50,175 nucleotides of DNA from a virus. The position numbers and the translations under genes are program-made. Under the pieces are notes generated by a model. That model made no database searches, was not told the origin of the DNA, and worked only from the letters and a program-made list of their open reading frames with translations. The stretch spans positions 1 through 50,175 of the IMG/VR virus record IMGVR_UViG_3300032753_000045; one strand, written 5' to 3'. Positions within the stretch are counted from its first letter, which is position 1. The number at the start of each line of letters is the position of its first letter. Shown here one piece after another: positions 1 through 50,175 of the stretch.

Positions 1-169
1 TTTGGCGTAGGAGATCCCCTCCTCATCTAAGCGGGCATAGGGGTAGCATAACACGCGCCCGCTCGGAAGTGCATACCAAAGATGCTGCGTATCATACAAA
101 TACGTTACGCGACCCGCGCTAAATTCATAGCCCGGATTACGCATCGCTCTGGTATAGGCTGACTCAAGT
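1..169. repeat. Terminal redundancy of the window, left copy
   Basis: Positions 1-169 match 50007-50175 with three substitutions: 10 against 50016, 13 against 50019 and 43 against 50049. The repeat lies inside the polymerase gene, whose frame is continuous across the join. The simplest reading is a circular or circularly permuted genome of about 50,006 bp whose assembly overran. A fixed terminal repeat inside the polymerase gene would be unusual. Confidence 0.93.
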
Positions 170-1659
170 TCTTGCCAGTAAAGCACCGCCCATTGGTTTG
201 CTCGGCGCCACGCGTCCACAGTTTTTCTAGCGTCAGATTCGGGAAGGATAACCCCGTAATTACGACCCATCGCAGCAAAAGCACCAATACCACCACCATA
301 ACCACATGAAAGAATAGCGACCTTGCCAATCTGTCTGCGATCAGGAGTAATGTCTGCTTCATCGCAATGGAAAATTCCCGCAGCTTCTCGAACATAAATA
401 TCCTTTCCAGTCCTAAAAATATCGAGGACTTCTTCGGCTTGAGGCTTATTCGATAGCCAAGGATTGCATCGCGCCTCAATACCCGCCCAATCCGCCACCA
501 CTAGGTATTTACCCTTAGATGGAATAATGGCTGGACGTAGCATCCCTTTTAGCACATCGGTCACTCTTTTGCCATAGCGCGGCACAATATCCTCGCCTTT
601 GACCATTGCATCGCGCACCAACTCAGGCTCTTTAGCGCATTTACGCGTAAAGTTATGCACCTGTAGCCCAAAGCTAGAAGCCCTTCCCGTAGCTGAACCG
701 CCATTAAACATAAAGGCACCACGAACGCGGTGATCCTCGATGTCAGCCAAATTCACCATCCGTTGAAACTTAGCTACAGATGAAGCCCACAAATCATCGG
801 CGCATTGAATGACATCGGCTACATGAGGTGGTACTTCGTCTGGGTTTTCGTCTGAAAAAGCGAGGAGAGTATTTCGGACGTTTTTGTCGATTGAATACTT
901 CTTTCGACCCTCTTTATAGCTCTCCATGAGCTTGAGCGCTTCTTCACCAACCCGCGACTGAACCCACTCCCGCATCTTGGGAGAACGAACTGAGGTGATT
1001 TCGCCTTCGGTGATCTCGACCACAAGTTTCTGTACTTCCGCGATTTCTTCTTTCGAGTACAACATAGCAGCTTGGGCAAGTGGTACGTCGACCAATACAC
1101 CCTTATCATTAATGCGCTCGTTGATATGGTAATCATTTAATTCTTCCTTCGATAATGGACGCATTGCTTGGCTGATACTTCGCATAGCGCGAACGTCCTG
1201 TTCGCAGTACTCAATCATTTCTTTCATCAAGATTGGGTCATTGTTAAATGTTCCATCCGATTGCGGAATAGATAAAGCGCGAACCAGTTGGGATCCTCGA
1301 AAATCTTTACGCATCGATGCGCCTGAGAACCGACCGACATCCTCCAATGATCCGGGGGCGCAGTTGGCTCGCGCTTGCGTAGCGGTGCAATAGAATTGCT
1401 CAAGCTTGAAATTAACCTGCAAAACATACCAAAAGATTAACCGCTCGAACGCAGCATTGTGAGCGTAAATCATGCCTTTGTGCCGCATGACTTCTTCTGG
1501 AAAAGGCATGTCAGGCGTCCACGTTATAACTTCGTTATTACCAAAAGCATACGACATACACAAGACCTCTGTAGAGATGTCTTGCGCGTAGTTGTACACG
1601 CCTCGCGTTAACAAGTTACAACGGGACTTGGTTTCAAAGTCAACCCAAAGAATGGTCAT
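1..1659 (-). CDS. DNA polymerase family A, N-terminal 553 codons (gene continues at 50006 to 49719)
   Basis: Replicative DNA polymerase with proofreading. The frame is open from ATG 1659 to the window edge and resumes at 50006, giving about 648 aa. Visible: 3'-5' exonuclease motifs VDFETK (D7, E9), HNAAFER and YCEQDV in the first third; TGRASS near 324; motif A DWAGIEAR with catalytic D390; motif B RQIGKVAILSCGYG (R442, K446, Y454). Motif C lies in the other fragment. The start overlaps the upstream small gene as ATGA, so translation is probably coupled. It belongs to the leftward replication operon that begins at 3769. It is cut only by where the circular genome was linearised. Confidence 0.95.
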   Translation of the reverse strand, partial: MTILWVDFETKSRCNLLTRGVYNYAQDISTEVLCMSYAFGNNEVITWTPDMPFPEEVMRHKGMIYAHNAAFERLIFWYVLQVNFKLEQFYCTATQARANCAPGSLEDVGRFSGASMRKDFRGSQLVRALSIPQSDGTFNNDPILMKEMIEYCEQDVRAMRSISQAMRPLSKEELNDYHINERINDKGVLVDVPLAQAAMLYSKEEIAEVQKLVVEITEGEITSVRSPKMREWVQSRVGEEALKLMESYKEGRKKYSIDKNVRNTLLAFSDENPDEVPPHVADVIQCADDLWASSVAKFQRMVNLADIEDHRVRGAFMFNGGSATGRASSFGLQVHNFTRKCAKEPELVRDAMVKGEDIVPRYGKRVTDVLKGMLRPAIIPSKGKYLVVADWAGIEARCNPWLSNKPQAEEVLDIFRTGKDIYVREAAGIFHCDEADITPDRRQIGKVAILSCGYGGGIGAFAAMGRNYGVILPESDARKTVDAWRRANQWAVLYWQELESAYTRAMRNPGYEFSAGRVTYLYDTQHLWYALPSGRVLCYPYARLDEEGISYAK

Positions 1660-1853
1660 TTGCCTTGTTGATGCTTTCTGCCAGAACCTTTGCGGGTATG
1701 GCTTAGACTTTTAGTGTGATGCACTTTCTCGCTTTTGATGCTTAGCGATGGAAAAATGTTTTTAATATTTAATTGCGCCATTTTTACCATCAGCATCTTG
1801 ACTTCGCTGATTTGCCGACGCTCTGTCGGGTTTAAATTTGATCTGTCTACCAT
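1656..1853 (-). CDS. Small basic protein of unknown function (65 aa)
   Basis: I do not recognise this protein. The frame is open further upstream to about 1892, but ATG 1853 is chosen because it is preceded at 1860-1871 by TTAACTAGAGGA, the translation leader used before several other genes of this phage. The product is hydrophilic and basic, especially at its C-terminus (HTRKGSGRKHQQGK). Its stop overlaps the polymerase start as ATGA, suggesting translational coupling and perhaps a role at the replication fork. That role is inference from position only. Confidence 0.7.
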   Translation of the reverse strand: MVDRSNLNPTERRQISEVKMLMVKMAQLNIKNIFPSLSIKSEKVHHTKSLSHTRKGSGRKHQQGK

Positions 1854-1876
1854 GATTTGTCCTCTAGTTAAATTAG

Positions 1877-1951
1877 GTGGGGCTACTCGCAAGTCTTTTT
1901 AGTCGTTCGTCCTCGAGTACTTGAGCTGAATAGTGTCAGTACTTTCACCCC
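1877..1951 (-). other. Conserved 75-nt intergenic element, copy A (candidate structured RNA)
   Basis: On the forward strand it begins GTGGGGCTACTCGC (1877-1890) and ends CTTTCACCCC (1942-1951). The same 14-mer and the near-identical end CTTTCGACCCC bound a 71-nt stretch at 45812-45882. The ends can pair GGGG with CCCC. Copy A lies in the leader of the small gene at 1853, between two leftward genes. I cannot assign it to a known riboswitch or ncRNA family. Confidence 0.4.
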
Positions 1952-1957
1952 GTGTTC

Positions 1958-2632
1958 TTATACTGCTGCTCTGCGACGGCGAACTGGCGCCGCTGGTGCT
2001 GGAGCTGCTTCTGCTTCTTCTACTTCTGGCGCTTCTAATTCAGGCGCTTCTTGTGCAGATTCCACATTCATGGATTCAAAGCGAATTACACGAATCTTAG
2101 GGGTATAAACCTTACCATAAGACTTGTGCGTGTAGTGCTCAGTTTCTAATGCCACGATTGCTACTGGCGTAGTTGAATCTTTTTCAATTTGCTCAGAGAT
2201 CTCAACACCCAATGCTTGGATGGCGCGTTTGCCACCAGTTGCAGTGGTCGCCCAACGAGCTGTAAGTCCTTTGTCGTCGCCATTGATGCAAGTCATTTCC
2301 AAACCTACTTGCAACTCCCAACCTTTTTTAGCGTTGGCTGGTGCAGGCTCAAGTTCAGGCAATGGCTGATTGATAGGAACCATTTTCTCACCTAACACTT
2401 CAGACGCGCCCCAAGCGATGTAACCATGTACAAAACTAAAAGGATTGATTGCCCACTCAGAACCATCTTGAATTTCAGTCTGGTCAGATCCAAAAACCCA
2501 ATGACCTGTTTTGTCCATCTTGATAATAACGGTACCAACATCAGTGACGTTAGCCAAATTGGACTTTAATGCTTTAGATAAATCCGCTACTGCTGGAAGG
2601 TTTGCACCTTTAAATGTTGTCAAATTGCTCAT
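1958..2632 (-). CDS. Probable single-stranded-DNA-binding-like replication protein (224 aa)
   Basis: The function is inferred from context. The gene sits between a DUF2800 nuclease and DNA polymerase, where many phages carry an ssDNA-binding protein (for example DUF2815). The N-terminal 170 residues look like a compact mixed alpha/beta fold. The C-terminus (about 195-224) is a low-complexity Ala/Pro/Glu tail, an arrangement reminiscent of the acidic tails of SSB proteins. Unlike a classical SSB it ends in a basic patch (RRRRAAV). The ATG at 2632 is preceded by TTAACTAGGA (2643-2652), a variant of the phage's usual leader. No family was recognised from sequence alone. Confidence 0.5.
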   Translation of the reverse strand: MSNLTTFKGANLPAVADLSKALKSNLANVTDVGTVIIKMDKTGHWVFGSDQTEIQDGSEWAINPFSFVHGYIAWGASEVLGEKMVPINQPLPELEPAPANAKKGWELQVGLEMTCINGDDKGLTARWATTATGGKRAIQALGVEISEQIEKDSTTPVAIVALETEHYTHKSYGKVYTPKIRVIRFESMNVESAQEAPELEAPEVEEAEAAPAPAAPVRRRRAAV

Positions 2633-2644
2633 TGCTCTTTGCTC

Positions 2645-3769
2645 CTAGTTAAGTTTATTTAAGGCAGCGGTGAGTTGCTTGCCGATTTGTAAAACCTCTG
2701 GTCTGGGATCGCTCTCAGGTACCAAAGTACTGCCACTACTTACTGCTACTACTAAATCTTTTGGAACTTCTTTTTCAAAAGGCTTTAATGCTTTTTCCAT
2801 TTGCGCGGGTGATTTGAGTTTGCGTGGTTCATAAACTACGCCGCCTTCATATTTAGAGAAATGCAACTCGGCTTCTTTTTCGTCAGCCCATTGTCGTATG
2901 GCTCTCTTTGCTACAAGCTTATAGCCCGGAACTCTAACGTCGCTTTCCAACATCTGTTGTGCCAAAGCCCGAAGTTCTTTAATCCAATCCTCAAGGACAT
3001 CGGCTTGTTGCAAATAAGTTGAGATAAGTTCGGGTTTCAAATTCTTTAATGCGATCTGTGTCGAACGCGCAACCGAGTCGGTCATGATTGGGCAAACAGG
3101 TTTGGCGCGGCACCAGCGGCAATGTTTACCAGACTTCATTGGTGCGTCTTTACGCTTGGCTTCACGCACTGCTACTGCTAGCTCTTGCTCAAACTGCTTG
3201 ATACGCTCGATGCTTGTTGTCCAACGACGGATCTCAGGGGGTTGAACAATGATGATCTCGACGTCATCAACATCTTCAAAAGCCCATGCTGTGGCAGGCG
3301 TACGCATCGCGGCGGCGGCGTAGAATAGACCTTGATAGTTTTCTTCTGCATTGACGATGACGCCAGAGCCAAACTTCCAATCCAATACCTTGGCAGAACG
3401 CTCAAGCTTACCAATCAGATCTGTGGAACCGAATACGCCGGGCAAAAAGTCCCCAAAATCTACTTCAGCTTCCACCATGTAATCCATTTCAGACAATGGA
3501 TCAACTTGATTTAATAACTCTAAAGCAGGCAAAATCTTGTCATCTAATAGCTCTTGAGTTAGCACAAGCTTTTCGTATTTGAACCCAATCATGGATTCAG
3601 GTGGTAAATTTTTATCTAGGATTTCTGCGATTGCGTTATGTAGCAATGTTCCTTCATCAGCATACTTGCTAGAAGAGTTGGGGATGTTTTCGCATAGCTT
3701 GACCGATGCGGGGCAGTTGATTACCCGAGAAGCGGAAGAACCGCCTACAATTGCTGAATGCTTTGCCAT
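2645..3769 (-). CDS. DUF2800-type PD-(D/E)XK nuclease with Fe-S-like cysteine cluster
   Basis: A 374-aa member of the phage DUF2800 family, related to RecB/Cas4-type nucleases. Nuclease core: FGSTD (D117), VLDWKFG (D130, K132) and QGLFY (Q146, Y150). A cysteine cluster C217, C220, C226 plus the N-terminal C19 resembles the one-plus-three cysteine pattern of Cas4/AddB iron-sulfur nucleases. It is the first gene of the leftward replication operon and probably processes DNA ends during replication or recombination. The promoter at 3801-3828 lies directly upstream and an AAAGGAT Shine-Dalgarno precedes ATG 3769. Confidence 0.85.
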   Translation of the reverse strand: MAKHSAIVGGSSASRVINCPASVKLCENIPNSSSKYADEGTLLHNAIAEILDKNLPPESMIGFKYEKLVLTQELLDDKILPALELLNQVDPLSEMDYMVEAEVDFGDFLPGVFGSTDLIGKLERSAKVLDWKFGSGVIVNAEENYQGLFYAAAAMRTPATAWAFEDVDDVEIIIVQPPEIRRWTTSIERIKQFEQELAVAVREAKRKDAPMKSGKHCRWCRAKPVCPIMTDSVARSTQIALKNLKPELISTYLQQADVLEDWIKELRALAQQMLESDVRVPGYKLVAKRAIRQWADEKEAELHFSKYEGGVVYEPRKLKSPAQMEKALKPFEKEVPKDLVVAVSSGSTLVPESDPRPEVLQIGKQLTAALNKLN

Positions 3770-3800
3770 TTTTCTTTATCCTTTTTTCTTTAGAACTGTC

Positions 3801-3828
3801 AGTGTAACAGATTATTTTTTGAGTGCAA
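3801..3828 (-). promoter_or_regulatory. Sigma70-like promoter for the leftward replication operon
   Basis: Reading leftward: TTGCAC (3828-3823), a 16-nt spacer, then TACACT (3806-3801). The spacer ends in AATCTGT, exactly as in the rightward promoter at 5476-5503, and both -10 boxes read TACA[C/G]T. The start site would be near 3794, shortly before the Shine-Dalgarno of the DUF2800 gene. Confidence 0.55.
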
Positions 3829-3850
3829 CACTTTTTATGATATATTTCTT

Positions 3851-4132
3851 ATGAACGAACGCGAACGTGAGATAGAAAAGTATTTTGTTTGGTCAGTTGA
3901 GTCTATTGGTGGAAAGACCTATAAGTTTAAATCACCAACACAACGCGGCGTTTCAGATCGTATTGTTTGTATTCCAAACGGCAATACATGGTTTGTAGAG
4001 TTAAAACGACCTAAGGGTGGATACCTGTCGCCAATGCAGGAAATATTTAGAGATGATGTTGTAGCTTTAAAACAACGATACGCATGTTTATATACGAAAG
4101 AAATGATTAATGACTGGATTGTTAAAGCTTAG
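3851..4132 (+). CDS. VRR-NUC domain nuclease (93 aa)
   Basis: A single-domain VRR-NUC protein of the PD-(D/E)XK superfamily, frequently found beside phage helicases. The catalytic signature is visible as GVSDRIVCIPNGNTWFVELK: the Asp of SDR and the ExK of VELK, followed by SPMQ, which matches the family's conserved Gln. The 93-aa length is normal for the stand-alone phage form. It overlaps the helicase gene by 23 nt, so the two are coexpressed and may act together on branched DNA. No good Shine-Dalgarno is seen before ATG 3851, and AT-rich -10-like sequence (TATGATATATT, 3836-3846) runs almost into the start, so a leaderless mRNA is possible. Confidence 0.9.
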   Translation: MNEREREIEKYFVWSVESIGGKTYKFKSPTQRGVSDRIVCIPNGNTWFVELKRPKGGYLSPMQEIFRDDVVALKQRYACLYTKEMINDWIVKA

Positions 4133-5456
4133 GGACTATCAAGAAAAAGCCGTTGACTTTTTGTACGAGAACGATAGGGCGATGATTTTAGCATCAGTAG
4201 GCGCGGGTAAAACCGCGATTGCTTTAACTGCCATGAATGAAATGCTTGTTAACAAATTTGTTAAGCGCTGGCTAGTGTTGGCGCCCAAGCGCGTTTGCAC
4301 CGATGTCTGGGCACAAGAGCGTGACAAGTGGGCTAAGGGTTTATCCCTATCAGTTTGTATTGGCACCCCTAAGCAACGGCTGACAGCCCTTAGCTCCAAG
4401 TCCAAAGTTGTGGTGATTAACTATGACAACATTCAATGGCTTACTGAGCAGTATTTAGATTTTGATGGTATTGTCTTTGATGAGTTAACCAAACTCAAAA
4501 ACCCGTCTGGCACACGGTTCAAAGCCCTCAATAAAGTGCTCGATCCCATAAAGATTCGTTGGGGGCTTACCGGATCCTTTACCAGCAACGGTTTGGAGGA
4601 TGTCTTTGGTCAGTGCAAGATCGTTGACCAAAAGCTATTAGGTCGCAGCAAAGGTGCCTTTTTACAGCAATACTTTGTCTGTATCAACCGCGACTTTGGT
4701 GAATGGCAACCGCGATTAGGATCACTAGAATCAGTAATGCAACGTATTCGTCCTGCAACATTTCTATTAGAGTCATCGGAGTATAAGGATAAGTTGCCAC
4801 CATTGCGAACCGTAGAGATACGTTGCGATTTGCCAGATCGCGATCCCTACGAGAAGATGAAAAAAGACTTTGTACATCAGTTTCCCGAAGCAAAAGTAGT
4901 AGCTGCTAATTCTGCCGTAGTTACGCAGAAACTACAACAGATGGCATCGGGTTTTTGTTACTACACAGAAAAAACAGCGTCTAGTAATCCCGGGCAATTT
5001 GACATCAAACAGACGCCAGTGTGGTTTTCAGACCACAGATTTGACTTGTTAGAAGATTTGCTAGCCGAGAACCAGCGCGCCAATACGCTAGTTGTTTACA
5101 ACTACAAGGAAGAACTGGCTGAACTCAAGCGCCGTTATCCGCATGCCGTCACGCTTGATGATAAAGACGCCATCGAGCGCTGGAACGCAGGCAAGATAGA
5201 GCTGCTACTCATTCATCCCAAGTCCGCAGGGCATGGCTTAAATCTACAGCATGGCGGTAACAAGCTGGTGTTTATCAGTTTGCCTTGGAGTCTTGAGTTG
5301 TACGAACAGACCATCGGGCGATTGCATCGCAGCGGTCAAAAGCAAGAAGTTTGGTGCTACGTCTTGCTGACCAACAAAACCATTGACGAGCGCATCTGGG
5401 CGGCGTTGGCGGACAAGCGGGCGATTAGCGATATAGCGATTGAAGAGTTGAAATAG
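4110..5456 (+). CDS. SNF2/DEAD-type superfamily 2 helicase (448 aa)
   Basis: An ATP-dependent DNA helicase or translocase for replication or recombination. Motifs in order: a Q-motif-like LRDYQEKAV (7-15), Walker A SVGAGKT (29-35), DELT (124-127) as the DExx box, GLTGS as motif III, and near the C-terminus TIGRLHRSGQ (motif VI with arginine finger) preceded by GHGLNLQHG. The compact length is typical of phage SNF2-like helicases paired with VRR-NUC. The start overlaps the nuclease gene by 23 nt; a clear gene end is followed by the promoter at 5476. Confidence 0.92.
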   Translation: MTGLLKLRDYQEKAVDFLYENDRAMILASVGAGKTAIALTAMNEMLVNKFVKRWLVLAPKRVCTDVWAQERDKWAKGLSLSVCIGTPKQRLTALSSKSKVVVINYDNIQWLTEQYLDFDGIVFDELTKLKNPSGTRFKALNKVLDPIKIRWGLTGSFTSNGLEDVFGQCKIVDQKLLGRSKGAFLQQYFVCINRDFGEWQPRLGSLESVMQRIRPATFLLESSEYKDKLPPLRTVEIRCDLPDRDPYEKMKKDFVHQFPEAKVVAANSAVVTQKLQQMASGFCYYTEKTASSNPGQFDIKQTPVWFSDHRFDLLEDLLAENQRANTLVVYNYKEELAELKRRYPHAVTLDDKDAIERWNAGKIELLLIHPKSAGHGLNLQHGGNKLVFISLPWSLELYEQTIGRLHRSGQKQEVWCYVLLTNKTIDERIWAALADKRAISDIAIEELK

Positions 5457-5475
5457 CAAAAAAGCAACACAATGC

Positions 5476-5503
5476 TTTACAACACAAATAAATCTGTTAC
5501 AGT
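5476..5503 (+). promoter_or_regulatory. Sigma70-like promoter for rightward early genes
   Basis: TTTACA (5476-5481), a 16-nt spacer ending AATCTGT, then TACAGT (5498-5503). The start site is expected near 5510, just before AAAGGA (5514-5519) and ATG 5527. Spacer length and the AATCTGTTACA word are shared with the leftward promoter at 3801-3828. Confidence 0.55.
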
Positions 5504-5526
5504 AACTTATCTTGAAAGGATTAGTA

Positions 5527-5745
5527 ATGAAATGGCTTAAAAAGAAAGAACCAGTGAAGGTCTATAGCTGGAGATCATTAACCGATATTTTGGCAACACT
5601 GTCTGAAGAGCAAGTGTCTGAATTATTGGATCAAGAACTCGAAGGTGCCAAGCGTTGGTCTATCGTACAACGCTTGCATCAACGGTACACCATTCTCCGT
5701 GCAGCGCGAGAACGGGCGGAATTAAAGAAACAAATAGCTGCGTAA
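5527..5745 (+). CDS. Small hypothetical protein (72 aa)
   Basis: Not recognised. The frame extends upstream to a TTG at 5512, but AAAGGA (5514-5519) lies inside that extension at correct spacing for ATG 5527, so the shorter start is chosen. The protein is charged and probably helical, with Lys-rich ends (MKWLKKKE and ERAELKKQ) and a central Leu/Glu-rich segment. It is the first gene after the promoter at 5476 and starts a chain of closely packed small early genes. Confidence 0.75.
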   Translation: MKWLKKKEPVKVYSWRSLTDILATLSEEQVSELLDQELEGAKRWSIVQRLHQRYTILRAARERAELKKQIAA

Positions 5746-5769
5746 ACTGATTTAACTAGAGGAAAAATC

Positions 5770-5982
5770 ATGGCAAAAAATGAATATATTTGGACTAAAG
5801 CTGGTACCGACATCACTATCCGATGGAAAACACGGCATAACTGGGTACCGCCATCCGAGCAACAAGAATACAAAGATAAGTGGCGCTACTATCAAAATCT
5901 GCCTATTCGTGCTTTAGACGCGGACGCAAGAGAGATGTATGAAGTCGCTCTTCAAAAAGCTAAAGTGGCTCGAATTAAATGA
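5770..5982 (+). CDS. Small hypothetical protein (70 aa)
   Basis: Not recognised. It is preceded by TTTAACTAGAGGA (5751-5763), the leader shared by several genes on both strands, which supports ATG 5770. The product is rich in Trp, Tyr and charged residues (ITIRWKTRHNW, KWRYYQN) with a helical C-terminus, and looks like a soluble small domain. Its stop overlaps the next tiny gene as ATGA. Confidence 0.75.
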   Translation: MAKNEYIWTKAGTDITIRWKTRHNWVPPSEQQEYKDKWRYYQNLPIRALDADAREMYEVALQKAKVARIK

Positions 5983-6062
5983 CCAATGACGAAGCTATGG
6001 TATTTGCCGGGATAGTATTTCTTGGCTTTTTTATCGTAGCAATTCTATTTATTAGAGGATAA
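5979..6062 (+). CDS. Tiny single-pass membrane peptide (27 aa)
   Basis: ATG 5979 overlaps the previous stop (ATGA), supporting coupled translation. After MTNDEAM the peptide is almost wholly one hydrophobic helix (FAGIVFLGFFIVAILFI) and ends in RG, giving an N-out/C-in or N-in single span. Function is unknown; very small membrane peptides in early phage operons often alter host membrane processes, but nothing here shows that. Confidence 0.55.
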   Translation: MTNDEAMVFAGIVFLGFFIVAILFIRG

Positions 6063-6067
6063 ATAAA

Positions 6068-6238
6068 ATGAACGATTTATCGCATGACTTGATTAAGCTT
6101 AAAAAGCTTATTAATCAATTAGAAGTACTAAATGCCAATCCCGGATTGGTCGGAAAAAAATTAATTACAGATGCAGTAGAAGAGATTAAAGTAGCAGTTA
6201 TCCGACTAGAAATTCAGGTGGCGAATTATGCAGACTAG
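6068..6238 (+). CDS. Small helical hypothetical protein (56 aa)
   Basis: ATG 6068 follows TTAGAGGATAAATAAA, a variant of the phage's usual TAGAGGA leader. The predicted product is strongly helical with heptad-like Leu/Ile spacing (DLIKLKKLINQLEVL and EEIKVAVIRLEIQV), suggesting a short coiled coil. It overlaps the following membrane peptide gene by 11 nt. No family was recognised. Confidence 0.65.
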   Translation: MNDLSHDLIKLKKLINQLEVLNANPGLVGKKLITDAVEEIKVAVIRLEIQVANYAD

Positions 6239-6335
6239 TTGGGCTGATAAGGTGGCTATTACTGTAATAGTAATAGCCACTATCATTCTTCTTTCTGCCA
6301 TTCGCCTTGGGATACGATTGGGAGGCTGGGCATGA
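6228..6335 (+). CDS. Tiny single-pass membrane peptide (35 aa)
   Basis: Starts inside the end of the previous gene and ends overlapping the next start (ATGA at 6332). A short polar N-terminus precedes a hydrophobic helix (VAITVIVIATIILLSAI), then RLGIRLGGW, so positive charge follows the span. Function unknown. The tight overlaps on both sides argue that it is translated. Confidence 0.5.
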   Translation: MQTSWADKVAITVIVIATIILLSAIRLGIRLGGWA

Positions 6336-6511
6336 CTACTTGGACATTATCTGAATTAAACGACAATACGAACGTAAAACCGAATGACTGCCCTGCGGTC
6401 ATTATTGATAGCGGCGCTAGCGTGGAGCCGATTCCGTTTGCGGGGATGGTTGATCTTTCGATTACAAACGGCGAACAAAAGATTGAAATTAAAAAGACAT
6501 GGGAGTTCTAA
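6332..6511 (+). CDS. Small hypothetical protein (59 aa)
   Basis: ATG 6332 overlaps the preceding stop and the TAA shares its last base with the next ATG (TAATG at 6509-6513). GGGAGGCTGGGC just upstream can serve as Shine-Dalgarno. The product is soluble and acidic with a beta-strand-like centre. Not recognised. Confidence 0.65.
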   Translation: MTTWTLSELNDNTNVKPNDCPAVIIDSGASVEPIPFAGMVDLSITNGEQKIEIKKTWEF

Positions 6512-6675
6512 TGGACGAAAAAGAAATAGCCAAATTGCAAGAAAAGTTGGCTAAAGCATTAGCTGACGCGGACTATTGGCGCCTCATGTACGATAAATTA
6601 ATTAAGCATATCGATCATCAAGATAGTTATGTGCGTCATTTAGAACAACAGGTTTGGGGAGGGAAAACATTTTGA
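6511..6675 (+). CDS. Small helical hypothetical protein (54 aa)
   Basis: ATG 6511 overlaps the previous TAA by one base. The N-terminal half is a charged helix (KEIAKLQEKLAKALADA) suited to a coiled coil, followed by an aromatic segment and His-rich stretch (KHIDHQDSYVRHLEQQ). The coding end carries GGGGAGGG, the Shine-Dalgarno of the next gene, and the stop overlaps that gene's TTG start. Not recognised. Confidence 0.65.
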   Translation: MDEKEIAKLQEKLAKALADADYWRLMYDKLIKHIDHQDSYVRHLEQQVWGGKTF

Positions 6676-7157
6676 GCGAAGATATTAATGATGATTGGGA
6701 AGGCACGCCGATTACTAACGCAGAATATAGGCGTATCAGAGAACTTCAAAAACGAGCATTAGAGGATTTGAAAACTTTTGAAGATAAACACCCAGCACCA
6801 ACATCGCAAGGTATTGGCGATGTTAATAGTACTGCTAAAGGTTCTGGCGCTCGCTATAACGATGGCAAACCCAACTTTAGTTTAATTCCATTGGTAACTT
6901 TGGAAGATGAAGCGCGAGTCTGGTCTTACGGCGAACGCAAATACGCTGCATGGAATTGGGCTAAGGGAATGCCTTGGTCAGTACCATTAGCTTGTGCATT
7001 GCGCCATATCTCGGCATGGCAGCGCGGGGAAGAGAACGACGAAGAATCTGGTTTGCCTCATCTTGCTCATGCTATGTGCAATCTGCGTATGTTAATGTTG
7101 TACAGTAAAACGTATCCCGAAGGGGATGATCGACCACCAAAGGAACTAATGCCATGA
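6672..7157 (+). CDS. dATP/dGTP diphosphohydrolase-like protein (DUF5664 type, 161 aa)
   Basis: The C-terminal 105 residues match the phage domain annotated as dATP/dGTP pyrophosphohydrolase or DUF5664: ARYNDGKPNFSLIP, then a helical pair including YGERKYAAWNWAKGMPW, LRHISAWQRGEENDEESGLPHLAHAMCNL, with the acidic and His residues expected to hold metal. About 55 N-terminal residues are a charged extension. The likely start is TTG 6672, because GGGGAGGG (6656-6663) is well placed for it and it overlaps the preceding stop. The family includes MazZ of 2-aminoadenine phages, but no PurZ is encoded here, so ordinary nucleotide-pool control or host nucleotide depletion is more likely. Confidence 0.75.
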   Translation: MSEDINDDWEGTPITNAEYRRIRELQKRALEDLKTFEDKHPAPTSQGIGDVNSTAKGSGARYNDGKPNFSLIPLVTLEDEARVWSYGERKYAAWNWAKGMPWSVPLACALRHISAWQRGEENDEESGLPHLAHAMCNLRMLMLYSKTYPEGDDRPPKELMP

Positions 7158-7717
7158 GCTATATTTTGTACCCGTTTTTAGTCATTATTAATTTAATTGG
7201 CACTTTGCTAACGTATCCGTTAGCTTTTATCGTTGCTATTTGCTATAGCTATCAAGACGGCTGGTGCAATAACGCCACCGTATGGCAGAACAGCCCGCGT
7301 CTATGGAAGATTTTGTCGTGGTTCCAAGCCCCAGACAATAGCTTAGACGGCGACCAAACATTTCAAGCAAGCCATACCCCTTGCTGGTGGTCTAAAGTCC
7401 AATGGCTATGGCGTAACCCTTTCTATGGGTTTGCTGTCGTGACGTTTGACGGCTCTACTGGCATGTCATATTCAGGGGATCTACATTGCGATGAAAAGAA
7501 CCCGGGGCATATTTTGGTAAAAGGACATGGTTTATTTCAGTGGGTCTATACCAAGCATATTTTTGGTAAGTGTTTATATCTAAACTTTGGCTGGAACATT
7601 CGCGCGTTAGTTGACCCTGCTTTCATAACCCCGGATCAGTGGCATAACAATACCGCTCTGATTGCCAAATATCCTGCTACGTTTGCCTTTAGCCCACGGC
7701 TGGTAAGCTATCAATGA
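7154..7717 (+). CDS. Phage membrane-anchored protein, DUF7338-like (187 aa)
   Basis: An N-terminal hydrophobic hairpin (residues 3-30, FLVIINLIGTLLTYPLAFIVAI) is followed by a Trp-rich soluble part with WFQAPDNSLDGDQTF, WLWRNPFYGF and YLNFGWNIR. This pattern resembles a family of Proteobacteria phage proteins annotated as DUF7338; the match is from memory and not confirmed. Function unknown. It overlaps the previous gene by 4 nt (ATGA) and the next one likewise. Confidence 0.6.
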   Translation: MSYILYPFLVIINLIGTLLTYPLAFIVAICYSYQDGWCNNATVWQNSPRLWKILSWFQAPDNSLDGDQTFQASHTPCWWSKVQWLWRNPFYGFAVVTFDGSTGMSYSGDLHCDEKNPGHILVKGHGLFQWVYTKHIFGKCLYLNFGWNIRALVDPAFITPDQWHNNTALIAKYPATFAFSPRLVSYQ

Positions 7718-7860
7718 GTGCCAATCTCATCATCCTTACAGGCTTGATTTACGCTTACATTTGCGCGGAACAAGCATGGAAGGGGGATATTGGATTGGCT
7801 TGTATGTATGCGGGGTACGCTTTTGCCAACTATGGAGCGTACTTGCTGGCAACTAGATAA
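7714..7860 (+). CDS. Small membrane protein (48 aa)
   Basis: ATG 7714 overlaps the previous stop as ATGA. Two hydrophobic stretches (LIILTGLIYAYICA, then LACMYAGYAFANYGAYLLA) separated by EQAWKGDIG suggest a small hairpin in the inner membrane. No family recognised. Confidence 0.55.
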   Translation: MSANLIILTGLIYAYICAEQAWKGDIGLACMYAGYAFANYGAYLLATR

Positions 7861-7902
7861 TCTTTTATAATTGTTGCATTGCAACATGAATAGGAGATTG
7901 CT

Positions 7903-8025
7903 ATGTTTGATTTTGAAAAGCCTTACAAGCAGTATGAAGAGTTAATAGAACGCGTTAGACAAGTAAACGAGTTCTGGCTTAATTCGGTGTTTTATTCAAT
8001 TAAAGAATTTTTTAAAATTAAGTGA
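7903..8025 (+). CDS. Very small hypothetical protein (40 aa)
   Basis: ATAGGAGA (7890-7897) precedes ATG 7903 at good spacing. The product is one amphipathic aromatic helix (FEKPYKQYEELIERVRQVNEFW, then FYSIKEFFKIK). The gene ends six bases before a strong terminator, as expected for the last gene of a transcription unit. Function unknown. Confidence 0.55.
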   Translation: MFDFEKPYKQYEELIERVRQVNEFWLNSVFYSIKEFFKIK

Positions 8026-8030
8026 TACCT

Positions 8031-8056
8031 AAAGGTTGCAATTAGCAACCTTTTTT
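8031..8056 (+). terminator. Rho-independent terminator of the rightward early operon
   Basis: AAAGGTTGC (8031-8039) pairs perfectly with GCAACCTTT (8045-8053) around a 5-nt loop and is followed by a run of T (8051-8056). It lies directly after the 40-aa gene. Confidence 0.85.
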
Positions 8057-8479
8057 CATACTTATAGGTATAAAAAGATATACAAATATCGGACAACAAT
8101 GTCTTATTTTTGCATGACTTTTTATTGAAATTTCATGCACTTACAAGCGTTTTTAAAATAGGTCAGCTAACAATAACAAAGTAAATTTTTAGCAAATAAC
8201 AAAGTAATAAAAAGTTTCCCGAACGGGAAGAATTGATAAAAAAATGTGCAAATGTAAAGAAATATTCCCGAACGGGATATTTTGTAAGAAAAAGTTATAA
8301 CATTCACAATGTTAAACACAACAAAAGTATGTTAAATGACTCATTAATAAGGCTTTAAGTTATTTAAGGACTCTTTAATAAGTCAACAAATGTGTAGTTA
8401 GTTACACATTTCATGTACAAAATGTCAACAAAAACGTACATATACCGACAATATGTCTACAAAACTGCAAATTTTGTAC
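8057..8479. repeat. 420-bp AT-rich repeat region at the convergent gene junction
   Basis: No gene is seen. The region holds several kinds of short repeats: TCCCGAACGGGA inverted repeats at 8217-8228 and 8266-8277; AATAACAAAGTAA twice (8172-8184, 8195-8207); GACTCWTTAATAAG twice, 31 bp apart (8338-8351, 8369-8382); TGCATGA/TCATGCA arms (8111-8117, 8133-8139); an AAATGTGTA/TACACATTT hairpin (8388-8411); TACAAAA/TTTTGTA arms (8458-8478); and TACTTATAGGT at both edges (8059-8069, 8477-8487). Candidate replication origin or operator region; the role is not shown. Confidence 0.6.
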
Positions 8480-8899
8480 TTATAGGTTGTAGGTTTTAAT
8501 AGGTTCGTGGCTTTTTAAATCTACATTGCAAGCCCATTTAACTGCTTCCTCAGCCGTTAACCCCATCCGCATACATACTTCGGCAGCCATCGCCCCTGAG
8601 CCGATAGCCATAAAGGTTTTAGCTCTTTCCCATTCCAAATCTTCACCGCAATAAAAAAGACCTTCTTTGGTCAATTTTATAAAAGAACTATCAGGTTTTA
8701 GCTTTGGTTTAACTTTGCTTTTTTTGTTGATGTATTCAACTACTTTTTCGCAATCGCTCCAGTTGCCCGCTACACCTAACCAACCACCATCTATGGATAC
8801 AACTTTTTCATCAAAATACTTAATACCAGTATCTTCATCTGAAAACTGACTGTCTGAAACCAAAACTTTATTAGTCCAATCGCCAACAATAGTAGTCAT
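8480..8899 (-). CDS. Proteasome/HslV-like Ntn hydrolase (139 aa)
   Basis: The start MTTIVGDW resembles HslV, whose mature N-terminal Thr is the nucleophile. The order of the active-site residues also fits: SDSQ (D16) lines up with the HslV GDGQ Asp17, and DEKVVSIDGGWLGVAGN (K32) with its Lys33 region. The C-terminal part has FMAIGSGAMAAEVCMRMGLTAEEAVKWA, the typical GSG helix of the fold. At 139 aa it is shorter than host HslV (about 175). It is the last gene of the late operon. Phage Ntn hydrolases of this type are widespread but poorly characterised; substrates are unknown, and removal of Met1 is assumed. Confidence 0.72.
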   Translation of the reverse strand: MTTIVGDWTNKVLVSDSQFSDEDTGIKYFDEKVVSIDGGWLGVAGNWSDCEKVVEYINKKSKVKPKLKPDSSFIKLTKEGLFYCGEDLEWERAKTFMAIGSGAMAAEVCMRMGLTAEEAVKWACNVDLKSHEPIKTYNL

Positions 8900-8901
8900 G
8901 T

Positions 8902-9885
8902 TTACACCTTGTTTATGCAGCCTCTAAACTCAAACTCACCGTTTTGCTCGTCCGATACCATAATTAGTTCTGGCATGAGCATCCTGCCTTGGTCAAAGGA
9001 TAGCATAACGAATCCGGAGCGCCAGTCGAGAGGGTTATCTTCCACATACTCGAAGGTAGGACTCATCGGATCAGCCAAACATCCGGTCTGAACCCCAAAA
9101 AAGTTGCCTTGATAATTTGAAATCGGCTGTACGGCGAGGACATGCGTATGCCCCGTAATGATGTTTGTGTTGCCCGCTGCCAGCAAATTGCTATAACCCG
9201 CCGTGCGTCCACCCTTAAAACGGTGTTTTACAACGGTTTCTTCACCGATCCAAAAGCTCCAACAAGTTTCCCACTCAGGAAAGTGGTATTTCAGGCTAAA
9301 GCCATCTACACCGCTATATTCTGGCACCTTATTAACCAACCATGACTCGTAGCGCATGTCATGGTTTCCTAGCGTCCAAATTAACCGACAGCCGGGAGGT
9401 CTATGTTTAACGATTTCATCAAGGTGATAACGACAATTTTGTAGCTCTTGCAATACCGTGGGCTTGGCATCGTAATTAATCGATGGGAAACGGCTCAAAA
9501 CCTGCCCATCGAAGGCGTCGCCATTGCAGATGATGACCTGTGGCTTAAAGGTGTCAATCATCAACAGGAGGGCTTTAAATGCCGTTGTAGTGGTATCTGT
9601 AAAATGCGCGTCTGAAAACACAATAACGCGCTTTACCTTGTCAACGTCAATGCCTCTTCGGACGTTATGGGCTGCTTGTTCTACTTTTTTGAGTGGGGGC
9701 TTTTTTTCATCCCGTTGAGAATTGCTGGTAGGAAGATCTATCTTGTAGCGAATCTCAAGATTTCGTCGGCGGGTCAAGGCACTTCTAGGGTTTATACCTA
9801 ATTCTTTTCCTACAAGGGTAGGAGAACCTAGTTTTTTCCAAAGTGCAATAAACTCCTCGTCTGAACAAACAGCTTTAAACACCAT
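8902..9885 (-). CDS. Calcineurin-like metallophosphoesterase (327 aa)
   Basis: All metal-binding motifs are present in order: FSDAH (about residue 91), GDAFDGQ, GNHDMRYESW and GHTH, with an H in the linking region. The first 70 residues are a separate basic helical part (TLVGKELGINPRSALTRRRNLEIRYKI) that looks like a helix-turn-helix, suggesting DNA binding. It could be a DNA phosphatase/nuclease or a phosphodiesterase. It sits downstream of lysis genes and one base-pair gap group before the Ntn hydrolase. Confidence 0.85.
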   Translation of the reverse strand: MVFKAVCSDEEFIALWKKLGSPTLVGKELGINPRSALTRRRNLEIRYKIDLPTSNSQRDEKKPPLKKVEQAAHNVRRGIDVDKVKRVIVFSDAHFTDTTTTAFKALLLMIDTFKPQVIICNGDAFDGQVLSRFPSINYDAKPTVLQELQNCRYHLDEIVKHRPPGCRLIWTLGNHDMRYESWLVNKVPEYSGVDGFSLKYHFPEWETCWSFWIGEETVVKHRFKGGRTAGYSNLLAAGNTNIITGHTHVLAVQPISNYQGNFFGVQTGCLADPMSPTFEYVEDNPLDWRSGFVMLSFDQGRMLMPELIMVSDEQNGEFEFRGCINKV

Positions 9886-9901
9886 GTAAAACCCCTATTT
9901 A

Positions 9902-10111
9902 TTAGAATTTACCCGCTATCTTCTTAATCTTTTGTTCCATTTCCCAATCCTCGCGGCATTCTGCGGAGCAAAAACGCCCTTCGGGAATCAATTCATTACA
10001 GCAAAGGCAGTGCCCAGTGTAAGGGTGTTTTTTTTCATTACGAACCGCTTTTATAGCTAATTCACGGTGCAAAGCTTCCATGTCGGACGCTTCGTCAAAA
10101 AAATCGCTCAT
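9902..10111 (-). CDS. Small treble-clef zinc-finger protein (69 aa)
   Basis: A helical N-terminus is followed by CLCC-ELIPEGRFCSAECREDWE, that is CxxC spaced about 12 residues from CSAEC, the pattern of treble-clef fingers in phage TraR/DksA-like or DUF2116-like proteins. The start overlaps the endolysin stop (ATGA). A role in binding nucleic acid or RNA polymerase is possible but not shown. Confidence 0.7.
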   Translation of the reverse strand: MSDFFDEASDMEALHRELAIKAVRNEKKHPYTGHCLCCNELIPEGRFCSAECREDWEMEQKIKKIAGKF

Positions 10112-10557
10112 GCTAAGGTACCACCTACATTTTCATAAAAGGCTTCAAGATGAGCCATTGAATTAGTCCTCTGCCCATAGGGGCTATTAGGCAGACTAGC
10201 CCAAATACGATTGCATCGAATAATAGCATCTTGAAATCTCCCATCATTAATTAACATATCTGCGCCAGTTTCTTTAATCAGTTCTAGCGCAATCATATCT
10301 TGTGCGTGTGGGGAAAAGTCTACGGCGCCTACGCGAGTCTTATAGGCGTCATATATTCGTTCTAATATTTGGTATTTGCCAGCCGCTGTAGAGGTCAAAC
10401 CATTGATGGTGATGTGTTTACGGGGGTGGTCTTTATAGCTTTGAAAAAGTGTTCCGCCATACAGAACATTGTAGCCTTCGTCAGAATGCGCCAATAAATC
10501 TCTGCCAATCTCTGAAAAACCGATGGTTTTAAGCAACGCTATTTCATTGTTGGTCAT
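10108..10557 (-). CDS. Endolysin, lambda-type lytic transglycosylase (GH104, 149 aa)
   Basis: Peptidoglycan-cleaving lysis enzyme related to lambda gpR. Matching blocks: GFSE (catalytic Glu16), GYNVLYGGTLFQSYKDHPR, TSTAAGKYQILERIYDAY, DFSPHAQDMIALELI and CNRIWASLPNSPYGQ. Length is normal for the family. No signal peptide is seen, so it should need the holin to reach the periplasm. It follows the spanin genes and overlaps the Rz gene by 14 nt. Confidence 0.93.
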   Translation of the reverse strand: MTNNEIALLKTIGFSEIGRDLLAHSDEGYNVLYGGTLFQSYKDHPRKHITINGLTSTAAGKYQILERIYDAYKTRVGAVDFSPHAQDMIALELIKETGADMLINDGRFQDAIIRCNRIWASLPNSPYGQRTNSMAHLEAFYENVGGTLA

Positions 10558-11002
10558 CTGGCAGTCCTAATCTTTCGCGTTCGTATTTTTGCAATAGTTC
10601 ATATTTTAGGGTTACTTCAGCGCATTCTCCAGCAAGTAATGTGTACTTGGTTTCTGCATCAATTCTGAGGGAGGTGGCTGATCCTGATAACAGGGGACTG
10701 GAACTTGGTGAGCGCAACCCGTTAGCATAATAGCGGCGCAAAATGATAGTTTTAGCAGCGAGTTCATCTTGAAGTCCTTTAACAATTAAATCGTGTTGTT
10801 GTTTTTTGGCTTTGTTTTCCGCAAGTTGCTCCTTGACGATTCGCGTTTGCTCTTCTTGGTATCTAAGAAACTTATTATGCTCCCAATGCCAAGGAGTATA
10901 GCCAACGCAAAATAGCACCACAGCAGCCAATCCAATTTCGATGTAGGTGATAACATTACCTGAGAAGAAGCCAATGGCTTTACTGAGAAGAGTTTTCCAC
11001 AT
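10544..11002 (-). CDS. Rz: Inner-membrane spanin, Rz-like (152 aa)
   Basis: An N-terminal transmembrane helix (YIEIGLAAVVLFCVGY, about 20-35) is followed by a long charged periplasmic coiled coil (YQEEQTRIVKEQLAENKAKK), as in i-spanins. The outer-membrane partner Rz1 is encoded inside it in another frame (10612-10767). Together they would fuse inner and outer membranes at the end of lysis, which implies a Gram-negative host. Confidence 0.85.
   Translation of the reverse strand: MWKTLLSKAIGFFSGNVITYIEIGLAAVVLFCVGYTPWHWEHNKFLRYQEEQTRIVKEQLAENKAKKQQHDLIVKGLQDELAAKTIILRRYYANGLRSPSSSPLLSGSATSLRIDAETKYTLLAGECAEVTLKYELLQKYERERLGLPDDQQ
10612..10767 (-). CDS. Rz1: Outer-membrane spanin lipoprotein, Rz1-like, nested in Rz (51 aa)
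   Basis: Encoded entirely within the Rz gene in a different frame, as in lambda. It begins MNSLLKLSFCAAIMLTGC: a signal peptide ending in the lipobox LTGC, so Cys18 becomes the lipidated first residue. The mature part is short and proline-containing (VPVPCYQDQPPPSE). AAAGGA lies 6 nt before ATG 10767. Nested position, lipobox and proline content together make this call firm. Confidence 0.88.
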   Translation of the reverse strand: MNSLLKLSFCAAIMLTGCAHQVPVPCYQDQPPPSELMQKPSTHYLLENALK

Positions 11003-11222
11003 TTTTATCTGTCGCTGATTGAGCGCCTACATAAACACCGCTACCGCCAATTAAAGCCCCTAGCCCCATGCCAAAAGCTGAAAAGTCCATTGAGTGATTC
11101 AAAATGGCGTGAATAAAACCAAGAGCAATAAACGATAAAGCCCCTAAAAATAGCGATACGCGACCGACACACCAAGTACGATTATCGTTTTGGGTCAACA
11201 TGTCGACAAAAAACTTTTTCAT
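10980..11222 (-). CDS. Putative holin (80 aa, two membrane helices)
   Basis: Two hydrophobic segments (VSLFLGALSFIALGFIHAIL and FGMGLGALIGGSGVYVGA) separated by a short polar loop, with basic N-terminus and polar C-terminus. This is the size and topology of class II holins and of a common small phage membrane protein. It lies directly before the spanin and endolysin genes. There are other membrane proteins nearby (11401-11664), so which one is the holin is not certain. Confidence 0.6.
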   Translation of the reverse strand: MKKFFVDMLTQNDNRTWCVGRVSLFLGALSFIALGFIHAILNHSMDFSAFGMGLGALIGGSGVYVGAQSATDKNVENSSQ

Positions 11223-11401
11223 TTTTTCTTTTTGGGTGCTGTCTTTTTGGCAACAACTGGGGCTTTTTTAGCTGCGGGCTTACGAGTAGTCGCTTTTTTG
11301 ACCAGTTCTTTCTTTGGTTTTACTGGTACTTCTACTGGGAATTCTGGCAGTTTGGATTCAACTGGTTTTTTACGGAGGAGAGCACAGATTCTAGCGAACA
11401 T
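11219..11401 (-). CDS. Lysine/alanine/proline-rich histone H1-like small protein (60 aa)
   Basis: The second half is a run of KKA, PAKK and APKKKK motifs like the tails of H1-like bacterial proteins; the N-terminus MFARICALLRKKP is amphipathic. It probably binds DNA or another polyanion, but its place in the lysis region leaves open a membrane-related role. The start overlaps the previous stop by one base (TAATG). Confidence 0.6.
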   Translation of the reverse strand: MFARICALLRKKPVESKLPEFPVEVPVKPKKELVKKATTRKPAAKKAPVVAKKTAPKKKK

Positions 11402-11664
11402 TATTTATCCTGTTTGGTATCTAGTTTTGCCATTATCAAGTCTAACGTATGTTCCATTCTTGATAGTCTTTGATCTAAATCAGTCTTTTTAACATATTCA
11501 TTTGGAAGCATTACTTCAAGCTTTTTCATGTCTTTTGCCAATTGGCTCTGGGCATCACTTACTTCTTTTTGACTGCGAGAAATGCTGTTAGTCCACCACC
11601 CAATCAGCCCGCTAATAAACATGTAGGCTAGGGTTATTGCCGCAATAATCGATTCCCAAGACAT
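11401..11664 (-). CDS. Membrane-anchored coiled-coil protein of the lysis region (87 aa)
   Basis: One N-terminal hydrophobic helix (IIAAITLAYMFISGLIGWW) is followed by a charged coiled coil (RSQKEVSDAQSQLAKDMKKLEVMLP) and the module LPNEYVKKTDLDQRLSRMEHTLD, which recurs in small phage membrane proteins near lysis genes. It could be an antiholin or alternative holin. No catalytic motif. Confidence 0.6.
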   Translation of the reverse strand: MSWESIIAAITLAYMFISGLIGWWTNSISRSQKEVSDAQSQLAKDMKKLEVMLPNEYVKKTDLDQRLSRMEHTLDLIMAKLDTKQDK

Positions 11665-11692
11665 GCTTTACCCCTCATTTAAACACTAAAAG

Positions 11693-12127
11693 TTACAGGA
11701 AGTTTAACACTTCTTCTGGTTTTACAAAAGCATCTGGGTTATGTTCCGTATACTCCCACCAAAGAAATTGATTTGTTGCAAGGTATTTGCGGTCTTTCAG
11801 TAAATTAATGTTTTCAGGGTGTCCAAAAATCTTTGGGTCAGAAACTGCCCAAAGCACAATACCCGGTTTGCCTTCGCTCCAAGCTAAATGCTGAAAAAAG
11901 CTATCTACGCCGATCCAAGTGCGGCACTCTTTAATAAGCTGTCGCAGCTCATTCATTGGCAAATTCTTTCGAAAATCAGAAACTAACTGCTTTTCCCCTT
12001 CTACGCCAATCTGAACGATATGTTCATTTTTCGCTATTTCTTGTACAAGTTCTTTCCAATATGGATAGTTTTTGGGGTTTTCTGTACCTTTTAGCAAAGG
12101 TTTGGCAAACGGATGGATTAGGATCAT
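11693..12127 (-). CDS. GT9-like glycosyltransferase, C-terminal domain as separate protein (144 aa)
   Basis: Resembles the nucleotide-sugar-binding half of GT9 (heptosyltransferase-like) enzymes: ILIHPFAK at the start, an IGVEGE stretch, then RTWIGVDSFFQHLAWSEGKPGIVLWA, matching the GT9 signature in which a conserved D.G..H segment follows. An N-terminal GT9 half appears to be fused to the preceding gene's product. The two genes overlap as ATGA at 12124-12127. The pair may assemble into one enzyme adding a sugar to LPS or to a virion protein. Confidence 0.6.
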   Translation of the reverse strand: MILIHPFAKPLLKGTENPKNYPYWKELVQEIAKNEHIVQIGVEGEKQLVSDFRKNLPMNELRQLIKECRTWIGVDSFFQHLAWSEGKPGIVLWAVSDPKIFGHPENINLLKDRKYLATNQFLWWEYTEHNPDAFVKPEEVLNFL

Positions 12128-13089
12128 AGGTAAAGCTTTCTGTAAGCGTTCTCTAGGCTATCTGTCCATTTCCATTGATCCATTTTGGCGTATATATTCC
12201 AAGGCTCTATGTCCCCAAATAGCGATTGCGCTTCGGCGATCGATCTGCCCGGGACAACATCTGGGTAACAAGTGAATACAACAGGATTGGCAATATCACG
12301 CAAAACCCGACTAAAAACGATATGATCACCAAGACCAGAATTAAGCACCACAATAGTAGACCCGTTGTAACGGAGGATATTTCTGAAAATAGCTTCGTCA
12401 TGGTCGTACATTTCCTTTTTAATTTCGCTACGAATGCCCCCTTGCGGGTTTTTTAAATGCCACGAATTGGCATTAGGGACAACTATAACCTCATACCCTT
12501 TTTTATGTAAACCGTAGGTAAATAAAGTTTCTTCCCTATGCGCTATTCGGGATAACCCTAGGTTGTAATCCCAAACGCCAGCGCGGTATAAAAAAGAGCA
12601 ATGTAAGTGTTCTACTTTTTTGACCTCATCGATCATATTCCATTGAATATTGGGTTCAACATCGATGTATTTAATTTTGCCCGTAGCGTTTACTTGCCTT
12701 AGAGGAGGCGTCAAAATGGCGCCGCCCACAGCCCCAAGCCGAGAGGTCTGTAGCGCGTAGCTATACAAATTTTGCAATACATTGGGTTCTGGAATGCAAT
12801 CATCATCTACCCGCCAAACCCATTCGTAACCCATTCTATTGGCTTGTTGATGGATATGGTGTTGCCCTTTTTTGGGCGCGAACTGCCACTCCCATTTAAT
12901 GCCTTTGGCATCCATTTGCTGGAAAAGACTTTGATAAATAAACTCTTTTCGCATATCCAGTGGATCGTCATTATCATCAAAAATGACCAGCTTATCGGGA
13001 AGTCTGGTCTGATTGATAACCGCGTTTAAAACCAAAGGCAAGGTCGTAAAATATCGACCTCTTGTGGCTATGGAGCAGAGTACTTGCAT
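12124..13089 (-). CDS. GT2 glycosyltransferase fused to a GT9 N-terminal-like domain (321 aa)
   Basis: Residues 1-220 are a GT-A/GT2 domain: SIATRGRYFTTLP, NQTRLPDKLVIFDDN, then WRVDDDCIPEP with the metal-binding DDD at 95-97. From about 240 the sequence IVVLNSGLGDHIVFSRVL looks like the beginning of a GT9 fold (GLGDH motif), and it breaks off where the next gene begins. It overlaps the upstream GT2-methyltransferase by 22 nt and the downstream GT9 half by 4 nt. The exact sugar and acceptor cannot be read from sequence. Confidence 0.72.
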   Translation of the reverse strand: MQVLCSIATRGRYFTTLPLVLNAVINQTRLPDKLVIFDDNDDPLDMRKEFIYQSLFQQMDAKGIKWEWQFAPKKGQHHIHQQANRMGYEWVWRVDDDCIPEPNVLQNLYSYALQTSRLGAVGGAILTPPLRQVNATGKIKYIDVEPNIQWNMIDEVKKVEHLHCSFLYRAGVWDYNLGLSRIAHREETLFTYGLHKKGYEVIVVPNANSWHLKNPQGGIRSEIKKEMYDHDEAIFRNILRYNGSTIVVLNSGLGDHIVFSRVLRDIANPVVFTCYPDVVPGRSIAEAQSLFGDIEPWNIYAKMDQWKWTDSLENAYRKLYL

Positions 13090-14312
13090 AGCATTAAATT
13101 AGCGCGATTAGTGGCAGAAAACGGAGCAGGGGTATTCGATATAAACCCTTGTTCACTGATATATTCAAACTCAAAGCCGGGGAAATGGCTTTCATTTAAA
13201 CCATGCAGTTTGTGGTGCTCACCCCAGAATCCTTTAGGTTCATTCCAAGGCACCGAAATTAATAAACGATTGCAATGCTTTTTTAGTTTTTCCACAAGCT
13301 CCAAGCCGTTATCTAAATGCTCAATGACTTCAAAAGCAATAATGTTGGCGGCTTTTCCAAGATCATAGGTATTAATATCAGCATGTACAAAATTTCTGTT
13401 AAAACCCCAATCTTGTTCTTTTGCCACTTCGATAATAATCGGGTCATAGTCTAAGCCAACATAGTCATAGTAACTTGGAAAAAATTGGCTACCGTATCCT
13501 GTAGAACATCCGATTTCCACAATGTTTGTTCTATCATCCAGATTTTTTGCAGCCCATTCATACCGCGCAGTTTCTCGCGAAAACACAGAATCGCCTTTTA
13601 AAAATACGGCTCGTTCATAGTTATTGGATAACAAATAACGGTAATGATCTATGTTCCATTTTTTAGCTAGGCGCAATTTATTTGCATGGAATTTTAATGA
13701 ATAATCAGGCACTAATTCAGGATCATGAACAGTACCTTCGGCAACATGGTAGATAGGAAAATCACCCCGATAGCCCACATCTATTAGCCTAAAGCCCGCA
13801 TCTGTAGCTCGTTTGCAAAAGTCTATATCTTCGCAGCCGCCCGTTTCAAAGGATTCGTCTAGTACGCCAATATCAACAAATACTTGGCGGTCAATCATGG
13901 TACAAAAGAAAACGCCGAACGGTTGATTTGTAATACGAGAATTTAAAGTTAAAACAGAAGCGATGTCGCCAACATCTAGTCGTTTTAACCAATCATTTTT
14001 TGGTTGTTCTAACAGCAAAGTGTCGTTATTAAGTAATACTATTTTATGCCCAATAGCATTCAAAATTCCTTGATTAATAGCTTTGGCAAAACCTAAAGGT
14101 TCATTATTCCAAACTATAAACAAATTCGGAATAGCAGTTGATAGATAGTCTAAATAAAATCGAGTATTATCAGTACAGCCATTAGCAGAAATGACCAACT
14201 CTATGTCGGTCATTTCCGTGTATTTAATTATGGAGTCAATACATGGTTTTAAATATTTCTCACAATTATTGTAAGTCGGTATAACTACCGAATATTTTGG
14301 GGATTGCATCAC
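13068..14312 (-). CDS. Bifunctional GT2 glycosyltransferase and SAM-dependent methyltransferase (414 aa)
   Basis: Domain 1 (about 5-215) is GT2: YSVVIPTYNNCEKYL, LGFAKAINQG, LLNNDT with the NND metal site at 95-97, and GCEDIDFCKR. Domain 2 (about 245-410) is a class I methyltransferase: NIVEIGCSTGYG (264-274) binds SAM, GLDYD (286-290) is the acidic end of strand 2, and FEVIEHLDN matches the common small-molecule type. The natural reading is transfer of a sugar followed by its methylation. It heads the modification cassette downstream of the fibre and 2OG oxygenase. Confidence 0.85.
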   Translation of the reverse strand: MMQSPKYSVVIPTYNNCEKYLKPCIDSIIKYTEMTDIELVISANGCTDNTRFYLDYLSTAIPNLFIVWNNEPLGFAKAINQGILNAIGHKIVLLNNDTLLLEQPKNDWLKRLDVGDIASVLTLNSRITNQPFGVFFCTMIDRQVFVDIGVLDESFETGGCEDIDFCKRATDAGFRLIDVGYRGDFPIYHVAEGTVHDPELVPDYSLKFHANKLRLAKKWNIDHYRYLLSNNYERAVFLKGDSVFSRETARYEWAAKNLDDRTNIVEIGCSTGYGSQFFPSYYDYVGLDYDPIIIEVAKEQDWGFNRNFVHADINTYDLGKAANIIAFEVIEHLDNGLELVEKLKKHCNRLLISVPWNEPKGFWGEHHKLHGLNESHFPGFEFEYISEQGFISNTPAPFSATNRANLMLCKYSAP

Positions 14313-14331
14313 TAATCCTTTAAAGTTTAAT

Positions 14332-14697
14332 TTATGGTAACGCTACCCAAGATTTGGTTGTTTCATCCCAGGTATACATTTTTCCATCCGCAGGGAAAGG
14401 AATAGGCGCTTCCCAAGTCCAATTTGTTTTATTTAGTGTCCAACTTGGAAACGGTTGTGGAGCATAGAAAACATCGTCTTTTGCGTCATAGATATAACCT
14501 ATGCCAGCGTAATTTCCGCGTAGGGCTTGACCACTATCAGGTTTTCCGTCATTACCGTAATGTACCCCACCTTTAGTATTGTATGAGGTTTGGATCCACT
14601 GCCCGGGAGAAGAGTCAACAAACGTCTTAAAAAAATCGGCTTCAGCCACAATTACTTGTGTAACAACATTGTTAACTACTTTTGCATAATGGCTCAT
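14332..14697 (-). CDS. Tail-fibre-associated conserved phage protein (121 aa)
   Basis: Resembles a protein common near tail fibres in T4-like cyanophages and other aquatic phages: ends like WIQTSYNTKGGVHYGNDG, NYAGIGYIYDAKDDVFYAPQPFPSW and MYTWDETTKSWV. This is recalled similarity, not a database match. It is beta-rich with many aromatic residues and no catalytic motif, so a structural or assembly role with the fibre is likely. Confidence 0.65.
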   Translation of the reverse strand: MSHYAKVVNNVVTQVIVAEADFFKTFVDSSPGQWIQTSYNTKGGVHYGNDGKPDSGQALRGNYAGIGYIYDAKDDVFYAPQPFPSWTLNKTNWTWEAPIPFPADGKMYTWDETTKSWVALP

Positions 14698-14733
14698 AAA
14701 ATCACCTTATTAATCACTGTTAAAAAATTATAG

Positions 14734-14976
14734 CTAATTTGCTTCTTCACTAACTATAGTAGCGGTAGAAGTTTCCCTATCTATAATCATATATCCATGA
14801 CAAGCAACATTCCAATCTTCAGAATTTTCCTCTTTTTCACTAGAAGAGGGAACTTCTAAAACAAAATTTTTAAAAAGAAACTCTTTACCGTTTTCAAAAA
14901 CTCTCCAGACATGTTCAGAAGTACCACGCCCGGGCAATCCTCTGGTCTTATTAAATCGAATTAAATATTTATTCAC
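14734..14976 (-). CDS. Small conserved aquatic-phage protein (80 aa)
   Basis: The start NKYLIRFNKTRGLPGRGTSEHVWRV and the end MIIDRETSTATI resemble small proteins found beside fibre and oxygenase genes in aquatic phages. No motif indicates enzyme activity. The gene abuts the 2OG oxygenase stop and is in the same operon. Function unknown. Confidence 0.6.
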   Translation of the reverse strand: MNKYLIRFNKTRGLPGRGTSEHVWRVFENGKEFLFKNFVLEVPSSSEKEENSEDWNVACHGYMIIDRETSTATIVSEEAN

Positions 14977-15660
14977 TTAAATAACTTCCGGGAAAGTCGT
15001 TTGACAGATTGGCGGAATAAATTGAGGGTAAACAGTAAAATGAATAAAACGCATACTTTCTGCCGCCACGCTTCTACTAAAAGAATGCGCGAGCCAAGAG
15101 TTTGTAAGCATCAACATACCGGGTTTTGCTTCGTAACAAATAGAATTACTTGCTGGGGTAGCTTTAGTAGCATCTTTTTCACGCAAATTTATTTGAACTT
15201 TTCCAGCTTTTGGATCATGGAATAAAACTTTTGAACAGTTTTCAGGGCACTCTAAAAAATAAAACCCAACAATTTGAGTTCCAAATCCGTGTACATGCTG
15301 CTCCATACCCGAATGTTTTGCATGGTCTTGACACCAAAACTCATCAAAAAAAGTTCTAATATTGGTTAAATCATAGCCTTGCGAATCTAAGATATCCCAA
15401 GACACATTTAAGATATAGTCCGTTAGCTCTTTAATATTAGGGTCATCGTGAAAATTTTGTGTTTGATAGACCGGATATATTTCATCTAACTGTGGTTTTT
15501 CAACTTTAGCTTTTTGAACATAAAGCGCCGCAACTTCCCGAGCTTTTTCTAAATATTCCGATTTCATGATGGAATAAATAGCGGTTGGAAAATAATACTC
15601 TACTGAAAATTGATCGCTATTGTTTAGATCAACTTTCGCTTCTTGATTTTCAGTAGTCAT
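14977..15660 (-). CDS. 2-oxoglutarate/Fe(II)-dependent oxygenase-like protein (227 aa)
   Basis: Jelly-roll oxygenase pattern: HSGMEQHVHGFGTQIVGFYFLECP, LFHDPK, and the distal W-AHSFSRS with the third metal His, then RFIHFTVYP with the Arg expected to hold 2-oxoglutarate. Similar proteins are common near fibres of aquatic phages. The frame runs upstream to a GTG at 15699 overlapping the fibre gene, but ATG 15660 is preferred: AAGGA (15682-15686) lies 13 nt before it. It may hydroxylate a virion protein or sugar; the substrate is unknown. Confidence 0.72.
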   Translation of the reverse strand: MTTENQEAKVDLNNSDQFSVEYYFPTAIYSIMKSEYLEKAREVAALYVQKAKVEKPQLDEIYPVYQTQNFHDDPNIKELTDYILNVSWDILDSQGYDLTNIRTFFDEFWCQDHAKHSGMEQHVHGFGTQIVGFYFLECPENCSKVLFHDPKAGKVQINLREKDATKATPASNSICYEAKPGMLMLTNSWLAHSFSRSVAAESMRFIHFTVYPQFIPPICQTTFPEVI

Positions 15661-15679
15661 TTTAAAAATATTTTCCTTA

Positions 15680-18600
15680 TTAAGCTGTGTAAGTACCACT
15701 ACTTGTAAACGTATGAATCGTGTTTCCGCTACTAGAGGTTACTGTACCACCAGTGCCTTTTTGACTTCCAGTATACGATAGAATAAATATACCAGATCCA
15801 CCTGACCCGCCGTTATTATACCCAGCTCCACCACCACCACCCGTGTTGGTACCGCCATTACCGCCGTTACCGTGGCTGCCACCACCCCCTCCGCCAGCGC
15901 CGCCTGATCCGCAACCGCCGCCGTTGAATCCAGAAGCACCGCCACCGCCACCAGCATAAGTTATTGAAGTACCAGAAATGCTAGATGATTTACCAGCACC
16001 ACCACTACCTGAGGAATTTCCGCAACCAAAGCAAGGGCTACCATTACCGCCTGCGGCATTGGCACCGCCACCGCCGCCGCCATTATACCGACGACCTGTA
16101 CCACCGTTATTGCCTTGTCCAGCAGTACCAGAACCACCAGATGAACCACAAGGAGAACCAGTATAACCACCAGCACCAGAACCACCACTACCAGAATTGG
16201 CACCACCACCGCCTACTGCAGTAACAGTAGAAATAGTGCCGCCAGAAAATACGGAATTGCTACCATTAGATGATTGACCACCGCCACCACCAACGGTAAC
16301 GGTATATGCAGTGCCGACTGACACAGTAATAGAGCCAGTTAGATAGCCGCCTGCGCCGCCCCCACCACCACCGCTTCCGCCCGCAGAGCCGCCGCCGCCG
16401 CCAGCAACAATTAGATAGTTAACACTATAGGCAGTATTAACTAAGGCATTGTAGCCCCATACAGGTAGCCATCCTTGGGTAGAATCTATATAAACAAAAG
16501 TAACTGCTTCGCGCTGTAGATTTAATAAACCGTTACCAGTGCCACCCAATAATTTATTGCCATTTGGGTTAATTGTTAAATTATTGGTAGAAAAAGTACC
16601 AGCATAATCCACCAAAGAAATTTGTTGTCCAGAAGTTGGGCTTGCTGGCAAAGTCATGGTAATCCCACCGCTAGTGGTATTAATTGGATAACCATTACCC
16701 GCAGAAGCAGTGAAATTGGCAGTTTGAACTGATTGCCATGTTACGCCGCCGTTTACACCAGAATAACCAGAAATACCGCTAAATCCAGAATATCCAGATA
16801 TACCAGAACCGCTATATCCAGAATAACCAGAAATGCCTGATCCGCTATATCCAGAAATACCCGAATAGCCACTAATTCCGGAAAAACCTGATGCGCCGTT
16901 GATACCGCTATAACCAGAAATACCGGAATAGCCGCTAAATCCGGAAGTGCCAGTAGCACCATTTTGACCGCTATAGCCTGATATTCCACTAAAACCACTA
17001 TAGCCAGAAATACCAGAAAAACCGCTGTATCCGCTTACGCCTGAGCCGCTATAGCCGCTAATGCCACTATATCCGCTAATACCAGAATATCCCGAAATGC
17101 CTGAGAAACCGCTGTAGCCGCTTACGCCGCTTCCAGAATAGCCGCTAGTGCCGCTATAACCACTAAAACCAGATATACCGCTATAGCCACTATAACCGCT
17201 AATACCTGAATAACCAGATACACCGCTAAAACCAGAAATACCGCTATAGCCAGAAGTCCCATTTTGTCCTGAATATCCACTTATGCCAGAAAAACCACTA
17301 TAGCCAGAAATACCTGATCCGCTATAGCCTGATATGCCGCTATAGCCGCTAATTCCTGAAAAACCGCTGTAGCCGCTAATGCCCGAATATCCGGAATAGC
17401 CGCTAGCGCCATCGTGACCGATAGTTCCGTTTTGACCAGAGAATCCACTAAAACCAGACTGTCCAACTGTGCCTGAATAACCAGAAATACCGCTGTAACC
17501 TGAAATTCCTGAATAACCACTTATGCCAGAGTAACCACTAAAACCAGACAATCCTGATCCGCTGTAGCCTGATATTCCTGAACCGCTGTAACCAGAGTAG
17601 CCGCTATATCCACTAATTCCTGATCCTGAATAGCCTGAATATCCGCTAATACCAGATGCACCATTTGTGCCATTAGCTCCAGAATAACCGCTATAACCAC
17701 TTGTGCCTACTGCGCCACTATAACCGCTATATCCGCTTGTTCCAATTGCACCGCTGTAGCCAGAGTAACCGCTTATACCCGATCCACTAAATCCTGATAT
17801 ACCGCTATAGCCCGAATAACCAGATATGCCAGAAGCACCATTTGTTCCATTGCTACCAGAAAAACCAGAAATTCCACTAAATCCAGAATAGCCGGAATAA
17901 CCAGAAGTTCCAACAGCCCCAGTAGCAGTAATTGTCCAATTGCTAAAAGATGCTCCACCACTAACATATGTCATATTGACTGTTAATGTAGTGCCTGTAA
18001 ATGCTGTAATTAAGCCTTCCATAAATTGTGATGGCACAGATGTAGCAAATACTCTGATATATTGCCCAACAGCAAAAGCTGTAGTGGAAGCATCTAAATT
18101 AGTAGTAAAAGATTTGCTACCAAGGCTTAATGAATTTGATCCTGTTGCGGTCAATCCATAATATCCCAAACCGGAATATCCGCTAAAACCGCTAATTCCT
18201 GAAAATCCAGAAGCTCCATTAATCCCGCTGATACCACTAAACCCAGATATGCCGCTAAAACCACTATAGCCACTAATTCCACTAAAACCTGAATGACCTG
18301 AAATACCAGAATATCCACTGATTCCGCTAACCCCCGATGTACCCGAAAACCCTGAAAAACCTGAATAGCCAGATACACCGCTTCCTGAATAACCAGAAAT
18401 ACCAGAACCCGAATAACCGCTTATTCCAGAAAATCCTGAAATTCCCGAATAACCACTGATACCACTGTATCCGCTGATTCCAGAATAACCACTTTCTCCA
18501 CTAATACCAGAAAAACCTGAATAGCCTGAAGTTCCTACAATTTGACCAGCATTAAACCAAATAGTGCCATTCCAAATCCATAGATCACCATCAGAATCTA

Positions 18601-19633
18601 CAATATAAGCATCATTTACTTGATTACCTGTTGGTGGTAAATCAGCGGGAGTGGCAACAGAGCCTTTGATATTGATGTTTGCGCCTTGTTGACCGCTAAA
18701 TCCACTAAAACCAGAATATCCAGAATAGCCAGAAGTACTCAAACCTGAGTAACCCGAGATACCGCTATAGCCTGACTCCCCAGACCATCCGCTATATCCA
18801 CTAATACCTGAAAATCCGCTATATCCAGAATAGCCAGAAGTACCCACACCAGAAAATTGTGTCCAAACAATCGGCGTAATTCCAATCGTTCCAGATTTTG
18901 GAGCAATAACTACCCATCCAGTACCGTGATTATCTGTTCCATATTCAATGAAAGTAAAAGATCCGGGTACTTCGCTCCAAACATTCATGTCAAGTGCTCG
19001 AGTCCAAGCACCCGCGGCTGCAACATAGATACCATTTTCGGCAGCGTTATCTTGATCTTTTACGCAAACACGGTCGCCAGCTACAGTAGTGTAGCCGTCA
19101 ATAGTTTGTAAACCTGACAGAGTAATATTGCCGCCGCCTTTAGATACAGGGAGGGTAGCAACTTGACATTCTGCTTTTGCAACCATACCTTGTGCGATTG
19201 CATCGGCATATTGTTTGTTAACTAAATCATTTTGATTAACAGGTAAAGTATTTACTTGACCTGTAACCGTAAACATATTTTGAAACGCGGCTGAATATAA
19301 ACCGTTTTCTAAACCTTCTATTTGAACGAAAGCACTACCAGTACCCGCAGTCATCAAATTGACTACAAAATCTCCGATATTCCATGCTCTTGGAACTGTA
19401 CCTTCTTCGCCTCGAGTAACTGTCCAAACATCGCCTGTTACATTGGTAACATAAACAATTTCGTTAATTAAACTATTTGTTGCATTAACTATTGTTGCGG
19501 TAAATGCTTGCCCTGTAGCGGGCGAAGGAAAGTTAACAGAAGTCCCGCTTGCAACTGTGATCGTAGTATCAGTACTACTTACAGGAAGTGCAAGTGCAGT
19601 TTGGGCTTGATTGGAGAATAATAGTATTGCCAT
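15680..19633 (-). CDS. Very large tail fibre/adhesin with collagen-like and glycine-rich domains (1317 aa)
   Basis: Parts in order: an N-terminal attachment domain of about 130 residues shared with the protein at 19932-21344; a conserved stretch (VAKAECQVATLPVSKGGGN, NGIYVAAAGAWTRA) typical of phage fibres; about 700 residues of G-[Y/F/I]-S triplets interrupted by small non-repeat islands; a beta-rich block (about 990-1060); and a glycine-rich C-terminal domain with many GGGGG runs that ends FTSSGTYTA. The triplets imply a collagen-like trimeric shaft, though almost without proline. The glycine-rich end resembles polyglycine-II-type receptor-binding adhesins. Probably the host-recognition fibre. 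Confidence 0.88.
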   Translation of the reverse strand: MAILLFSNQAQTALALPVSSTDTTITVASGTSVNFPSPATGQAFTATIVNATNSLINEIVYVTNVTGDVWTVTRGEEGTVPRAWNIGDFVVNLMTAGTGSAFVQIEGLENGLYSAAFQNMFTVTGQVNTLPVNQNDLVNKQYADAIAQGMVAKAECQVATLPVSKGGGNITLSGLQTIDGYTTVAGDRVCVKDQDNAAENGIYVAAAGAWTRALDMNVWSEVPGSFTFIEYGTDNHGTGWVVIAPKSGTIGITPIVWTQFSGVGTSGYSGYSGFSGISGYSGWSGESGYSGISGYSGLSTSGYSGYSGFSGFSGQQGANINIKGSVATPADLPPTGNQVNDAYIVDSDGDLWIWNGTIWFNAGQIVGTSGYSGFSGISGESGYSGISGYSGISGYSGISGFSGISGYSGSGISGYSGSGVSGYSGFSGFSGTSGVSGISGYSGISGHSGFSGISGYSGFSGISGFSGISGINGASGFSGISGFSGYSGLGYYGLTATGSNSLSLGSKSFTTNLDASTTAFAVGQYIRVFATSVPSQFMEGLITAFTGTTLTVNMTYVSGGASFSNWTITATGAVGTSGYSGYSGFSGISGFSGSNGTNGASGISGYSGYSGISGFSGSGISGYSGYSGAIGTSGYSGYSGAVGTSGYSGYSGANGTNGASGISGYSGYSGSGISGYSGYSGYSGSGISGYSGSGLSGFSGYSGISGYSGISGYSGISGYSGTVGQSGFSGFSGQNGTIGHDGASGYSGYSGISGYSGFSGISGYSGISGYSGSGISGYSGFSGISGYSGQNGTSGYSGISGFSGVSGYSGISGYSGYSGISGFSGYSGTSGYSGSGVSGYSGFSGISGYSGISGYSGISGYSGSGVSGYSGFSGISGYSGFSGISGYSGQNGATGTSGFSGYSGISGYSGINGASGFSGISGYSGISGYSGSGISGYSGYSGSGISGYSGFSGISGYSGVNGGVTWQSVQTANFTASAGNGYPINTTSGGITMTLPASPTSGQQISLVDYAGTFSTNNLTINPNGNKLLGGTGNGLLNLQREAVTFVYIDSTQGWLPVWGYNALVNTAYSVNYLIVAGGGGGSAGGSGGGGGGAGGYLTGSITVSVGTAYTVTVGGGGGQSSNGSNSVFSGGTISTVTAVGGGGANSGSGGSGAGGYTGSPCGSSGGSGTAGQGNNGGTGRRYNGGGGGGANAAGGNGSPCFGCGNSSGSGGAGKSSSISGTSITYAGGGGGASGFNGGGCGSGGAGGGGGGSHGNGGNGGTNTGGGGGAGYNNGGSGGSGIFILSYTGSQKGTGGTVTSSSGNTIHTFTSSGTYTA
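16750..18850 (-). repeat. Degenerate repeats encoding the collagen-like shaft
   Basis: Short near-repeats rich in CCAGAATA, CCGCTATA and variants encode (GYS)(GFS)(GIS) triplets. Synonymous codons are mixed freely, so the DNA is much less uniform than the protein. The repeat is interrupted near 17900-18165 and 18540-18700 by non-repeat segments. This is coding repetition, not a CRISPR array, and is a likely place for length variation. Confidence 0.85.
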
Positions 19634-19652
19634 AGCAAACCCTTACAAACTG

Positions 19653-19922
19653 TTAGAGAATAGAATAAGTATCGTTAGCTGCGCCAGTAAATTCAATTTT
19701 GGATACTGGGAAATTTAAAACATAGTAAATTTGCCCTGAAATACTTCCAGTTGGAGTTACAGATGGGTAATAGTTTGTGCCATCTAAAGAAAAAGCAATT
19801 GCTTTTCCAGCAGCGGTAGAATTTAACACTAAAGTTGCGGGAAGTTGAATTCCAACAGCATTAACAATTGCTGTTGAACCTGTTAGTGTGCCGTTAATTG
19901 GGCTGCCATAGTTAGTAGTCAT
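19653..19922 (-). CDS. Small beta-rich tail/fibre protein (89 aa)
   Basis: Located between two fibre genes in the same operon. The sequence is beta-rich with small residues (ATLVLNSTAAGKAIAFSLDG, KIEFTGAANDTYSIL), like a single decoration or immunoglobulin-like domain. No specific family recognised. Probably a minor tail or fibre component. Confidence 0.6.
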   Translation of the reverse strand: MTTNYGSPINGTLTGSTAIVNAVGIQLPATLVLNSTAAGKAIAFSLDGTNYYPSVTPTGSISGQIYYVLNFPVSKIEFTGAANDTYSIL

Positions 19923-19931
19923 ATTAAATCC

Positions 19932-21344
19932 TTACGCTGTATAGGTTCCAGAAGATGTAAATTGCATGATAGTAAAGGCGCCAGAAGTAGTAACAGTTGG
20001 GCTTCCAGTAGTAAGACCTGTGTAATTTACTGTAGGTACAGAGAGATACCCTACACCAGAACCGCCAGTGCCGCCGGGCGCGCCTGATCCACCGCCACCG
20101 CCACCGCCAGTATTAACTGTTCCGTTCCCCCCAATGCCGCCATTTGAACCGCTACCGCCGCCGCCATTTCCGCCAGAAGCTGGTGTTCCCCCAAAAGCTG
20201 CACCGCCGCCGCCGCCGCCAGCTAAATAAATGGTAGAGCCTGTGATAATGGTGCTTAGACCAACACCGCCATTTCCTGCGTGTCCATAGCCGGGTCCACT
20301 ATAAGGGTACGCAGTTTGACCCGCCGCTCCAGCGCCACCGCCACCGCCGCTAGCATAACCATAACCTTGACCACCGTTATTACCTTGACCAGAAGTTCCC
20401 GCGCCGCCTAATGAACCGTAGTTACCAACAGAGCCGCCTTGACCGCCGCCGCCTGATCCGCCGTTTGCACCTTGTCCAGCTCCGCCTGAACCGCCGCCAA
20501 TTGCAGATACGATTCCAGTGATACTAGAATTTCCACCATTAGTAACGCTAGCACCGCCAGCGCCAATGATGAAGGTGTAAATAGTTCCGGGTAAAAGATT
20601 TGTTGTAGAAGAAAGATATCCGCCAGCACCGCCGCCACCGCCATCGTTCCCACTAGTACCCCCACCACCGCCGCCAGCAACCAGCACATAGGATGCTGGA
20701 TACGTCACGATTGGTGGCACTACGCTTGTACCTGAGTTTTGTAAAACGTAAGCATCAAAATTTGAGCTATAAGTCAAAATTAAAGGATATCCCGCCCAAA
20801 TATCGTTGGCAATCAACGGATAGTTATTACCTTTAACAATCGGTTTAGCAGCCAAAATGGTTGACCCCAATGTAAGCTGCAACGTAGCCGCGCCTGTATT
20901 GGCATTTAAACCTTTTAATATAAAATTAAAACCATCGGGTAACGTAGTAAGATTTGAGTTAATTTGACTTGTTAAGGCATTCGCTGTTCCGCCAGCGGTA
21001 TTGAAAGAATATTTACCGTTTTGAAATTGATCGACTTGAATTAAGCTTTCCATTGTCCCCTTAGTAGGGTACATACCAAAGCTGTTCCCGGTAAGCCAAG
21101 TTTGCGCCAATGTGCCTTCTTGTGCTCGAACAACCGTAACTGTATCGCCAGAACGAGCAGTTACTAATACTATTTCATAACTAGTACTGGAGTTATTGTA
21201 AATAGTAGCTAGAAAATTTTGACCACTTACTGGAGTTGGAAATAACGAACCAGTGCCTGCCTGAAGATAAATGGTAGTATCAGTGCTAGTGATCGGGCTT
21301 GCCAATGCAGATAGAGCATTATTAGCGAATTGCAGAATAGTCAT
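19932..21344 (-). CDS. Short tail fibre with glycine-rich C-terminal adhesin domain (470 aa)
   Basis: Paralogue of the 1317-aa fibre at both ends. N-terminal: shared pattern STDTTI..A.GT...FP.P.SGQ.F.ATI, later VT..GDT.TV.R..EGT...W. C-terminal: starts SYVLVAGGGGGG, continues as glycine clusters with YLAGGGGGG, and ends FTSSGTYTA, identical to the long fibre. It lacks the collagen-like shaft. The two may sit on the same baseplate and bind related receptors, the short one near the plate and the long one further out. Confidence 0.82.
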   Translation of the reverse strand: MTILQFANNALSALASPITSTDTTIYLQAGTGSLFPTPVSGQNFLATIYNNSSTSYEIVLVTARSGDTVTVVRAQEGTLAQTWLTGNSFGMYPTKGTMESLIQVDQFQNGKYSFNTAGGTANALTSQINSNLTTLPDGFNFILKGLNANTGAATLQLTLGSTILAAKPIVKGNNYPLIANDIWAGYPLILTYSSNFDAYVLQNSGTSVVPPIVTYPASYVLVAGGGGGGTSGNDGGGGGAGGYLSSTTNLLPGTIYTFIIGAGGASVTNGGNSSITGIVSAIGGGSGGAGQGANGGSGGGGQGGSVGNYGSLGGAGTSGQGNNGGQGYGYASGGGGGAGAAGQTAYPYSGPGYGHAGNGGVGLSTIITGSTIYLAGGGGGGAAFGGTPASGGNGGGGSGSNGGIGGNGTVNTGGGGGGGSGAPGGTGGSGVGYLSVPTVNYTGLTTGSPTVTTSGAFTIMQFTSSGTYTA

Positions 21345-21353
21345 AGCAAAACC

Positions 21354-21971
21354 TTAATAAGTAACATTGAAAGTATACTGGAAAGGGAGCTGTAAAGCAC
21401 CTGAATTTATTGCCGCTTGCATAATTGGCGCAAAAGTTACTAAGGAGCTTGACGGGTTTATAGCTATATCCACTACGTTGTTTGAAGCAAAAGTGACGCT
21501 AATATCATAGGTATTTGGGATAGGTAAAGGAATACCGTTTTCTTGTGCCAAAAATCTATAAATCCTGTTTTTTAACCAAACAGTGTTAAATTGAAAGCCG
21601 TCGCCTTTATAAAAATTCCAAGTGACAACTCGTTTAAAAATATCGTCGGTTGTTTGATAGAAACCTGCTGGAGAAACGATGACGTTTGCGTTATACACTG
21701 TTGTATCGTAAATAGCTTCGTCATATACGCCAGAAGAGATATTTCCAGAATACGGTAATACGGGTCTAATAATTCCGTAAATACTGTAGACTGTCCAATC
21801 TAATAATGGAGCTATTTGTTCAGTATATACAGGTAAATTTAGACTATTTGTATTATCTAAATATGTTTGAGAAATATTATTATAAGCGGTAAAAAAAGCT
21901 TGTAAATCTTCAACATACGCATCTTGCGTATATTGTTGATATAGGTAAGCTGGAAGAACCGTTGTTTGCAT
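21354..21971 (-). CDS. Baseplate/tail protein linking J-like wedge to fibres (205 aa)
   Basis: Placed directly after the baseplate J-like gene, the position of tail protein I (P2) or DUF2612-type proteins in contractile tails. The sequence is aromatic-rich with VYTEQIAPLLDWTVYSIYG and a C-terminal beta part (YDISVTFASNNVVDIAI). Probably the wedge or fibre-attachment component. The family name is inferred from position and size. Confidence 0.6.
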   Translation of the reverse strand: MQTTVLPAYLYQQYTQDAYVEDLQAFFTAYNNISQTYLDNTNSLNLPVYTEQIAPLLDWTVYSIYGIIRPVLPYSGNISSGVYDEAIYDTTVYNANVIVSPAGFYQTTDDIFKRVVTWNFYKGDGFQFNTVWLKNRIYRFLAQENGIPLPIPNTYDISVTFASNNVVDIAINPSSSLVTFAPIMQAAINSGALQLPFQYTFNVTY

Positions 21972-21972
21972 A

Positions 21973-23604
21973 TTAACCTTGAGTAATTGTTACTAACTCA
22001 GTAGCGGTTTCAAAATAGCTTTCAGGATCTCCATAAATTAAACCTGTGCCTGAAGCGGGGCTTACTACAGTGCCATTAATTGTTATGGTGAAAACCATGC
22101 GTGACAATAAAGGGGCTGGAACTAAACTTGCAATCGCGGTTTGGAATACATTTTGTAATTCAAATACATTAATTGGTTGTCCAACATAAATACTGTTGAT
22201 GTAACTAACAATTGCTGGATTACCTAATTGAGCAACTGCTGAAGGGGATACATAATTTAACGACGTTGTATTCCAAACTAATCCAACTGTCACTGTTTGG
22301 ACTGGGGGAATTACAAAAGTAATGTTGTAAGTATCGGGGTAATCATTAATTGAAACCGTTTCGTTTCTTAAATTTGGTGTGACAATACCGCCACTGACAT
22401 ACGCCCCAGCACTAGCCGAATCAAATCCTGTATAGCCTAGAACAGAAGAAGCACCCGGATTAGAAGCTAATGGATAAGTAAAAGTATTGAAAGTTACTTT
22501 TGTAAAGGTATAAGACCCGTTATAAGCAGTAGGACTGCAACCAGCAATAAATCCAGAGCTAGTTCCAGTGGGTAATCCATGAGGTTCTGAAGTTACTACA
22601 GTAACAGTTCCGCCTCCTGTACTTGCCCATGAAATAGTAGAAATGCTTACGCCTAATTCAAAAGTAGTTTGTCCAGTTACTATAGCGATAAACGGTACAT
22701 TATTAATACCTGTCATGCCTGTTACACCAGCAATGTTAATTACTTGCCCTGTTGTGTAACCGTGATTTAAGTTTGTAGTGACTACGGCGGGATAATCATT
22801 AGTAATGTTTGTGACGCCTAAAGTTGATCCAGTGAGGGTCGAAATATCAAAAACACCTTTAAAAATAGCGTTTGCAACAGAATAAGGATCGCCACCCCCT
22901 ACGATAACTTCCCATTGAGCGGTGTTAACTTCGCGGACTGCAATTAATCTTGCTTGAACACCTGAAACTTTTTGTAATTGAGTTTTTAAAAAAGTAGGCA
23001 TTCCTTGAGCAGAAGCTAATCCTGCTTGAATTACTTGTGCTCGATATTCTTGAATTGGTTGTACGGTAGCTCCGGGTAACCCCGCAGTTAAGTTTGTACA
23101 GGTTAATGTCACTCCCGAAGGAATGGACGTAATAATTTGAGTAACGGTTCCGATTGGAACCGCCCATGATCCTGCTGAGGTAGCAAGACAATAAAGCGCT
23201 ACACTTTGACCATTTGTTTGAATGATTCCGCCGTCTTGAACGGTATATTGGTAGCTACCATCAGACACTGTAAAACCGATAGGAATAACAAATCCGGGGC
23301 TTCCGCTAAACGTAACGTAAACAGATGTATTTGAACCAACTCCTTGTTGAACGCCATAAACTTGCCCTAATTGGTACAGAATAGAAGGGTTGGCGGTAGC
23401 TGGACTAATTGAATTTACAAGGTCTACGAACGCTTGATCTTGAACTACTACGGCGCCTGCGGCAGTAGAAGCCATATCTTCCACTAAAGAACCGGGTAAA
23501 TTGGTTGTTAAACCGGGGGCAAGAGCAGTTGCTGCTGCAATTTCAGCTTGTAAAAGATCTGCTGGAAGAGCTGGCACTGCGCCAGCGGTAGTAATTTGTG
23601 CCAT
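21973..23604 (-). CDS. Baseplate J-like wedge protein with inserted FCCH-like domains (543 aa)
   Basis: N-terminal PALPADLLQAEIAAATALAPGLTT and the following SLVEDMASTAAGA match the J-like baseplate protein start; the core PGATVQPIQEYRAQVIQAG and the later NLRNETVSINDYPDTYNITFVIPP are typical too. Around residues 265-400 are two modules of the type HG[YL]xTGxxVxIxGVxGMT and PHGLPTG..., like FCCH domains often inserted in phage tail proteins. It is part of the contractile baseplate wedge, cotranscribed with the gp25-like and spike genes. Confidence 0.8.
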   Translation of the reverse strand: MAQITTAGAVPALPADLLQAEIAAATALAPGLTTNLPGSLVEDMASTAAGAVVVQDQAFVDLVNSISPATANPSILYQLGQVYGVQQGVGSNTSVYVTFSGSPGFVIPIGFTVSDGSYQYTVQDGGIIQTNGQSVALYCLATSAGSWAVPIGTVTQIITSIPSGVTLTCTNLTAGLPGATVQPIQEYRAQVIQAGLASAQGMPTFLKTQLQKVSGVQARLIAVREVNTAQWEVIVGGGDPYSVANAIFKGVFDISTLTGSTLGVTNITNDYPAVVTTNLNHGYTTGQVINIAGVTGMTGINNVPFIAIVTGQTTFELGVSISTISWASTGGGTVTVVTSEPHGLPTGTSSGFIAGCSPTAYNGSYTFTKVTFNTFTYPLASNPGASSVLGYTGFDSASAGAYVSGGIVTPNLRNETVSINDYPDTYNITFVIPPVQTVTVGLVWNTTSLNYVSPSAVAQLGNPAIVSYINSIYVGQPINVFELQNVFQTAIASLVPAPLLSRMVFTITINGTVVSPASGTGLIYGDPESYFETATELVTITQG

Positions 23605-23927
23605 TAGCTTGCCACCGTAGATTGAATAACTGTTCCGTTTTGAAATACCGCTGCTATATTGTATGTCGGATTGACCGCATTTTGTTGCTTGACAATCGTT
23701 AAACTAGCAAAATGCGGTGCATATTGACTTTGTGTTCTGTTTACCGCTATATCGGGCGGAATCTGTGTCATAACTGAATTTTGAGCAGGGATTCCATAGT
23801 TTGCGTAAAACGGGCTTTCGCCTTGATTTAGCCGTAAAGTTTGAGCTAAAGTTGCCAGCCAAATATAACTGGTTTCGGTTACTTCTACCCATTGCTTGGT
23901 TGCTGGATCTACGCCGTAAGTTCTCAT
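23604..23927 (-). CDS. Baseplate wedge protein, gp25/W-like (107 aa)
   Basis: Small protein between spike and J-like genes, the usual position of W/gp25. Core WLATLAQTLRLNQGESPFYANYGIPAQNSVMTQ resembles the phage gp25-like proteins that hold the sheath initiation site. The start overlaps the preceding gene's end by 4 nt. Call rests on order plus moderate sequence resemblance. Confidence 0.65.
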   Translation of the reverse strand: MRTYGVDPATKQWVEVTETSYIWLATLAQTLRLNQGESPFYANYGIPAQNSVMTQIPPDIAVNRTQSQYAPHFASLTIVKQQNAVNPTYNIAAVFQNGTVIQSTVAS

Positions 23928-24574
23928 ACTGGTTTTCCTGAATTATCCGTACCTGCTTTAACGCCGCTATGAACGTGATTTTCAAGGCTAATACTTCCTG
24001 CGGTGACATCACCGCTAGCAGAAATACTTCCTGTGACCGTTAAATTTCCTGTAATAGTAACGCCAGATGCGTCAATCGTCATCTTTGTGTTACCGATTGT
24101 TACTGTCGTGCCTGTGGGGGTAAGTGTAATAACACAGTTATTATTACTATCGCGTATAACGGCTCCATTAGGAGCACTAATGTTAACGGCGTCAGGATCG
24201 ACTGACTCCCAATCTTTATTGCCTAAAGGCACAAAAATAAGCCCGCCAAGGTTAAAAGGAGTAGTTAAAGGGGCTAACCCTTGTCCAAGACCGTTGATGC
24301 CACCCAAGCGCGTATCGGCTGCTATGCAGACCCCATAATCGCCGACTTGTACAGGTAATCGTACATATTTGCTTTCGGCAATAGCGCAAGTAACCGGGGG
24401 GAACGTAAAATTACCACCCGTATCGATTTCAAAATTTACGGTGACAATTGCACCGTTTACGGCAGTTACGCGGGCAGGCAATTGCAAACCAAAATTTTCT
24501 TGGTTTGAATCCATGCGGTTTTGGATATACTCGGTAATCGTAACCGCAAAGGGGGTTTTTTGAGAGAGATCCAT
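23924..24574 (-). CDS. Baseplate central spike (gpV/gp5-like, 216 aa)
   Basis: N-terminal OB-like part (LPARVTAVNGAIVTVNFEI, LPVQVGDYGVCIAADTRLGG) followed by a beta-helical spike with repeated short strands (ITLTPTGTTVTIGNTKMTIDASGVTITGNLTVTGSISASGDV). The tip SLENHVHSGV carries HxH, the iron-binding apex motif of contractile-tail spikes. It is the membrane-piercing tip of the tail tube. Confidence 0.85.
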   Translation of the reverse strand: MDLSQKTPFAVTITEYIQNRMDSNQENFGLQLPARVTAVNGAIVTVNFEIDTGGNFTFPPVTCAIAESKYVRLPVQVGDYGVCIAADTRLGGINGLGQGLAPLTTPFNLGGLIFVPLGNKDWESVDPDAVNISAPNGAVIRDSNNNCVITLTPTGTTVTIGNTKMTIDASGVTITGNLTVTGSISASGDVTAGSISLENHVHSGVKAGTDNSGKPV

Positions 24575-24576
24575 AA

Positions 24577-25572
24577 TTAGAACGCTACCCCGGGTATTAC
24601 TGCATCAATAACTGTTACCCAACTATCTCCGTTAGGTTGCCTACTGCTACCAATATGATGCAATTTATTCACCATAAATACACCATTAAATGCCAAATTA
24701 TTTCTAAATTGGGAGTTATTGTTGATTACGTTATTTACTGGAATATTATTTTGGAAAGTAATGTAATCGCCAACATTCAGATCGGCTCGCATAATGACTC
24801 GAGCTTGAATAGTTGCAATATCGATCCAAGTTAGATTACCAATAATATCGGTAAATGCAATTTGTTTTGTGCCTGTAGGAGTTACTGTGCTATCGCTTAA
24901 TAAAAACCCTTGACTAGTAGCAGTGATACTCGCTCCTGCATAGGTAGGGTCTGGATTAATCCAACGACTGATTTCCTGAACTTTTTTAGCAAAGGCAATA
25001 AAACTAGTAAATTGCCCTTTGGCTTCTTCGGTATATATCAAATTTGAGCTAAAACTACCTGAAACATTGGTACCTGCGCCATACGCATTTTTTAAGGCTT
25101 GAGTAACGGCTTCTGTCAATGTCTGACCTTTATTCCACGCCATTGTTATATTGGCGGCGGCATTGGGGTTTACTTGCGCAGGGATTAAAACAATATCTAA
25201 TCCTACTTCAGTACCTTGCCATGTAGAAAACGATTGAAGAATTGATCCGTTTACAATTACTCCAGCTTGATTTGGGTTGGCAAAGGGTAAACCCTTAGAC
25301 ATGCCGACACCGATTTGAATTTTGGCATAGTCATACCCAAATCCGCTTGCTTGCTTAACTGGGTTAAAACTGGCTTTTTGTCCTAGATCTTTTAAATCTA
25401 CACCCCAAAGTTTTATGTGGCTATTACCTGCGGGTTGATGATACCAAGTTTGAAACACGTCTAAATCAAGCCGTAAACAAGAGTAATTATCAACACCAAG
25501 AACTGATTGTGAACTAAAAGTTATTGGTGAAGAAGCTCCTACAGGCGTGATCTGGACAGAGTACGACCTCAT
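24577..25572 (-). CDS. Baseplate hub protein (gpD/gp27-like, 331 aa)
   Basis: Positioned just before the spike gene. Segments TEEAKGQFTSFIAFAKKVQEI and NLTWIDIATIQARVIMRADLNVGDYITF fit a hub protein that forms the base of the spike. The gene overlaps the preceding small gene by 4 nt. The hub call is supported by size, order and fold-like features rather than a clear motif. Confidence 0.65.
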   Translation of the reverse strand: MRSYSVQITPVGASSPITFSSQSVLGVDNYSCLRLDLDVFQTWYHQPAGNSHIKLWGVDLKDLGQKASFNPVKQASGFGYDYAKIQIGVGMSKGLPFANPNQAGVIVNGSILQSFSTWQGTEVGLDIVLIPAQVNPNAAANITMAWNKGQTLTEAVTQALKNAYGAGTNVSGSFSSNLIYTEEAKGQFTSFIAFAKKVQEISRWINPDPTYAGASITATSQGFLLSDSTVTPTGTKQIAFTDIIGNLTWIDIATIQARVIMRADLNVGDYITFQNNIPVNNVINNNSQFRNNLAFNGVFMVNKLHHIGSSRQPNGDSWVTVIDAVIPGVAF

Positions 25573-25841
25573 GGGGTGATCTCAAAATTTCCACTGCTTG
25601 CTCTATAAACAAGCTTTGAAGTTTTAAAATAACCATACACCAAATTAATATCAAAATGATCTGGTGATGAAATAATAGGGTTAGTTACGATCAAGTTTCC
25701 AGAGTTATCGTAAATACTTATGTAATAGCGTGGAGCATAAATATTCCAAGTACAAATTGCTACATAAGTAATTCCGTCTAAGGTCGGATTAAACTGAAAA
25801 TTAGCGTATGGTGACGGGTTAAAATTAACAAAAGTTGTCAT
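25569..25841 (-). CDS. Small baseplate protein, DUF6983-like (90 aa)
   Basis: Beta-rich small protein: NFQFNPTLDGITYVAICTWNIYAPRYYISIYDNSGNLIV. Short proteins with this FxxTLDGxxY pattern lie next to hub genes in many phages (DUF6983); the match is by recollection. It overlaps neighbours by 4 nt on both sides, indicating coupled translation and a fixed stoichiometric role in the baseplate. Confidence 0.6.
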   Translation of the reverse strand: MTTFVNFNPSPYANFQFNPTLDGITYVAICTWNIYAPRYYISIYDNSGNLIVTNPIISSPDHFDINLVYGYFKTSKLVYRASSGNFEITP

Positions 25842-26470
25842 TGTGGTACCACGCTTTCACCGGGCGCTAATCCTAGTGGATTTGTCCAATTTGTTGTAGT
25901 TGGCAATCCGTTTGATACTGCGTTCATTAAAGTGCCTTGAATTGATTCAGCGGCAGATTGGGTAATCAACGGTTGCACGAAATCCCATTGGTACATATAT
26001 TGAACTTGTTTATCACTAGCAGGCGTAATATCGCGCAGCCCTGTTAATAGACAGTTAAAATAAGTGTATGCGGGGGTAATTACAGTAAAAGTTCCACCTG
26101 TAGAAATGTGCGTTTGAATGCCCAATTGCAAAGCAGTAAGAATCGCTTGTTTTAGTGTATAGCCGCCATGAGTTTGTGCTGGGCAAACCATCATCATACT
26201 GACATCTAAAGGCTGCTGTACGACCGCATTGGCAGCCGTAGCAAAGTTCGCAAAAGGATAAGTTGCTACATCCCATTTTGCTAAGCTGCCTCCGGGTAGC
26301 GGTTTGAAATGGGCAAAAAATTCACCGTTTTCAATTCCGGGGATATCAAACATTTCGGTCAGCAAAGTTATAGGTGCATAACCCCCTAATAGATTGGCAA
26401 GTCCGCCTTGCAACCAAATTGGTGCTATTTCATAAACGGCGGAGAATGCGGTTTTTCCAAAAGAAGCCAT
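25838..26470 (-). CDS. Tail/baseplate structural protein (210 aa)
   Basis: No firm family. It lies between tape measure and hub genes, where phages keep distal-tail or tube-initiator proteins (gp53/gp48-like). Sequence features: hydrophobic N-terminus (AVYEIAPIWLQGGLANLLGGYAPI), a domain with YTLKQAILTALQLGIQTHI, and the C-terminal YMYQWDFVQPLIT. No transmembrane or enzyme motif. Confidence 0.6.
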   Translation of the reverse strand: MASFGKTAFSAVYEIAPIWLQGGLANLLGGYAPITLLTEMFDIPGIENGEFFAHFKPLPGGSLAKWDVATYPFANFATAANAVVQQPLDVSMMMVCPAQTHGGYTLKQAILTALQLGIQTHISTGGTFTVITPAYTYFNCLLTGLRDITPASDKQVQYMYQWDFVQPLITQSAAESIQGTLMNAVSNGLPTTTNWTNPLGLAPGESVVPQ

Positions 26471-26472
26471 AG

Positions 26473-28017
26473 TTATCTTCCTGTCGTTCCGGCTAATTGC
26501 GCGGAGGCGTTTGGTATAGATGTGCCCGGAGCACCTTCAAAAGTAATTTGCATGGCGTAATTTTGTCTGCGGCTTCTTTCAACAGGATCAATTTGATAAT
26601 TGTAGTATCTCTCGTAATTAATATTAGCCTCAACGCCTTCTTTACGACCTACGCCGCTTTGTAAGCGTTTTAAAGTAGCTGCTTCGGTGTTCATTAATTC
26701 CCAACGCATAAACGCGATTTGCTCATCTTCAGGGGTATTTGCGGTTAATGGGTGTCCCATTACCTTTGCAAAGAGCGCTTGACGCGCTTTACCCCATTGA
26801 GCCAATCCAACGTGCCCGCCGCCAATATCATTACTAGCGGCAGGATTAAACCCGCTTTCGCCGTAAAGTCCGCCCATAAAACCAGCGACTACATCAGGTT
26901 TAACCCCTAACCCCGCTAACATCATAGCGGTTTTTTGCGCGGCAGAATTAAGTTGTACTTGGTCTTTACCTAATACTTTATGTTCCCAATTACCAATTTG
27001 TTGCATTCCTTGATAAGTGCCTGCTACAAACCCCGGTATTTTTGACACAACCCATGCAATTGCTTGCCCAAGCATAGCTAAACCATTGAAAAATTCTTTG
27101 ATTTGCTGTTTTCCTTCTGGGCTGTTGATAAATTCTGTTAAATCTTTAATGGCGCTTTTTACTTCATCGCTTTTAAGAAAATCTGCAATAGCTTGTTCAA
27201 CCGCTTGAGTCAGTTGAATTAGTGGCTGAGTTAGACCCTCTAAGTTATCTAGCAAATTGACTTCAATCGAATTTCCAGCTTCGCGGATTTTTACCCAAAA
27301 ATCTTGCCAGCGTTTGCTACTTTCTTCAGAAAGCTTAAATTTCTGTAAACCTTCAGCGGCTTGTGCTGCTGCATTATCTAAATCTTTAAGGCTAGTTTTA
27401 GCCAAACGAATAAGATTTTCATCGCCGCCAACCAAATCTGTCCAACCCATCGTTTTAGCGTAGGAAAGGTTTTGACCAGAGTTAAGAAACTGTTCGCGAA
27501 TTGTTTTTAAAATTGGCGCTAAATTTTGAAATGCGTCTTGATTTAGATTGCCACCCGCATTGAAAAGCTTATAGGACTCTTCGGGTGTTCTTTGAATACG
27601 CGCAATACTGGCTAAAGCTGACTCAGGATCAATGTATCGACCATAGTAAGTATTGGCAGAACGTAATTGAGCAGTGCTAACGCCGACACCTTGCGCGCGG
27701 CGATATACATCGCTTCCAGACGCTGCTAATGCACCAAAGCCAAACCCAGTTCCAGCCGCGCTAAAAGCGACCCATTTTGCCGCAGATATAGCCATAGAAG
27801 CCATATTGCGAGCAATATTGAAAGTGGATACGGATAAATCTTTAAATGTTGTGGAAACGTCTTTTGCAGACTTATTTACTTTATCAAAGTGTTTATTGAT
27901 GTCCTGCCACTTTTTGGCTTGTTGATCCATTTGTTTGACGTATTTATCAAACGTGGCTTGAAAAGCTTTAAACTTTTCATCTTGGACATCAATCTCAATA
28001 ACACTTTTTACAGCCAT
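26473..28017 (-). CDS. Tape measure protein with C-terminal tail lysozyme domain (514 aa)
   Basis: The N-terminal 300 residues are helical coiled-coil (DEKFKAFQATFDKYVKQMDQ, KWQDINKHFDKVNKSAKDV) with a hydrophobic stretch at about 75-105 (WVAFSAAGTGFGFGALAA), typical of tape measure proteins. From about 365 a Phage_lysozyme2-type domain follows: VAGFMGGLYGESGFNPAASNDIGGGHVGLAQWG, with the catalytic-type Glu of GESGFNP. It would set tail length and cut peptidoglycan during DNA entry. 514 aa is short for a tape measure and predicts a short contractile tail. Confidence 0.85.
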   Translation of the reverse strand: MAVKSVIEIDVQDEKFKAFQATFDKYVKQMDQQAKKWQDINKHFDKVNKSAKDVSTTFKDLSVSTFNIARNMASMAISAAKWVAFSAAGTGFGFGALAASGSDVYRRAQGVGVSTAQLRSANTYYGRYIDPESALASIARIQRTPEESYKLFNAGGNLNQDAFQNLAPILKTIREQFLNSGQNLSYAKTMGWTDLVGGDENLIRLAKTSLKDLDNAAAQAAEGLQKFKLSEESSKRWQDFWVKIREAGNSIEVNLLDNLEGLTQPLIQLTQAVEQAIADFLKSDEVKSAIKDLTEFINSPEGKQQIKEFFNGLAMLGQAIAWVVSKIPGFVAGTYQGMQQIGNWEHKVLGKDQVQLNSAAQKTAMMLAGLGVKPDVVAGFMGGLYGESGFNPAASNDIGGGHVGLAQWGKARQALFAKVMGHPLTANTPEDEQIAFMRWELMNTEAATLKRLQSGVGRKEGVEANINYERYYNYQIDPVERSRRQNYAMQITFEGAPGTSIPNASAQLAGTTGR

Positions 28018-28026
28018 TTTGATTTC

Positions 28027-28257
28027 CTACAATAAAGTTTTGCTTTTTATAGCTCTAATTAAATGCCTTTGACGGTATTCTGACGCATCATCAAACTTCC
28101 CGCCCACTTCTTTCATAAGTTCATCAAAATGCTTGTAAGTAATGAAGTCTAGGATACTATGGATGATTCCTTCACCTTCTTGCCAGTACTTTCGGTCTTG
28201 GTCAATGTCGGTAAGCCATTCTGATACCCCGTACAATCCAAGGATGTAAGTTCCCAA
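28027..28257 (-). CDS. Tail assembly chaperone, -1 frameshift extension
   Basis: Sequence from the frame -1 relative to the chaperone at 28149-28733; the open stretch extends upstream past 28300. Read alone it would begin with a TTG at 28257 lacking a Shine-Dalgarno, so expression by frameshifting is more likely. Candidate slip sites in the chaperone frame are C TTT TTG (28287-28281) and G TTT TTT (28335-28329). A slip at the first gives a protein of about 235 aa. Two-frame chaperones just before the tape measure are general in tailed phages. Confidence 0.65.
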   Translation of the reverse strand: MGTYILGLYGVSEWLTDIDQDRKYWQEGEGIIHSILDFITYKHFDELMKEVGGKFDDASEYRQRHLIRAIKSKTLL

Positions 28258-28733
28258 TTTCGCAGCGCACCTGCCATCTCCAAAAAGGAATTCTTTAAAT
28301 CCTTCGGTGCGACTTTGGAGATTGCTGTAAAAAACACAAGGGAACTTAATACCTCAGCTTCTTCATCCTCACTTAGAACTTCTCTCTTTACTGCTACATC
28401 AAAGGGAATGGTTTCCCATCCCTTTTCTGTACTTACTATTACATTGGTCAAACGAATAATTTCGTTTACTAACCCAAATTTAACTCCTCCTGCGCCTTCC
28501 CAATTTCCTGCTTTTGTTGCTATGGATTTCAAAGCAGCATAAGCAAGTTGTGGGGCAGATAAAGCTAAATGAGCCTGACTAATACCATCAAAACACTGAC
28601 TAAATACTTTGCCTAACTCTAAATAAAATTGTTCAAATACAGATCGACTAATAGAAGTGGAGTGAATGTAGATTGTTCCATTTTCATCAGTCTGCACCTG
28701 CATCACAAGGGACAGATTACGATCGATTTTCAA
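28149..28733 (-). CDS. Tail assembly chaperone (194 aa)
   Basis: Lies between the tube gene and the tape measure gene, the canonical position for gpG-like chaperones. Mostly helical, with KVFSQCFDGISQAHLALSA and FGLVNEIIRLTNVIVS, acidic in the middle (EDEEAEV). The 3' end overlaps the -1 frame extension by 109 nt, as in the G/GT arrangement. It would bind and protect the tape measure protein until the tube assembles around it. Confidence 0.75.
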   Translation of the reverse strand: MKIDRNLSLVMQVQTDENGTIYIHSTSISRSVFEQFYLELGKVFSQCFDGISQAHLALSAPQLAYAALKSIATKAGNWEGAGGVKFGLVNEIIRLTNVIVSTEKGWETIPFDVAVKREVLSEDEEAEVLSSLVFFTAISKVAPKDLKNSFLEMAGALRNWELTSLDCTGYQNGLPTLTKTESTGKKVKESSIVS

Positions 28734-28747
28734 TTTTTATCCTTTCA

Positions 28748-29191
28748 TTATGCTGCGTCAAATAGTGTTGAGTTGATGTTATATACGCCGCGTAAACGAA
28801 CAACTAGACCAGCTTGATTACCGTCAAACGCAGTTTCTTGAATGCTCATTAAAACACAGTTATTCAATTGAAATGGTGGCAATACTTGGGTATCTGGGTA
28901 AATCGTAACAGACCCTAAAGTAGTGTTGGTTTCAATTTGGTTTTTATAAGCAGCGCCAAGAGCTTGAGTTCTTAACAGATGCATCGTTACTGTTCCGTAA
29001 ACATACGGTTCTGGGCTTGTAACAGCGCCAGTTAGCGTGCCGATAAGCAACGAAGTGTCGCCATCGAACGCTAAACTGATCGCTTCGCGAGCCAAATATC
29101 CAGCAGTGACATTTAATTGGGTATAGTCAGCGTACACAACGCTGGCTAGTAGCCTATTTAATGTACCTTGTTGAATTTGTGGATTTGACAT
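28748..29191 (-). CDS. Tail tube protein (147 aa)
   Basis: Follows the sheath gene in the usual order and has the size of contractile-tail tube proteins. Beta-rich: VTAGYLAREAISLAFDGDTS, TVTMHLLRTQALGAAY, NNCVLMSIQETAFDGNQAGLVVRLRG. The last stretch resembles the tube-protein closing hairpin. Probably stacks as hexamers inside the sheath. Confidence 0.78.
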   Translation of the reverse strand: MSNPQIQQGTLNRLLASVVYADYTQLNVTAGYLAREAISLAFDGDTSLLIGTLTGAVTSPEPYVYGTVTMHLLRTQALGAAYKNQIETNTTLGSVTIYPDTQVLPPFQLNNCVLMSIQETAFDGNQAGLVVRLRGVYNINSTLFDAA

Positions 29192-29203
29192 TATTTATTC
29201 TCC

Positions 29204-30499
29204 TTAAACTGGAATGTTAGATGCAGTTAAGTAAATAGTAATGGAGCTAAATCCTCTAGCTGGTACGAATGTCAAGCTTAAACCGTTATAAGTTCCAGTA
29301 GCGTAATCACTAGGATGTTGTGCTACATAGTTTACAAACGAAATGGCGTTAACCGTTGCTGGGCTAAGAATTAATCCAAACGAAATACCGTTATTAACTG
29401 TTGCTTGCGCTACTTTCTGCAAAGTATTAATACCAGCTTGATTGTAGTAAAGCGGATTAGTTGGCAAATTGCTTCCGTTAATAATTGCATTTGCTAAAGC
29501 TTGAGCAACATTAATTGAAAGCCAGTCTACACAATACCAATAATTAAAGGGGTTCAAGTCCATGAACGTGCCGCCTTCAATTAAAGTATTGCTAATTCCG
29601 CCTTGGGCACCAGTGCCAATCCAGTTAACGCCAGCAGCCAACAATTGAGTTTGTTGTGTGCTAGTTAAGGTACTGTAGGCAGTGACAGAGTAAACATAAG
29701 TGTACTCAAGCGGATGCGCTAAATTATTTGCGCCCGGATTGTAACTTAATGTTGCCCAGAAAATAGCTGCGGCGCTAAATTCACTTGATGGAGCACTTGG
29801 GCTTTGCAATGAAGCAAACACAGATTTAATACCTGCCCACCCAGTGTAGGTAGCTAGCGTTGTAGTTACATAAAAGTACACTTGTGCAGTTGTACCTTCG
29901 TACTGTTTAGCCATTGTTTGAGCGGCGGTAATATCCCATGTTTTTGGCAATAAATAGCTATAAAACTGAATAGTTGGATTAGCTATGTATGCTTCTAAAG
30001 CGGTTATACCGTTTGCTACAGTGTTTGTACCTAACTCCAATACATAAACAGGTGTGACGCTTCCTTGTGCAAAGAAAGTATTGTTCATTGCAACAAGTTC
30101 AGCGACATCTTCCAAAGTTACAACACCTTGGGTTGTTACAGAGCCGGGGCTACCTGCCAACGGATATGTAAACGTATATGCACCTGTAGAAGTTGCGGCA
30201 AAAGTACCGTTGTAAGCAGCGGGAGTTACACCAGTAATGTTTACTTCAACAGTGTCACCGGAAGGAATGCCGTGTGGAGTAGTTGTAGTTACAGTTACTG
30301 TCCCTGTGCTCAATATCATTGAAGTGATAGAAACGGCGCCAGATAAAATACTTGCTAAGCTACTTGCTTGAGTTAGCAAATAAGGGGTTCCCGCAGCGAG
30401 CGTAGTTGCTCCCTGTGAGATAAACGCGCCTGTTTGTTGTAGCGTATTAGGCGCGCTTGCCACCTGTTGGGTGACAACGACATTGACAATATTTGGCAT
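29204..30499 (-). CDS. Contractile tail sheath with inserted FCCH-like domain (431 aa)
   Basis: Begins with IVNVVVTQQVASAPNTLQQTGAFIS and ends with YNGLSLTFVPARGFSSITIYL; the core has YWYCVDWLSINVAQALANAII, consistent with DUF3383-type or Bcep781-type sheath proteins. Residues about 58-128 are an inserted beta-rich module (TTPHGIPSGDTVEVNITG, then AAYNGTF...FTYPLAGSPG) of the FCCH-like type also present in the baseplate J-like protein. It forms the contractile outer layer of the tail. Confidence 0.82.
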   Translation of the reverse strand: MPNIVNVVVTQQVASAPNTLQQTGAFISQGATTLAAGTPYLLTQASSLASILSGAVSITSMILSTGTVTVTTTTPHGIPSGDTVEVNITGVTPAAYNGTFAATSTGAYTFTYPLAGSPGSVTTQGVVTLEDVAELVAMNNTFFAQGSVTPVYVLELGTNTVANGITALEAYIANPTIQFYSYLLPKTWDITAAQTMAKQYEGTTAQVYFYVTTTLATYTGWAGIKSVFASLQSPSAPSSEFSAAAIFWATLSYNPGANNLAHPLEYTYVYSVTAYSTLTSTQQTQLLAAGVNWIGTGAQGGISNTLIEGGTFMDLNPFNYWYCVDWLSINVAQALANAIINGSNLPTNPLYYNQAGINTLQKVAQATVNNGISFGLILSPATVNAISFVNYVAQHPSDYATGTYNGLSLTFVPARGFSSITIYLTASNIPV

Positions 30500-30512
30500 T
30501 TTTGCCCCCTAA

Positions 30513-30827
30513 TTAGATGTAGCTGATTGCTAAAGTTTGACCAGTACCGGGACTTACAACAATACCATTAGAAACTGGGAAATCAATATTAACAACACCA
30601 GCAGTTGCAGGGATCACTGCAACTTCATTAGCTGCGCCAGCAGCACCAGTGGTAGCGGCATCATAAACTGAACCAGCGCCAGAACCTGCAACTAAAACGC
30701 TAATTTTAGCAATACGACCTGCTGTTGTTTTAACAACAGTAGTGGCTGTGATATTAAAAAATACTTTTTGACCTTGGGCTGTTAATAAAGCACCATTTTG
30801 AACGGTTGGGTTGGTAACGATTGCCAT
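30513..30827 (-). CDS. Small beta-rich structural protein (104 aa)
   Basis: Located directly before the sheath gene. Composition is Ala/Val/Thr/Gly-rich, with alternating strands (KISVLVAGSGAGSVYDAATTGAAGAANEVAVIP) and a hydrophobic end (GQTLAISYI). It looks like a decoration or Ig-like domain that could coat the capsid or neck. No motif identifies it further. Confidence 0.6.
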   Translation of the reverse strand: MAIVTNPTVQNGALLTAQGQKVFFNITATTVVKTTAGRIAKISVLVAGSGAGSVYDAATTGAAGAANEVAVIPATAGVVNIDFPVSNGIVVSPGTGQTLAISYI

Positions 30828-30880
30828 TTGTAACTCCTTTTATACACTTGATTGAGATAACAACATCTTACTACTTAATT

Positions 30881-31882
30881 TTATACTGGAACAGTACCTT
30901 CTGTCAGGGTAATAAAGGCATGTTCGATTAATTGTCTTGCAATATTATTTACGGTGGTTTGAAAATAACTTATTTCAAAAGTAATTACTTTCTTCTGCGC
31001 GATTATCCCCATTTCAGGTTGAGTGACTTTTTCGTCCTGCATAATGGGCATATTCATTAATCCTATATTATCGGTATTTCTACTGTAATTTAGGATATAT
31101 TCAACAAAATTCAACGCATCGTGATTTCTGACCCCAAAAAGCTCGATTCTGACAGTATCTTTAGTCAACTGCCAAGGGTTAGATTCTGGGTCTAAAAGTG
31201 GAAAATCTTGTAAAGCAACCGTCTGCCGTGGGTCAATATCGACCGATGCGTATACTGGAGGCAAGTTTTGTTCCACCAAATAGGACGGATACATCGGGAA
31301 AAATTGATTCAAACTAAGCCAAATTGGAAGGCTATTTGATACGATAACGCTATTGGTATCAAAACCCGTCATTGAATCGATAATCTGCGTATCCATAATG
31401 GAATACAGAGCATCGCCGCGGTAATGGTATAGATCCGCCTGTTTATAGAAATTTTCTCTACGGCTAAAAGCGAATCGATTTCCTTGATAATTCGCAATAT
31501 AAAGGAATTGTGGGTTAACCAAATTAAAGTCTTGAACGGGTTTAGTCGCCGTAAAAATAACGTGGTTGTAAGTCGTGGTTCTATCCGCTAATTGATGCAA
31601 TTCTTGATTAAAGTGGAACGAACCAGATACCGTTAATTGCCTTGCTGGAACGCCTTCAGGGTAGTTATCGTATAGCAGTCTGTTATATTGCGACGCATTA
31701 TAAAGAGCAGAATCAGTTAAAAGGCTAGCGTTTACCCAAAATACATAGCCATCCAAAGGCAATACTAGCTTTACATAAAGCGTAAAAGTAACCTGTTCAT
31801 TACCTGAAAGTGTTTCGGCACCTTGAGCTAAACCAGCGCCAAGTTGGGGTTTTGCGGTTGCCGCTTCTACTGCCGATGCCAT
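30881..31882 (-). CDS. Neck/tail structural protein of unknown family (333 aa)
   Basis: Shares an end with the neighbouring gene (overlap at 31882) and belongs to the neck-tail block. Aromatic-rich beta protein: VTFTLYVKLVLPLDGYVFWVNAS, NRLLYDNYPEGVPARQL, YLVEQNLPPVYASVDIDPRQT. A similar gene position exists in Bcep781-like phages. I cannot name its function; a tail-tube terminator or joining protein is possible. Confidence 0.6.
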   Translation of the reverse strand: MASAVEAATAKPQLGAGLAQGAETLSGNEQVTFTLYVKLVLPLDGYVFWVNASLLTDSALYNASQYNRLLYDNYPEGVPARQLTVSGSFHFNQELHQLADRTTTYNHVIFTATKPVQDFNLVNPQFLYIANYQGNRFAFSRRENFYKQADLYHYRGDALYSIMDTQIIDSMTGFDTNSVIVSNSLPIWLSLNQFFPMYPSYLVEQNLPPVYASVDIDPRQTVALQDFPLLDPESNPWQLTKDTVRIELFGVRNHDALNFVEYILNYSRNTDNIGLMNMPIMQDEKVTQPEMGIIAQKKVITFEISYFQTTVNNIARQLIEHAFITLTEGTVPV

Positions 31883-32352
31883 TATTCAATCCATCCTTTT
31901 AAGGAGTTTTCAAAAATGCCCGTATCAATAAATGATGGACGGCGAATTCCTGTTACAACTTTTTTAAATTTTTGACCTTTACGGATTTTTTTAGGGGTTC
32001 TACCATTGACCGTGCGGCTGTTAATGCCTTCTAAAGCCGCTTTAGTTGGTATCCCTTGTTCGCCATATCTACCAGCCACTCGTTCAACTTCTTGTGTCGT
32101 CAAAAAATCGTGCATTTTATCGGTAATTGTCTGTCCACTTACCGCAAAAACAGATTTTACAGATACATCCATGTTTTTTTCCATCATTTCTAAACCGATT
32201 GCGGCGTCTTTTGCAATCAAATCGGCTATTTCTTGTTGATGGGCGTTATAAAACATGGAAAATAGCCCGTATCTTTCTTCAAGATCTTTTCCAACGGTAT
32301 AGGTTGTTCCTTCAATTTCTGGAACTTCTATAACGCCTAAATTCAGTTTCAT
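31882..32352 (-). CDS. Probable tail completion/neck protein (156 aa)
   Basis: Helical N-terminus, basic C-terminus (RTPKKIRKGQKFKKVVTGI), ending in FIDTGIFENSLKGWIE. This last pattern, 'fidTG..e.sl..wi', is typical of phage proteins that work at the head-tail joint, such as HK97 gp10-like completion proteins. It overlaps neighbours by one base at both ends. Confidence 0.6.
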   Translation of the reverse strand: MKLNLGVIEVPEIEGTTYTVGKDLEERYGLFSMFYNAHQQEIADLIAKDAAIGLEMMEKNMDVSVKSVFAVSGQTITDKMHDFLTTQEVERVAGRYGEQGIPTKAALEGINSRTVNGRTPKKIRKGQKFKKVVTGIRRPSFIDTGIFENSLKGWIE

Positions 32353-32810
32353 TAACTTAGTCCCCAGAGAGTGCCAAGTTGTTGCATATAGCTTAATGCT
32401 AGGCGTCCGTAGGGGTCTTTAATCCTTTGTAAATCTAAAATACTAAGGTCACGCAAGCCGTGTCCTACAGAAAGAGATTCATTAGTGCTTACATCGCCAG
32501 CCGCGTTTACGACGCCAGCTACGAAATTATTAATTCCAAATTGGGCGCGTAAAGTGGCAAAATAGTTTTGCCCGGGTAAGTCTTGCTGAAATTGCAATAA
32601 TTGACTTCCAGCCCAGTTGTAGACTGTTAAAGTATAAATATCGGGTACAGTGGCAGCAAAATCGGTTGGTACGATATCTAATGCCACTACATAAGCGTAA
32701 TTCCAGCCCGGGTCAGTTGGGGACATTGCAGTAGTGGGTATACCCATAACGGCTCGCGCCCAGTCGATAAAGCCGTTTAAAGAAGGTGGCGAAACAATTG
32801 GATCAGCCAT
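32352..32810 (-). CDS. Head-tail connector-like protein (152 aa)
   Basis: Mixed alpha/beta protein with FIDWARAVMGIPTTAMSP near the start, WNYAYVVALDIVP and VYNWAGSQLLQF in the middle, and DLSILDLQRIKDPYGRLALSYMQ near the end. It lies where adaptor or stopper proteins are encoded. No motif allows a more exact name. An own Shine-Dalgarno follows the terminator at 32846-32867. Confidence 0.55.
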   Translation of the reverse strand: MADPIVSPPSLNGFIDWARAVMGIPTTAMSPTDPGWNYAYVVALDIVPTDFAATVPDIYTLTVYNWAGSQLLQFQQDLPGQNYFATLRAQFGINNFVAGVVNAAGDVSTNESLSVGHGLRDLSILDLQRIKDPYGRLALSYMQQLGTLWGLS

Positions 32811-32845
32811 AGAACCATCCTAGAAAGATTTTCTATATTCTAAAT

Positions 32846-32867
32846 GAAAAAGCCCCACAAGGGGGCT
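32846..32867 (-). terminator. Intrinsic terminator or attenuator within the late operon
   Basis: On the leftward strand AGCCCC (32867-32862) pairs with GGGGCT (32856-32851) around a 5-nt loop and is followed by TTTT. It sits between the 168-aa gene and the next gene of the operon, so it may reduce rather than stop readthrough. Confidence 0.65.
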
Positions 32868-32872
32868 ATTTA

Positions 32873-33379
32873 TTATCCTTTTCTTGGTCTGCCACGTCCT
32901 TTTGGTGCTTCACCTTCATGAATCACTTCAATTTTTTGGTCAAACTTTTCACTTTGATCGGCAGCGTTCTTCTTATCTTCGGTAATTTCAAACTCAATAC
33001 CACCTTTTTGTTTGATCCCCATTTCTTGTGCTTTCAGCGAAATGATTTGATCTTGTGCTGCGGCAGTAATGCTACGAGCTTCTTGAGCGCGGTCAATATT
33101 TTCTTGGTCAGATTGACTGATACCCGCTTCAATTGCTTCGACATTGATTGGTTTTCCGATGCGATAGCATAAGCCGCCAAAGCCTTTTTTAACTTTAGTG
33201 ACTTCCATCATTCCATACAACTCGTGCTGTTTAATGATCGCATCGACTTGAATTTGATCTTGACTTAGCTTAATTTGTGCTCCAGCACGGATTTTGTGTG
33301 AAAAAGGTCTAATGTTCTCAGGTAACATATATGTGAACAAAAAGTCTTGCTTACTGCAATTTGCGATAAATAATTCCAT
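32873..33379 (-). CDS. Hypothetical head-region protein with AT-hook-like tail (168 aa)
   Basis: Directly downstream of the capsid gene. The N-terminal part (FIANCSKQDFLFTYMLPENIRPFSHKI) resembles beta-rich phage proteins; a helical middle follows, and it ends in KGRGRPRKG, similar to an AT-hook or other basic DNA-binding tail. A virion role near packaged DNA is possible. No family recognised with confidence. Confidence 0.6.
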   Translation of the reverse strand: MELFIANCSKQDFLFTYMLPENIRPFSHKIRAGAQIKLSQDQIQVDAIIKQHELYGMMEVTKVKKGFGGLCYRIGKPINVEAIEAGISQSDQENIDRAQEARSITAAAQDQIISLKAQEMGIKQKGGIEFEITEDKKNAADQSEKFDQKIEVIHEGEAPKGRGRPRKG

Positions 33380-33399
33380 TATTTTCCCCTAGTATGGGT

Positions 33400-33441
33400 G
33401 GGAAGCCGATGATGCGGGGTCTTTTGAACCCCCGGCTTCCC
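33400..33441 (-). other. Long intergenic hairpin after the capsid terminator
   Basis: Outer arms GGGAAGCCG (33400-33408) and CGGCTTCCC (33433-33441) pair perfectly; inner arms GGGGT (33416-33420) and ACCCC (33428-33432) pair too. There is no T-run, so it is more likely an RNA-processing or stability element for the transcript downstream of the capsid gene. Confidence 0.6.
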
Positions 33442-33484
33442 ATAAAGAATGTTCCCAGCATCACTTGGGTTCTTATATATTAAC

Positions 33485-33508
33485 AAAAAACCACCCCGAA
33501 GGGTGGTT
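33485..33508 (-). terminator. Strong terminator with UUCG loop after the capsid gene
   Basis: Leftward: AACCACCC, tetraloop TTCG, GGGTGGTT, then TTTTTTG (to 33485). The stem is a perfect 8 bp with the very stable UUCG loop. It would boost capsid mRNA relative to downstream genes, which still need readthrough or another promoter. Confidence 0.85.
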
Positions 33509-33526
33509 AAATCCTCACGCAGGATT

Positions 33527-34552
33527 TTAATAGGCAGCCGAAATAATCGTCATACCTTCTGGACGGATACCCCAACCAGAGGTGCTACGCATTGTGTAGA
33601 GGGTAGTAATACCACCGTCTGGCAATGGAGTAGGAATCTCTGTAGGTGCAGCCACGTCGCAGAGCATCAAAGATGTTGCAGTTGTATTTGGTGTCAATTC
33701 AGCAAATACGTTGGTGTTGATGCGAGAGTTTGCTTTAGGGATCTTGAGTTCTGGAGCAATTAAGATGATTGCGTCAGTACCGCCGTAACCTTGACCGATG
33801 AGAGTGTCATCAGCAGCAAAGCTTACATCGTCACCACCTGCCCACTGAGCTACGGTTTCAACCAAGCCAGCAGCAGTTTCAACACCAGCGCCGATACGTT
33901 GGAACTGTGTCAAGGACACGATACCGCCGTAGCTGATCTGTTGAATGAAACGCTGTGGAGCAAGGAATACCAAGCGCAAAGGTTGACCAATTTGCAATGT
34001 AGTAGTTTTTAAGTTACCGATTGCATTTAGCAAGAACTGAGCTAATTGACCAGAATCCCATGTGCTGTAGCCTACGTTACCGTTGCTGTCTGCACCTAAG
34101 TTGATGCGAGTAGCGCCAGAAGTATTGAGCAAGCCTTCGCCGTTGGCTGGGTTGTAGCCATAGAGAAGAGCATTACGCAACTGCTGAGCGATACCTTGAC
34201 GAGCAGCAAGACGAAGAGCCTCTGGGAGTGCATAGCCCCAAGCACCAGTAGCAGCTTCATCGAAGTTGTCGTACTGAGCGCGGGTTTGCAGACGATAAGT
34301 AGCAGTACTAATCATCGAAGGGATAACAGATGCGCTTGGCAACTGGTTAGCAGTCGATTGGTTAGCAGATACTTGAGTCGTCAACTGAACCTTTTTAGCG
34401 TAAACATAAAGGTCAGCCTCGCCTAAGCGTGGCATTGGGTTCTCTGTTGCCAGAGTTGTAAACGCACCAGAAGCTAAGCTGTACTGCATAATCAGCTCAG
34501 GCATCATGAAGTGTGGATTTACTGTTACATATGAAGGTGCAAAACCTGACAT
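33527..34552 (-). CDS. Major capsid protein, DUF2184 type (341 aa)
   Basis: HK97-fold capsid of the DUF2184 family: MSGFAPSYVTVNPHFMMPELI at the start, LQTRAQYDNFDEAATGAWGYALPEALRLAARQG in the middle, and LDEF-like interior replaced by YGGTDAIILIAPELKIPKANS. Followed by a very strong terminator, as often seen after capsid genes. Upstream lie a structural protein and the acidic scaffold-like protein, in the normal order. Confidence 0.85.
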   Translation of the reverse strand: MSGFAPSYVTVNPHFMMPELIMQYSLASGAFTTLATENPMPRLGEADLYVYAKKVQLTTQVSANQSTANQLPSASVIPSMISTATYRLQTRAQYDNFDEAATGAWGYALPEALRLAARQGIAQQLRNALLYGYNPANGEGLLNTSGATRINLGADSNGNVGYSTWDSGQLAQFLLNAIGNLKTTTLQIGQPLRLVFLAPQRFIQQISYGGIVSLTQFQRIGAGVETAAGLVETVAQWAGGDDVSFAADDTLIGQGYGGTDAIILIAPELKIPKANSRINTNVFAELTPNTTATSLMLCDVAAPTEIPTPLPDGGITTLYTMRSTSGWGIRPEGMTIISAAY

Positions 34553-34566
34553 GATCTATTCCTTTC

Positions 34567-35226
34567 TTAGATTAGAACAACTGCTACAGGAGCAGCAGAT
34601 GAGCCACCAACGATGGTGTTAGACCAGTTAGCATTGCCAGTACCAGAATTGTAGTTAACAATTTTGTTACCAGAAGTGCTAATACGCAAGATTTTGCAAG
34701 GTACTGCAAAGTTGCTCGTTGCTGTTGTTGTTAAACGGAGGTTTGTTGTATCCCAATACACAGTTTCAGTGATAGAGCTACCAGCCAAAGCTACGATAGA
34801 AGCATCGCAAGGCAATGGAATACGAGCGCCTGAACCGAAACGGTAGAAGTTTACAGACATGCCGGGTGAATACAATGGTGCTGTGCTTTGTGGGGTTGTG
34901 ATACCTTGGAAAGCTTGGTTAAACACGGAAATACCAGTAGGAGCAGCTACAGTAGATGCTTGGATAATGGTAGAACCTAATGTGTCAGTACCGGGTTGTG
35001 TATCGCCAGAATAAACACCAGATTGTGCAGTTGGGATCAATTCAGCAATTGGAACTCCGCCCCATAAAGGAGAAGTAGCAGATGTTGAAAGAACGCCGCC
35101 AGCTAACCAGAATTTAACTGCTGGATCGTCGAGTGCATCACCTTGTGTAAAACCAGCGGAGTTGACATTAAATAAGCCAGCAGCGTTGGTTGTTACCATT
35201 GGTTGTAGAGAAATTTGTGCGGTCAT
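34567..35226 (-). CDS. Capsid-associated structural protein (219 aa)
   Basis: Between scaffold-like and capsid genes, in the position of decoration or minor capsid proteins in Bcep781-like phages. Beta-rich, with IVALAGSSITETVYWDTTNLRLTTTATSNFAVPCKIL near the C-terminus. No catalytic motif. Probably a capsid decoration protein. Confidence 0.65.
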   Translation of the reverse strand: MTAQISLQPMVTTNAAGLFNVNSAGFTQGDALDDPAVKFWLAGGVLSTSATSPLWGGVPIAELIPTAQSGVYSGDTQPGTDTLGSTIIQASTVAAPTGISVFNQAFQGITTPQSTAPLYSPGMSVNFYRFGSGARIPLPCDASIVALAGSSITETVYWDTTNLRLTTTATSNFAVPCKILRISTSGNKIVNYNSGTGNANWSNTIVGGSSAAPVAVVLI

Positions 35227-35236
35227 GGCTTATTCC

Positions 35237-36076
35237 TTATCGCTTAACATTTTCAGTATTAAACTTCACGACCCGATGAGTTGGGAGCTTGAAGTCACCT
35301 AACCATGCTTCCATATCACCACGGTATTCAGTGATGGTACGACCAGCTTGGTCTTTCTTGTGCAACGCGATCAATTGACCTTTTGCGATTGCGCCAGTTC
35401 CACGGGAAGCAGCAAGAGCGTCAGCATAAACACGTTTTTCAACGATTTGCAACATTGCTTCGTCAGCAATCTTGTTGATGTTTACGTTTTTCATTTCGTC
35501 GCTATGAGCTTGCAAACCACGGAGCATACGTTTGCGATAAGCCATTAAGCTTTCGCCTTGTAATGGACGTGATGCAGATTTACCAAAAGCTGAGTAAACA
35601 GAATCAGCTTTAGCTTGACAATCAGCGTATGCGGCTTCTTCGTCATCTTTCTTAGCTGCTTCTTCGTCGTCATCTTTACGGTCATCTTCTTCGTCGTCGT
35701 CTTTTTTGAACTCCATATGACCCGGATGTTCAATTTCGCCTTCGTCATCTGGCTTGATCTCGCCAGCTTTGCCGTGCTCTTTAGGATCAGATCCCTCTGC
35801 GTCCTTCTTAGCCTTACGCATCATGAATTTCTTAGCTTTAGCTTCAGACTCATCGTCATCTTTCTTAGCTTCTTCTTCTTCATCATCGTCACATGCTTCC
35901 ATGTCGTCATCTTTTTTCGCTTTAGCTTTTTTATCAGCCGCAGTTACTAGGGGTGGCGCAGGAAGGTTTTTTTCCATTTCATCTAAACGGGACATTGTTT
36001 TTCCCAATAAAGACATAATGGCATCTAATTTATCGCCTTGGGCATCTGCCTTTGGCTCAATCTTATTTTCAGTCAT
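35237..36076 (-). CDS. Highly acidic scaffold-like head protein (279 aa)
   Basis: The frame runs to a start at 36091, but GAGGTG lies at correct spacing for the ATG at 36076, so that start is used; it overlaps the protease gene end by 8 nt. Residues about 45-150 are low-complexity runs of K, D and E (KKDDDEE-like), preceded by a short coiled coil and followed by a helical domain (YRKRMLRGLQAHSDEMKNVNINKI). This composition and the place beside protease and capsid suggest a scaffold removed during maturation. Confidence 0.65.
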   Translation of the reverse strand: MTENKIEPKADAQGDKLDAIMSLLGKTMSRLDEMEKNLPAPPLVTAADKKAKAKKDDDMEACDDDEEEEAKKDDDESEAKAKKFMMRKAKKDAEGSDPKEHGKAGEIKPDDEGEIEHPGHMEFKKDDDEEDDRKDDDEEAAKKDDEEAAYADCQAKADSVYSAFGKSASRPLQGESLMAYRKRMLRGLQAHSDEMKNVNINKIADEAMLQIVEKRVYADALAASRGTGAIAKGQLIALHKKDQAGRTITEYRGDMEAWLGDFKLPTHRVVKFNTENVKR

Positions 36077-37886
36077 TTTCAGACACCTCATTGTTAGTTA
36101 ATAAAACTCCAGCGGCGTCGCCGCCTTTGTCCCATACTCCCTTTGAACCCCTAGCTTTCGTAACGATTGCTATGTGATCCAGCAGGAATGGCACACCCTC
36201 AATCAAGAGTGGCTCGCCATTCTCGGTTGTAAGTGTAATGTTACCAGCAGTTTGGTCAAAAACAACTGCTGGGGAAGTCGATACTTCGCCTTCCAAAATT
36301 TCGGAAATCGCATCTTGGTCATAGATCTTTGCAATACCCCAGACTTCATCGCCTTTAATGTAAGGTAGCAAAACAGAACCAACTGCACGATTTTTAAACT
36401 CTTCGGTTGTTAATACTTGAGTTTCAGGATGATCCATGATTACCATCAAGCCGTTACAACGCTGTAAAAACTCATCGTTTAAATACAAAGATGGATCACG
36501 CCAAACATGTTCGCCAATGCTTGAACGGAACGCTAAACCAGTACCTGTGATGCGAATTGCTAGCAAAGCAATGTTGGCGTACATCTGTGGGCTAGCTAAT
36601 AAACCTTCAGCGATTAATTTGGCTACATCAGTTTCAGTCTTAGCCATAGCAATTTTGAACGCATTTTCTAAGCCCGGATGTAGTGGCATTGGCGGCACTG
36701 TTGGGCTACACCAATCAGAACCAGAAGATTCGTAATTTAGTTTTACTTCTTCTTTCGAGAAATTGTGAGCAACGTAATAGCAGAATTGTCCGTCATCATA
36801 AAGAACTTCTAGCTTGCCTTTGTAGTCAATGCCAGTTTCTTCTAAACATTCACGGCGAGCGCATTCTTCAATGGTTTCATTACCTTTTTGGTGTCCGCCG
36901 GGAATACACCAAGTTCCGGGATAATCACCTCCGCCCATACCTCTACGAATCATTAAAACTTCTTCGTTCGGGGTAATAAACATAATGCCAGCAGCTCTAC
37001 CTTGAGCGCCGCCCATGTTATCTTCAGGTTTTACTTCTTTTGGTGGCTCTGGAACTAATTTAGCATTTTGTTCAATTGCTTCGTTTTCGGCATCTGGTAC
37101 GCAATTTGGTACGCTTTTCCCGTCTTTTTCTTTCATGCCATATTGAGTGTAACCTTCCCAACATGGGTCACTATCAGGGATAGCTTGAGCGTACTCAATC
37201 AAAGCGTCGCACATTTCTTCTAAATGGCTTTGTGCCTCATCAGCATCGCATTTCCACTTTTTTAAAGATTTATTAATCCGTGAATTAGGATCGTGTGCGG
37301 TCTTTTCGGACGTTAATTTGGCTTTCATGCCTTTCATGCGAGCGCAGAAAGACTCTTTACGAGAACCACCTTCAGGTTGCGGGGCTTTTAAATGGGCGCC
37401 ATGTTCCTTGTTATAGGACTCACGACCTTTTTCATTTAAACCGCCATTTTTGTTTTTACCCTCTTTAGTTTGCCAAGCCTCAGAATCTTCAACACCAAAG
37501 CGAGGTACTACTTCTTCGTCGCAATCGTCATCTTTTTTCATGTCTTTAACATGTTGAGCGACTTGATACAGCTTTTCGCCAATGTCTTTGATCTGTAATT
37601 TGCGTAATTCGTGGCTTAATTCGCCTTTGCGAACCACAATATTGCTGTCAGTTTCAAACTCTGTAGGCGCCAAAAGGACGGGCGCAGATATCAAAGAATC
37701 CTCTTTTAATGCTTTTACTTTCATTTCTTTTAATAGAAGTTCATTGAGCCATTCGAGGTTTTCTTCCTCGCTGTCATCTTTGTGTTTTACGAATTTTTCA
37801 CCTACTGATTTTGGAATACCAATATTAGACTTGCCCGCAGCAGCGGCGTACATTGCTTTTCGTTGGTTTTCCGACTGAAATGGCAT
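36069..37886 (-). CDS. Multidomain DUF2213 maturation protease with embedded Nudix hydrolase domain (605 aa)
   Basis: Order: MPFQSENQRKAMYAAAAGKSN (small N-terminal module); a charged linker; GLNEKGRESYNKEHGAHLKAP (about 148-170) of the DUF6321-like kind; WEGYTQYGMKEKDGKSVPNC (243-262); then a complete Nudix box at 330-352 (GX5EX7REXXEEXG, seen as GGHQKGNE...RRECLEETG); finally a DUF2213-like part (about 440-585) with MDHPET, STSPAV and LLDHIAIV. The last part is the prohead protease. The Nudix part would hydrolyse nucleoside diphosphate derivatives. The combination in one head-gene product is striking. Confidence 0.8.
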   Translation of the reverse strand: MPFQSENQRKAMYAAAAGKSNIGIPKSVGEKFVKHKDDSEEENLEWLNELLLKEMKVKALKEDSLISAPVLLAPTEFETDSNIVVRKGELSHELRKLQIKDIGEKLYQVAQHVKDMKKDDDCDEEVVPRFGVEDSEAWQTKEGKNKNGGLNEKGRESYNKEHGAHLKAPQPEGGSRKESFCARMKGMKAKLTSEKTAHDPNSRINKSLKKWKCDADEAQSHLEEMCDALIEYAQAIPDSDPCWEGYTQYGMKEKDGKSVPNCVPDAENEAIEQNAKLVPEPPKEVKPEDNMGGAQGRAAGIMFITPNEEVLMIRRGMGGGDYPGTWCIPGGHQKGNETIEECARRECLEETGIDYKGKLEVLYDDGQFCYYVAHNFSKEEVKLNYESSGSDWCSPTVPPMPLHPGLENAFKIAMAKTETDVAKLIAEGLLASPQMYANIALLAIRITGTGLAFRSSIGEHVWRDPSLYLNDEFLQRCNGLMVIMDHPETQVLTTEEFKNRAVGSVLLPYIKGDEVWGIAKIYDQDAISEILEGEVSTSPAVVFDQTAGNITLTTENGEPLLIEGVPFLLDHIAIVTKARGSKGVWDKGGDAAGVLLTNNEVSEND

Positions 37887-37897
37887 AGGTTAAAACC

Positions 37898-38698
37898 CTA
37901 ATAAATTTTCTTGGATTGTAACGCTTCTTTACCTTTTTGGGTAATCATTTCGTCGGGCAGTTGACTCACCCGGTATAAATACTTATACCTACACCGACAA
38001 TATACCTCTTCGCCGGGAGCGACTACATCCGTAGTATAGCCATTTTTTGGTTTGACGTAACCATTTTTTTGCGCCCAGCTATTGCGTATCAAAAATATTT
38101 TGTCATCCAATTCACGGTGATCTTCGCGATAATCGTAGTTCGCTTGACGCCAATTGCTATGCCATTGTGCAGCAATCGCGCCCGCATCGAGCGCTACGAT
38201 TTCATTGATATTGGCTACTAGTTTGTGCGTTTGGTCAATAATGACGCGGCGCTCTTTAAACGGCAGCATGCCGAGCTCTTTTTTAATGTGTTTTTTCTCT
38301 TCTTGACGATTGATCGTCTTACTTCCGCCGGGCGGAATCGATGTAGCCCATCCGGAAAAGCGACGCAGCGTGTTGCTAATCGATTCTTCACGGTTATATT
38401 TGATTAAGTTGGCACTCGCAACGATGCGGCGATCCAATTCAGCGCGCAATCTAGGGGTCAGTTTATCCACAGTAAAGCGGCTAACATCCTTGTTTACAAG
38501 CCCACCTTTGGTCACTAAGCGGTCAAAAGCACCTTTTAAAGAGCGCTCTAATTCTTTTTGCAGCTTTTCAGGCGTAATTAATGATTTTACAGCCGCAGTT
38601 TTAAGCTCTTCCATCCAATATTTAAGTCTAGCTTCGTTCTCAAAGCCATATGTGATGTAGTAATTGACCGCTTGCGTAAGGACTTCGTAGAAAGTCAT
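37898..38698 (-). CDS. Head morphogenesis protein, MuF/SPP1 gp7-like (266 aa)
   Basis: Follows the portal gene as in most phages. N-terminal helical domain, then ending with NYDYREDHRELDDKIF, APGEEVYCRCRYKYLY, which are the conserved parts of the MuF-like minor head domain (DHR..LD, CRC). Helps start capsid assembly at the portal and may be injected. Confidence 0.82.
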   Translation of the reverse strand: MTFYEVLTQAVNYYITYGFENEARLKYWMEELKTAAVKSLITPEKLQKELERSLKGAFDRLVTKGGLVNKDVSRFTVDKLTPRLRAELDRRIVASANLIKYNREESISNTLRRFSGWATSIPPGGSKTINRQEEKKHIKKELGMLPFKERRVIIDQTHKLVANINEIVALDAGAIAAQWHSNWRQANYDYREDHRELDDKIFLIRNSWAQKNGYVKPKNGYTTDVVAPGEEVYCRCRYKYLYRVSQLPDEMITQKGKEALQSKKIY

Positions 38699-38708
38699 TG
38701 CTTTGTCT

Positions 38709-40115
38709 TTAAGCTAATTTAGGTAAATTAGTCTGTTCTGGGATTGGAATTTCGTATTCCGCAATATCATCCATATCCAATTGCATATTCGATTTAAACA
38801 TTTCTGGCATTTCAGACAGATTGTCTTGCGCCCATTGAATTAAGTTAGCTCTGTTTTGTGGGTCAATTACAGGTAAAAGAGTACGAAGTACTTCAGTCAT
38901 ACCTTTAAGCTTAACTTCGTCTGTTTTAACTAATTCGCTTGGAGTTTCCTCGATCATAGAGTCCCAACTTGGAGTAAACGCATCTTTCCATTCGTAGAAC
39001 GCTTGTTCATACGTTTTTCCTGCGTACATTTCGGGATATTTATTTTGAATTGCTTCAAAAAATTGTTTGTTCCATGCGCGGTGCATTACGATTTTGTCAA
39101 AAAATTCAAACAAAGTTCGCATATCGTTGCGTAACCCTGTGACATACTGAGCAATTGCAATTGCGTCTTGACTGCCTTCTGCAAAGCTGTTGGCTAGAGC
39201 TTCATCTTTTAAGAGAATGGCTGGCACGTCGGTTGCGGCTGCAATGTTGGCGATAATGTTATCACGCGCAGTAGTCATCGCGGTGTCGGTATTGTTCAAG
39301 TCGATAGACTCAATGTCCTCATCAATATCAATTGATAAGACGTTACCGGTGGTACCTTGTTGCAAGTAGCTACGCTTAATACCAGCGGCTGTTTGCATCA
39401 AACGATTTACGATAGAGCCTGATTGTTTTTGCTTAATAACCAGCAGACCCGCCTTGAAAGTGACCAAATCGTCAGTAACCATAGACTGAACGAATGATTT
39501 CAAAGGATACAGGGCGCGCTGAAATACTGAACGACCTGTAAAACCAAAACCGGATGGCTGGAAGCTTAAATAAATCGGCGTATTGTTAAACACGATACAG
39601 CTACGACTTGGATGATAAGGTTGACCCGCAGCCGTAATGTACGATAACGGCTTTTGAAAGTCTGGCGCGTTGGGGTTTTGGTTGGTGACGGTTGAGCCAG
39701 CAAGGTTTAACGGGTCAAGTTTATTAAAGTACAAATTCAAATCGGGCAACTTCCAAGGATCAATCTCTTGGTCAGTTGGAATACCTTCGGCGCCATAAAC
39801 AATTGCGGCTACACCATATACACGTTTAAGAAAGGTTACGTCACGGATAAGATTAGTCGCATCTAAATTATTCCACTCTTCATGAAACGCTTTAATTAAC
39901 ATTTCTTTTGGGTGTACATCCATCGCAATTAAACGTGGTTTTGATAAAGCTAATACGATGGGTTTTTCAATAATCTTAGCAGCTAGCGGGTGGTACTCAA
40001 AAATGGCTTTACAAGTCTGATAACCTGCGGGACTGCCCGGTTCAATAGAATCCGTCTGAAGAAACTCCATCAAGGGAGAAGGTAGGGATGTATTGGAGAT
40101 GCTTATATCAGACAT
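38709..40115 (-). CDS. Portal protein, DUF1073/anti-CBASS-like portal family (468 aa)
   Basis: Between terminase and MuF-like genes and of normal portal size. Features fit the DUF1073 family: YHPLAAKIIEKPI at the N-terminus, FLKRVYGVAAIVYGAEG, RSCIVFNNTPIYLSF, and LLKDEALANSFAEGSQDAIA, then a C-terminal helical tail. Forms the dodecameric DNA gate at one capsid vertex. Confidence 0.82.
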   Translation of the reverse strand: MSDISISNTSLPSPLMEFLQTDSIEPGSPAGYQTCKAIFEYHPLAAKIIEKPIVLALSKPRLIAMDVHPKEMLIKAFHEEWNNLDATNLIRDVTFLKRVYGVAAIVYGAEGIPTDQEIDPWKLPDLNLYFNKLDPLNLAGSTVTNQNPNAPDFQKPLSYITAAGQPYHPSRSCIVFNNTPIYLSFQPSGFGFTGRSVFQRALYPLKSFVQSMVTDDLVTFKAGLLVIKQKQSGSIVNRLMQTAAGIKRSYLQQGTTGNVLSIDIDEDIESIDLNNTDTAMTTARDNIIANIAAATDVPAILLKDEALANSFAEGSQDAIAIAQYVTGLRNDMRTLFEFFDKIVMHRAWNKQFFEAIQNKYPEMYAGKTYEQAFYEWKDAFTPSWDSMIEETPSELVKTDEVKLKGMTEVLRTLLPVIDPQNRANLIQWAQDNLSEMPEMFKSNMQLDMDDIAEYEIPIPEQTNLPKLA

Positions 40116-40150
40116 AGATTATTCCCAAAAATATATTGCCCATCATACCA

Positions 40151-41437
40151 CTAGAATCCGAGTTTGTTACCTAATCCGAGCGCAATTCCATAGACGGTTG
40201 CGTCTAACAGATCGTCACTTCTCTTGTGGGCGTCTGGATCCCCTAGTCTAAAGGAAGCCAATTGTGTCAGCAAGTGATTTCGCGTAGCGCCTTTAAACGC
40301 CACTGTTTTGTTGTACGCATACTCGCTAATCTTGAGCTTTTCTTGATGGTAGTAACCTGACACACTGACGGCGCGTTCATCTTTGCCTGCTTGCACCAAC
40401 TTACTGTCGATCGGGCGCATCGCCCAACCGCGGTTGGCAGCTTGTTGCAGAAGGATCGAACCTGTCGCGGTGTCCTCGGCAAACACGCCCGCGCTACCAT
40501 ACCTTGCCCCACAGCCCCTAGCTAACTCTTCTAGCCTTGAGAACACACTGGGAATCCAATGCTCGAGCAGTCCGCCATCAATCTGAACGACATCCCAGTC
40601 TAAGATGGTCAGCGGTACGCCAAACTCGTTGAGCGCAAAGAACACCACAGCCGTTCCGTCATGCTGCTTACCACCTTTGACCGCAGTATCGAGTACGGCG
40701 TACACCGCGTCGCAGTTGGTTGGGTATTGTACGGGTAAACCCTCAACCAATAGCTTGTCGGCTCCGAACAGCGCAATGTTCGACCAGTCGACGAATTCCG
40801 CCAAGAACTCTTGTTGGAACACCATCGGGTGGTTGCGCTCGCGTTCGCGCTCCAATTCATCAAGCGGAACATAAGGGTTTGTACTAGTAGGCGCATGGAA
40901 AGAGCTAAACCCTAAGTCGGGTTCTTGACAAGCTGCATAAAAGAAGTTGTCTGGATCTAGCCCGTTCGGAGTAGAGAATACCCACGATACTCCGCGAGTG
41001 GTCAACATGGTTGGCTTGATCGACTTGAACCAAATCTCATCTTTCATCTGCGGTGACTTGGTAAACCCGGCTTCGTCAATCAGCACCAAGTTGTACTCGC
41101 GCCCGCGACCTGCTAGCTCATTGTCGTTCAGTGTCCAGAAGTCAATCTTGCCGCCAGTGAGTAACTTGATGGTACCGTCGTTGCGGTTGGCACTTTTAAT
41201 GATGGGGTCTAACATGTCGCGCAGGTGATCCCACGGCTCGGCAAGTTGTTTGTGTTCGGGCGCGAAGATGCCAACGGATTGCCCATTGCCCGCGCCCCTA
41301 GCTGCAAGCCATTCCAGAAAGCGTGTTTTTCCCCAGCGTCGTCCACAACGCACTGCGTTTAAGCGTTGTTGCTGTAAAAACAGGGCGTGTTGCCCTGAAT
41401 GTAATACTGGAAGTTTGACCCTACGGGTATCAGCCAT
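40151..41437 (-). CDS. Terminase large subunit (428 aa)
   Basis: DNA-packaging ATPase and nuclease. Walker A CGRRWGKT (31-38), Walker B LVLIDEAG (117-124), and a RNase H-like nuclease domain starting at about residue 240 (YAVLDTAVKGGKQHDGTA). Overlaps the small subunit's stop by one base. Circular permutation of the genome suggests headful packaging. Confidence 0.93.
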   Translation of the reverse strand: MADTRRVKLPVLHSGQHALFLQQQRLNAVRCGRRWGKTRFLEWLAARGAGNGQSVGIFAPEHKQLAEPWDHLRDMLDPIIKSANRNDGTIKLLTGGKIDFWTLNDNELAGRGREYNLVLIDEAGFTKSPQMKDEIWFKSIKPTMLTTRGVSWVFSTPNGLDPDNFFYAACQEPDLGFSSFHAPTSTNPYVPLDELERERERNHPMVFQQEFLAEFVDWSNIALFGADKLLVEGLPVQYPTNCDAVYAVLDTAVKGGKQHDGTAVVFFALNEFGVPLTILDWDVVQIDGGLLEHWIPSVFSRLEELARGCGARYGSAGVFAEDTATGSILLQQAANRGWAMRPIDSKLVQAGKDERAVSVSGYYHQEKLKISEYAYNKTVAFKGATRNHLLTQLASFRLGDPDAHKRSDDLLDATVYGIALGLGNKLGF

Positions 41438-41850
41438 TAGCTAATAGCTTTCTGCTCGGGGGTGGGGTCTGGCAGCGTATTCTCAATGACGATGCGTAAT
41501 TCATTGGAGCTATCAGCTTCTGGCTTGGCAGGTTTCCAGCCATGTAAGTGCGTGAGCACTGTCGTTGCAGCTTTGGTGTCGCCATTGAGAGCGTTTCTCA
41601 TTAAGGAACCGCTTACATCTGCGTGATTTTTAGCGCGACCATAAATAACCGCTTCGGCAGCTTTTGGGTCAAATTGGCAAAGACGATTGAAGTCTACGGG
41701 CAAAAAGCCAGCAGCTATAGCTAGTGCGTCACCGGCAAGACCGCGATAGGCAGCATCATAGATGTTGGCAATCTCTTCTTCGGTAGCTTCGATTTTATCG
41801 GTCTTATGGTCAATTGAATAAAATAGGGGATCTGGTGTAAAACGCTCCAT
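41437..41850 (-). CDS. Probable terminase small subunit (137 aa)
   Basis: First gene of the late operon and immediately before the large terminase. A helix-turn-helix-like middle (IANIYDAAYRGLAGDALAIAAGF) and the acidic C-terminus (SSNELRIVIENTLPDPTPEQ) fit small terminases. AGGAGG lies at 41856-41861, five bases before ATG 41850, behind the promoter at 41880-41907. Call by position and fold impression. Confidence 0.75.
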   Translation of the reverse strand: MERFTPDPLFYSIDHKTDKIEATEEEIANIYDAAYRGLAGDALAIAAGFLPVDFNRLCQFDPKAAEAVIYGRAKNHADVSGSLMRNALNGDTKAATTVLTHLHGWKPAKPEADSSNELRIVIENTLPDPTPEQKAIS

Positions 41851-41879
41851 GATTACCTCCTAAGATTGACGATAGCCCG

Positions 41880-41907
41880 ATATTAGCATAAACCCTTAAA
41901 TATGCAA
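41880..41907 (-). promoter_or_regulatory. Leftward late promoter before terminase
   Basis: Leftward: TTGCAT (41907-41902), a 16-nt spacer containing AAGGGTTTA, and TAATAT (41885-41880). Start expected near 41873, then AGGAGG and ATG 41850. The palindrome at 41913-41926 ends just upstream of the -35 box, so the promoter is probably regulated. Confidence 0.55.
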
Positions 41908-41912
41908 GTTAT

Positions 41913-41926
41913 TAGGGTTTACCCTA
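41913..41926. promoter_or_regulatory. Palindromic operator TAGGGTTTACCCTA
   Basis: A 14-bp near-perfect palindrome (TAGGGT, TT, ACCCTA) immediately upstream of the -35 of the late promoter. Related palindromes occur at 45753-45766 and 46088-46099. Placed about 46 bp before the start site, it could serve an activator or repressor. Confidence 0.5.
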
Positions 41927-42215
41927 TAGTTGTGGGCTATGGGTTAATAGTTAGTGACTACTAACTTAGTTTTAAAAATTACAAAAATTTTTTCGGCTTT
42001 TGCAAAGCACTTTTTTGCGTAGTTACCAGAATAAAAAACCCCGTCATCGTACCCACCTATTTTAATGACCCCCTTTTTCGATTTTATATGGCAAAAAAGC
42101 GGCGGCATATAGAATAAGGCTTAGCGGGCGATATAGCCACGCAAGCCCCTAGCTACAAGCCTCTAGCCCCTAGCTAATAGCTTATTGCGTATAAGGTAGA
42201 TTATGTCAAACAATA

Positions 42216-42232
42216 ATAGGTCAAATTGTCAT
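42216..42232 (-). repeat. 17-mer repeat copy 1 (inverted)
   Basis: Forward strand reads ATAGGTCAAATTGTCAT, the reverse complement of the copies at 42525 and 42731. Exact over 17 bp. Confidence 0.85.
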
Positions 42233-42252
42233 TGTGTAGCTGATAGCTCAAA

Positions 42253-42343
42253 GCTAAAAGCTAGGGGCTAACGGCTTGAAATTTAAAACCGGAGCGGGGC
42301 GCGATCAAAATTGACCTAAATTAAAAAGCCCCTAGCTATTAGC
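42253..42343. repeat. Large inverted repeat in the control region
   Basis: GCTAAAAGCTAGGGGCT (42253-42269) and AGCCCCTAGCTATTAGC (42327-42343) pair over 17 bp with one mismatch, with a 57-bp loop. The arms belong to a word family also seen at 42144-42181, 45428-45445, and in terminase coding sequence near 40511 and 41290. Confidence 0.7.
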
Positions 42344-42524
42344 TATTAGCAAAAACCAATTAGCCCAAAACTGATAGCTCTTAGCTCTTATCCATTCGCA
42401 TATTGGCATGGTCAAAATGGCATAGGTCAAATAGGTTAATTGTCATTTGCAAAAATGTTAGCGCCAAAAAATAAATATAAATATCCTATTTTTTACAACT
42501 CGAATTCTAAAAAGTAAAAAAAAT

Positions 42525-42541
42525 ATGACAATTTGACCTAT
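42525..42541 (+). repeat. 17-mer repeat copy 2
   Basis: ATGACAATTTGACCTAT, exact match to copy 3 and reverse complement of copy 1. Lies about 150 bp upstream of the rightward promoter at 42677. Confidence 0.85.
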
Positions 42542-42676
42542 TTTCAGCTCAAAGCCGCTAGCTATAAGCCCGCCCTGTTAGGTCATCACCCCCAAAACCC
42601 ATGACCGAACCATGACCCAAAAAAATGACAATTCCCCGCCTTGTTGCAAAAAAGCAAAATAATTGTAAAAAAATTG

Positions 42677-42704
42677 TTTACACTTACAAAAACTTTGCTA
42701 TACT
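42677..42704 (+). promoter_or_regulatory. Strong sigma70-like promoter of the accessory island
   Basis: TTTACA (42677-42682), a 16-nt spacer, TATACT (42699-42704): five of six matches to each consensus box. Start near 42711. Best promoter in the window by sequence and placed before a run of small genes, as for host-takeover genes expressed first. Confidence 0.75.
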
Positions 42705-42730
42705 GAAATTGTAGTAACGCAATAAACACA

Positions 42731-42747
42731 ATGACAATTTGACCTAT
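42731..42747 (+). repeat. 17-mer repeat copy 3, in the leader of the island operon
   Basis: ATGACAATTTGACCTAT. It begins about 20 bp downstream of the predicted start site and ends just before the AAGGGG Shine-Dalgarno of the gene at 42761. A protein bound here could block transcription, or the RNA could be a translational operator. Confidence 0.85.
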
Positions 42748-42760
42748 AAGGGGCTAGAAA

Positions 42761-42982
42761 ATGAAGAGTTTTAAAGTTATAGAGTACGCAAAAAAGCCCG
42801 CGAATGGCGGCGGCTTTGTTATGAATTTTTTATTTGACAGTGGTTTTTATGGCTCGATCGATACCCGCTATGGTAATAATTTGACCTTGCGCGGCGTGAA
42901 TGGCGGCATTGTAAACAAGGGCAAAAACTATGCTAGCGCCCTGGCGGCTATCAATGAATTTTTAACTAGTGAAGGGGTTTAA
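42761..42982 (+). CDS. Small hypothetical protein of the early island (73 aa)
   Basis: First gene behind the promoter at 42677, with AAGGGG (42748-42753) at good spacing. Beta-rich with many Gly and aromatic residues (NGGGFVMNFLFDSGFYGSIDTRYGNNL), then a helical end (NYASALAAINEFLTSEG). The 17-mer operator lies directly before its ribosome-binding site. Not recognised; an inhibitor of a host protein is a fair guess only. Confidence 0.75.
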   Translation: MKSFKVIEYAKKPANGGGFVMNFLFDSGFYGSIDTRYGNNLTLRGVNGGIVNKGKNYASALAAINEFLTSEGV

Positions 42983-42984
42983 AA

Positions 42985-43101
42985 ATGGAAAACACTAAAA
43001 ACGATGTCAGCATATGGGAAATTTTGGGTGCTTGCGTGCTAGGTGCATGTATCGCCGTTATTTGTTTAACAGTCTATTTTTACGCGACGGGGGGTTTTTA
43101 A
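42985..43101 (+). CDS. Tiny single-pass membrane protein (38 aa)
   Basis: ATG 42985 lies two bases after the previous stop. Polar N-terminus MENTKNDVSIWE, then hydrophobic helix with three Cys (ILGACVLGACIAVICLTVYFYA). Ends ATGGF. Function unknown. Confidence 0.6.
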   Translation: MENTKNDVSIWEILGACVLGACIAVICLTVYFYATGGF

Positions 43102-43103
43102 TC

Positions 43104-43250
43104 ATGGCTCAAAAACTAACATTTAACACGCATGGCTGGATTGTGATTTGTATAGAGCGCGGATCATGGCTCCAGCACTTGCGTTTTGACACCAAAAAAG
43201 CCGCGCAAGAGTTTTTAAAAGAAAACTCCGCCGCGTGGTTTTGCGGTTAA
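43104..43250 (+). CDS. Small hypothetical protein (48 aa)
   Basis: A longer frame is open from 43014, but the ATG at 43104 directly follows the previous stop and has GGGGGG (43089-43094) upstream, so it is used. Compact beta-beta-alpha pattern: LTFNTHGWIVICIERGSWLQHLRF, then DTKKAAQEFLKENSA. Not recognised. Confidence 0.65.
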   Translation: MAQKLTFNTHGWIVICIERGSWLQHLRFDTKKAAQEFLKENSAAWFCG

Positions 43251-43280
43251 ACATTCAATTAACTAGAGGAAAAATTGAAA

Positions 43281-43892
43281 ATGAAAACATACGATAGAGA
43301 ATTTTTTATTCCTGAAAGCTATAAGCTATTAGCCGAAAGCCACGCGCTAGGGTTTGCAGCTTATGGCGCTAATGAGCCGCGCCCCGTCGCGTTGATTTTT
43401 AGTGGCAAATCTAACAAGCCCCGCGCCCATTATAGATTTGCAACAATCGAAAAACGCGACGCCTACATTAGCGAAGAATTGAGCAAGCTAGAAAAAGCCG
43501 CCGCCGATAAGCTAGAGCGCCGCGAGAAAATCAAGCAATTAAGCGCCGCGCATGATGTAAAAGCGGGGGACGTTTTCCGGTGCTCATGGGGTTACGATCA
43601 AACTAATATAGATTTTTATCAGGTTTTGAGCGTATCTGGTCAAATGGCAAAAATTAGTCAAATCCGCGATATATCAGAGGATAGCCGCGAATGTTTTATG
43701 CAAGGCGAGAGTGTACCAATGGCGGGCGCCTTCATTGGCAAAGTATTAAGCAAAAAAATCCAGCGATATAGTGAAGATTCAGAGCCCTATTTTAGGATCA
43801 ATTCATTTTCAAGCGCGCGCCGTTTTAAACCCGTCGCGGTAATTGAAGGCAAGGCAATCTATAAGCCTAGCGAATGGACGGCATACGCCTAA
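43281..43892 (+). CDS. Hypothetical protein, largest of the island (203 aa)
   Basis: AATTAACTAGAGGA (43257-43270) precedes ATG 43281; a TTG at 43275 is too close. N-terminal third is a mixed fold, the middle is a charged helix (ELSKLEKAAADKLERREKIKQL), and the C-terminal half is beta-rich (KAGDVFRCSWGYDQTNIDFYQVLSVSG), resembling a small barrel. DUF-type phage proteins with a SWGYDQTN motif occur in other phages, but I cannot name a function. Confidence 0.75.
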   Translation: MKTYDREFFIPESYKLLAESHALGFAAYGANEPRPVALIFSGKSNKPRAHYRFATIEKRDAYISEELSKLEKAAADKLERREKIKQLSAAHDVKAGDVFRCSWGYDQTNIDFYQVLSVSGQMAKISQIRDISEDSRECFMQGESVPMAGAFIGKVLSKKIQRYSEDSEPYFRINSFSSARRFKPVAVIEGKAIYKPSEWTAYA

Positions 43893-43920
43893 TTTTTAAT
43901 TAACTAGAGGATATAAAACT

Positions 43921-44208
43921 ATGATACAAACCGACGATTTTACCCGCGTAAACAATGACTCAAACGGCAATCCGCGTTACGTTTGCCATTTTTTAGCGTT
44001 TACCACAAGCGACGATCTAGCCGATTATTCAGGGCTAGATAGAATTAGCAAAAAATATGAGCTAGCATTAAAACGCGCTAAACCATTGGGCGGGCGCCGT
44101 TTTCATAATAAACAATATGGCGGCGGGATTGTTTTCGGCTCTATTTATAACTTAGGGCAATTATGCGCCGATATCAATTCAATAAGGGGGGTTTTGGAAA
44201 ATGCCTAA
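43921..44208 (+). CDS. Hypothetical protein (95 aa)
   Basis: Leader AATTAACTAGAGGA (43898-43911) and ATG 43921. Sequence: DDFTRVNNDSNGNPRYVCHFLAFTT at the start, then helical and Gly-rich parts (KPLGGRRFHNKQYGGGIVFGSIYNL). The first part resembles small phage proteins near host-takeover genes, but no function is assigned. Overlaps the next gene by 8 nt. Confidence 0.7.
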   Translation: MIQTDDFTRVNNDSNGNPRYVCHFLAFTTSDDLADYSGLDRISKKYELALKRAKPLGGRRFHNKQYGGGIVFGSIYNLGQLCADINSIRGVLENA

Positions 44209-44440
44209 ATTTAGAATTTATACGGACGAAAAAATAACAGTATGGCAGCGCGTCGGCTTAGTAATAGACGCCGAAAGCGAGCGCCAATTAACGGAAATAT
44301 TAAACGAGCCGCCATTATTCGAATTAGCTATGCGAGCCGGAAAAATTGAATATAACGGGGACGTCCAGCCCTATTGGGAATCAGAGGATCACGCCGAATG
44401 GGATCACGATAGCGCCGATGTAACTTTAATTGGGAGGTGA
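44201..44440 (+). CDS. Hypothetical acidic protein (79 aa)
   Basis: Starts within the end of the previous gene with GGGGGG-like Shine-Dalgarno (44185-44192). Beta-rich start (KFRIYTDEKITVWQRVGLVIDAES), acidic end (YWESEDHAEWDHDSADV). Acidic small proteins can imitate DNA, but no evidence goes beyond composition. Confidence 0.7.
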   Translation: MPKFRIYTDEKITVWQRVGLVIDAESERQLTEILNEPPLFELAMRAGKIEYNGDVQPYWESEDHAEWDHDSADVTLIGR

Positions 44441-44442
44441 AA

Positions 44443-44655
44443 ATGATTAACTTAAAAAACGATATAGACACTAATAGATTTTCTATTAGCCTAGATTCAG
44501 AGGAATTTTTAGCAATCACGCGGGCGCTCTATTGGTATCAGGATAAATTAACAAATCAAGAAAGAGCACGGGGGCGCGATAACGCCGAATGGGACACTGT
44601 TATATTTTTAAGGCAGCAATTAAGCGAATTATTAAAACAAGAGGCAAAAATTTAA
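44443..44655 (+). CDS. Hypothetical helical protein (70 aa)
   Basis: GGGAGG (44432-44437) positions ATG 44443 (an upstream GTG at 44437 sits inside the Shine-Dalgarno). Pattern: ISLDSEEFLAITRALYWYQDKLTNQE, then RDNAEWDTVIFLRQQLSELLKQE; two to three amphipathic helices. Not recognised. Confidence 0.7.
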   Translation: MINLKNDIDTNRFSISLDSEEFLAITRALYWYQDKLTNQERARGRDNAEWDTVIFLRQQLSELLKQEAKI

Positions 44656-44667
44656 AAGGGGTTAAAA

Positions 44668-44955
44668 ATGGAATTTTGGACAGATTCAAGCGGGCGGCTA
44701 GAGCTGCAATTAACACTGGAGCAAGCGCGGCGCGGCTATCATTCGGGCGCTTGTGATAATGACATTTTCGAATTGAGCCGCGATCCGGCTATTAGCCGCC
44801 AGCTATTAGCTTTTAGCCCTAAGCTAGTAGCCGACGCCTTGCAAGAGTATGGCGGCTGGAGCTATGCCGAATTATCAAACCATGCCGATAACCTAGAGCG
44901 CCTATTGTGGATCGCTTGCGGGGATATTGTGGATTTTACTTTTATAGAGGATTAA
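44668..44955 (+). CDS. Hypothetical helical protein (95 aa)
   Basis: AAAAGGGG before ATG 44668. Mostly helical with many Leu and Ala (GRLELQLTLEQARRGYHSGA, RQLLAFSPKLVADALQEYGG). The nucleotide sequence at 44790-44840 carries several GCTATTAGC-type words, the same family as in the non-coding control region. Function unknown. Confidence 0.7.
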   Translation: MEFWTDSSGRLELQLTLEQARRGYHSGACDNDIFELSRDPAISRQLLAFSPKLVADALQEYGGWSYAELSNHADNLERLLWIACGDIVDFTFIED

Positions 44956-44960
44956 ACAAA

Positions 44961-45146
44961 ATGAAAACATTAAGCGAATTAGTAGCGGATCAAGGAATGG
45001 TAGAAAGCAAGGAAATTAAAAAGTTAATGAGTAGTTATAAAAGGCGCTGGAACAATATTAGCGGGCGCGGTTTTCCTAGTTATAGGGGGCAATCTACCGC
45101 CGAATATGTAAGCCAATTTTTAAGCCAAAACCATTTAACCCCATAA
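44961..45146 (+). CDS. Hypothetical basic protein (61 aa)
   Basis: Leader ATAGAGGATTAAACAAA immediately before ATG 44961, identical over 20 nt to the leader of the gene at 45227. Basic helical protein with KKLMSSYKRRWNNISGRGF. A longer frame is open from 44907 but lacks a ribosome-binding site. Followed by a terminator. Confidence 0.7.
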   Translation: MKTLSELVADQGMVESKEIKKLMSSYKRRWNNISGRGFPSYRGQSTAEYVSQFLSQNHLTP

Positions 45147-45165
45147 TAAATTACCAGTTAAAACG

Positions 45166-45188
45166 CCCCGCCTTGCGCGGGGTTTTTT
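45166..45188 (+). terminator. Rho-independent terminator inside the island
   Basis: CCCCGC (45166-45171) pairs with GCGGGG (45177-45182), 5-nt loop, then six T (45183-45188). Strong GC stem. One more small gene follows, so readthrough or its own promoter is needed. Confidence 0.88.
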
Positions 45189-45226
45189 GGCGGTTAATTT
45201 TGACCGGCAATAGAGGATTAAACAAA

Positions 45227-45391
45227 ATGAGCAAATACTACATTTTTAAAAACCTATGCAAGGGCGGCGCGTTTTACTGTAACGGCACCCGCTATATTAA
45301 GCGATCAAATAGGACGGCAGCGCTAGCCGAAAACCCCGCCCGGTGGTTTTATTTTGGGCAATATGATCTATGCACCTTTGAAAGATACTGA
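45227..45391 (+). CDS. Small basic hypothetical protein (54 aa)
   Basis: ATG 45227 preceded by ATAGAGGATTAAACAAA, as at 44961. Basic and aromatic (YYIFKNLCKGGAFYCNGTRYI, ARWFYFGQYDL) with two cysteines. Duplicated leader suggests that gene shuffling between cassettes happens here. Function unknown. Confidence 0.65.
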   Translation: MSKYYIFKNLCKGGAFYCNGTRYIKRSNRTAALAENPARWFYFGQYDLCTFERY

Positions 45392-45811
45392 TTAAAAAGC
45401 GCCGCCATAAGGCGGCTATCTATTATTAGCCCCTAGCCCCTAGCTATTCGCTAGCGGCTATCCGGCGGGCTATTGTCGCGAATATCGCGCCGCTATCAGG
45501 CGCGCGGGTTATTGGCGAGAATAGCGCCCCTGCACTATTCGCAAGCCGCGCACCTTGCGTGCTATCTTGCGCCCTTTAAAAATTTGAGTGTATCGCGGCG
45601 ATATATAGCCGCCCGCGCCTTATGTTATTAAGGGCGCGCCCCGCTAACCCTGATAAACAAAGGGCGGCAAGGTTTTGCCCTTGCTTAAAGTTAAGGTAAA
45701 ACTTTAAAAAAGCGCCGTAAACCGTTGATTTTGCTATGTTTTTTGATTTTATAAGGGTAAACCCTATGATGCACAGCAACAAATTATTGGGTTACATCGT
45801 GGTTTAAAAAA
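45392..45811. other. GC-rich non-coding region after the island
   Basis: No convincing gene. A hairpin GCCGCC/GGCGGC (45401-45416) follows the last island gene. AGCCCCTAGC words recur at 45428-45445. It is unusually rich in GCGC, CGCG and GGCGCG-like words up to about 45640, then returns to AT-rich. An IR TTAAAGTT/AACTTTAA (45685-45707) and a palindrome at 45753-45766 are seen. Possibly remnants of decayed genes. Confidence 0.5.
45753..45766. promoter_or_regulatory. Palindromic site AAGGGTAAACCCTA
   Basis: Inner 12 bp AGGGTAAACCCT is the exact reverse complement of AGGGTTTACCCT at 41914-41925. The pair brackets the island and control region. Likely bound by the same regulator. Confidence 0.5.
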
Positions 45812-45882
45812 GTGGGGCTACTCGCTGCGTCTGGTCGGCTATGTAGTCACAACCCAACAACCCAGCATCCGCTTTCGACCCC
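45812..45882 (-). other. Conserved 71-nt intergenic element, copy B (candidate structured RNA/terminator)
   Basis: Forward strand starts GTGGGGCTACTCGC (exact 14-mer as at 1877) and ends CTTTCGACCCC. On the leftward transcript, it follows the stop of the 53-aa gene by eight bases and runs into TTTTTT right after CCCCAC, so here it can act as terminator of the replication operon. Confidence 0.45.
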
Positions 45883-45890
45883 TAAGAGGA

Positions 45891-46052
45891 CTAACTTGCT
45901 TTGCTTGGGCGTCCGCCCAGCTTACCGTTATTGCGTACAGCCTGTGTTTTAGCAGGCGATGATACATGCCCGCCCTTTGTGCCCAAAGCTTTAGCTGCTT
46001 TTGACAGCGTAAACTTGACGGCTCCAGAATCGTTACGAGTTGGTTTGTTCAT
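45891..46052 (-). CDS. Small KGGRP-type protein (53 aa)
   Basis: Sequence features GAVKFTLSKAAKALGTKGGHVSSPAKTQAVRNNGKLGGRPS. The pattern SPAKT..AR.NGK.GGRP is very common in small basic bacterial and phage proteins of unknown function. ATG 46052 with GGAAAA upstream is preferred to an in-frame ATG at 46064. The opposite-strand frame at this place is a shadow. It is the last gene of the replication operon. Confidence 0.75.
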   Translation of the reverse strand: MNKPTRNDSGAVKFTLSKAAKALGTKGGHVSSPAKTQAVRNNGKLGGRPSKAS

Positions 46053-46077
46053 ATTATTTTCCATGAAAAATGCTAAA

Positions 46078-46099
46078 CCTAAGCGCTTAGGGTACCCTA
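46078..46099. promoter_or_regulatory. Two overlapping palindromes between small genes
   Basis: CCTAAGCGCTTAGG (46078-46091) and TAGGGTACCCTA (46088-46099) are both perfect palindromes that overlap by four bases. The second contains the same TAGGGT/ACCCTA half-sites as those at 41913 and 45753 but without the 2-bp centre. Confidence 0.55.
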
Positions 46100-46273
46100 G
46101 TGTAACCTACATGGGGTGTACATAACATACCCTTCGGGCGCGGACAACAAACGCAGGATTGCCTTGCTTTCAATCAATTCAGCCAGCTTCATCAGTTCTG
46201 GCTCAACGCACACAATTTCCAGTGCGTTAAAGCCAGCCTGTTCACTAAGATCAAATAGTTCTTCTTGAGTCAT
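46097..46273 (-). CDS. Small hypothetical protein (58 aa)
   Basis: AAGGAGG (46279-46285) precedes ATG 46273 with good spacing. Helical acidic protein with QEELFDLSEQAGFNALEIV and ELMKLAELIESKAI; not recognised. It lies directly after the methyltransferase in the replication operon. Its end overlaps a palindromic site. Confidence 0.7.
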   Translation of the reverse strand: MTQEELFDLSEQAGFNALEIVCVEPELMKLAELIESKAILRLLSAPEGYVMYTPCRLH

Positions 46274-46291
46274 AGCTAAATCCTCCTTAAC

Positions 46292-47299
46292 CTAATCATT
46301 TAGGTTTTGTTTAACAATGTCAATACCTTCTCCAATCCATTGCATTACAGGCACTGCCATTGAATTACCTAACGCTTTATATCTCAAACCATCTGGTGAA
46401 GCTAAACTTTTACGCCAAGGAACATTCGTAAAGTTATCAGGAAAACCCTGTAATCGCTCACATTCAACGGGTGTCAATCTTCGTATGGTAGCGTTATTTT
46501 CAATCAATGGCACGTTGCCTCCGCCTGTACCCCAACGGCTTGTCACTGTTTGACAAGTTTCACCCATTTCTTTAACACGGCTATCCGCAGGGTGAGTTTC
46601 ATATGCCTTTTGAACTATGAAGGTTTCACTTCCTCCAGCGAGGACTCCACCGCTTGCTTTAAGGGTTTCTGCAATATCTCCCTCGCGATATTGAGCAAGG
46701 CTACTTTCAAAGTACGCGGGAGATCCTTTTGTCGGCGATGGGCGCGGCGTAATATCCCGGCGCAAGCTATTTTGCTCAAATAATACTGCGGCGGTAGGTC
46801 GCCAATCTCCAAGGTAGCCGACAACAAACACTCTTCTGCGTCGCTGTGCCACTCCGAAGAAACGAGCGTCCAACACTCTGTAGGAGAACCCATACCCGAG
46901 TTCTGCCAACGCCCCGAGGAAGGAACCAAAGTCCCGTCCTCCTGACGATGACAAGACACCGGGGACGTTTTCCCAGACGAACCATTTTGGCTTAAAGTGG
47001 TCAAGCATGCCACAATAGACGAGTGCCAAGTTACCGCGCGGATCATCCATTCCTTTTCTAAGCCCTGCGACTGAGAAAGATTGGCAGGGAGTTCCGCCGA
47101 CGAGGAGGTCAATTGATTCATTTAAGTTCCATTCTTTGTATTTAGTCATGTCACCAAAGTTTGTGACAGTTGGATAGTGATGCGCTAACACCGCAGACGG
47201 AAAAGGTTCTATTTCAGAAAAACCAGAAGCTTTCCATCCCATATGATGCCAAGCCATCGTCGTTGCTTCGATACCACTACAAACTGATAAGTATCGCAT
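46292..47299 (-). CDS. DNA cytosine-5 methyltransferase (335 aa)
   Basis: All main C5-methyltransferase motifs: SVCSGIEA (motif I, 5-12), PCQSFSVAG with catalytic Cys72, ENVPGVL (110-116), QRRRRVF (152-158), and the C-terminal RRLTPVECERLQGFPDNFT and GNSMAVPV. The variable region (about 165-265) is the target recognition domain; the target cannot be read. No restriction partner is present, so it is probably a solitary enzyme protecting phage DNA. It shares one base with the primase gene. Confidence 0.94.
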   Translation of the reverse strand: MRYLSVCSGIEATTMAWHHMGWKASGFSEIEPFPSAVLAHHYPTVTNFGDMTKYKEWNLNESIDLLVGGTPCQSFSVAGLRKGMDDPRGNLALVYCGMLDHFKPKWFVWENVPGVLSSSGGRDFGSFLGALAELGYGFSYRVLDARFFGVAQRRRRVFVVGYLGDWRPTAAVLFEQNSLRRDITPRPSPTKGSPAYFESSLAQYREGDIAETLKASGGVLAGGSETFIVQKAYETHPADSRVKEMGETCQTVTSRWGTGGGNVPLIENNATIRRLTPVECERLQGFPDNFTNVPWRKSLASPDGLRYKALGNSMAVPVMQWIGEGIDIVKQNLND

Positions 47300-49638
47300 T
47301 ACGCACTCCGTTTCATATCTAATACTACGGCTTTTGGCTCAGGTGGTACCTCAATCATACGCCGTAAATCCGATTTTTTGTATTGATCCTGAACCTCTGG
47401 CGCCACAAAAATATGCTTTTTGTTGGGGTAATCGTTCGATGCAATCCGCCCCATGTCTACCCAGCCCGCCTCTTTAAGTGCATGAAGCAAAGCGCTTTGG
47501 GGTACCTTGGTTCCCGATGGCGCAAGGCTAGCTAGCTTATCGCATACGATATGGAACGGCGAACCAATTACGCCGCGAGCAAACTCACCGACGCGGTTTT
47601 TGAGCATTTCTACGATAAAGGATTCAGCCATTGACCTACCATGCTCAATCAAATTCATTTTGAACTCAGTCATGCCCGGCGTTTCGCCCGGGTTAAAGTG
47701 TGATACGTCGCGATCCCACAAGCTAGCAGCTATTTGCTCAAAGCCCCCAGCGTTATACCAATCCCAAATGCGTTTACCTTCACCATTAGTCATGCGAGGT
47801 GTATCCGATTGGATACAAAACCATCTTCTATCTTGTGATGCCAAACTAATAGGAATTTGCTCATTCGAGAATGCCAATACGAATAGCCTATTAGCCATCT
47901 GGTATGGGTGTAAACCCTTACGATTGATGTTGAGCATCTCGGGAGGCGCTGCAATGATTGGCTTGAGTTTGTTCGCCAATGCACGGCGAGCGGCTGCGTC
48001 TGGCTCTTTCAATTCGTTGATAATCAAAATCTCTGATTCGAGGTCATATCCCCACTGCGAATGCAAGCTATCGCTATCCATGTAACCGCGATTCTTTAAA
48101 CGCGCTCCACAGACTGACCAGATAAACGGCGCCCACATGGTATCTTTGCCGCAACCTTCATCGCCCACATGCAATACTGCATGGTTAATTTTGATGTTTG
48201 GATGCTGAAGTTTGAACGCCATAATATCGAGCAAGTGATTGCGGTCTGCCTCGATTGGCACAAGGCGCTCGAGCAAGTCTGTCCACATGGAAATATCACC
48301 GACCTCTACATCTTGTATATCGGGTCTAGCATCTACCCAACGATTGCCGTACACATCACCTTCACGCCCAACAAATACGGATTCGCCAGCCGCGTAGGTA
48401 ATACCAACTAAAGCTTTGGCATTGTGAGCTTGTCTGTTTTCGTCGTAGCAGACTGAGGCTTCAATTTTGCGTCCTGTGTGAACTGATCGGCAATTAATAT
48501 GTCGAAATATTGCGTTAAACGTGCCTCGAGAGATCTCCCGTCTTTCGACAAGATCGAAGTAAGCGTCGTCGTCTTGGACATACGCGAATCGTTCATACCA
48601 ATCTTCCTTTTCTATTCTGGCTAACTCTTTTCTTTCTATTTCCGCAATGATTTTGGAAGCATCAGAAAACATGGTTGTTGGCGTAATTAGCTCTAAAGCC
48701 TTAGCCATTTTTTCGGTTAATAATTCGGAGCGAACTCCGGGTTGATGTTTTGGCGCGCCATTGTCGGCTGCCCATTCAAGATAAGCATGCGAATCAAACG
48801 ACTGGCAATGCTCGTGATAGCAGCAAAATGCCCGATTGACGGGGTGATAACGTGCCATTGGGTTGCCATCGCTATGTTCAGCACTGTTGGGGCAAACGAT
48901 ACCGTACCACCCAGCGCCATTGGCTTTCTCGAGCAACATACCGTTATCGGAAACCCATTGCAGTATATCGTCGTCACCATCGTCAGTGAGCGCGATACGC
49001 TGCATGGAGGCTGTGTCTGCATCATTCGGCACAACCCCCAGCGCGTCGCAGATTTGCTCAAGCGTAAACTCACGCTCGGCATTAAATTCTATTAGTTTGG
49101 CAGCAAAGTTATCCTTGCCAGCCTTTAGATTGATAGAGCCGGGTACGCGCACGTTACGCACTGCGTTCGTGGCTCCCCCATCAGTGTATCCAGCGGCAGC
49201 AATCGCCGTAATTGCAGCGGTGAACTCACCTTTAGATGGCTGGTTATCAAAGTCAAATATGTAACCCCACTGCTGATTGCCGGGAGATGTTTCGATCTTC
49301 CATGTTGGTTCGAGCGGCGGTGTCTTAGACTTGGTTCCGATGTCATCTAACATCAAAAAGAGCACATGCTCGCAATTGGCAGATGAAGCAGATAGCTTGC
49401 CGTTCTCAAAACGATCGATAATGAAACTACCTGTGTTGACGTACAAGGCTGTTTCAGGCTTGATTTTGGTTGGCAGAGAAGGCAACCAAGTGTATTTTGG
49501 GGTGCCATCGTTATGCAGAACAGGCTTACCTTCTTTTTTAACAGGTTTTTGCTGAACTAAAAGTAGTGTTTCGCCTTCTGCTGGGAGTTTTGCTAAATAT
49601 TCAATGAAATCAATCTGTGATATTATTTTGGAAGCCAT
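47299..49638 (-). CDS. Bifunctional primase-helicase (AEP/RepB-like primase plus SF3/DUF5906 helicase, 779 aa)
   Basis: N-terminal 200 residues resemble the archaeo-eukaryotic primase fold as in RepB-type primases: VLFLMLDDIG (acidic residues 98-99), SPGNQQWGYIF (118-128), AVRNVRVPGSINLK (159-172). A cysteine/histidine knuckle follows (CPNSAEHSDG about 249-258, CCYHEHC 272-278), then the ATPase: VGDEGCGKDT (491-500) as Walker A, ILIINELKE as Walker B, and AFSNEQIPI. Makes primers and unwinds DNA for the polymerase. Leader ATAACTAGAGGA (49643-49654) before ATG 49638. Confidence 0.88.
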   Translation of the reverse strand: MASKIISQIDFIEYLAKLPAEGETLLLVQQKPVKKEGKPVLHNDGTPKYTWLPSLPTKIKPETALYVNTGSFIIDRFENGKLSASSANCEHVLFLMLDDIGTKSKTPPLEPTWKIETSPGNQQWGYIFDFDNQPSKGEFTAAITAIAAAGYTDGGATNAVRNVRVPGSINLKAGKDNFAAKLIEFNAEREFTLEQICDALGVVPNDADTASMQRIALTDDGDDDILQWVSDNGMLLEKANGAGWYGIVCPNSAEHSDGNPMARYHPVNRAFCCYHEHCQSFDSHAYLEWAADNGAPKHQPGVRSELLTEKMAKALELITPTTMFSDASKIIAEIERKELARIEKEDWYERFAYVQDDDAYFDLVERREISRGTFNAIFRHINCRSVHTGRKIEASVCYDENRQAHNAKALVGITYAAGESVFVGREGDVYGNRWVDARPDIQDVEVGDISMWTDLLERLVPIEADRNHLLDIMAFKLQHPNIKINHAVLHVGDEGCGKDTMWAPFIWSVCGARLKNRGYMDSDSLHSQWGYDLESEILIINELKEPDAAARRALANKLKPIIAAPPEMLNINRKGLHPYQMANRLFVLAFSNEQIPISLASQDRRWFCIQSDTPRMTNGEGKRIWDWYNAGGFEQIAASLWDRDVSHFNPGETPGMTEFKMNLIEHGRSMAESFIVEMLKNRVGEFARGVIGSPFHIVCDKLASLAPSGTKVPQSALLHALKEAGWVDMGRIASNDYPNKKHIFVAPEVQDQYKKSDLRRMIEVPPEPKAVVLDMKRSA

Positions 49639-49718
49639 TTAATCCTCTAGTTATTGGTTAGAAAAGGTTTGAATCTCCGTGGGTTCAAACCTTTTCGCTT
49701 TATTGGACACTCAGTTTA

Positions 49719-50175
49719 CTACTTTCCGTAACGCGTCATAATCTTAATCTCCACATCTAAGGGCAAACCCTCACCCCAAGCTGGCGCTGCACGCATAACG
49801 GATTCCATCTCACATTTTACTTCTTCTGGGCGGTCTGTTTCGATGACGATTTCATCATGGACATGCAATACAACGTCATCGAGCTGGCGTAAAGAATTAC
49901 GCAAAATATCATTAGCAACCGCTTGAGTAATGTTTTCACAAGCTAGACCTTTCCACAACCTAGCCCTAGCCCATTCGGTAGCCATCGCAGCGGGTTTCCA
50001 CGCAGCTTTGGCGTAAGATATCCCCTCCTCATCTAAGCGGGCATAGGGATAGCATAACACGCGCCCGCTCGGAAGTGCATACCAAAGATGCTGCGTATCA
50101 TACAAATACGTTACGCGACCCGCGCTAAATTCATAGCCCGGATTACGCATCGCTCTGGTATAGGCTGACTCAAGT
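49719..50175 (-). CDS. DNA polymerase family A, C-terminal part (continuation of the gene at 1-1659)
   Basis: This holds the last 95 codons of the polymerase (50006 to 49719) plus a 169-nt repeat of the window start (50007-50175). Motif C, VHDEIVIE, supplies the second catalytic Asp (about residue 604 of 648) and is diagnostic for family A polymerases. The frame matches the open frame ending at position 1 exactly. The gene is followed after about 80 nt by the primase-helicase at 49638, with which it would act at the fork. Confidence 0.95.
   Translation of the reverse strand, partial: LESAYTRAMRNPGYEFSAGRVTYLYDTQHLWYALPSGRVLCYPYARLDEEGISYAKAAWKPAAMATEWARARLWKGLACENITQAVANDILRNSLRQLDDVVLHVHDEIVIETDRPEEVKCEMESVMRAAPAWGEGLPLDVEIKIMTRYGK
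50007..50175. repeat. Terminal redundancy of the window, right copy
   Basis: Right copy of the 169-nt overlap with the window start. The three differences from the left copy all fall at third codon positions of the polymerase gene and keep Ser, Ile and Tyr unchanged. That looks like natural strain variation rather than random sequencing error. Confidence 0.93.

What the first reader, a model, noticed from the sequence alone, without database searches (positions are those of the whole stretch)
11693..19633. Serine-rich collagen-like fibre followed by a possible dedicated modification cassette
The 1317-aa fibre has about 700 residues of G-aromatic/Ile-Ser triplets, so Ser or Thr hydroxyls are presented at nearly every third residue while proline is almost absent. 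Downstream in the same operon come a 2OG/Fe(II) oxygenase, two small proteins, a GT2-methyltransferase fusion, a GT2-GT9-like fusion and a GT9 half. Seen directly: the order, domains and repeat. Inferred: that these enzymes hydroxylate, glycosylate and methylate the shaft. Alternatives are O-antigen modification for superinfection exclusion, or fibre-independent metabolism.
Basis: partly seen in the sequence, partly recalled or inferred. Interest (0 to 1): 0.75.

Follow-up and report, generated by a model that had tools for sequence, protein, structure and literature searches.

The report
Phage sugar-coating kit for its fibre
Freshwater phages with a serine-studded, collagen-like tail fibre very often carry, usually next to the fibre gene, the same small set of sugar- and methyl-transferring enzymes, which probably coat the fibre in sugar; the link can be tested directly in a cultured phage.

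Summary
The 1317-aa fibre has about 185-200 Gly-X-Ser triplets (Ser 156, Thr 2, Pro 1 of 200) and is followed by a 2OG oxygenase, two small proteins, GT2-methyltransferase, GT2-GT9N and GT9C.

Comparative evidence strongly ties the GT/MT genes to the fibre. Of 47 relatives with at least 3 kb held upstream of the cassette, 46 have a Ser-type, Pro-poor collagen fibre there; the 47th has such fibres elsewhere on its contig. Starting from the repeat instead, 72 of 120 Ser-type stretches have the enzyme; of 120 Pro-type collagen stretches none do. The cultured siphovirus P19250A has repeat, MT, GT2-GT9N and GT9C in the same order, yet shares no other detectable protein with this myovirus. The myovirus's backbone relatives keep the fibre's N-terminus but lack both repeat and cassette.

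The constant core is GT2-GT9N plus GT9C (95/95), usually with MT (85/95). The 2OG oxygenase is rare (7), so dedicated hydroxylation is not supported.

Best reading: soluble phage enzymes O-glycosylate, and often methylate, the shaft's serines. No chemistry has been shown; sugar, linkage and purpose are unknown. New variant of a known kind.

The parts
15680..19633 (-). Collagen-like fibre, 1317 aa: N-terminal part shared with fibres of backbone relatives, Gly-aromatic/Ile-Ser shaft, Gly-rich C-terminal domain
   Evidence: ORF; Pfam Collagen 5.5e-32; N-terminal part found in PdC23, Chronis and YenM_29.18 proteins; C-terminus aligns with the Gly-rich part of the neighbouring 470-aa protein (low-complexity)
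16760..18844 (-). Ser-triplet shaft (about aa 264-965) with two non-repeat inserts; proposed acceptor
   Evidence: Ser 156 of 200 triplets, mixed TCN/AGY codons; end coordinates approximate
13068..14312 (-). GT2A-methyltransferase fusion (414 aa)
   Evidence: Pfam GT2 1.4e-16 (aa 8-102), Methyltransf_23 5.9e-8 (aa 254-355); MT in 85/95 spanning loci, GT2A in 69/95
12124..13089 (-). GT2B-GT9N fusion (321 aa), core of the cassette
   Evidence: Pfam GT2; model pLDDT 90.7, GT-A fold matches; invariant RxDDD, HREE and G-x-G-D-H
11693..12127 (-). GT9C, C-terminal GT-B domain of a GT9 enzyme (144 aa), start overlaps the stop of GT2B-GT9N
   Evidence: Pfam GT9 5.9e-7 at profile 172-218; model pLDDT 87.5, top matches TibC, WaaF, WaaC; present in 95/95 spanning loci
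14977..15699 (-). 2OG-Fe(II) oxygenase (240 aa), accessory, not core
   Evidence: PF13759 5.4e-9, phrog_81 1.3e-14; conserved H135/H137/H205 in 4 sequences; 7 of 133 cassette loci
14734..14976 (-). 80-aa protein of unknown function that accompanies the 2OG gene
   Evidence: In all 7 loci with 2OG plus L038; only a sub-threshold Pfam match
14332..14697 (-). 121-aa protein, phrog_7759, function unknown; occasional passenger
   Evidence: phrog_7759 1.4e-28; in 9 of 133 cassette loci

Best explanation
The GT/MT genes are a phage-carried glycosylation module dedicated to the Ser-repeat fibre beside them. Shown: genes, domains, folds, two-way linkage, near-absence from cellular genomes. Inferred: in the infected cell's cytoplasm, soluble GT2B (GT-A) and a two-chain GT9 (N-half fused to GT2B, C-half separate) attach a short glycan to serine hydroxyls that recur every third residue of the fibre; GT2A, where present, adds another sugar; the methyltransferase caps the glycan by O-methylation. 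Sugars come from host nucleotide-sugar pools, as no sugar-nucleotide genes were seen in the cassette. The coat probably stiffens or shields a Pro-free shaft (weakest step). The 2OG oxygenase is a separate accessory.
For: Linkage from cassette to fibre: 46 of 47 loci with at least 3 kb upstream held have a Ser-type collagen ORF upstream, mostly within 400 bp (up to 5.8 kb); L079 has Ser-type fibres elsewhere on its contig. From fibre to cassette: of 120 Ser-type stretches chosen by repeat alone, 51 have GT2B or GT9C in the held piece, 18 more in the full record, 3 more lie on contigs already shown to carry it: 72 of 120. Control: Pro-type collagen 0 of 120 pieces, 0 of 35 full records. Unrelated backbones: P19250A has the same order at 60-67% identity in the enzymes, no similarity in terminase, portal or capsid, and no shared ORF outside the module. 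Backbone relatives PdC23, Chronis and YenM_29.18 keep the fibre N-terminus but lack repeat and cassette. MT fused to GT2B-GT9N in L125, L164, L175, L192; GT2 plus a whole GT9 in one ORF in L139 and L178. Different enzymes in the same place: GT8-GT9 in L133, GT9 in L137, downstream of Ser fibres. No membrane-segment-like stretch. GT9C fold nearest TibC, a protein heptosyltransferase of adhesins. Only 3 of 84,980 species genomes encode the enzyme.
Against: No chemistry, no glycopeptide, no sugar identified. The loci are not independent: many come from a few bog lakes and related phages. 48 of 120 Ser-type stretches show no such enzyme; many are short pieces, but L117/L197, L166, L169 and L188 have downstream genes without a recognised GT, so the repeat can exist without this cassette. 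GT fold matches do not give the acceptor: TibC, WaaF and WaaC match about equally, as do polysaccharide and protein transferases for GT2B. A few loci have the cassette kilobases from the fibre.
Confidence: 0.78

Rival explanations
1. The enzymes alter the host's surface polysaccharide (LPS/O-antigen), as assumed for glycosyltransferases near tail-fibre genes in pelagimyophages, to block superinfection; neighbourhood to the fibre reflects a shared host-recognition island.
For: GT9 is the heptosyltransferase family of LPS core synthesis; nearest NCBIfam models are LPS heptosyltransferases; prior papers read such genes this way (PMC7029224).
Against: No membrane-segment-like stretch and no flippase gene in the cassette, unlike gtrABC-type systems (own knowledge); does not explain dependence on Ser-type versus Pro-type fibres or the same module in unrelated phages with the same repeat.
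Confidence: 0.12
2. The enzymes modify another virion component or phage DNA; linkage to the Ser-fibre is historical hitch-hiking of a structural gene block.
For: Virion glycosylation of capsid and tail tube is reported for mycobacteriophages (as cited in PMC12619734); phage GTs can modify DNA; linkage is not mechanism.
Against: Fibre and cassette co-occur while surrounding genes differ; L079 keeps both although separated; Pro-type fibres lack it.
Confidence: 0.07
3. One reading: the 2OG oxygenase hydroxylates the shaft before glycosylation, like collagen lysyl hydroxylation plus glucosylation by mimivirus L230.
For: 2OG gene directly after the fibre here; three conserved histidines; L230 precedent (PMC9614988).
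Against: Only 7 of 133 cassette loci have it, in varied positions, sometimes upstream of another fibre gene; serine already has a hydroxyl and Pro is almost absent from the shaft.
Confidence: 0.1

Closest known systems
TibC/AAH bacterial autotransporter heptosyltransferases (BAHT)
   Same: GT9-type GT-B enzyme modifying a surface adhesin; nearest fold match of GT9C
   Different: TibC is one chain, with an N-terminal beta-barrel, four-cysteine iron finger and dodecamer; here GT9 is split, fused to GT2B, and GT9C has a single Cys
Streptococcal serine-rich repeat adhesin loci (Fap1: gtf1, gtf2, gly, gtf3, dGT1, galT2)
   Same: Serine-repeat adhesin with a dedicated GT gene cluster (PMC5207161); GT2A's third-best PDB match by sequence is named GalT1
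   Different: No collagen triplet there, other GT set, cellular adhesin exported by the accessory Sec system
Chlorovirus PBCV-1 A064R
   Same: Virus-encoded fusion of two GT domains and a methyltransferase that builds and caps a glycan on its own virion protein (PMC9614988)
   Different: N-glycan on capsid protein, eukaryotic virus, homology not tested
Mimivirus L230
   Same: Virus enzyme modifying the virus's own collagen-like proteins (PMC9614988)
   Different: Lysyl hydroxylase-glucosyltransferase acting on lysine
Mycobacteriophage virion glycosylation
   Same: Glycosylation of phage virion proteins (as cited in PMC12619734)
   Different: Targets capsid and tail tube C-termini, not a Ser-collagen fibre

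Membership tests
BAHT (TibC-type) heptosyltransferases | Match to TIGR04414 over the curated cut-off | tested here: not met
   No match for the window proteins; L139 16 bits against a cut-off of 200
BAHT (TibC-type) heptosyltransferases | Four-cysteine iron finger | tested here: not met
   GT9C has a single Cys; TibC needs four (PMC4358343)
GT9 (Glyco_transf_9) | GT9 profile or GT-B heptosyltransferase fold in the C-terminal half | tested here: met
   PF01075 5.9e-7 over cut-off; fold matches TibC, WaaF, WaaC
GT9 (Glyco_transf_9) | N-terminal half with G-x-GD motif | tested here: met
   G252, G254, D255 and H256 invariant in 36 sequences; halves lie in one ORF in L139 and L178. Pfam itself does not call the N-half
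GT2 (Glycos_transf_2) | GT2 profile, GT-A fold, DxD-type motif | tested here: met
Collagen triple-helix protein | Gly-X-Y repeat matching PF01391 | tested here: met
   5.5e-32
Collagen triple-helix protein | Folds as a triple helix | not testable with these tools
   Pro almost absent; no trimer modelling available
Virion (fibre) glycosylation system | Glycan on the virion protein | not testable with these tools
   Needs mass spectrometry
gtrABC-type O-antigen modification | Membrane-bound transferases and flippase | tested here: not met
   Highest 19-residue hydropathy 1.36 in any cassette protein; no such gene in the cassette

The most novel reading that the evidence does not exclude
A horizontally shared phage system that O-glycosylates serines along a Pro-free collagen-like shaft with a GT2 fused to half of a split GT9; the glycosylated serine at the third triplet position takes over the stabilising role of hydroxyproline, so the sugar coat makes an otherwise unstable fibre possible.
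Probability: 0.25. Interest if true: 0.85.

Novelty: new variant of a known kind. Interest (0 to 1): 0.72.

Why it matters
Phage glycosyltransferases near fibre genes are routinely annotated as host-surface or DNA modifiers. Here a large, reciprocally linked set points to the phage's own fibre, with a cultured phage (P19250A on a freshwater Methylophilaceae host) in which one mass-spectrometry run decides. If right, it gives a tractable bacterial-virus model of dense O-glycosylation on collagen-like repeats, suggests how Pro-free triplet fibres may be stabilised or shielded, and gives a sequence rule (Gly-X-Ser fibre plus GT2-GT9) for re-annotating many freshwater phages.

Tried and rejected
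Counting protein sharing between loci to number independent lineages: single-linkage merged 65 of 68 loci because six-frame ORFs and mosaic genomes chain together, so only the window versus P19250A comparison is used. Sequence search of GT2B-GT9N against PDB: nothing meaningful. Promoter/terminator scan: no excess. Literature: among the searches made, no paper describing this linkage was found; subscription papers are mostly not held, and Freeman 2023 could not be read. Cellular origin: only three hits, all on MAG contigs, L324 with a Ser-type fibre beside it, likely viral. Absence as chance from short contigs was checked by searching whole records.

Full report
What is there. The window is a virus record of 50,175 bases with tail sheath, baseplate, portal and terminase proteins of a contractile-tailed phage. 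Its terminase and sheath are closest, among isolates, to Pantoea phage PdC23, Klebsiella phage Chronis and Yersinia phage YenM_29.18. On the minus strand the fibre gene 15680-19633 is followed by six genes, several with overlapping or abutting ends. The 414-aa protein is GT2 plus methyltransferase, the 321-aa protein GT2 plus a short N-terminal GT9 domain, the 144-aa protein the C-terminal GT9 domain.

The repeat. 200 Gly-X-Y triplets were counted in runs of four or more; the third position is Ser in 156, Thr in 2, Pro in 1. Both unrelated serine codon sets are used (TCN 85, AGY 71) and neighbours switch set 85 times in 155 steps. Moving between the sets passes through another amino acid or needs a double change, so this pattern indicates that serine itself is kept by selection, rather than copied as DNA. 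The same holds on average over 186 Ser-type fibre ORFs. The near-absence of Thr is notable if the role is simply to carry a hydroxyl.

Linkage, from enzyme to fibre. A scan with GT2B-GT9N gave 80 viral contigs, 61-81% identical. Of 47 loci (with the window, P19250A and L324) that hold at least 3 kb upstream of the cassette, 46 have a Ser-type collagen ORF upstream, mostly within 400 bp. The exception, L079, has a large glycan gene cluster and Ser-type repeats elsewhere on the contig: 81 matches against 0 for the reversed pattern. In a number of loci a second Ser-type fibre starts about 4 bp after GT9C, so the cassette sits between two fibres.

Linkage, from fibre to enzyme. 120 stretches were taken by the DNA pattern of the repeat alone; 51 contain GT2B or GT9C, 18 more do in the full record, and 3 lie on contigs that already gave cassette loci. 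As control, 120 stretches with Pro-type repeats (Gly-Pro-Gln) gave none, and 35 of their full records gave none. The two sets differ in habitat and phage lineage, so the contrast is not a clean statistical test. Of the 48 Ser-type stretches without the family, two have a different enzyme downstream of the fibre: a GT8-GT9 fusion (L133) and a GT9 protein (L137); others with enough sequence have none recognised.

Unrelated backbones. P19250A, a siphovirus of freshwater Methylophilales (PMC8163748), has a 1201-aa Ser-type fibre, then MT, GT2B-GT9N and GT9C, without 2OG. The enzymes are 60-67% identical to the window's, while terminase, portal and capsid show no similarity and no other ORF is shared. 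Conversely PdC23, Chronis and YenM_29.18 share the window's backbone and fibre N-terminus but have no run of more than four triplets and no cassette. The enzyme is also in records of 75 to 494 kb. So repeat and cassette seem to be gained or lost together. In 84,980 species genomes only three MAG contigs have it, one beside a Ser-type fibre.

Core and accessories. In 95 loci that span the cassette, GT9C is present in 95, MT in 85, GT2A in 69; the 2OG gene is in 7 of all 133 cassette loci, always with the 80-aa gene. MT, GT2B and GT9N are one ORF in L125, L164, L175 and L192; GT2 and both GT9 halves are one ORF in L139 and L178, which supports that the halves form one enzyme.

Structure. GT2B-GT9N (pLDDT 90.7) matches GT-A enzymes: RmlT, chondroitin polymerase, a protein GalNAc-transferase, TarP. 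GT9C (pLDDT 87.5) matches TibC, WaaF and WaaC. These give fold, not acceptor or sugar. GT2A matches generic GT2 enzymes. NCBIfam gives only matches far below cut-off. The proteins have no membrane-segment-like stretch.

Reading. The most economical account is in-cell O-glycosylation and methylation of the fibre's serines by a module that travels with the repeat. Steps shown: gene content, linkage, folds. Steps inferred: acceptor, sugar, order of addition, assembly of the split GT9, benefit. The idea that a sugar on the third triplet position stabilises a Pro-free helix rests on general knowledge of glycosylated invertebrate collagens and was not tested. Earlier papers read GTs near fibre genes as host O-chain modifiers (PMC7029224); for this family the linkage favours the phage's own fibre. 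Known parallels (TibC, Fap1 loci, PBCV-1 A064R, mimivirus L230, mycobacteriophage virions) show each element is precedented; the combination was not found in the literature searched, hence new variant of a known kind.

Noticed in passing
L031-L033, L035, L037, L039, L040, L057, L058, L060, L064, L115, L122, L142, L155: A second, usually shorter Ser-type collagen ORF begins about 4 bp after GT9C, so the cassette lies between two Ser-type fibres.
   Followed up: partly
L106:1273-1275: An in-frame stop splits a methyltransferase-GT2B fusion early in the GT2B domain; intact relatives exist.
   Followed up: no
L079:1778-11891: Large glycan cluster (several GT2, MTs, a GT9, a sulfotransferase-like and an epimerase-like protein, by eye) around the cassette in a 75-kb contig with a ribonucleotide-reductase-like gene.
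   Followed up: partly
L086:2527-12351: Ser-type fibre ORF with 857 triplets, nearly 10 kb long, directly before the cassette; L162 has 768 triplets.
   Followed up: no
window 14734-15699; L007:2676-3550; L051:7888-8783: The 2OG oxygenase and the 80-aa gene move as a pair and can sit upstream of another fibre gene; possible modifier of a different fibre.
   Followed up: partly
L133:7113-8723; L137:4401-6485: GT8-GT9 fusion and a GT9-containing protein downstream of Ser-type fibres that lack the GT2B family: possible non-homologous replacement.
   Followed up: partly
window 19932-21344: Neighbouring 470-aa protein with a Gly-rich C-terminal domain (PF21722), similar to the fibre's C-terminus; related proteins in backbone relatives.
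   Followed up: partly
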